Shown piece by piece: positions 1 to 25,638 of a stretch of 25,638 nucleotides of DNA. The position numbers were made by a program, and so were the translations under genes. The first letter of the stretch is position 1. Every line of letters begins with the position of its first letter. Below the pieces are notes generated by a model. That model was not told the origin of the DNA. It saw nothing but the letters and a program-made list of their open reading frames with translations, and ran no database searches. The DNA comes from a virus, in the IMG/VR virus record IMGVR_UViG_3300025704_000912, positions 1 to 25,638 of that record. The stretch is one strand, 5' to 3'.

Positions 1-471
1 TCTGAACAAATAGATGCAGATATCTATGTCAACATACAAGGTGATGAACCCTTGATTGACCCCGAAGCAATTGATAGACTATGTGATTACTTTAACCCCA
101 CACTTGGTGTTGCAAATGCATATGTGTTAATCAAAGAGCCGTATAAGGTAATGGACAACGATGTAGTAAAGGTTGTGTTTGATTCACATCATTGTGCAAT
201 GTATTACTCACGTCTTGGTATACCTTTCCCACGAGGTGAGGATGCAAAGGTAAATCAACAACTTGGTTTGTATGCATTCAGTAAAGAACGTCTACAAGAA
301 TTCTCAACATTACCTATGCAGACTTTAGAGAAAGCTGAAAGTGTTGAGATGTTAAGGTTCCTAGAACATGGGTATAAGGTTCTAATGGTTCATGTAGATG
401 ATGTTGGTCTATCAGTAGACACACCCAAAGATATTAAACTAGTAGAAGAGAGGATTAATGCATATAACTGA
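1..471 (+). CDS. kdsB: 3-deoxy-manno-octulosonate cytidylyltransferase (CMP-KDO synthetase), 3' part
   Basis: The frame is open from base 1, so the 5' end lies outside the window; about 156 C-terminal residues are visible. The enzyme family activates KDO, the inner-core LPS sugar, as CMP-KDO using CTP. The motif NIQGDEPLI, typical of KdsB, is near the start of the visible part, followed by a SRLGIPFPR stretch (family SR..IP), the QLGLYAF segment (family H.GIYAY), an LE..E.LR.LE stretch and the VDTPKD motif near the C-terminus. Homology to KdsB is clear; the substrate specificity is inferred. The stop overlaps the next start by 14 bases, so the two genes are probably co-translated. LPS-sugar genes are common accessory genes in marine T4-like phages; here it sits directly before the tail genes. 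Confidence 0.88.
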   Translation, partial: SEQIDADIYVNIQGDEPLIDPEAIDRLCDYFNPTLGVANAYVLIKEPYKVMDNDVVKVVFDSHHCAMYYSRLGIPFPRGEDAKVNQQLGLYAFSKERLQEFSTLPMQTLEKAESVEMLRFLEHGYKVLMVHVDDVGLSVDTPKDIKLVEERINAYN

Positions 472-1174
472 AGATAAATTACAAAGTGCTTTTGAAGAGA
501 AGTCTAAAACATCTATCCCTAAGTTTGCAACCCTAGGTGAATGTAAGCAATGGCACCCATATCATCCTAAGATGTTTGCAAAGAATTTGCTGGAAACTAT
601 ACATCATAAAGATGTTGCAATCAATAGAACAGATGAAGATAGTAGAAGAAACGAATCACAGAAATTAGTGTGGTTAATCGACCAATACAAATCAGTGGGA
701 TTTTACTCTACACCACAAGCTTGGATTAAACCTAATGGTAGGTGGAGAGTACATCCAGGCTCCGTTCGTGTAAATGCTATGATACAATGTAAAGCTTATG
801 AATCAAAATTCGTAATTTGGGATGACTCAAATTATCTTCCCGACAATAAACAAGTTACATATCAAGAATGGATAGACCAGTTCCCCATACCCGAAGGTAG
901 ACATGCAAGGTTTTTTGATGTTGAGGGTATGATTGAATTCCACATATCTGAAGACCGTCCTACAATGTATGAATACTATCTAGACCTTAGAAAATTATAT
1001 GACGGCAAACGTCCTAAACTGATAGGAACCTGTGATGATAGTATCAAAGATTTATTCGGAAGTGGCCCAGTGACCGTTCGTGGTCACATCACTGAAGATG
1101 AGTTAGGTTCCTTCCTAGAACTAAATCCAAATAACAGAAAAGTTACTGAAACTAATTTTACTATTGTAGGCTAA
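458..1174 (+). CDS. hypothetical protein coupled to kdsB
   Basis: A 238-residue protein that I do not recognise. It overlaps the end of kdsB by 14 bases and has a good ribosome binding site (GAGAGG) inside kdsB, which suggests a shared role or at least coupled expression. It is soluble, with no signal peptide or membrane segment. A conspicuous WRVHPGSVRVNA motif lies near residues 97-108; a His-Pro-Gly-Ser/Thr-x-Arg motif of this kind recurs, as far as I recall, in uncharacterised proteins of marine viruses, but I cannot assign a function. The C-terminal third contains a strongly acidic and aromatic stretch. It could act on the KDO product or on the host surface, but that is only a guess from position. 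Confidence 0.75.
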   Translation: MHITEDKLQSAFEEKSKTSIPKFATLGECKQWHPYHPKMFAKNLLETIHHKDVAINRTDEDSRRNESQKLVWLIDQYKSVGFYSTPQAWIKPNGRWRVHPGSVRVNAMIQCKAYESKFVIWDDSNYLPDNKQVTYQEWIDQFPIPEGRHARFFDVEGMIEFHISEDRPTMYEYYLDLRKLYDGKRPKLIGTCDDSIKDLFGSGPVTVRGHITEDELGSFLELNPNNRKVTETNFTIVG

Positions 1175-1178
1175 AATG

Positions 1179-1186
1179 CATAAATA
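1179..1186 (+). promoter_or_regulatory. T4-late-promoter-like box CATAAATA
   Basis: CATAAATA differs from the T4 late consensus TATAAATA by one base. It lies in the 17-base gap before the gene at 1192, with five bases between box and ATG. In T4 the box covers about -13 to -6, which would place the first transcribed base on the A of the ATG. No Shine-Dalgarno is visible before this ATG. Inference from motif and spacing only. Confidence 0.4.
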
Positions 1187-1191
1187 GTTCT

Positions 1192-1764
1192 ATGGTATCT
1201 AAAGTATTATCAACTGTAGCAAAAATGTTACCCGAAGAAATAGAATCGGGAACCGAAGATAGTCTGCAATGGTTTAGACAAAACGTCCGTGATTTAAAAA
1301 TCAAACCAATAAAGATTATGAAAGGATTAGACACGGTCACTAATACTGGACTGAGACAAGGTGGAGTATACATGTTCCATTATGATGCAAAGTGGAAAGA
1401 CACATTGCCGTATTGGGATAAGTATCCAATTGTCGTACCATTAGAATTATATAACAATGGATTTTTAGGAATCAATATCCATTACATCTCACCTACAATG
1501 AGAGTACCTTTGTTAAGTAAGTTATTTGAATTTACTATGGAAGGTGAGGATGATGATAGAATGCTTGTAGACTATGACTTGACCCAAATAGAAAGTGGTC
1601 TAAGAAATGCCGGGCCGTGTATCAAAAGATATTTAACATCTCATATCGGTGCAAGAATTGTTAAAGTACCAAGAGAACAATGGGAAACATTAATGATGAT
1701 GCCAACAGCACAATTTAATGTAAACGCAAACACTGTATATGCAGACAGTAGAAGGAAAATTTAA
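1192..1764 (+). CDS. conserved structural-module protein of T4-like marine phages
   Basis: A 190-residue protein. The central part (MFHYDAKW near residue 61, then LPYWDKYPIVVPLE and GFLGINIHYISP) is a pattern I associate with an uncharacterised but conserved protein of T4-like cyanophages and pelagiphages; I cannot give it a T4 gene number. A second conserved-looking block is PCIKRYL..HI near residue 142. It stands immediately before the tail-tube-like gene and shares a one-base overlap with it (TAATG), so a role in the tail or baseplate is likely. The start has no Shine-Dalgarno but lies five bases after a late-promoter-like box. Soluble, no signal peptide. Confidence 0.7.
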   Translation: MVSKVLSTVAKMLPEEIESGTEDSLQWFRQNVRDLKIKPIKIMKGLDTVTNTGLRQGGVYMFHYDAKWKDTLPYWDKYPIVVPLELYNNGFLGINIHYISPTMRVPLLSKLFEFTMEGEDDDRMLVDYDLTQIESGLRNAGPCIKRYLTSHIGARIVKVPREQWETLMMMPTAQFNVNANTVYADSRRKI

Positions 1765-2549
1765 TGAGTATAACAATAGACACATTTAAAGCAAACTTTG
1801 ATACAGGTGCAAGAGCAAACCTATTCGATGTTTCTCTTTTATCACCATCAACCCTAGGGTGGCAATTTACAGAAGGTGATATGCTTAGATGTAGAAGTGT
1901 AGATATGGAAGGTTCATCTTTAGGAACTAATACAAGAGACCAATACAATTCGGGATATGAAATCCCCGATGGAACTGTAGACCAAGGTGGGTTTGTTGAT
2001 ATATCATTTCTCTGTGACCAATCATTCCATGACCGTGCATTAATAGAAGCATGGCATAATTGGATTTACCAAGGAACGGATGATACAAGCAGAGTTGGTT
2101 CAGCACAGATACCAGTAATGAAATACTTAGATACTTATATCGGTACAATGGAAGTGTATGCATTGAGAAAGGATGAGACAAAGTCAATGAAATATACGTA
2201 TTATGATGTGTACCCTTCATCATTTGATGCAATGAATTTTGGTGCAGACGAAGAAGGAATCTTAGAAATTAGTGCAACATTCCAGTATAGAAACTGGACA
2301 ACCGAATACCTAGTAGAAGAGAGAAAACCAAACAGAAGCTATCAAGAAGAGTATGAGAAGTTACAAACTAAAAGGAAAGAATTGACTCCGTTGAAAACTA
2401 TAAATAGAGGTGGACAAGTTTTAGATGGAGCGCTCACAGCATTAAAAGTTGGGGGACGTTTCAATAAAGAGGCTGACGGATACTTTAAGAAGTTAAGTCA
2501 AGTCGATTCAGCTGCAAACAGATTTAGAAATATATTTGGTGGCGGTTAA
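1764..2549 (+). CDS. tail-tube-fold protein (gp19/gp54-like)
   Basis: A 261-residue protein whose first 190 residues follow the T4 tail-tube pattern: an N-terminal region with NLFDVSLLSP, a central strand block with VDISFLCDQSFHDRALIEAWHNWI (the tube proteins' SFL.D..L..R..FE.W..WI), then a KYLDTYIGTMEVYAL strand and a YDVYPSSFDAMNFG..EEGILEISATFQYR.W ending (tube Y..YP...........L.V.F.YR.W). T4 gp19 is shorter (163 residues), and gp54, which starts the tube on the baseplate, is longer; the extra C-terminal 70 residues and the place next to gp26 and the tape measure favour a baseplate-tube junction protein over the main tube subunit, but this is not settled. Ribosome binding site AAGGA precedes the ATG. 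Confidence 0.72.
   Translation: MSITIDTFKANFDTGARANLFDVSLLSPSTLGWQFTEGDMLRCRSVDMEGSSLGTNTRDQYNSGYEIPDGTVDQGGFVDISFLCDQSFHDRALIEAWHNWIYQGTDDTSRVGSAQIPVMKYLDTYIGTMEVYALRKDETKSMKYTYYDVYPSSFDAMNFGADEEGILEISATFQYRNWTTEYLVEERKPNRSYQEEYEKLQTKRKELTPLKTINRGGQVLDGALTALKVGGRFNKEADGYFKKLSQVDSAANRFRNIFGGG
2399..2406 (+). promoter_or_regulatory. exact T4 late promoter box TATAAATA inside a gene
   Basis: TATAAATA matches the T4 late consensus exactly and lies within the 3' part of the tail-tube-like gene, about 160 bases before gp26. Intragenic late promoters are known in T4. It could add transcripts for gp26 and the tape-measure region. In AT-rich DNA an eight-base match can also occur by chance, so confidence is modest. 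Confidence 0.35.
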
Positions 2550-2568
2550 TTACAATATGGAGTAAATT

Positions 2569-3276
2569 ATGGGATTACCAATCCAATCAGCACCCACCTA
2601 TACGTGTGTGCTACCAAGTGACGGTACTGAGGTAAAGTTTAGACCGTTTCTTGTAAAAGAACAAAAGGTATTGATACTTGCGAGAGAAAGTGAAGATGCT
2701 GTACAGTCATTGAATGCAGTAAAGGAGTTAATCAATGCAGTTACTTTTGATAAAGTAAATGCAGATGAACTTGCAATGATAGATTTAGAATATCTATTTT
2801 TAAAGGTTCGTGCTGTATCTGTAGGTGAAACGATAGAACTAACGTTACAATGCAGAACTGAAGACTGTACTGGTACTGAGAAAATCGGTATCAACTTAGA
2901 TGAAATTGAAGCTAATGGTGAACAACCTACATCCAATACGGTCATGATAAGTGACACTGTTGGTATCGAAGTTAGAACACCCTTGGTTAAAGACATCAAG
3001 TCTACTAGTTTGAATCAAGCTGATGCAGACGTTGGACTAGATGTAGTTAAGAATTCTATTACATCTATCTTTGATGATGAACAAGTTTATGATAAGAGTG
3101 ACATGAGTAAATCTGATTTAGATGAATTCATTGATTCTCTAACTTATAAGCAGTTAGAATTGTTAGGTGACTGGTTTGACGACCTACCTAAACTTTCTCA
3201 TACTGCAGAATGGAAATGTAATGTTTGTGAAAGAGAAAACAAAAGAGTATTAGAAGGTATAAACTCTTTTTTTTAA
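2569..3276 (+). CDS. 26: baseplate hub/tape-measure chaperone, T4 gp26 family
   Basis: A 235-residue protein with the hallmark N-terminus of the T4 gp26/gp51 family: P.....YTCVLPS.G..VKFRPFLVKEQKVLILA, then a helical region. Two cysteine pairs (C95/C100 and C217/C220) could form one zinc ribbon across the protein. In T4, gp26 and gp51 are needed to build the baseplate hub and have been proposed to act as chaperones of the tape measure gp29, the counterpart of lambda G/GT. The start has GGAG at a normal distance. The last codons are TCT TTT TTT TAA, forming the slippery run described separately, and the next frame begins on the last base of the stop codon. Confidence 0.85.
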   Translation: MGLPIQSAPTYTCVLPSDGTEVKFRPFLVKEQKVLILARESEDAVQSLNAVKELINAVTFDKVNADELAMIDLEYLFLKVRAVSVGETIELTLQCRTEDCTGTEKIGINLDEIEANGEQPTSNTVMISDTVGIEVRTPLVKDIKSTSLNQADADVGLDVVKNSITSIFDDEQVYDKSDMSKSDLDEFIDSLTYKQLELLGDWFDDLPKLSHTAEWKCNVCERENKRVLEGINSFF

Positions 3277-3278
3277 TG
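3267..3278 (+). promoter_or_regulatory. candidate -1 ribosomal frameshift site (T TTT TTT)
   Basis: Eight T residues (3267-3274) end gp26. In the gp26 frame they read T TTT TTT T, an X XXY YYZ heptamer in which both tRNAs can re-pair after a -1 slip. The next codon in the shifted frame is TTA, followed by the ATG at 3276, so a slip gives gp26 joined through one Leu to the 59-residue frame, about 295 residues in total. The alternative is stop-start coupling at TAATG. P2 uses a closely similar T TTT TTG site in its E/E' tail chaperone gene. Confidence 0.5.
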
Positions 3279-3455
3279 GCTCTTTCTCATGAGGGATTAG
3301 TAAACTATTACAATACTAATTTCCAAATGATGCAACACCACAAATATTCATTGAATGAGTTGGAAGACATGATGCCATGGGAAAGAGAGATTTACATTAA
3401 GCTCCTTTTGAACCACCTCGAAGAGGAGGCCGAAAGGAATAAACAAAACAGATAA
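3276..3455 (+). CDS. short downstream frame of the gp26 chaperone locus (gp51-like position)
   Basis: Fifty-nine codons from the ATG that overlaps the gp26 stop by one base. The product is helical and polar, with an NEL.DMMPWEREIYIKLLLNHL stretch, which resembles the short C-terminal extensions of tail assembly chaperones. There is no Shine-Dalgarno at a normal distance (a GAAGG lies some 20 bases upstream), so it is either reached by re-initiation after the gp26 stop or is made as the C-terminal part of a -1 frameshift fusion. Coding evidence is its exact fit between gp26 and the next gene and its protein-like composition. By position it may correspond to the hub catalyst gp51, but sequence similarity is not evident to me. 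Confidence 0.7.
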   Translation: MALSHEGLVNYYNTNFQMMQHHKYSLNELEDMMPWEREIYIKLLLNHLEEEAERNKQNR

Positions 3456-3473
3456 TAATTAGAGGACACACTA

Positions 3474-3854
3474 ATGAGCGATATGGATAAATTTCAAGGC
3501 GACATGAGTCGTAATGAAGTCGAGATTGACTTGAAAAAGTTTATGAGCATGGTTTCTGAAATCGGAGAACTGAAACAGGAAATCTTTGAACTAACTCAAG
3601 AAGACAGAAAGAACCCTTGGCAAAAATGGATATTTGCAGCCAAGACAATTGATGCATGGAGAATTATACCTCGTGCATTCCTAGGTATTTACATGTACCT
3701 ACTTTATTATGCAACATTTTGGTTTATGGACTTGGCAGACCCAACACTAGAACAGTCGGGATTAATTTCCGTACTAGTCGGTGCTGGAGCAGCTTGGTTT
3801 GGACTATACACTTCAAGTGCAGCGAAAGAACACGGCGACGATAACCCTAACTAG
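3474..3854 (+). CDS. two-TM membrane protein, holin-like
   Basis: A 126-residue protein with a charged, helical N-terminal part (residues 1-55) and two strongly hydrophobic segments, about residues 64-85 (IIPRAFLGIYMYLLYYATFW) and 96-113 (LISVLVGAGAAWFGLYTS). The second segment, with GAGAAWFGLY, resembles the last helix of phage and gene-transfer-agent holins. A holin would pierce the inner membrane at lysis and release the peptidoglycan hydrolase; the SleB-type enzyme near 10.6-11.1 kb would be its natural partner. Start supported by GAGGACAC. Its location between the chaperone and the tape measure is unusual for a holin, so a virion or membrane-sensing role is an alternative. Confidence 0.6.
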   Translation: MSDMDKFQGDMSRNEVEIDLKKFMSMVSEIGELKQEIFELTQEDRKNPWQKWIFAAKTIDAWRIIPRAFLGIYMYLLYYATFWFMDLADPTLEQSGLISVLVGAGAAWFGLYTSSAAKEHGDDNPN

Positions 3855-3864
3855 GACATAACCA

Positions 3865-6159
3865 ATGGCAGACGAAATAGATAAGAAAGCACAGGAACTT
3901 GCAGATAAACTAGGTAAAGCTTCTGAGGGGTTGAACAGACCTTTCAAAGGTCTAGTGGATAATCTTGCAGAAGTAAACAAGGAGATTGCAATCTCCGCTG
4001 CAGATATTCGTAAGGATACTAGGGACACGTTCTCTGGCTTTCTATCTAAAAAGAAACTTGCCAAAGCAATGGAAGATTTTGACAAGACCGAGTTCGAAAA
4101 GAATAAGGCCAAGTCTACTGCCTCCACCGATGCAAGAGATAAACTTCTCAAAGAAGAACAGGCTGAAATCAATCGTAACAAGACACTCAATGAGATGAAA
4201 CGTAAAGCTGCAGGAAAGCAGTTTGATATTGATAATGATATCACTCATGGAATTGAAGACCGTCTTCAGAAACAAAAAGAGATTGATGAGATTCAACAAG
4301 AGATTGATAAAAAGGAAACTGAAATCAAAAAGTTCCGTGCAGCCAAAATAGAAAAAGCAAACAAAGAGCTTGAAGAAGCCGAAGAAGAGAGAATCAAGTT
4401 AGAAGAAAAATTTACGGAAGATATGAAAAAGGCATCTTCTAGTGAAAGGTTTGATAACTTCTCGGGTGCAATAAAAGACCTTACTGGTGGACTATTGGAT
4501 ATCGGTGGTATGCTTGATGATGTCACTAAGTTTGGTAACAACTTAAAAACTGTTGGGACTGAGTTTAAGAATTTCGGTAAATTCTTAGGTGATAAACTTG
4601 GTAATCCAGTAGATAAATTAAAAGACCTCTTTTGGGCCCTAGTCGCATCAGCAGGTGCATTCTTTACCACAATGAAAACTTCAGCAAGTGAAAAGATGAG
4701 TGCTATGGGTGAAAAATTCACAGCTGCAAAGGATAGTGTTACTAGTAAAGTTTCTAATGTAAAAAATAAAGTCGGAGAGAAGTTTCAACCTGTTAAAGAT
4801 ATGTTCTCTGAGAAAGCAAAACTTTTCCAAGGTAAGATGTCTGACTTAGGTAACACTATGAAGAACGGTGCAAAGACTATGGGCGGTAAAGGACTCAAAG
4901 CAATTAAGATGGCACCTAAGATGTTAATGAAAGGTGCAACAAGGTTTGTATCTCTACTTGCACGAATCCCAGCAATGTTAGCTGCAATCCCAGCAATACT
5001 TGCATCACCGTTTGTACTAATCGGAGCTGGTGTTTTACTTCTTGCAGTTGGATTAGTTCTTATATTCATGAAGTTCAAAGACCAAATCCTAGAAAAATTT
5101 GAAATGATGAAGACTAAGGTAACAGAAGTAGTTACCAACATTGTAGATGGTTTCCTAGAAGTCTGGCAGAAAGTAAAGGACTGGTTCTCTGATAAGGTGT
5201 TCGGTATCAAAAGTTTCTTAGGTCTAACCTCTGAAGAAGAAGAGGCAGAACATGCTAAGAAAGAAGTAATCAAAGAAAAGGAAAAGGAAAAGGAAAGACT
5301 TCAAGAAGAACAAAAAGAAATTGCCATGCAGGCTAAAGAAGCTGAAATTGATGCAAAATTAAAAGCAGAGTTCGGTGAAGATGCACTCAACTGGGGTTGG
5401 GGTAGAGGTGACAAAGAAGCAAAAGAGATGAAGAAACAGATGATGGAACAAGCAGAGGCTGATGTTGACCAAGACATAGCAATGGATGCAATCTCATCTA
5501 AGGATTTACTGCAAGAAAGGAATGAATCTGAACAGGATTATTTCAATGTTCAAGATATCATGGATGCAAGACAACAAGAAGTTGAAAATAGAGTTAAATT
5601 CAGTAACTTAAAAATCAATGGTGAAGATGCAACCGAAGAACAGAAGAGAGAGTTCTATCAAGAAAAAGCAGACAAGGGTGAGTTAGATGGTCGATTTTTT
5701 GAGAACGGATTGAGTTTCGAAAACGGAACAAAAGGGGTAACCACTGAAGAGTTGCTAGAAAGACAAGCAGCTGAAGTCCTAGATATTAATAGAGCTCAGA
5801 AAGAACTTGATACAAGAGAAGACTACATCCCAGCAAACGCTGGTGACCTTGCAACTCAACAAAGAAGAAATGAACTCCAAGGAAAACAAACAGATGATGA
5901 ATTCTTTGATGAGGGTGAAGGTCTTACAGAGAAAGAGAGAATGGAACTGACTCGTTTAGAGAGAGACCAAGGTGATAGGATTAAAGACTCAGCAGACCGT
6001 GCTAAAGAAATGGGCCCCAAGAGACCCGACCCTAGTATTACATCTGTTGCACAACAAAACACTAATAACAATGTAACCAACAATACGATATCTGCATCAC
6101 CTAATCCTAGACCCACAGATAGTACTATTAATAGAACTGCAGTTGTAAATCAGAATTAG
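3865..6159 (+). CDS. tail tape measure protein (gp29-like)
   Basis: At 764 residues this is the longest protein in the window. Residues about 80-200 are highly charged coiled coil (many K/E heptads), residues 230-370 are amphipathic helices with repeated GEKF/SEKA-type units, residues 365-410 are a long hydrophobic segment (LLARIPAMLAAIPAILASPF onwards), then another charged coiled coil to about residue 560. The tail end is Asn-rich (NTNNNVTNNTISASPNPRP). This architecture, and the position after the gp26 chaperone, fit a tape measure, which sets tail length and is ejected into the cell envelope. T4 gp29 is 590 residues; at about 1.5 angstrom per residue this one could span about 115 nm. It ends four bases into the convergent gene. 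Confidence 0.8.
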   Translation: MADEIDKKAQELADKLGKASEGLNRPFKGLVDNLAEVNKEIAISAADIRKDTRDTFSGFLSKKKLAKAMEDFDKTEFEKNKAKSTASTDARDKLLKEEQAEINRNKTLNEMKRKAAGKQFDIDNDITHGIEDRLQKQKEIDEIQQEIDKKETEIKKFRAAKIEKANKELEEAEEERIKLEEKFTEDMKKASSSERFDNFSGAIKDLTGGLLDIGGMLDDVTKFGNNLKTVGTEFKNFGKFLGDKLGNPVDKLKDLFWALVASAGAFFTTMKTSASEKMSAMGEKFTAAKDSVTSKVSNVKNKVGEKFQPVKDMFSEKAKLFQGKMSDLGNTMKNGAKTMGGKGLKAIKMAPKMLMKGATRFVSLLARIPAMLAAIPAILASPFVLIGAGVLLLAVGLVLIFMKFKDQILEKFEMMKTKVTEVVTNIVDGFLEVWQKVKDWFSDKVFGIKSFLGLTSEEEEAEHAKKEVIKEKEKEKERLQEEQKEIAMQAKEAEIDAKLKAEFGEDALNWGWGRGDKEAKEMKKQMMEQAEADVDQDIAMDAISSKDLLQERNESEQDYFNVQDIMDARQQEVENRVKFSNLKINGEDATEEQKREFYQEKADKGELDGRFFENGLSFENGTKGVTTEELLERQAAEVLDINRAQKELDTREDYIPANAGDLATQQRRNELQGKQTDDEFFDEGEGLTEKERMELTRLERDQGDRIKDSADRAKEMGPKRPDPSITSVAQQNTNNNVTNNTISASPNPRPTDSTINRTAVVNQN

Positions 6160-6380
6160 ATTAAGTCTGGGCCTCTAAGGATATCTGCCTTAGTTACCTT
6201 TCGATTGTATTTGGTTTTATCTCTTTGGACTTGAGTACGTCCGTGTGATGGTGTTTCCTTACGAACCTTAACTACTGGTTTCTTCTTACCGAAGATTTTA
6301 TCCCAGTTGTCAGCATATGCTGATTCGTCTGAATTCCTACGTTGTGAACCTTTGCCACCGTGCCATTGTTTGGAAGACAT
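6156..6380 (-). CDS. small conserved phage protein after S21
   Basis: Seventy-four residues starting MSSKQWHGGKGSQRR, very basic and with a NWDKIFGKKK motif; this pattern recurs, as I recall, in marine T4-like phages without assigned function. I chose the inner ATG at 6380 because AGGTGA lies just ahead of it and because the upstream S21 gene ends at 6385; the longer version starting at 6425 would overlap S21 and has no ribosome binding site. The stop overlaps the end of the tape measure gene on the other strand by four bases. A nucleic-acid-binding role is possible from the charge but not shown. Confidence 0.72.
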   Translation of the reverse strand: MSSKQWHGGKGSQRRNSDESAYADNWDKIFGKKKPVVKVRKETPSHGRTQVQRDKTKYNRKVTKADILRGPDLI

Positions 6381-6384
6381 GATA

Positions 6385-6618
6385 TCACCTAAATCCTCGT
6401 CTACCCATTGATGCTCTTTTTGCATCTAGTTTCTTACGTCTTTTTAGTTGTTGGTTCTTTTCGTTTTTGATAGTGTTAGGTTTGATATGATACTTCCTAT
6501 CCCTACACTCTTGAACTATACCAGCTCTTTCACAATCCCTTTTAAATCTGCGAAGTAGTTGGTCGAACCCTTCTACGTTCCGATTCTTTGGATTTATTTT
6601 TGGTGTTACACTTGGCAT
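6385..6618 (-). CDS. rpsU: ribosomal protein bS21, phage-encoded
   Basis: Seventy-seven residues with the bS21 signature: MPSVTPK at the start, then FDQLLRRFKRDCERAGIVQE (bacterial FDEALRRFKRACEKAGVL.E), a RDRKYHIKP stretch (bacterial RRREFYEKP), and a lysine/arginine-rich tail ending ASMGRRG. bS21 sits on the 30S platform near the anti-Shine-Dalgarno and helps mRNA selection; it is small, joins late and is exchangeable. S21 is among the ribosomal proteins known to be carried by phages, including pelagiphages. Here it follows gp32 after a structured leader and is followed five bases later by a small basic protein. AAGAGA before the ATG supports the start. Confidence 0.93.
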   Translation of the reverse strand: MPSVTPKINPKNRNVEGFDQLLRRFKRDCERAGIVQECRDRKYHIKPNTIKNEKNQQLKRRKKLDAKRASMGRRGFR

Positions 6619-6630
6619 AATATTTCTCTT

Positions 6631-6794
6631 AAAAAATGTGAAGTCACCCCACGCCTTACAGCAACCCGTTCTTCACCGACCAATCCGCTATATGCTATTG
6701 ACCTTTCCCTTACTGAGTACCCCCAATCTTTTTCCACGGTCTCAGTGATGCAGTCGTCTTTTTTCAAGGACACATTTTGAATATACACGACTGC
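6631..6794 (-). ncRNA. structured leader RNA candidate upstream of S21
   Basis: Read on the - strand, the space between gp32 and S21 holds four successive perfect or near-perfect stems. P1 pairs GCAGTCGT (6794-6787) with ACGACTGC (6757-6750). P2 pairs ACTGAGACC (6746-6738) with GGT-a-CTCAGT (6721-6712), one bulged A. P3 pairs GGTCAAT (6703-6697) with ATTGGTC (6684-6678), two G-U pairs. P4 pairs GTGAAG (6676-6671) with CTTCAC (6643-6638), followed by A and six T. The stretch looks clearly richer in G and C than its neighbours. The last stem plus T run resembles an attenuator, and the S21 ribosome binding site follows at once. Possible roles: S21 autoregulation, a riboswitch, or a processed gp32/S21 boundary. 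No known RNA family was recognised. Confidence 0.6.
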
Positions 6795-6815
6795 CCCAAA
6801 TAAGAAATCTAACTA

Positions 6816-7715
6816 CTAACTATCAGCAGCCAGTTTCTTAAAGTAGTCCATCGCATCATCTTCTTCTGCTTGAGGAGTAGATTCTGCTGATGCAACTACA
6901 GGTTCTTCTGCAACTGGAGACGTGTTAACATCTGACCATGGAAGTTCTTCCAAATCATCTGCAACTGACTCAGCTGTAGAGTTAGTTACTGCACCTGTTA
7001 ATCCAAGAACTCTATCGAGTTTCTCTTTTAACTCTTCGTAAGATTTAAACTCACTTGGTGCAATAATTCCACTTAAGCTATGTAGGTTGTTTACCACATC
7101 TACAAGCTTTTGCTCATCATCAAATAAAGGTGCTTGTGTGTCAAACTCTGATTTGTCATAGTTCCAGTAACCATCTACCTTTCTAATTTTAATCTTAAAG
7201 TTTGCACCTTCTTCTCTAAGGTCAAAAGGATTGATTGCTTTCTCATCTTCAAATGCTGGTGAGATTGCTTCCTTGAGTGCTTCAAAGATTTTTTTACCAA
7301 AACGGTACTTGAACACTTTACCTTCGTTAGCAGGATTTTTAGGGTCTGAGATAACAAGGATGTTAGACACATAGTGTAAACGTCTTTTCTGTTTACGTGC
7401 TTGGTCTTTGTTTGCCTCAACACCAGTATTCCATAACTGAGTATTGTATTCTGATACAGGGTCTTGTTTATTAAGAGTCGTTAAAGACTTCTCAATATAC
7501 CAGCCACCTGGCCCTTGGAAACCGTGGTCGAAATATGATACCCATGGCATCTCTTCTCCCTCGGGGGTGGGTAAGAAACGAACTACAGCGTAACCGTTAC
7601 CACTCTTATCGAGTTCGGGTTTCCACATAGTGTCGTCTGAGTAGGATTTTTTTTCTCCGCCTGTTGGGGAAGCTGATTCCATTGCAGCTCTTAGTTTATC
7701 TAAACTACTTGACAT
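6816..7715 (-). CDS. 32: single-stranded DNA-binding protein gp32
   Basis: A 299-residue protein (T4 gp32 has 301). The N-terminus SSLDKLRAAM is the basic self-association region; the core begins WKPELDKSGNGYAVVRFLP, as in T4 (W.L.LD..GNG.AV.RFLP). The C-terminus from about residue 245 is acidic and ends in an AMDYFKKLAADS tail, the part that contacts other replication proteins in T4. It coats ssDNA in replication, recombination and repair. The T4 zinc ligands are missing: where T4 has the NCSSTHGDYDSCPVC segment this protein reads KSLTTLNKQDPVSEY, with no cysteine. AGGAG precedes the ATG. Immediate upstream neighbour is gp59, as in T4. Confidence 0.95.
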   Translation of the reverse strand: MSSSLDKLRAAMESASPTGGEKKSYSDDTMWKPELDKSGNGYAVVRFLPTPEGEEMPWVSYFDHGFQGPGGWYIEKSLTTLNKQDPVSEYNTQLWNTGVEANKDQARKQKRRLHYVSNILVISDPKNPANEGKVFKYRFGKKIFEALKEAISPAFEDEKAINPFDLREEGANFKIKIRKVDGYWNYDKSEFDTQAPLFDDEQKLVDVVNNLHSLSGIIAPSEFKSYEELKEKLDRVLGLTGAVTNSTAESVADDLEELPWSDVNTSPVAEEPVVASAESTPQAEEDDAMDYFKKLAADS

Positions 7716-7767
7716 TGTATTCTCCTATTTTATCGTACAATTATATCGCATTTTATTGCATTTTATC
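7716..7767 (-). promoter_or_regulatory. AT-rich repetitive leader of gp32, candidate translational operator
   Basis: The 52 bases before the gp32 ATG contain almost no G/C-rich pairing and two tandem copies of GCATTTTAT with a 10-base period (+ strand 7748-7756 and 7758-7766) plus a related CTATTTTATC at 7725-7734. In T4, gp32 represses its own mRNA by binding cooperatively to an unstructured AU-rich repeat around the start, nucleated by an upstream structure. The layout here is the same in kind; the binding itself is inferred. Confidence 0.4.
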
Positions 7768-7885
7768 ATGTATAAAAACCTTAGTTCTTATACTCCTATT
7801 ATAGTACACTCTTACTAATCCTACAAGAGGGTTTTTGAAATGTACTGTGTATTTAGTCATTCTTGAGCTTGATGTTTTTATACAT
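7768..7885 (-). repeat. 12-base perfect inverted repeat upstream of gp32
   Basis: ATGTATAAAAAC at 7768-7779 is matched exactly by its reverse complement GTTTTTATACAT at 7874-7885, with 94 bases between. The arms frame most of the gp59-gp32 intergenic space, including a likely promoter. They could pair in the mRNA or serve as two sites for a protein. No coding frame of convincing quality lies in this roughly 210-base stretch. Confidence 0.5.
7798..7826 (-). promoter_or_regulatory. sigma70-like promoter for gp32
   Basis: On the - strand TTGTAG (7826-7821), 17 bases, then a perfect TATAAT (7803-7798). The -35 matches only TTG of the consensus. It is suitably placed to transcribe gp32 with a leader of about 75 bases that contains the AT-rich repeats. 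A second TATAAT at 7745-7740 has no -35 element. Confidence 0.4.
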
Positions 7886-7915
7886 ATAATGTTATGTGGC
7901 CAATCGGTACATATC

Positions 7916-8506
7916 TTAAGAGCATATCTCTAGGAGTTTCTCTCTGTATTTCTTAACGTCATAACTTATGAATGACTTATACTTGTTTATCTTAATGTGT
8001 AAGTCGGGGTAGACGACTTTTTCCGAAATCAATCTTTCCCAGTCCTTCGTGAAACCAATTATTTCATCCATGATACAAATGGTCTCTAAACTTACATCCT
8101 TACTCATATAAGATTTAAGTAGTCTAGGGTGTTGACCGTCAACTACTTTCAGTTGTGTTTGAATCTTGTACTTTCGTATCAAGTCGTTCACTTCTGTTTC
8201 GAACATATAACTAAGCTTCTGATTTCTCTTCTTCCACTCTCTATATCTCTTATCACATTCTTTATCTAGAAGGTCACCCGCCCAGAAATCTTTGTGTGAT
8301 AGATTTGCAATGTAGAAGTCTTGCAGTTCTTCTTTATACGTTCTGTACAACTTACCAAAATGGTATTTGTCTTTTCTTTTTAAGAAAGAGTTGATGTCTG
8401 ACTTCACCTTTCCGTTATACTTAACGAAATCATATCCCTTGGAGTGAAAATGTAATTTTATCCCAAGGTATAAAGTGTATGCATCATATCCTTCTCTAGA
8501 AGTCAT
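7916..8506 (-). CDS. 59: helicase loader gp59
   Basis: A 196-residue basic protein (T4 gp59: 217). The N-terminal third aligns with T4 gp59: YTLYLGIKLHF..KGYDFVKYNGKVKSD....KRKDKYHFGKLYRTY, against T4 Y.LYL.IK.H....YDVIKYN.....SD....KRRDKYFFQKLS.KY. A later block, SLETICIMDEIIGF, matches the T4 SFETFILLDSFLNI stretch. It loads the gp41-type helicase at forks and recombination structures through contact with gp32. Its ATG overlaps the stop of the upstream small gene (TAATG). The order upstream gp33, small gene, gp59, gp32 follows the T4 32-59-33 cluster. Confidence 0.9.
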   Translation of the reverse strand: MTSREGYDAYTLYLGIKLHFHSKGYDFVKYNGKVKSDINSFLKRKDKYHFGKLYRTYKEELQDFYIANLSHKDFWAGDLLDKECDKRYREWKKRNQKLSYMFETEVNDLIRKYKIQTQLKVVDGQHPRLLKSYMSKDVSLETICIMDEIIGFTKDWERLISEKVVYPDLHIKINKYKSFISYDVKKYREKLLEICS

Positions 8507-8814
8507 TAAGTAATAATCTTCTTCTCTGCTGGAACTTCAACTCTAGGAGCTTCTTTCTTTCCAGTTGCAATTTCATATGCGTCAGCAACACCTTCGTTTG
8601 ATTCTGTTGTAAACACATAGTTGTTAAACGTAATTGTCTCGGGATTCTGACATCCTGTTACTGCTACGCCTCTTGCAAAACCCATTCCACCTTCGGGATT
8701 TTGAACTATCATTTTTGGGTTGGTTAATGTAATAGACGTATCACGTTGACTGTCATACTCACCTACATACTCCCCACTGATTGCCACTACTGTGACGATA
8801 TCACCTTTTTTCAT
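8506..8814 (-). CDS. small beta-rich conserved protein between gp33 and gp59
   Basis: A 102-residue protein starting MKKGDIVTVVAISGEYVGEY, a pattern of short beta strands with an SH3-like look, followed by a glycine-rich GGMGFARGVAVTG segment. The ATG at 8814 is preceded by TAAGG at the right distance; a ten-residue longer reading lacks a binding site and would overlap gp33. I recall similar unassigned proteins in the gp33-gp59 interval of marine T4-like phages. The stop overlaps the gp59 start, so expression is coupled to the replication block. Function unknown. Confidence 0.75.
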   Translation of the reverse strand: MKKGDIVTVVAISGEYVGEYDSQRDTSITLTNPKMIVQNPEGGMGFARGVAVTGCQNPETITFNNYVFTTESNEGVADAYEIATGKKEAPRVEVPAEKKIIT

Positions 8815-8821
8815 AATTACC

Positions 8822-9058
8822 TTACTTGTTAAAGAAACTAGCAATAGTTCCTTGTGATGATGAACCCCTATTAATCATTTTCAAATTAGTTGCTTCAGCT
8901 TCTAACTTTTCTTTGAGAGGTTGGGATATTAACCTCTTCGCTGATTCGGGTTCGACTTTGTTATCATCACAAACTTTTATGATTGCTCCCATAACATCGG
9001 TCTTACCACCTATCAATAACTTTTCCACTTGTTCCGTAAATTCTTTTTTACTTATCAA
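8822..9058 (-). CDS. 33: late transcription co-activator gp33
   Basis: Seventy-eight residues: ISKKEFTEQVEKLL......DVMGAIIKVCDDNKVEPESAKRLISQPLKEKLEAEA, a short helical protein typical of marine-phage gp33. In T4, gp33 binds the RNA polymerase beta flap and the sliding clamp, coupling late transcription to replication. The start is TTG at 9058 with GGAG eight bases ahead; no nearby ATG fits better. The C-terminus SQGTIASFFNK ends in an aromatic-rich tail that resembles a clamp-binding peptide. Identification rests on pattern and on synteny with gp59 and gp32; similarity to T4 gp33 itself is weak. Confidence 0.75.
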   Translation of the reverse strand: MISKKEFTEQVEKLLIGGKTDVMGAIIKVCDDNKVEPESAKRLISQPLKEKLEAEATNLKMINRGSSSQGTIASFFNK

Positions 9059-9060
9059 TT

Positions 9061-9726
9061 TTATACTCCGTGTAGATTACCATACTGTTTTCTCAATTTG
9101 TACAAATCTTCAACATAGTCCATAGGGTTTGCTGAGAAGATTTGAAACATACCGTTTTCTAAACTCACAATAGCAGTAATCTCTTCGATTGGTGTTCCTG
9201 TAAGTTCTTCCACCATGATTGCATATGCAGTCATTTGATAGAACCAAGGTTTTGCCATGTACTCTTCCTTGTAGGAAGATGAAGTCTTGAAATCTATTAT
9301 AGATAGCATGTCATCAAATACACCAATGCAATCTACTCGTCCAGCCATTTCTAATTTGCGAGACAATAATGGTGCCTCTAATGCAATCGGTACTATTTCA
9401 TCTAGTACTGGTTGGACACCTTTAAATCTTTTTTCTTCTATAATGTCTGAGAAGGTGATTTCCTTCTCTTGTCTTAAGTAGTCTTCTACTACTTGGTGGA
9501 ATGATGTACCACGTTTGGCTGCACCAGTTGAGATACGATTGGCTTCTTCTTCACCAACTCGTTCTCTCCACAATCTAATATGGTCTCGGTTAAGTAATCC
9601 GACAACCGTTGTTACACTTGGATAGTGAAAGTCTTCATCACCATTTGTGTAAAATCTCTTACCATCCTTTTGAACGGTATGTAAATCTAGGTGTTCTAAT
9701 TCCCATAACTCTAATAAATTACCCAT
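9061..9726 (-). CDS. PD-(D/E)XK exonuclease, RecB-like
   Basis: A 221-residue nuclease. Visible active-site pattern: H77 in GTSFHQVVEDYL, D132 in GRVDCIG, D145 and K147 in IIDFKTS, and the QxxxY motif Q164-Y168 in YQMTAYA. These are motifs of RecB/AddB/Cas4-type nucleases, which cut or resect DNA with two metal ions; there is no Cas4-style iron-sulfur cysteine cluster. Similar genes beside gp33 in marine T4-like phages are annotated as exonucleases. It lies three bases from gp33 and ten bases after the upstream gene, so it is in the replication operon. A role in host DNA breakdown or recombination is inferred. Confidence 0.85.
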   Translation of the reverse strand: MGNLLELWELEHLDLHTVQKDGKRFYTNGDEDFHYPSVTTVVGLLNRDHIRLWRERVGEEEANRISTGAAKRGTSFHQVVEDYLRQEKEITFSDIIEEKRFKGVQPVLDEIVPIALEAPLLSRKLEMAGRVDCIGVFDDMLSIIDFKTSSSYKEEYMAKPWFYQMTAYAIMVEELTGTPIEEITAIVSLENGMFQIFSANPMDYVEDLYKLRKQYGNLHGV

Positions 9727-9735
9727 AAGTCTATT

Positions 9736-10044
9736 CTACTTCTTTCTTGATTGAATGTCTAGATGCTTTTTAACTATTTCTTTAGTCTTAACTTCTTTGA
9801 CTCCACGTTGTCTATGTCTGTCCATAGGTGAGCCTGGGTTTGCAGAAGAAATTTTATTGAGGACTTCTTTGAAGCCATTATCAAGTTTCACCCTGTCACC
9901 ATGACCACCAACAATGCTTGGCGTTCCAAGTATAACTTGTTTGAGGTGTGGGTTGTCTTCTTTGAATTGGTCGAGTTTGGTATAAGACATATTATGCTCT
10001 TCAATCTCACCAGTTTCATTATTTAAAAAATCATATAGAGGCAT
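9736..10044 (-). CDS. FmdB-like small protein without cysteines
   Basis: A 102-residue protein starting MPLYDFLNNETGEIEEH, which resembles the N-terminus of FmdB-type zinc-ribbon regulators (MPLYEY.C..C) but carries no cysteines, then GTPSIVGGHGD and a basic C-terminus. I chose the ATG at 10044 because it gives the typical MP.YDF opening; a longer reading to 10122 would overlap the upstream gene by 92 bases and has only low-complexity sequence. The 14-base overlap that remains suggests coupling. Known as a conserved unknown in marine phages, as far as I recall; function not assigned. Confidence 0.75.
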   Translation of the reverse strand: MPLYDFLNNETGEIEEHNMSYTKLDQFKEDNPHLKQVILGTPSIVGGHGDRVKLDNGFKEVLNKISSANPGSPMDRHRQRGVKEVKTKEIVKKHLDIQSRKK

Positions 10045-10567
10045 ACATAAACTCGGGTGTTGGTCTTGCAGTCCATACTGCAAAATCTTTTTTGTATTTG
10101 TTGTAGTATTTATGGTAACCATCTATAGATGATTTCATTTTGACATCATCGGGCATACATTGAGGTGGTTCTCTCCATGCACAAAGGTCAATATTGTTTG
10201 GTAACTGGTTTAGTAAATCCAGTAGTTTTTCCTGCGTTAAATGGGCCTTGGCATAACGATGGGTGTACTCCTTACATAAAGCTGCAAATAGGTCATATAC
10301 AAATTGGTAGTGAACTGCATTCTCTCGAACCCATATATTGGATGGGTGATTGACATGTGAAGCCTTGTATAAGTTATCCATTTCACCTTCAAGTCTCCAT
10401 CTTTGAATTCTACGTCCACTCGAATCGTCAATATAGTGTTTACCATCTAGCATTCTATGTGCAGTTGACAAGAGTTGGGCATATTCGATAATCATCTTAA
10501 CTACATGTTTGTCACAATGTAGTTTAGCTGCAATTTCGGGTTCTTCGTGTAAGTAAAATATGTTCAT
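10031..10567 (-). CDS. conserved hypothetical protein with HCDKHVVKM motif
   Basis: A 178-residue protein beginning MNIFYLHEEPEIAAKLHCDKHVVKMIIEYAQLL; a widespread phage family of unknown function opens in this way. Other clear features are a W.RE...HYQFVYDLFAALC.EYTHRY segment near residues 80-105 and a C-terminal PPQCMPDD followed by a KYYNKYKKDFAVW stretch. Several His, Cys, Asp and Lys residues in the first 30 positions could form an active or metal site. Soluble. Its ATG overlaps the stop of the lysis gene (ATGA), with no Shine-Dalgarno of its own. I know no function. Confidence 0.8.
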   Translation of the reverse strand: MNIFYLHEEPEIAAKLHCDKHVVKMIIEYAQLLSTAHRMLDGKHYIDDSSGRRIQRWRLEGEMDNLYKASHVNHPSNIWVRENAVHYQFVYDLFAALCKEYTHRYAKAHLTQEKLLDLLNQLPNNIDLCAWREPPQCMPDDVKMKSSIDGYHKYYNKYKKDFAVWTARPTPEFMYASI

Positions 10568-11067
10568 TTGTAAAATATGTGATTGTTAATGACTACAGTC
10601 TCATTTAATGAGTCTGCCCAATAAGGATATACTTGGTCATTATGGTAATGTGTGGCACCTTCAGTAATATCTGCCCACTCACCAAATGCCAAAGACTGTG
10701 CAACCTGTAATGACACCATCCAAGTGTGACTATCTTCGGGTACATCTGCTTTGCCATCACAAAACCACGAAAATTGGCACATATTTCTAACTGGCATTGG
10801 ATTTCCCTTCCAATTAGTCTTCCACTTTGCTTGATAAACGACTCCACAAATAGTATCGGGATAATCTCGGTCTGCAACGCGATTCATCACGACTTGTGCA
10901 ACCGCTATTTTACCAGCAATCGGCTGATTACCTGCTTCGAAGTAAATATTTTTTGCCATACAGACAATTTCACCATTTTCATCGAATGCATAAGCTTTCT
11001 GAGAGAGGGTGCCAGTCAAAAAACCTAAAATTGCACCAGCAACCAAATAATAATATCTCATTTTCAT
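10564..11067 (-). CDS. secreted SleB-type cell wall hydrolase (endolysin candidate)
   Basis: A 167-residue enzyme with an N-terminal hydrophobic segment (YYYLVAGAILGFLTGTL, about residues 5-21) ending in a signal-peptidase site QKAYA, then the Hydrolase_2/SleB domain: C.AKNIYFEAG..PIAGKIAVAQVVMNRV with the catalytic Glu, YPDTICGVVYQ, CQFSWFCDG, GATHYHNDQVYP.WA and a final NHIFYK. SleB enzymes cleave peptidoglycan glycan strands. The signal suggests Sec export or a signal-anchor-release endolysin, which would lessen the need for a large-hole holin. GGAG precedes the ATG. Overlaps both neighbours by four bases. Confidence 0.88.
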   Translation of the reverse strand: MKMRYYYLVAGAILGFLTGTLSQKAYAFDENGEIVCMAKNIYFEAGNQPIAGKIAVAQVVMNRVADRDYPDTICGVVYQAKWKTNWKGNPMPVRNMCQFSWFCDGKADVPEDSHTWMVSLQVAQSLAFGEWADITEGATHYHNDQVYPYWADSLNETVVINNHIFYK

Positions 11068-11270
11068 GATTTATACTCCACCCAAGCCTTAAAAACGATT
11101 TCTGCCTGTTCTCTAGAAAAACCGAAGTTTTCCCTTAACCATCTTGGGGCTTCAAACATGTTAATTTTACCGCTTTCCTGTAATAGGTCTAATTCGGGAA
11201 ACCATTCTGCTGGTTCGAACGGCAAATCTGCCGATGTTAGTTGATTTTGGTTCAAATGAAAATTACTCAT
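11064..11270 (-). CDS. small hypothetical protein
   Basis: Sixty-eight residues, acidic, soluble, with LPFEPAEWFPELDLL and APRWLRENFGFSREQAEIVFKAW; the second half looks like a helix-turn-helix-sized helical unit but I do not assign it. GGAG 11 bases before the ATG, four-base overlap with the SleB gene and with the upstream gene. Its tight linkage to the hydrolase could mean a lysis-related or simply early-operon role. Confidence 0.7.
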   Translation of the reverse strand: MSNFHLNQNQLTSADLPFEPAEWFPELDLLQESGKINMFEAPRWLRENFGFSREQAEIVFKAWVEYKS

Positions 11271-11491
11271 AAGTTTTCTATCTCCTTCAGATGGAACTCA
11301 ACGTCCTCGTCTGATAAATGTCCTAAGACATCACTAGTTACACTAGTATTATAACACAACTCACCGTTTTTGAGAACCGCCATTTCCCATAAACCTTGTT
11401 TACCGCCATATGACATGTCATGCTTGACTACACTGGCACCGTAACCGTTAGGAAAGAGGTGTACAATCTGTACACCATTCAATTCTAACAT
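11267..11491 (-). CDS. small hypothetical protein
   Basis: Seventy-four residues starting MLELNGVQIVHLFPNGYGASVVKH, with a GGKQGLWEMAVL stretch; a compact alpha/beta protein that I recall as recurring, unnamed, in marine T4-like phages. Two starts are possible: ATG at 11491 with AAGAGA ahead (chosen), or ATG at 11512, which overlaps the upstream stop as ATGA and would add seven residues. No function can be assigned. Confidence 0.68.
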   Translation of the reverse strand: MLELNGVQIVHLFPNGYGASVVKHDMSYGGKQGLWEMAVLKNGELCYNTSVTSDVLGHLSDEDVEFHLKEIENL

Positions 11492-11508
11492 TGTGTTCTC
11501 TTCAACAA

Positions 11509-11676
11509 TCATGTGTTGTCGCCATCTCTATATTTGACATCATTCTTGTCAAACTGTCTACGTGTTTCCCATGGAAACGGTTTGTTGATATGCAACCCTA
11601 AAAAGGTTAACACCATCATAAAGGTGCATAGAACGAAACCACCTATCCATGAAATTGTAACTACTTCAGCTTCCAT
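11509..11676 (-). CDS. small single-TM membrane protein
   Basis: Fifty-five residues starting MEAEVVTISWIGGFVLCTFM with one membrane span of about 20 residues, then a short polar tail with many charged residues (WETRRQFDKNDVKY). The ATG at 11676 starts two bases after the upstream stop with a GAGTGGG-type binding site; the longer frame to 11709 would overlap the upstream gene by 32 bases. Topology suggests an outside N-terminus and inside C-terminus. Role unknown; small early membrane proteins often modify host functions. Confidence 0.62.
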   Translation of the reverse strand: MEAEVVTISWIGGFVLCTFMMVLTFLGLHINKPFPWETRRQFDKNDVKYRDGDNT

Positions 11677-11677
11677 A

Positions 11678-11884
11678 TTAAAACCCACTCGTTGTATGGG
11701 CATACTCATCGGGACAATTCAATACCCCACATGGACACCCTGTGAAATCCAATTCCGTTTGGAATGGATTCATGTCAGCAGCGTTGGTAGTACCATACGT
11801 TGCTAGATTCATGACATCGTCGGCTGTCAATTTACCTTCTGTACACGATGCAATTAGTTTTGCACTTTCGTAATCTAAACTCAT
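11678..11884 (-). CDS. small hypothetical protein with C-terminal cysteine cluster
   Basis: Sixty-eight residues with a strong ribosome binding site (TAGGAGAA). The first half is helical (DYESAKLIASCTEGKLTADD), the second half has CPCGVLNCPDE, three close cysteines that might bind a metal together with C14. I do not recognise the family. Lies nine bases after the next upstream gene in a packed run of small genes. Confidence 0.68.
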   Translation of the reverse strand: MSLDYESAKLIASCTEGKLTADDVMNLATYGTTNAADMNPFQTELDFTGCPCGVLNCPDEYAHTTSGF

Positions 11885-11893
11885 ATCATTCTC

Positions 11894-12253
11894 CTAAGAA
11901 TTTGCATTGTAGTCGGGTTTAATATTACCCTCTACAATCATTTGTGCGAGTTCCGTAGCATTGTAGGATTTACCACCCACGTGCCATGAATACTCATTAA
12001 GAGGGACGTGTCCATCCTTCCAGTTATAGATTGTAACCGCTTCACGGTCATAATCATACTCTTCCATACCTTCTTCTTCAAAGTACTTCACAGTTAGACA
12101 CCATTCACAATTAACTTTTGCATATGGGTCTGCATCCATGTAAGTCGGTTTTCCTAAAAGACTTACAAGGGTATCATAGGTGGTTGTTAAGTATCCTTTG
12201 AGAGAGGTGCCACCAACACCTGTATCATCTACTTCATATTCTTTTATAATCAT
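11894..12253 (-). CDS. conserved hypothetical protein
   Basis: A 119-residue acidic protein with LLGKPTYMDADPYAKVNCEW, WCLTVKYF, then an AVTIYNWKDG stretch and YSWHVGGKS near the C-terminus; the pattern of Trp and Gly suggests a small alpha/beta fold that binds a partner. GAGG precedes the ATG, which overlaps the upstream stop by one base (TAATG). I recall similar unnamed proteins in T4-like cyanophages. No function assigned. Confidence 0.72.
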   Translation of the reverse strand: MIIKEYEVDDTGVGGTSLKGYLTTTYDTLVSLLGKPTYMDADPYAKVNCEWCLTVKYFEEEGMEEYDYDREAVTIYNWKDGHVPLNEYSWHVGGKSYNATELAQMIVEGNIKPDYNANS

Positions 12254-12783
12254 TACGCTACCTCGTTCTTTAAATTATTTTCTAACCACTCACCGAGAGC
12301 TTTCTCACTCTCAAGAGTAGTACCATCTACCATGATGTATTCAACATGGTACGTAGCCACATCTGTTGTGCATGTAGCATCTGCATCATAAGTCCAAACT
12401 TGGACTCTTGATAAAATCTCTTTTTTCATGTAACCATAGTCACCGTTCTCAGTGACCTTCTTGCAAGTCCAATTACCTTCGGCATTCTTCTCAAGAATGT
12501 AAGGTGACTCCCACTTCTCAATGTGGTTGTACACATCCTTCTCATCAATGAGTTCCCAATTGAGGACGTATGCCTCAGCCATCTCATTCTTCTGCGTGTG
12601 AAGGAATGCAGTCTCGTCTACAAGACCTTGTAAATATTCCGTGTTAAGGAAATCGATATCTGTAATCAGATAGGACGAACCACCCTTAAACTTCCAGTAC
12701 GGTTCAGAAACACCATGCACATAACCCTCGTCATGAGCTGCATAGTTTTCTTTGTACTGGGTTTGGATGATTAGATTTAACAT
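12253..12783 (-). CDS. conserved hypothetical protein, first gene after promoter at 12816-12845
   Basis: A 176-residue acidic protein opening MLNLIIQTQYKENYAAHDEG, then PYWKFKGGSSYLI; an opening like this is common among unassigned proteins of marine T4-like phages. It has many Trp/Tyr and no membrane segment. AGGAAAG lies before the ATG, and the strong promoter at 12816-12845 gives it a leader of about 25 bases. It heads a group of six or more small genes reading down to the lysis gene. Function unknown. Confidence 0.78.
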   Translation of the reverse strand: MLNLIIQTQYKENYAAHDEGYVHGVSEPYWKFKGGSSYLITDIDFLNTEYLQGLVDETAFLHTQKNEMAEAYVLNWELIDEKDVYNHIEKWESPYILEKNAEGNWTCKKVTENGDYGYMKKEILSRVQVWTYDADATCTTDVATYHVEYIMVDGTTLESEKALGEWLENNLKNEVA

Positions 12784-12815
12784 ATTTACTTTCCTATTTA
12801 ATTTCCTATACTGTT

Positions 12816-12845
12816 AGTATATCAAAAAGCCAGAGCCATTGTCAA
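12816..12845 (-). promoter_or_regulatory. sigma70-type early promoter (family member 1)
   Basis: On the - strand: TTGACA (12845-12840), 18 bases, TATACT (12821-12816). The last nine bases of the spacer are GCTTTTTGA, shared with the other members. The -35 lies inside the 3' end of the upstream gene. A perfect -35 together with the family likeness makes it convincing as an early promoter recognised by host RNA polymerase. Confidence 0.8.
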
Positions 12846-13094
12846 GGCATTCTTGAATAGAAACAGCAGTCCTACTGCATTGAGTAATATCAATGCTCTA
12901 TCGTTCCATAAGAATGACACCCATAACCAAAGTGCAATTCCAATCATGGAAAGACCTAAGTCATAATGTGCCATACCATCGATACCTCGAAGGGACATCG
13001 CTGCTAGAACAAAAACAGATGCAACCCACTTAACATACCAATCCGTGGTATGCTTTGGAGTTACACTGTCCTTAAGTTGTTTTGAATTTTTCAT
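12822..13094 (-). CDS. small membrane protein, three TM segments
   Basis: Ninety residues: a polar N-terminus, then hydrophobic segments at about residues 21-35 (WYVKWVASVFVLAAMS), 45-63 (LGLSMIGIALWLWVSFLW) and 68-88 (ALILLNAVGLLFLFKNAL). WYVKW....MSLRGID....YD is a pattern I recall from a family of small membrane proteins in marine phages and bacteria. Inner-membrane location is very likely. It starts as ATGA overlapping the upstream stop. Its 3' end carries the -35 of the next promoter. Function unknown. Confidence 0.72.
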   Translation of the reverse strand: MKNSKQLKDSVTPKHTTDWYVKWVASVFVLAAMSLRGIDGMAHYDLGLSMIGIALWLWVSFLWNDRALILLNAVGLLFLFKNALTMALAF

Positions 13095-13501
13095 ATTAAG
13101 TAATGAGGCCCATGTTGGTTACTTCTAGATACTGGGTATCCACCTTCCATAAAGAGGTTACCTCTTGCTTTGTTCAATGCTGGAGTTTGCCATCCAGCAG
13201 CTGCAAGAACGTCACCCACTTTGAACGTGACTTCCTTTTCAACGATACCATTCACTCTTTCCATTTTTCTGACTTTAGTGAATTCTTTCTTGTTGACAAA
13301 TCCCCAAACAGAATCTTGATTACCACTGTTGCAGATAATCTTGATATACTTCCTACCCGCTGAATTAACTCTCCAGTTGTAGTAGTCTAATGATGGGAAT
13401 GCTTCAAGATGTACAGCATTTAATTGCTCACAAAGTGTCTCACACAACTCTAAGAGTTCTTGTTCTTGATTCACTTCGTTGACTAATTCTGATAATTTCA
13501 T
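13091..13501 (-). CDS. hypothetical protein
   Basis: A 136-residue protein with an acidic helical N-terminus (LVNEVNQEQELLELCETLCE), a central W.VNSAGRKYIKII segment, the FVNKKEFTKV stretch and a C-terminus with RGNLFMEGGYPVSR. GGAGG precedes the ATG, which overlaps the upstream stop (TAATG). The YIK..C.SG.QDSVWGFV pattern suggests a small beta-rich domain. I do not recognise it; a host-takeover or DNA-linked role cannot be told from sequence. Confidence 0.7.
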   Translation of the reverse strand: MKLSELVNEVNQEQELLELCETLCEQLNAVHLEAFPSLDYYNWRVNSAGRKYIKIICNSGNQDSVWGFVNKKEFTKVRKMERVNGIVEKEVTFKVGDVLAAAGWQTPALNKARGNLFMEGGYPVSRSNQHGPHYLI

Positions 13502-13752
13502 TACGCTGCCTCCAACATTGATAAAGGAACTGAATATCTACCTTTTGGTAGTTCTACAGTTGCCCTTGAAATCTTGACTTTGATTAAAGTCCCCAAAGTC
13601 CTTTTAGTCTTTTGGACTACATAGACTTTTGCACCTTCGACCAAAGAGGTCTTGGCATTCAGTTTCTTCACTTCATTACAAAGTGCGATAACCTCATTCA
13701 ACTCTGCCATAGAGGTCAATGAAGTGATTTTAGTTTTTAATGATTGGTTCAT
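13501..13752 (-). CDS. small SH3/KOW-like hypothetical protein
   Basis: Eighty-three residues: a helical N-terminal half (residues 1-35), then VEGAKVYVVQKTKRTLGTLIKV and ATVELPKGRYSVPLSMLE, which reads as a small beta barrel of KOW/SH3 type that often binds RNA or protein. I chose the ATG at 13752, which has a perfect AGGAGA; a frame reaching 13782 would start inside the promoter. First gene after promoter member 2. Function inferred only at the fold level. Confidence 0.7.
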   Translation of the reverse strand: MNQSLKTKITSLTSMAELNEVIALCNEVKKLNAKTSLVEGAKVYVVQKTKRTLGTLIKVKISRATVELPKGRYSVPLSMLEAA

Positions 13753-13782
13753 AGTGTCTCCTTGATTTTTCATTATATACAT

Positions 13783-13812
13783 AGTATACCAAAAAGCTTA
13801 GCCTGCTGTCAA
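13783..13812 (-). promoter_or_regulatory. sigma70-type early promoter (family member 2)
   Basis: TTGACA (13812-13807), 18-base spacer ending GCTTTTTGG, TATACT (13788-13783), on the - strand. The -35 lies inside the end of the gene at 13798-14085. The predicted start near 13776 leaves a leader of about 25 bases before the ATG at 13752. Confidence 0.8.
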
Positions 13813-14085
13813 GGCCTCGGTAGCACGTTCTTTGACGTATGTAAGTACTGCTTTCTTTTCAAGGGGGGTTAGGTCGTCCACTGAATTAAACCTAGAATAG
13901 GTCAATCCTACAGTGGTCATTTTGTTGCCTGCAGTGACCGCTGCATTCCATAGTTTTAATGACTCTTCATCATTGCCTGCATGTAGTTCTCCTACTTCAC
14001 ACATGGTTATGATTTCTCGACCCATCTTAACAATGGCCATTTGGGATTCGGGGGACGTGTATATACTATCACGATGCTTTCTCAT
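13798..14085 (-). CDS. hypothetical protein
   Basis: Ninety-five residues, mostly helical, with MREHRD-like basic start (MRKHRDSIYTSPES), a GREIITMCEVGELHAG segment and LTPLEKKAVLTYVKERATEAL at the end. AAGGAG eight bases before the ATG is optimal. It is the first gene after promoter member 3 and is followed at once by promoter member 2 in its 3' end, so it is probably a strongly expressed early gene. No family recognised. Confidence 0.72.
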   Translation of the reverse strand: MRKHRDSIYTSPESQMAIVKMGREIITMCEVGELHAGNDEESLKLWNAAVTAGNKMTTVGLTYSRFNSVDDLTPLEKKAVLTYVKERATEALTAG

Positions 14086-14121
14086 GTTGTAACTCCTTAA
14101 GTTATTTCTTTATTGGAGTAC

Positions 14122-14151
14122 AGTATATCAAAAAGCGGGGGGTGCTGTCTA
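14122..14151 (-). promoter_or_regulatory. sigma70-type early promoter (family member 3)
   Basis: TAGACA (14151-14146), 18-base spacer ending GCTTTTTGA, TATACT (14127-14122), on the - strand. One mismatch in the -35. The spacer's upstream half is six C residues, unlike the other members, so the shared inner motif is not just common ancestry of the whole segment. Confidence 0.72.
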
Positions 14152-14157
14152 GGCCTT

Positions 14158-14403
14158 TTATAGACTCTTTTGTATTTCGTCCAGTTCTTTAAGTTTCTTG
14201 TTTATGATGTCTACTCTATTGGGCCAATAGATATAGTCCTTGTCTGAATCCTTTGCAAGATTCTCAAGTAGGGGTCTCACAAAATTATCAAGTTTGTTGA
14301 TTACATCCGTTGCAGTTGTAGTCTTCTCGATAATCTTTGTATCAATGGCTGCAAGTTCATCTGCATCCATCGCTGTAAATCCGAAGTCGTTGTATTCTGT
14401 CAT
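14158..14403 (-). CDS. small hypothetical protein with WPNR motif
   Basis: Eighty-one acidic, helical residues: MTEYNDFGFTAMDADEL, then VINKLDNFVRPLLENLAKD..KDYIYWPNRVDIINKKLKEL. The YIYWPNR motif followed by a coiled helix is, as I recall, a recurrent small protein in marine T4-like phages with no known role. The ATG has no Shine-Dalgarno; instead an exact TATAAATA ends five bases before it. An alternative start at Met12 also lacks a binding site. Confidence 0.7.
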   Translation of the reverse strand: MTEYNDFGFTAMDADELAAIDTKIIEKTTTATDVINKLDNFVRPLLENLAKDSDKDYIYWPNRVDIINKKLKELDEIQKSL

Positions 14404-14408
14404 AGTAT

Positions 14409-14416
14409 TATTTATA
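14409..14416 (-). promoter_or_regulatory. exact late promoter box TATAAATA next to an ATG
   Basis: On the - strand the box is followed by five bases (ATACT) and then the ATG at 14403. With T4 spacing, transcription would begin on the A of the ATG. It lies two bases after the stop of the SDR gene, that is, exactly in the intergenic gap. Confidence 0.5.
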
Positions 14417-14417
14417 A

Positions 14418-15005
14418 CTAATCAGTGTGTAAATGATAGTAAACATCCTTTAAAGTTTCCTTGTCACTCTGCACATCTTGGTAGTTTGCATGTGCTTGTA
14501 ATGTCACGTCTGCAATCTCATAGTCGGGATAGGACGTAATTAGCTTGTAAATAAACCCAGCAACATCTTGGTGTTTAACACTAGGTAGGTTCTCATCGTT
14601 GAGAAGTCCTAGGTTTAGATTAGTCATTTTGTATCTCTTCTTAGAGTTGTACTGATAATTGTTTGCAAGGTGATTGAGTTGTGCTTTCTCTGATGCGTAC
14701 ATGTAACCTTTAGATATGTTTGGTTGAGCTGCACGGCTAGAGATATTAATAATAGTCTTAGTCTTCTCTAACTCCCATGCCTCATGAGCAATATCTAGAA
14801 TCTTAGCTTGGTCTTGGTGTGCAAGATTGATTAAAACATCCATAGGTTTATGACCTCTGAATCCCCAAAAGTTTACTCCATTCATTGTGATATCATCACA
14901 TCTGACTGGTGTGACTTCGATGGTGTTTCCTCTATACGGTGTTGCTTCTAATGTTCTTTTAATTACAGCTGCAAGACCACTACTTCCTGTTATTACTACT
15001 CTCAT
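14418..15005 (-). CDS. SDR-family NAD(P)-dependent epimerase/dehydrogenase
   Basis: About 195 residues with a Rossmann start MRVVITGSSGLAAVIKRTL (a GxxG-type loop shorter than the usual GxxGxxG), a central NLAHQ region, the INISSRAA strand with the conserved serine, and YASEK, the YxxxK catalytic pair of short-chain dehydrogenases. It is short for the family and may lack a full substrate lobe. I chose the ATG at 15005 over an upstream GTG at 15014. It overlaps the radical SAM gene by 26 bases, so both probably work in one pathway, perhaps sugar or base modification; the substrate is unknown. Confidence 0.75.
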   Translation of the reverse strand: MRVVITGSSGLAAVIKRTLEATPYRGNTIEVTPVRCDDITMNGVNFWGFRGHKPMDVLINLAHQDQAKILDIAHEAWELEKTKTIINISSRAAQPNISKGYMYASEKAQLNHLANNYQYNSKKRYKMTNLNLGLLNDENLPSVKHQDVAGFIYKLITSYPDYEIADVTLQAHANYQDVQSDKETLKDVYYHLHTD

Positions 15006-15942
15006 AATATTCACTCACTATGTCGAAAGATTGCTTACCGAACAAGCTACCATCGACACTGCACTTGTTACATGGGGACATACTTCTGTCACCCTTCATT
15101 AATTTCTTTCTAATTTTATTCATAGGTTTAGAGAACCATACATTATGTAGGGTTTCTGATAACAAGTTGCCTACAACATGCTCTCTACCCCAATCGTTGG
15201 AACAGAATAAAACATCACCATTCCAATCAACAAACATTTTATAAAAAGGATAATGACACGGTTTACCTTGTAGCGCTTCAATTGTACTCTCCTCAATTCC
15301 TACCCAGTCCATAACTCCACTACGATTGTTTAATATCAATCCATGTGTTTCGAAATCACCCCAGTGCATTCTGTATTTGTATTTCTCTTCGGGGATGGTT
15401 TTCATTATCTCATCAAAGTGTTCTATCTGTTCGACTCCGTCATAGAGATTGATGTAGAGTAAATCTAATCCACTGAACTCAAATAACTCTTCTGCATATT
15501 CTCTAGTGAGTTTATCTCCGTTAGTGTTACACTCTAGTGTTGCATAAGGAACTGCTGTCCTAAAGGTGTGAACGATTTCTCTGAACCTTGGGTTAAGTAA
15601 ATTCTCTCCGTATCCACTTAAGGATATCTTACCTTTAAATCCATTCTTATGTAATTCATCTCCAATGGTCTTTGCAGCCTTGGGTGTCATATGTAAATTT
15701 CTATTTGGAAACACTTCGGGATTTGCACGTGGACAAAATGAACATGTCCTATTGCATAACTCTGTGGTGTTAACTTCGACTGTAAGAATAGAACTGAGTT
15801 CGTTTAATTGGTCTTGGTCTTGTCGACCCCAATGTTTCTTTTCCTGTTCTCTACGGTGTTCTAAAAAATCGTACTGGTCAACAGCCATTATTGGGATGTT
15901 ACGTTTCGACACGTCTACACCTAATATGTCTTTCTTCTCCAT
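14980..15942 (-). CDS. radical SAM protein with SPASM-like C-terminal cysteines
   Basis: About 320 residues. CNRTCSFC (CxxxCxxC, residues about 63-70) binds the [4Fe-4S] cluster that cleaves S-adenosylmethionine; LSGYGENLLNP is the family's G-E region, and NTNGDKL follows. The C-terminal part has CHYPF...DWNGDVLFCSNDWG, VGNLLSETLHNVW and CNKCSVDG, the layout of a SPASM/twitch auxiliary cluster domain. Such enzymes act on peptides, sugars or other small molecules. The start is uncertain: ATG at 15942 (weak AGG) is chosen; TTG at 15990 and ATG at 15888 are alternatives. It overlaps the SDR gene downstream and the unknown gene upstream. Confidence 0.88.
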   Translation of the reverse strand: MEKKDILGVDVSKRNIPIMAVDQYDFLEHRREQEKKHWGRQDQDQLNELSSILTVEVNTTELCNRTCSFCPRANPEVFPNRNLHMTPKAAKTIGDELHKNGFKGKISLSGYGENLLNPRFREIVHTFRTAVPYATLECNTNGDKLTREYAEELFEFSGLDLLYINLYDGVEQIEHFDEIMKTIPEEKYKYRMHWGDFETHGLILNNRSGVMDWVGIEESTIEALQGKPCHYPFYKMFVDWNGDVLFCSNDWGREHVVGNLLSETLHNVWFSKPMNKIRKKLMKGDRSMSPCNKCSVDGSLFGKQSFDIVSEYYESSNNRK

Positions 15943-16351
15943 CCAAAACCTGTTCTTGGTAAGAAAACTCGATTGTGTCGCCAACGTCAATTACTCCTTC
16001 AGTAAAATACTTGGGTATGATAAAAAACTGTGCTGACTTCTCTTTTGAAATCTTACAGCTCTTTGGGTCACCATGTCTGTTGTATAGATACGGTCTAATG
16101 TGTAATCCATCTTGGTCTCTGTCGTGTGCTGAGAAAATTAACTCATTACCATCAAGGTAAAGATTTACATAGGGGGTGTCGTATTGGATTCCTAAACGGA
16201 TTGTATATTCAAGGGGGAAGTTTAAACGTAGAACGTCATCTTCAATATCTTGAAAACGTTCTACGTATCTGTGACTTACTTTGTCTAATTCAAGGGGTAG
16301 TACTTCTGATTCCTTAGAAGTATCCACCGTCTCGCACAGTATCATTGTCAT
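15899..16351 (-). CDS. hypothetical protein before radical SAM gene
   Basis: About 150 residues starting MTMILCETVDTSKESEVLPLE, with beta-rich segments: LEYTIRLGIQYDTPYVNLYLDG, HIRPYLYNRHGD, SAQFFIIPKYFTEGVIDVGDTIEFSY. It may form a small beta sandwich or barrel. The ATG at 16351 follows GGAAG and overlaps the end of the large acidic protein by 38 bases; it in turn overlaps the radical SAM frame by 44 bases. Could be a partner or structural protein; I do not recognise it. Confidence 0.66.
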   Translation of the reverse strand: MTMILCETVDTSKESEVLPLELDKVSHRYVERFQDIEDDVLRLNFPLEYTIRLGIQYDTPYVNLYLDGNELIFSAHDRDQDGLHIRPYLYNRHGDPKSCKISKEKSAQFFIIPKYFTEGVIDVGDTIEFSYQEQVLDGEERHIRCRRVET

Positions 16352-17837
16352 TATCACTTCCTTCATCACTGTCGACTGCTGATACGAATGACCCATCATC
16401 CTGTAGTGATTGTATTAATTCATCTGTTTGGTCTTGGAAGGACTCAATCATTTGTGCTTTAGTTTGAGACTTATCAAGTGTAAAGTTCAACTCATCTGCA
16501 GCTGTAACAATACCTTTCTTAGTCATTGCTTCAAGTTCTGCACTTGATGGGATTGTAATCTCATCGTATGGCTCTTCTTCGAATGATTCGTTGAATTGTT
16601 TTTCATCGATATCATCTTGAACCTTTTGGTCAATCTTTGCTTGTGCAGCTGCAAGTAATTCCTCTTCACTATCATATGAAGGGATTGCTTTTTCAGCTGG
16701 TGCTTTTACTGAGTCACCAGTCTGTAGAGTTTCTGCTCTTGGTTTAAAGTTACCACCAGTGATTACTGGTTTTGCAAATTCAGATTCAGTTCTTGTATCT
16801 TCTTCCTGTACTGAGAACTCTGAACCTAATGGTTCTACTTCGTCTGATACTTCAAACCCTTGGTCTTCTTCGTACTCATCGAATGCTTGTTTAGTTTCCG
16901 CTACCTTCTCATTGAAAGCTTCATCGGTTGAGATTGCTTCATCCCACTCTTCGGGTGTTGCATTATCGATTGATTGATAGGACTCATCTGTAATCTCTTC
17001 TACGAATTCATCTGCCTGAGCAACTTCTTCTACTCTTGCAACTTCATCAAAGAAAGACTCGGTTGTATTCCCACTTGGTTGATATCTTGTATCAGACTGT
17101 GGTGTATTTAAAGGAACGAAAGGTTCGACTTCTGTCGGGTCAACGAATGATGTTTCATTTACTTCTACGTCTGTTCCAACAACAACTGTATCTTCTGTAG
17201 CAGGATTCATTGCACGTGCAAGACCCATGTTACCTGTTGCCTTACTAGGTTTTGCTAAAGGGGTTTGTTGTACAGCGGGTGGTTGTGGAATTTCGTATCC
17301 ATGTTTCTTGGCAAGTACTGCTACTTCCTCAGCAGACATTTCAACAAAACCATCTTTGTTTAATGTACCTTGTTTAACACCGATAACTCCATCACCGTTT
17401 AAGTCAACACCAATTCCATGTGATGCAAGAACAGCTTCAAGTTGTGCAATCTTATTGTTTGCTTCTTTCCTTGCAACTCTTTCGTCTGCAAGTCTTTGCT
17501 GTTGTTCTTGTTGTGATTTTTCGAATGCCTCTGCTTTTGCAAGTTGGTCTGCAGCGATAAGTTCTTGAGACCTACGTTGTGCATTCTCGACAATCTGATT
17601 GTACTCTGCTAATCCAGCAGCGTACTCTTCAGTCACAGTATGCAATGGTACGAGTTCACCTTGGGTGACCTTTCCACTTTGCAAATGCGATTGGATTAGT
17701 GCATTGATAACACTAGCACTATTAACGGTAAACCCTACTTTGTAGTCAGCAATCCTTTGTTGGATTCTTTCTAACTCTGTTGGTTCGGGTTTTTCTTGTG
17801 CAAACTGTGAGACAGTTTGGGGTTCATTTGTTGCCAT
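16314..17837 (-). CDS. large acidic protein with coiled coil, Ca-loop motif and HeH/SAP-like end
   Basis: A 507-residue very acidic protein. Residues 20-60 are helical; 85-138 a Gln/Glu/Ala coiled coil; 145-152 read DLNGDGVIG, an EF-hand or dockerin-type calcium loop; 165-185 contain a SAEEVAVLAKKHGY unit; 200-430 are low-complexity acidic sequence rich in Glu, Asp, Thr and Phe; about 435-475 (LEAMTKKGIVTAADELNF then KSQTKAQMIESF) look like a HeH/SAP/Rho-N-type DNA-binding helix pair. The end is SDNDNDTVRDGGYF. GGAGA lies 12 bases before the ATG. It may be a virion or DNA-packaging-linked protein; the domain calls are by eye and the role is unknown. Confidence 0.72.
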   Translation of the reverse strand: MATNEPQTVSQFAQEKPEPTELERIQQRIADYKVGFTVNSASVINALIQSHLQSGKVTQGELVPLHTVTEEYAAGLAEYNQIVENAQRRSQELIAADQLAKAEAFEKSQQEQQQRLADERVARKEANNKIAQLEAVLASHGIGVDLNGDGVIGVKQGTLNKDGFVEMSAEEVAVLAKKHGYEIPQPPAVQQTPLAKPSKATGNMGLARAMNPATEDTVVVGTDVEVNETSFVDPTEVEPFVPLNTPQSDTRYQPSGNTTESFFDEVARVEEVAQADEFVEEITDESYQSIDNATPEEWDEAISTDEAFNEKVAETKQAFDEYEEDQGFEVSDEVEPLGSEFSVQEEDTRTESEFAKPVITGGNFKPRAETLQTGDSVKAPAEKAIPSYDSEEELLAAAQAKIDQKVQDDIDEKQFNESFEEEPYDEITIPSSAELEAMTKKGIVTAADELNFTLDKSQTKAQMIESFQDQTDELIQSLQDDGSFVSAVDSDEGSDNDNDTVRDGGYF

Positions 17838-17886
17838 AATTTATTTATTCTCCATGGAGCAGAACTAGACTAGAAAGTTGTTTACT

Positions 17887-17909
17887 GAAGTTAAATTGTA
17901 TCTAACTTC
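17887..17909. promoter_or_regulatory. 7+7 palindrome in intergenic gap
   Basis: GAAGTTA (17887-17893) and TAACTTC (17903-17909) are exact inverted repeats around nine bases, in the 112-base gap between the genes at 17837 and 17950. There is no T run on the - strand, so a terminator is unlikely; an operator or mRNA hairpin before the acidic-protein gene is possible. A TATTATAA lies just upstream on the - strand. Confidence 0.4.
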
Positions 17910-17949
17910 CCTTATAATATGTATAGTCTCGGTCTACTCTTATATTTAG

Positions 17950-18465
17950 TTAACAATTAATCTCGGGAAAGGCATCTTTCACGATTTTTGAAGTGATGTT
18001 AGGGAATGCCCAAACACCATCTTTGACTAGGTCAAGTAGTTCAGCTTCCTCTTTAGGAATACCTTCTAGAAGACCAATCCACATTGCTTCTCTCTTAGTT
18101 GCAGAGATTTGTTCCGTAACAAAATACTGGAACAACCTATGTTCAAATCTAAGTGATGTTTCTGTTAAATCAGAGCTAGGTGCTGAGTTCTCTCTGTAAG
18201 GTGTTTTACCTTCGGGTAAGACGGATGAAATATTCTCATCGAATTGCCACTGCAATACTTTCTTAACTCCACCATTAGTTTCATTGAATACTTTCAATCC
18301 GTTAACTGCTTGCTCTGGATTACTCTCAGCAACAATATTTGCTTGACATAATATTTCATATACATCTGCATTTTTCTGAAGTGTTGCTCTTTCGGTAATC
18401 AACTTCATTTTAGGTTTATTGGGAGCTCCTTTAGGTCGCCCTCTTCCTCTTTTTTTCTCGGTCAT
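17950..18465 (-). CDS. AT-hook-containing conserved phage protein
   Basis: A 171-residue protein starting MTEKKRGRGRPKGAPNKPK. RGRP inside a run of Lys/Arg is the classical AT-hook that binds the minor groove of AT-rich DNA. The rest is helical: PEQAVNGLKVFNETN, VLQWQFDENI, RLFQYFVTEQISATKREAMWIGLLE and EEAELLDL. The block is reminiscent of an uncharacterised phage family next to RNase H. It overlaps RNase H by four bases (ATGA), so it belongs to the replication operon. A role in DNA organisation or origin binding is an inference from the AT-hook. Confidence 0.78.
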   Translation of the reverse strand: MTEKKRGRGRPKGAPNKPKMKLITERATLQKNADVYEILCQANIVAESNPEQAVNGLKVFNETNGGVKKVLQWQFDENISSVLPEGKTPYRENSAPSSDLTETSLRFEHRLFQYFVTEQISATKREAMWIGLLEGIPKEEAELLDLVKDGVWAFPNITSKIVKDAFPEINC

Positions 18466-19298
18466 AATGTAAAATCCTCTACATGATTTAACAACTGGTC
18501 TAGTCTATGAGTTCTTAGATAGTCGAATACTTTACCCCTTACAGGTTCAGTCTCATCAAACTCTTCTAAGATATTCTGTTCTATCTCAGCTGGTATAAAC
18601 TCTAAGTCAATTAAAGTTTGGTTTCTTAAATAGTTACGATAGTATTTATCGTCACTCTCAATTGTAATTCTTAAGTACTTATCTTTGATAGGTTTCCTTA
18701 AGGGTGTCTGTCTAATACCTAGGTCTAAACAATCATCATTAGATAGAATGTTTGGAACTCCATCTGACTTATCACCAGTAAGAATATGTTCTCTCAAAAA
18801 TAAATCGGGGTCTTGACAATCAATCATCTTATTGAGATTGGGACTCCATTGAGTTACATATGGGTATTTATGCAATTGCTGAAAGTCTTTATCTCCACTG
18901 ACAATGAGTACATCTTCCTTTGCATGTTTAGTCAACACTGCAATGATGTCATCAGCTTCACACTTCTCAACATACATGTAACGGTATGGAAAGTTCTCTT
19001 TGATTTCCATCTTAACTTTGTGAAGGGTATCGAATATCATACCCCAATCTTTATCGTCAGCCTCTCTAGACTTTTTACGATTTGCTTTGTACTGTGGATA
19101 GAAGTCACGTCTCCACGGATTGGCTGCATCCGTGCAAAGAGTTATCTCACCATAGTCGCCTGAGTATTTCTTTTGATAGTTTCTGACTGAGTTTAGAATC
19201 ATGTGTCTCAACATGTCCTCACTCATTTCTCCACCATTCATTTTTAATTGTGCCATTAGACCAGCAATGATGGTCTGAGTAAAGTCTATAAGTATCAT
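18462..19298 (-). CDS. rnh: T4-type RNase H, 5'-3' flap nuclease
   Basis: A 278-residue FEN1-family enzyme (T4 RNase H: 305). The acidic metal-binding residues are all in place: D5 in ILIDFTQ, D57 in CTDAANPWRRDFYPQYKANR, E114/D116/D117 in EADD, D136/D138 in SGDKD, D176/D179 in TGDKSDG. It removes RNA primers and short DNA flaps during lagging-strand synthesis, helped in T4 by gp32. It overlaps its neighbours by four bases each, in an operon with the AT-hook protein and the gene at 19295. The helix-hairpin-helix region after TGDKSDG (VPNIL) is normal. Confidence 0.93.
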   Translation of the reverse strand: MILIDFTQTIIAGLMAQLKMNGGEMSEDMLRHMILNSVRNYQKKYSGDYGEITLCTDAANPWRRDFYPQYKANRKKSREADDKDWGMIFDTLHKVKMEIKENFPYRYMYVEKCEADDIIAVLTKHAKEDVLIVSGDKDFQQLHKYPYVTQWSPNLNKMIDCQDPDLFLREHILTGDKSDGVPNILSNDDCLDLGIRQTPLRKPIKDKYLRITIESDDKYYRNYLRNQTLIDLEFIPAEIEQNILEEFDETEPVRGKVFDYLRTHRLDQLLNHVEDFTL

Positions 19299-20008
19299 TT
19301 AATCACTTTTAATAATAATGTATTTTTGGTAATCAAGTCGTTTCCGTTTTTCAACTTCGACCTAGGAATCTCATCCATAAATCCACGAGCAATAATATTA
19401 CCACCTGTTACCAGTCTATCAAGCAACTTGTAATCTGTCAAGGTCTTTTCTTTACATAAGTCATAACCTGTAATTCTAGAACCTTTAACTGCAAGGTGGC
19501 CACTGAAATGTGTAAACTTCTTAGATGCAGTATTGTATGTGAACAAGTCTAATGCTCTTGGTATCTCTTCCTTGTCTATAGACTTGTAACCTTCCCACTC
19601 CTCTAAGAACGGAAGCTTCCTTACCATCCTCTTAGGGGTCATAGGTTTAATTCTACGTACTGGTTTGTACTCGTCACAATACTTATCGATATCGGATTCG
19701 ATACTCTCTAAGAATTTGATGTAGTCTTTCTTTTGTTTCTTGGTAAGGAAATTGAAAGCTTCTTCTAACTGTTCACAACCTTCTTCGTTCTTAACTTCTA
19801 ATTGTGCTTGAAGTGTTTTACCTTTCATGAAGGTAATTACTTTAGAACTATAATCTAGTTGCTTAAGATATTTGTACATTGAGAAGGAGCTCTTCTTATC
19901 GTCCACAAAGGAATCGATTTGGAACTCAACTTCATCATAGGCATCGATTGCTTTCTCGCGCATTCGGTCTTGGATATTAATTTTTTTGGGTTCAGTTTTC
20001 ATAATCAT
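19295..20008 (-). CDS. conserved hypothetical protein of T4-like marine phages
   Basis: A 237-residue basic protein. The opening PKKINIQDRMREKA and the later blocks KPVRRIKPMTPKRMVRKLPF, ALDLFTYNTASKKFTHF and VKGSRITGYD..KTLT are, as I recall, a recurrent pattern in marine T4-like phages without a known role. Its strong early promoter (20015-20044) places the predicted transcript start on the ATG at 20008; a second ATG at 20002 has no binding site either. It overlaps RNase H by four bases. A DNA-related role is likely from charge and operon only. Confidence 0.75.
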   Translation of the reverse strand: MIMKTEPKKINIQDRMREKAIDAYDEVEFQIDSFVDDKKSSFSMYKYLKQLDYSSKVITFMKGKTLQAQLEVKNEEGCEQLEEAFNFLTKKQKKDYIKFLESIESDIDKYCDEYKPVRRIKPMTPKRMVRKLPFLEEWEGYKSIDKEEIPRALDLFTYNTASKKFTHFSGHLAVKGSRITGYDLCKEKTLTDYKLLDRLVTGGNIIARGFMDEIPRSKLKNGNDLITKNTLLLKVIK

Positions 20009-20014
20009 GTCAGC

Positions 20015-20044
20015 AGTATATAATAAAGCTTAGTGCATTGTCAA
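20015..20044 (-). promoter_or_regulatory. sigma70-type early promoter (family member 4)
   Basis: TTGACA (20044-20039), 18 bases ending GCTTTATTA, TATACT (20020-20015), on the - strand. Six bases separate the -10 from the ATG at 20008, so the predicted +1 is the A of the ATG. It lies in the 49-base gap before the replication operon and after the RimK gene. Confidence 0.8.
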
Positions 20045-20057
20045 GTCTGTTTATAAA

Positions 20058-21440
20058 TTAACTATCATCCCTTTCATCACGTTTGTTTGTAATCATGAAC
20101 TTACGTGCTGGATTTATCATTAAGTTTGCACGTTGCATAAGGTCACGGTTCGCAAGAAACGGTATTGCACCTCTAGTATCTAAACTAACTTCTTGCTCAT
20201 ATATAGTGTTTAGAAAGTTTAACTCAAGTTCTACGACTGGTCTGTCTTCAGCTGGTTTTAATAAAGTAACCATTCTCTTTAGTGGTTTCTTATACTTAAC
20301 ACCTTCCGTTGTCCATGTAACTATCTTACCGTTAACCTTTAAATCTTCTGCATGAAGTGAACAAGCTGAAACTGAATTACCTGTATCTAACTTCACTGTC
20401 ATCTCTTGACCTTCGACTTCAATGGTTTCTAATACACCACACTCTGTTGGTGACTTCTTCCATATGTCTCGGTCTTTATAAATCTTAAGAACCATCTTAA
20501 CAATGTCCTCACCGATAACACTAGAGATTCCTTCAGTGCCTGGCGAATGATTTACTTCTAATAAGAATGGTGGTTCAGTCTTTCTGTTTTTGCTAGGAAT
20601 AAAGTCGACACCACACCATTGTCCGTTGACGGCTTTGCTAGCTCTTAGACAAACATCCTTTTCCAGTTCTGTCAATGTAACTGATTGTGCATCTGCACCT
20701 TGGGATACATTACTTCTGAAATCATCTGTAATTTTGTTTCGTCTCATTGCACCAACGATTTCTCTGTTGACAATGACAACACGTACATCGTAATCTGATT
20801 CGATATACTCTTGTAATAGAATATCACAGTAGGGGTCAATCTTATAAATCAAGCTGACCTGTGATTGTAATGAACGTTCTGTTTCGATTAATAGAACACC
20901 CACACCTTTAGAACCCTGTAATGTTTTAAGTATCATCGGGAAGTTATTATCTAATGCTTCGTGAGCTCTATCTACAGTCTCGGGTTCATCGTTTGGAATC
21001 AATACGGTACGTGGTTGGTTTAGACCTATCTCTTGCAGTCTCAGATACGTTCTAAACTTGTCTGAACAAACTTCGATACATTCCCTAGGGTTACACGTTG
21101 CAATGCCGTAGCGTTCAATCTGAGAGATTAAATCAAGGTAGGAATCTTTAGTGTTTACTGCACCACGAATCATAACTAATGTGTCTGCATCAATCTCGAA
21201 TCCTTTCTCATCGTCTGCATTGTGAATAGTAATCTTACCACTATCCTCATCACGTTCTAAGTATGCACCATTGATACGCACGTTGTAAACATCCATACCC
21301 ATCTTCTCTGCAACCCCAACTATCTTACCACTGGTAGATTTCTTTGATTGTTTCTTGGGACGTTCTGCAAGAACGACAAGGCGATAGGGGTCGGACTTCT
21401 TGATGTCTTCTTCGACTATCAGCTCATTAAATGATTTCAT
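20058..21440 (-). CDS. RimK-like ATP-grasp ligase fused to a RimB-like retropepsin domain
   Basis: A 460-residue protein. Residues about 20-120 form the N-terminal RimK-type domain; 125-320 the ATP-grasp fold, with K172 in ILKTLQGSKGVGV, DILLQEYIESDYDVRVVIV, GVDF near 277 and LLEVNHSPG near 293-301. RimK ligates glutamates to the C-terminus of ribosomal protein S6. Residues about 335-455 match the RimB/Zn-protease-like family (rimABK operons): VKLDTGNSVSACSLHA holds the aspartyl DTG motif at 352-354, and SLDTRGAIPFLANRDLM is the family's second block. In bacteria these are separate proteins. The ATG at 21440 overlaps the upstream gene by 14 bases. Target protein is inferred, not shown. Confidence 0.82.
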   Translation of the reverse strand: MKSFNELIVEEDIKKSDPYRLVVLAERPKKQSKKSTSGKIVGVAEKMGMDVYNVRINGAYLERDEDSGKITIHNADDEKGFEIDADTLVMIRGAVNTKDSYLDLISQIERYGIATCNPRECIEVCSDKFRTYLRLQEIGLNQPRTVLIPNDEPETVDRAHEALDNNFPMILKTLQGSKGVGVLLIETERSLQSQVSLIYKIDPYCDILLQEYIESDYDVRVVIVNREIVGAMRRNKITDDFRSNVSQGADAQSVTLTELEKDVCLRASKAVNGQWCGVDFIPSKNRKTEPPFLLEVNHSPGTEGISSVIGEDIVKMVLKIYKDRDIWKKSPTECGVLETIEVEGQEMTVKLDTGNSVSACSLHAEDLKVNGKIVTWTTEGVKYKKPLKRMVTLLKPAEDRPVVELELNFLNTIYEQEVSLDTRGAIPFLANRDLMQRANLMINPARKFMITNKRDERDDS

Positions 21441-21780
21441 CTTTGTTGCCATTCCTATGCAATTCCACAAAGTGTTCAGCATCTACTAACACTAAGGGTT
21501 TATGTCTGTTTCTTTTTATGACCACAAGTGGTTCATACCCTTTACAATTCTCTGAAGCTTGCTCGTATGCTTTCCATACGTTGACTGTTTCTTGGTTTTT
21601 ACATTCAATGGAATAGGGGAACTTCTCTCGGGACTCACGTCCCATTATAATATCTTCCCCTTGTGAACCCATGGGTCTAGACTCTAAGTCTTCTTCGTGA
21701 AGGTTAAGAGTGTCCACCATAAGTTGAGCAAACCATTGTTGTAGTTTACGACCTTTAGCTTTTGCTGACGATGTCTTCAT
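21427..21780 (-). CDS. PD-(D/E)XK nuclease, Holliday-junction-resolvase-like
   Basis: A 117-residue protein with basic N-terminus (SSAKAKGRKLQQWFAQ), then PMGSQGEDIIMG with D43, IECKNQ with E59 and K61, and a QAS segment; this is the D...ExK layout of small Hjc-like resolvases and nickases. It lacks any extra domain. It would cut branched or modified DNA. It overlaps both neighbours (IscA-like gene by 26 bases, RimK gene by 14). Substrate not assignable from sequence alone. Confidence 0.72.
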   Translation of the reverse strand: MKTSSAKAKGRKLQQWFAQLMVDTLNLHEEDLESRPMGSQGEDIIMGRESREKFPYSIECKNQETVNVWKAYEQASENCKGYEPLVVIKRNRHKPLVLVDAEHFVELHRNGNKDEII

Positions 21781-22081
21781 TAAATGTAATACTCACTCCA
21801 CATCCACACGATGCTATTTCATTTGGATTCTGAAACGTAAATGTTTCATTCAATCCTTGTTTCTCATAATCCAATGTCATTCCTTTTAGAAAGGGTTGAC
21901 TCATTGTATCTATTAAAAATTTAAACTTACCGTAATCTATTTCTAGGTCACCGTCTTTATATTCGTCTCTGATAAAAACATATTCATAGCCACTGCAACC
22001 ACCACCAGTAACACCCATTCTAACTGAGTCCACTTTCTTCTCTATAAGCTTTGCAATTGCAATGTCTGTGACTTCTATCAT
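21755..22081 (-). CDS. A-type Fe-S carrier protein (IscA/HesB/ErpA-like)
   Basis: A 108-residue protein with the three invariant cysteines of the family: C29 in TGGGCSGYEY, and C92 and C94 in ASCGCGVSI near the C-terminus. These proteins carry iron-sulfur clusters to client enzymes. Such genes are common in marine T4-like phages. Possible clients here include the radical SAM protein (three-cysteine cluster plus auxiliary cysteines). No Shine-Dalgarno before the ATG at 22081; an exact TATAAATA ends six bases ahead. Its 3' end overlaps the nuclease gene. Confidence 0.9.
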   Translation of the reverse strand: MIEVTDIAIAKLIEKKVDSVRMGVTGGGCSGYEYVFIRDEYKDGDLEIDYGKFKFLIDTMSQPFLKGMTLDYEKQGLNETFTFQNPNEIASCGCGVSITFNEDIVSKS

Positions 22082-22082
22082 A

Positions 22083-22100
22083 AGAAGTATTTATACTTCT
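22083..22100 (-). promoter_or_regulatory. palindrome containing a TATAAATA late promoter box
   Basis: AGAAGTAT and ATACTTCT form an exact 8+8 inverted repeat around two bases, and its centre reads TATAAATA on the - strand (22095-22088), six bases before the IscA-like ATG. The upstream gene's stop codon TAA lies within the box. Late promoters are not normally palindromic, so a regulatory protein might also bind. Confidence 0.5.
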
Positions 22101-22735
22101 GACTCCCACACACCATCCTGTTCTGTGTCATTTTTTAAATCTTTTGATTTCTTAGGTCGAATCAATTCGTATGGAATACCATCTGGCTGGTCTTCGGGTA
22201 CGTAAAGGAATCCAATGTCGGAACGGTTACACGTATCGATTGCATCAAAGATTGTTTCTACTAAAGATTCTCCACCTAAATTAAATGATGTATTAAATAC
22301 AATGGGGGTGCCATTCTTTTCACCCAAGGCTTTAATTAAATTGTAATAATTTTTATTCTGCTCTTGAGTAACCGTTTGGATTCTACATGTACCATCTGCA
22401 TGAACGATAGCAGGAATCTCTTCGTATGCTTTCTTCTTACATTGAATTGCAAATGACATATAAGGTGACTCTTCTAACTGCAACATCTCAAAATATTCAT
22501 GTGCATGTTCTTTTAATACAGTACCAGCAAACGGTCTATAATATTCTCTCTTCTTAATTGTATTAACAATTTGTTTTGCATCGGGATTAGTAGGGTCAAA
22601 TAAAATACTACGGTTACCTAATGCACGTGGGCCCCATTCAGAACTACCTTGGAACATTGCAACAACTTGTTTTTCTTCAACCAATAATCTGACTGCTTCG
22701 TCTTGGTCTCTAATGATTTCTAATATTCTACTCAC
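22091..22735 (-). CDS. carbamoyltransferase, C-terminal domain (NodU family)
   Basis: A 214-residue protein equal to the C-terminal (Carbam_trans_C) part of NodU/TobZ-type enzymes: GSSEWGPRALGNRSILFDP at residues 30-48, the carbamoyl-phosphate site, then YRPFAGTVL, ADGTCRIQTV and FNTSFNLGGESLV. It normally forms carbamoyl-adenylate from carbamoyl phosphate and ATP, which the N-terminal domain transfers. Here it begins on its own GTG (22735), preceded by GAGG nine bases away and overlapping the stop of the N-terminal gene by eight bases. The last 20 residues are acidic and variable. See the split-gene finding. Confidence 0.88.
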   Translation of the reverse strand: MSRILEIIRDQDEAVRLLVEEKQVVAMFQGSSEWGPRALGNRSILFDPTNPDAKQIVNTIKKREYYRPFAGTVLKEHAHEYFEMLQLEESPYMSFAIQCKKKAYEEIPAIVHADGTCRIQTVTQEQNKNYYNLIKALGEKNGTPIVFNTSFNLGGESLVETIFDAIDTCNRSDIGFLYVPEDQPDGIPYELIRPKKSKDLKNDTEQDGVWESEV

Positions 22736-23951
22736 TGTCTGTTTCCTCTGTTGTTACTTCTTCTGTTACTGGTTCGAAGTATTCGTTTTCTAAATGATAA
22801 TGCAACCAAAATGCAGCTCCAACTGCAGTACCACCATCGTGGGGTACAGGGTCAACGAATATATTTAATTCGGGAAACTCTTGTAGGTATCTGTAATTGT
22901 TTGTACAGTTTAATGAGAAGCCACCACTGAGAACTAAGTTCTTACAGTCGGGATTTAATTCTATTGCACGTCTGATAACACTACATGCATTATTAAATGA
23001 TTCCTCTTCACACATCTGTGCAACGATATGTCTATCAAATCTATCGGGTCTGTCTTCGTACAGTCTTCCGTATGATGCCATACCCATGACCTTACCCGCT
23101 GCACGTCCATGAATGTCTGCACCGAAGGCATAACTCATGTTACTGAAGTTCATACCGCTAGAAGGGAAGCTAGTGAACGTGAGAGGTAGTCCATCTATCT
23201 CTGTCTCCAAGTCTGTCAGACAATGAGCTGAGTCATAGTACATGTTAGGAAAGTATTGAGATGCAAGGTCACCTAACATACGGTGATTAGACATCTTCTT
23301 CCACTGGGGAACAATAGTCTTAGTGTCAAAGTCACACTTCCAAATGGATTCAATCTCTTGATAGTTCGGATGGGTCTCATGATAGCACTTAGCACCACCA
23401 CCGTCCCATGCAATTGCTATTGCATTCTCACCCTTTTCAAAGAAAGGACTGAGATAATAACCACTGTATGCATGATACATGTGATGTTCTGTGTCAAAGT
23501 GATACTGGTCTACGTCAAAGAACTGTTTACACATCTCATCATGAATGGTTTCATCCATTTCTTCGTGCCAGTCTTCTTTAAGTCCCACTTTGGGATAGGC
23601 TTTAATTAATTCTTGGATTCTTGCTTCGGTTAATTGTTCCTTTGCAAGTGCATCTGCAAACTCTATTGCAATGAGACGATTATCCATGAGATAATCTTTA
23701 TCCATTTCGAGTTTCATGTCACGTCTATCGAAAGATGCGAAGACTAACTCACCCTGTACGTTACCTTCCTCATCCACCAATGAATCTGCAAGACCTTTAG
23801 AGTCGATTACATGTAAGTGAGGTGCATCTAAAGTCGGTGAATAATACTTTTCACGTCTTTCTCTTTCTTCTTCGAAGAGTTCTACTACCTCTCCATCTTC
23901 CATGATACATAAACTGGTATCATGGCTGGAATTAATTCCAATTATTCTCAT
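22728..23951 (-). CDS. carbamoyltransferase, N-terminal Kae1-like domain (NodU family)
   Basis: A 407-residue protein: MRIIGINSSHDTSLCIMEDG opening, HH156-157 and H160 in TEHHMYHA (metal-binding His pattern of Kae1/NodU folds), AWDGGG near 181, GRAAGKVMGMASYG, LVLSGGFSLNCTNN and DPVPHDGGTAVGAAFW. This domain transfers the carbamoyl group to a hydroxyl or amine of the acceptor. It ends with EVTTEETDSE, an acidic linker, then TAG. NodU-family enzymes are usually one chain of about 570-600 residues. Known roles are O-carbamoylation of sugars or antibiotics; related phage enzymes have been linked to hypermodified cytosine. AAGGAT precedes the ATG. Confidence 0.9.
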   Translation of the reverse strand: MRIIGINSSHDTSLCIMEDGEVVELFEEERERREKYYSPTLDAPHLHVIDSKGLADSLVDEEGNVQGELVFASFDRRDMKLEMDKDYLMDNRLIAIEFADALAKEQLTEARIQELIKAYPKVGLKEDWHEEMDETIHDEMCKQFFDVDQYHFDTEHHMYHAYSGYYLSPFFEKGENAIAIAWDGGGAKCYHETHPNYQEIESIWKCDFDTKTIVPQWKKMSNHRMLGDLASQYFPNMYYDSAHCLTDLETEIDGLPLTFTSFPSSGMNFSNMSYAFGADIHGRAAGKVMGMASYGRLYEDRPDRFDRHIVAQMCEEESFNNACSVIRRAIELNPDCKNLVLSGGFSLNCTNNYRYLQEFPELNIFVDPVPHDGGTAVGAAFWLHYHLENEYFEPVTEEVTTEETDSE

Positions 23952-23967
23952 AATATATCCTTTGTTG

Positions 23968-24147
23968 TTACTCTACAGTGTCTTCATTGCCACGGTAGAA
24001 AGTTATTATAGCCTTTGGGTCGACAAATTTGTCGTGAATGAGTTGGCTCACCATCTCTTCACGTCCACTTCTTTGTCCACTACGGAACACAAAGTAAACG
24101 AGTGCAGATATAAACCCGATATGTATTAATATTAATTCAGTACTCAT
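23968..24147 (-). CDS. small single-TM protein (59 aa)
   Basis: ATG at 24147, stop TAA at 23968. The product has one membrane span at about residues 5-21 (LILIHIGFISALVYFVF) and a charged cytoplasmic tail with FRSGQRSGREEMVSQL and FVDPKAIITFY. AGGAGA lies about 13 bases before the ATG. It sits four bases after the upstream small gene and 16 bases before the carbamoyltransferase start. Coding status is supported by the fit between neighbours and a clean frame; function unknown. Confidence 0.62.
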   Translation of the reverse strand: MSTELILIHIGFISALVYFVFRSGQRSGREEMVSQLIHDKFVDPKAIITFYRGNEDTVE

Positions 24148-24151
24148 GGTT

Positions 24152-24286
24152 TTATTTAGTTCTCCTGTAAGATAGGTATTTTTTCAGTTGATAATGGACG
24201 AATATAAAGAGTGTAAACCATAATCCTAGGGTTACACAGAATGCAAACACGTAAAAAGGTAGAAAAAGAATATCAAAGAAACTCAT
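24152..24286 (-). CDS. small single-TM protein (44 aa)
   Basis: ATG at 24286, stop TAA at 24152. Almost the whole peptide is hydrophobic: FFDILFLPFYVFAFCVTLGL then WFTLFIFVHY, followed by a basic tail QLKKYLSYRRTK. One long or two short membrane helices, positive end in the cytoplasm. AGGA before the ATG; 14-base overlap with the upstream gene. Very short, so some doubt remains. Confidence 0.55.
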   Translation of the reverse strand: MSFFDILFLPFYVFAFCVTLGLWFTLFIFVHYQLKKYLSYRRTK

Positions 24287-24440
24287 TTTCAATAAATCCT
24301 TTTATTTGTGGTAGGTTATACCATGTGGAAGAGTACAATCGAACCGAATTCGGTGTCTCTACGATGAAACGTGGTACACCAGCGGGACTTCTGTCTTTAA
24401 ATATTCTACATCCTAGGTACGACACTAAAAATAATCTCAT
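24273..24440 (-). CDS. small hypothetical protein (55 aa)
   Basis: ATG at 24440 with GGGAGA about ten bases ahead; stop TGA at 24273. The product opens MRLFLVSYLGCRIFKDRSPA, then VPRFIVETPNSVRLYSSTWYN. Phage proteins with this SPAG.P.F.VET pattern seem familiar to me as short unassigned proteins, but I cannot name a family. Overlaps the next gene by 14 bases and follows the gene at 24447 by six bases. Confidence 0.6.
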   Translation of the reverse strand: MRLFLVSYLGCRIFKDRSPAGVPRFIVETPNSVRLYSSTWYNLPQIKGFIENEFL

Positions 24441-24446
24441 AAGTTA

Positions 24447-24734
24447 CTATCTCCCTATGTGTTTGACCTCATTCCGAGGTATTACTTGATACGCACCCTT
24501 ATTATAAGACGGTGCAATGGTATACTCGGACGAGATACGTTGACGTTCTTCTTTACTTAGGGTATTTGATGTCTTAGGGGAATCACAAGGTGACGCCGAC
24601 GGATAGTATACACTCTCACGCACGTAAGGAGCTACCGTTTTCACACTCACATTCCAATTATAATCCTTAGCGGTCTTAGTACGAGTCTTCCATGCATTGG
24701 TTTTACGTTTCTTACCACTAAAAGAGTGTGTCAT
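24447..24734 (-). CDS. small basic hypothetical protein
   Basis: Ninety-five residues from ATG at 24734, starting MTHSFSGKKRKTNAWKTRTK, then a tyrosine- and serine-rich middle (APYVRESVYYPSASP) and LSKEERQRISSEYTIAPSY. GAGG precedes the ATG at ten bases. A longer frame to 24815 would overlap the lipoprotein gene and lacks a binding site. The MTHSFS.K..KTN.AWK opening is one I recall from marine phages. The charge suggests nucleic-acid binding; role unknown. Confidence 0.68.
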   Translation of the reverse strand: MTHSFSGKKRKTNAWKTRTKTAKDYNWNVSVKTVAPYVRESVYYPSASPCDSPKTSNTLSKEERQRISSEYTIAPSYNKGAYQVIPRNEVKHIGR

Positions 24735-24745
24735 TGAACCATGCC

Positions 24746-24961
24746 TCATGATATATGACACGTAGGACATATACACATCAAATATTGTTCGAATGTATCC
24801 AACTCTAATAACCACTCACAGGCTTCGTATCGTTCTAATCGTTCCTCTAAGGGTGTACGGTAGGGGTCATTGATGATTTCTTCTATTTCAATTGCTTTAT
24901 CCAATGTACTGCAAGAGGTCATAGTGAATACTGATAGTATCGTAATTAAATATTTTTTCAT
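24746..24961 (-). CDS. small lipoprotein
   Basis: Seventy-one residues with a classic lipoprotein signal: MKKYLITILSVFTMTSC, where MTSC fits the lipobox and Cys17 would be lipidated. The mature part is short, acidic and cysteine-containing (YEACEWLLELDTFEQYLMCICPTC). Likely anchored in the inner or outer membrane. Such proteins can be Rz1-like lysis partners or superinfection-exclusion factors, but neither is shown. No Shine-Dalgarno; a perfect TATAAT ends six bases before the ATG. Confidence 0.7.
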   Translation of the reverse strand: MKKYLITILSVFTMTSCSTLDKAIEIEEIINDPYRTPLEERLERYEACEWLLELDTFEQYLMCICPTCHIS

Positions 24962-24967
24962 AAGTCT

Positions 24968-24973
24968 ATTATA
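24968..24973 (-). promoter_or_regulatory. TATAAT box six bases before lipoprotein ATG
   Basis: A perfect -10 hexamer (24973-24968 on the - strand) with six bases (AGACTT) to the ATG at 24961. The predicted +1 is the A of the ATG. No -35 of good quality is visible at 16-18 bases. A 14-of-15 match to this start region, TAGAATAGACTTATG, precedes the exonuclease gene at 9726. Confidence 0.4.
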
Positions 24974-24983
24974 CCATAAAACT

Positions 24984-25064
24984 GGGGGGATGGGAATACG
25001 GTTTCACGCATGTCGTGTAAGTATTTGTGGACTTGGTGATGTTCGATTCCCTGTCCCTACCCCG
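24984..25064. ncRNA. structured intergenic element, possible RNA
   Basis: In + strand terms, GGGAAT (24992-24997) pairs with ATTCCC (25046-25051); beyond a 2x2 internal loop 24986-24989 pairs with 25054-25057. Inside are two small hairpins: CACG/CGTG (25005-25008, 25014-25017) and AAGT/ACTT (25019-25022, 25031-25034). The region looks richer in G and C than its surroundings and contains no gene. A TTCGATTCC resembling a tRNA T-loop is present, but the arms do not pair as in tRNA. Transcribed strand unknown. Confidence 0.4.
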
Positions 25065-25073
25065 AGTGAGTGC

Positions 25074-25114
25074 AATTAGATGCCTAAGCATGACTTAGGT
25101 CTCTAATTAGATGC
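25074..25114 (-). terminator. hairpin with flanking direct repeats, possible terminator or processing site
   Basis: CCTAAG (25083-25088) and CTTAGG (25094-25099) make a perfect six-base stem with a five-base loop just after the end of the gene at 25103. The hairpin lies between two exact copies of AATTAGATGC (25074-25083 and 25105-25114). There is no T run, so intrinsic termination is doubtful; mRNA processing or a protein-binding site are alternatives. Confidence 0.35.
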
Positions 25115-25336
25115 AACACCCCTATTATAAAAATGTCTACGTATGATATACACACGTGTGTATGCAACACCTGTCATCCATGCAGTAATGGTACTACCTA
25201 TGGTGAGTGTGTCTGTCCATTCGAGTAGGTCAATACAGACATAGAGACCCAATAGATTCAATGGATAGTTAATTAACAAGCCAGTGAAGACTGTGGTAAA
25301 GGTTTCTTTGTGTATTCTTCGTGATTTAGGACTCAT
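25103..25336 (-). CDS. small membrane protein, two TM segments
   Basis: Seventy-seven residues: SRRIHKETFTTVFTGLLINYPLNLLGLYVC, first span about residues 14-34, then IGSTITAWMTGVAYTRVYII, second span about 45-65, and a basic end RRHFYNRG. This G...N....T...T..YTRVYIIRR pattern is typical of a small phage membrane family of unknown function. The start overlaps the upstream stop by four bases. Positive ends suggest both termini lie in the cytoplasm. Confidence 0.72.
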   Translation of the reverse strand: MSPKSRRIHKETFTTVFTGLLINYPLNLLGLYVCIDLLEWTDTLTIGSTITAWMTGVAYTRVYIIRRHFYNRGVASN

Positions 25337-25593
25337 ACCTTAACCACTCCCTTGTTCTTTTGTATTGCATACTTACTATCTGTAGGTACACGTCTTGTCT
25401 CTAAGACCTCTGTCATATAATCTATGAACATTTGACCACCTTTAAATCTAGGGGGTGGGTATAAGTTGTCTTCGTTTGCTATAAAGAAGATACACATCTT
25501 TGCAACATCTTCGAATGCTACTGCACGTCCATTATATAAGAGTATTCTATCCTTCTCGGATTTACTCCCTTGTATTATTTTGAATTTACTCAT
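25333..25593 (-). CDS. hypothetical protein
   Basis: Eighty-six residues, basic, soluble: FKIIQGSKSEKDRILLYNGRAVAFED, then KMCIFFIANEDNLYPPPRFKGGQMFIDYMTEVLETRR. PPPRFKGGQMF is the most distinctive stretch. Not recognised. No clear Shine-Dalgarno; the upstream DNA has a run of nine or more T. The remaining 45 bases to the window end show no other feature. Confidence 0.65.
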   Translation of the reverse strand: MSKFKIIQGSKSEKDRILLYNGRAVAFEDVAKMCIFFIANEDNLYPPPRFKGGQMFIDYMTEVLETRRVPTDSKYAIQKNKGVVKV

Positions 25594-25638
25594 AAAAATT
25601 TACCAAAAAAAAAATTTACTGTGGTCATATAGAATGCT

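Follow-up and report, generated by a model that had tools for sequence, protein, structure and literature searches.

A conserved structured RNA downstream of gene 32 in marine T4-like phages

T4-like phages are among the most abundant marine viruses, and to our knowledge few structured RNAs are known from them. Gene 32 of T4 is itself linked to a structured RNA, a translational operator in the form of a 5' pseudoknot that represses translation, and its mRNA is unusually stable and is processed by RNase E, which cuts at +831, near the end of the coding sequence, a cleavage that is conserved in related phages (PMC3014915). From marine T4-like phages come CfrI of S-PM2, an ncRNA of about 225 nt and of unknown function that runs antisense to psbA and to a homing endonuclease gene (PMC2984593), and the manA and wcaG motifs of cyanophages, structured RNAs presumed to be cis-regulators in 5' UTRs (PMC2864571). 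Conserved structured RNAs that follow a gene are rare in bacteria, the L17 downstream element in a 3' UTR being one (PMC2864571), and the ribosomal-protein autoregulatory leaders in Rfam are conserved multi-stem RNAs near a ribosomal protein gene. The RNA described here lies directly after gp32 and departs from all of these: it is 3' rather than 5' of the gene, larger than the T4 operator and differently folded, so that the operator pseudoknot is ruled out; unlike CfrI it is sense, intergenic and conserved by structure; it matches neither the manA nor the wcaG model in Rfam searches; it differs from the L17 downstream element in gene, lineage and fold and has no Rfam match; and, unlike ribosomal-protein leaders, it is not consistently upstream of S21 or of any other ribosomal protein gene.

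The window, the whole stretch of 25,638 nucleotides that was analysed (IMG/VR record IMGVR_UViG_3300025704_000912), is a fragment of a marine T4-like phage. On its minus strand gp32 (6816-7715) is followed by a 197-nt gap (6619-6815), the S21 gene (6385-6618) and a small ORF (6156-6425), a block that is faced by a plus-strand tape-measure-like gene (3865-6159). A sequence-only reading had drawn four stems (8, 9 with one bulge, 7 and 6 pairs) in the gap on the S21 strand, with six T directly after the last, and all of these are present where it placed them. The RNA, which we term type A, and its two neighbours are laid out as follows:

6816-7715, minus strand: gp32, single-stranded-DNA-binding protein (Pfam PF08804, E 9.9e-39), adjoining the RNA upstream
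6631-6797, minus strand: structured RNA, type A, stems P1-P4, from a conserved GGGG (6797) to the end of the U-run (6631)
6787-6794/6750-6757, minus strand: P1, 8 pairs
6787-6794, minus strand: P1 5' arm, GCAGUCGU (own-arm versus swapped-arm energy)
6758-6786, minus strand: P1 loop with a conserved AUGUGUCC-like element (alignments A1 and A3)
6750-6757, minus strand: P1 3' arm, ACGACUGC (own-arm versus swapped-arm energy)
6738-6746/6712-6721, minus strand: P2, 9 pairs with one bulge (double changes at 5 of 9 pairs)
6738-6746, minus strand: P2 5' arm, ACUGAGACC
6712-6721, minus strand: P2 3' arm, GGUACUCAGU, preceded by an invariant GGG (6722-6724)
6704-6711, minus strand: P2-P3 junction, AAGGGAAA, near invariant (UGAGGAAA is the type B equivalent)
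6697-6703/6678-6684, minus strand: P3, 7 pairs (double changes at 6 of 7 pairs)
6697-6703, minus strand: P3 5' arm, GGUCAAU
6685-6696, minus strand: P3 loop, AGCAUAUAGCGG, its GCGG kept in types A and B
6678-6684, minus strand: P3 3' arm, AUUGGUC
6671-6676/6638-6643, minus strand: P4, 6 pairs (inner P4 helix, double changes at 5 of 6 pairs)
6671-6676, minus strand: P4 5' arm, GUGAAG
6644-6670, minus strand: P4 interior with an AC/GU pair step, GGG and GGGG strands and a small hairpin GCU-GUAA-GGC (invariant A1 columns)
6638-6643, minus strand: P4 3' arm, CUUCAC
6631-6636, minus strand: U-run TTTTTT after P4, terminator-like (direct sequence)
6385-6618, minus strand: bS21, phage ribosomal protein (PF01165, E 5.7e-13), downstream neighbour in the window's lineage only

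The stretch 6631-6794 folds more strongly than 200 of 200 dinucleotide shuffles (z -3.2), and the whole gap reaches a z of -2.75 against its shuffles. Two further points of the sequence-only reading stood in part: the stretch is indeed relatively GC-rich (45% G+C versus 38% in the window, in the top 2% of 164-nt stretches), an enrichment that is modest and not striking, and the S21 ribosome binding site placed after the U-run (AAGAGAAATATT) is only a weak Shine-Dalgarno match. A tRNA and tmRNA scan found none.

Contigs of relatives were fetched with the S21 and gp32 proteins and the gap was compared in about 70 distinct sequences, across which the loop motifs are nearly invariant while the stems vary by compensation. 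In a structure-blind MAFFT alignment of 38 sequences (A1), the 24 pairs of P2-P4 form in 97.4%, double changes occur in 17 of the 24, and compensatory double-change cells number 160 compared to 40 when shuffled, a count that none of 500 shuffles reached; sliding the partner by 1-3 columns leaves pairing at only 30-41%. The AC/GU step in the P4 interior switches from A-U to G-C in 13 of the 38 sequences. P1 is poorly registered in A1 and was therefore judged by an arm-swap test (24 representatives, less than 80% identical), where its own arms gave -14.5 kcal/mol and swapped arms -5.7 kcal/mol (p at most 1e-4), and all four stems, P1 included, beat 10,000 arm permutations (p at most 1e-4). Compensatory changes, sought in relatives as a check on the proposed stems, were thus found for each of P1-P4. 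Because G-U outnumber A-C combinations in the stem pairs by 44 to 8, the functional strand is the gp32-sense strand; the plus strand also folds well (z -4.9), but was rejected by this count. Hence a covarying, non-coding RNA on the S21 strand, as originally proposed, is supported, and the stems then drawn are the ones that evolution has kept.

A small protein-coding gene could be suspected from the one frame that stays open in the window, as it does in 12 of 42 relatives. Yet this is the best frame, most relatives have stops in all frames, the distance between invariant motifs (51-60) shifts by single nucleotides, so that length changes do not come in threes, and the frame in the window has no Pfam or PHROG match. 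A conserved coding gene is therefore refuted, and the chance of any small gene here is negligible. We regard it as virtually certain that this is a real, conserved ncRNA.

A model built on P2-P4 (R1) finds the RNA in about 90 further loci; its match to window positions 6631-6747 (128.7 bits, E 2.5e-26) holds by construction, because an identical relative is included in the model. Each of 17 long contigs carries one copy, with a second weak site in one contig (E 1.1), and pattern matches away from gp32 (L162, L166 and others) had no model support and were dismissed as chance. In L113 P1 is deleted, the gap after gp32 measures 180 nt and P2-P4 are kept, and L129 has a shortened P1 with P2-P4 kept; both variants are consistent with P2-P4 being the core of the RNA.

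At the same place, phages with a gp32 about 60% identical carry a diverged RNA (type B). Its P1-like hairpin has a UCGUGUC loop and is accompanied by an extra hairpin; P2 bears a GGGG loop, the junction reads UGAGGAAAG, P3 contains GCGGCAG and P4 has the form GC-GGG...GGGG-C. Type B shows covariation of its own (19 double-change cells versus 6 shuffled), and GUGUC is common to the P1 loops of both types (alignments A1 and A3). With E values of 7e-4 to 0.4, R1 matches 14 type B loci where the RNA is expected, the bridging locus L301 is also matched by model R2 (E 4e-13), and in the reverse search R2 recovers a single type A locus out of 19 (L096), at a weak E of 0.056. Judged by these weak model scores, the identical position and the shared motifs, types A and B are likely homologous. 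A short form of about 97 nt (L303-L306) has P2-P4 only, compared with P1-P4 in type A and the P1-like stem, P2, P3 and P4 in type B, and a same-strand gene lies 36 nt downstream of it in L303 and L305.

Type B also comes with signals of its own. A TATAAATA box, the late promoter of T4 and KVP40 (cyanophage S-PM2 uses NATAAATA; PMC2984593), separates the gp32 stop from the RNA in each of the 23 type B cases inspected; near the gp32 stop of type A, the type of the window, it occurs in 0 of 70, and synonymous conservation at the 3' end of type A gp32, sought as a sign of a hidden promoter, revealed nothing decisive. Among 16 full-length type B loci examined, 15 have a convergent ORF, a tail gene, whose stop falls 1-19 nt past the RNA, and none of the 15 has a same-strand ORF starting within 150 nt, while the contig of the sixteenth (L296) ends too soon after the RNA to tell. 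As the convergent gene leaves nothing to lead, the full-length type B RNA cannot be a leader, and the late-promoter box together with the convergent gene directly after it predicts a transcript that consists of the RNA alone.

In the window, TATAAATA boxes are found at 14409-14416 and 22088-22095 (both minus strand), 5-6 nt 5' of the start codons of ORFs 14158-14403 and 21755-22081, the latter encoding a HesB-like Fe-S protein. Since these boxes precede two ORFs, they suggest that the window's phage group uses T4-type late promoters, although its gp32 RNA has none. Nearby, the overlapping minus-strand ORFs 22091-22735 and 22728-23951 are presumably the C- and N-terminal halves of one carbamoyltransferase.

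Database searches gave no sign of a known family. The Rfam 15 gathering scan of the window returned no family match, permissive Rfam scans with the window region, types A and B and the short form returned chance-level matches only, and a DNA search of annotated phages with the gap sequence had no match. We found no earlier description in the open-access literature, a scope outside which a 2017 survey of 224 candidate RNAs falls; motifs such as those of that survey are normally in Rfam. The surmise that the RNA was undescribed has thus held in Rfam, annotated phage records and this literature. A DNA-pattern scan of bacterial genomes yielded one real match among the matches listed, L409 (JAAXIF010000105.1, 121 kb), a contig of a Sphingobacteriales MAG that is evidently a T4-like phage of the RNA-bearing group, misbinned in a bacterial MAG. 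No cellular homologue turned up in 142 genomes from the class to which one alphaproteobacterial MAG belongs, in a search that had no positive control.

Beyond the RNA-bearing phages, the nearest gp32 proteins from isolates share about 55% identity, and what comes next in those phages is a simple terminator, a gene or another RNA; in the RNA-less relatives HTVC008M, Mosig and cyanophages, gp32 is succeeded by a simple terminator or a coding gene. One other clade, which includes the isolated OM43 phage Melnitz, carries, after the gp32 stop and ahead of a strong terminator, a conserved folded stretch of another kind (type C), with motifs such as GGTATACTAG..ATCCTTGGTGTGCAGTAAG..AACACCACACTGAAAAGACTAG, and that of L149 has no Rfam match above chance. 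The type C loci are:

L149, 3868-3970; L599, L602, L603, L605, L609, L611, L612 and L619
Melnitz (L358), 2380-2480; L614-L618

The sequence-only reading had taken the RNA for an attenuator or autoregulatory leader that senses S21 or its S6/S18 neighbours. This is attractive, as S21 is the next gene in 69 distinct type A sequences and often starts about 12-20 nt past the U-run, but it proved misleading. It is gp32 that directly precedes every model-confirmed copy with enough upstream sequence, whereas the downstream gene varies between groups: in 19 type A sequences a DNA methyltransferase-like gene comes next (in one phage group, the RNA and S21 are parted by an inserted gene of this kind, about 295 codons long; L074-L080, L084-L088, L091, L093, L096, L102, L103, L114, L118, L127, L128 and L409), and in nearly all full-length type B loci it is the convergent gene. 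Moreover, a sigma70-like promoter (TAGACA-N17-18-TATAAT) separates the RNA from S21 in L054, L056, L070, L107 and L113, and RNA-less HTVC008M, Mosig and Melnitz carry S21 elsewhere in the genome. In the type B phages L132-L143, except L137 and L142, S21 lies about 1.3-1.7 kb upstream of gp32, so that this gene has moved around the gp32 locus. The leader claim is left unsupported and is very improbable, with the ribosomal protein gene a bystander, although read-through may have a secondary effect on S21 in the window phage. A broader version, in which the RNA is a leader or riboswitch for whichever gene follows and P4 is its expression platform, could draw on P4, which looks like a terminator and, in type A and the short form L303-L306, sits beside the start codon that follows. 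This, too, we consider improbable, as most type B RNAs have no gene to lead, the downstream genes are varied and functionally unrelated, and a non-systematic look at the folds showed no alternative anti-terminator pairing.

The main rival is a cis-acting element in the gp32 3' UTR that tunes or protects the gp32 mRNA through stability, termination or perhaps binding by gp32 itself. The fixed place directly after gp32, the terminator-like P4 and U-run, the stability and processing of the T4 counterpart (PMC3014915) and the type C stretch at the same place before a strong terminator all speak for it, and the absence of late-promoter boxes from type A is compatible with a cis role. However, a simple terminator is enough in many relatives, the near-invariant loops exceed what mRNA protection needs and in type B the promoter box parts gp32 from the RNA, so that we judge the 3'-UTR role unlikely overall. 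We are fairly confident that the RNA is instead free-standing in function, and it is likely that it constitutes a new family of structured ncRNAs after gene 32 in a broad marine T4-like group that does not act as leader of the downstream gene. Several observations pull the other way: lacking the box, type A may exist only within gp32 mRNA; the U-run is imperfect in many members (at least four T follow P4 in 45 of 70 distinct type A RNAs, and 25 of 70 are without four T); a same-strand gene follows the RNA in L133, L134 and L141, as in L303 and L305; and the case for homology of types A and B is built from weak model scores together with their identical position and the motifs they share.

If the RNA is free-standing, the predicted product is a free RNA of about 100-180 nt. 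Type B would be made late from its own promoter, whereas type A, including that of the window, would form the 3' end of gp32 transcripts, with the P4 hairpin and U-run as terminator, and might be released by a cut close to the gp32 stop codon, comparable to that made by RNase E in T4 gene 32 (PMC3014915). The RNA would then have a trans function, its conserved G-rich loops binding a protein or particle of phage or host. Such a partner is suggested because the junction and loops, the single-stranded parts, are G-rich and near-invariant, and we see about an even chance that the RNA binds a protein or RNP rather than pairing as an antisense RNA. Pairing of the G-rich junction with the anti-Shine-Dalgarno tail of the ribosome was considered and rejected, the duplex energies of type A and of most type B RNAs being no more favourable than those of shuffled sequences.

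The gp32 RNA adds a new family to a kind already known, the orphan structured phage ncRNA. More tentatively, and with rather less than even probability, it could be a dedicated trans-acting phage RNA that is expressed late in one lineage, uses its conserved G-rich loops to bind a machine of host or phage (RNA polymerase, the ribosome, or a replication or packaging complex, for instance) and is core to the infection programme of these phages, which are abundant in the sea; if true, this would represent a previously undescribed functional class of phage RNA. With its covariance pattern, a minimal form of about 97 nt and a clear genomic address, the RNA is directly testable, and a single-copy, strongly covarying RNA beside a core replication gene, preceded in one lineage by a late-promoter box, makes a good candidate for a step of infection not yet known.
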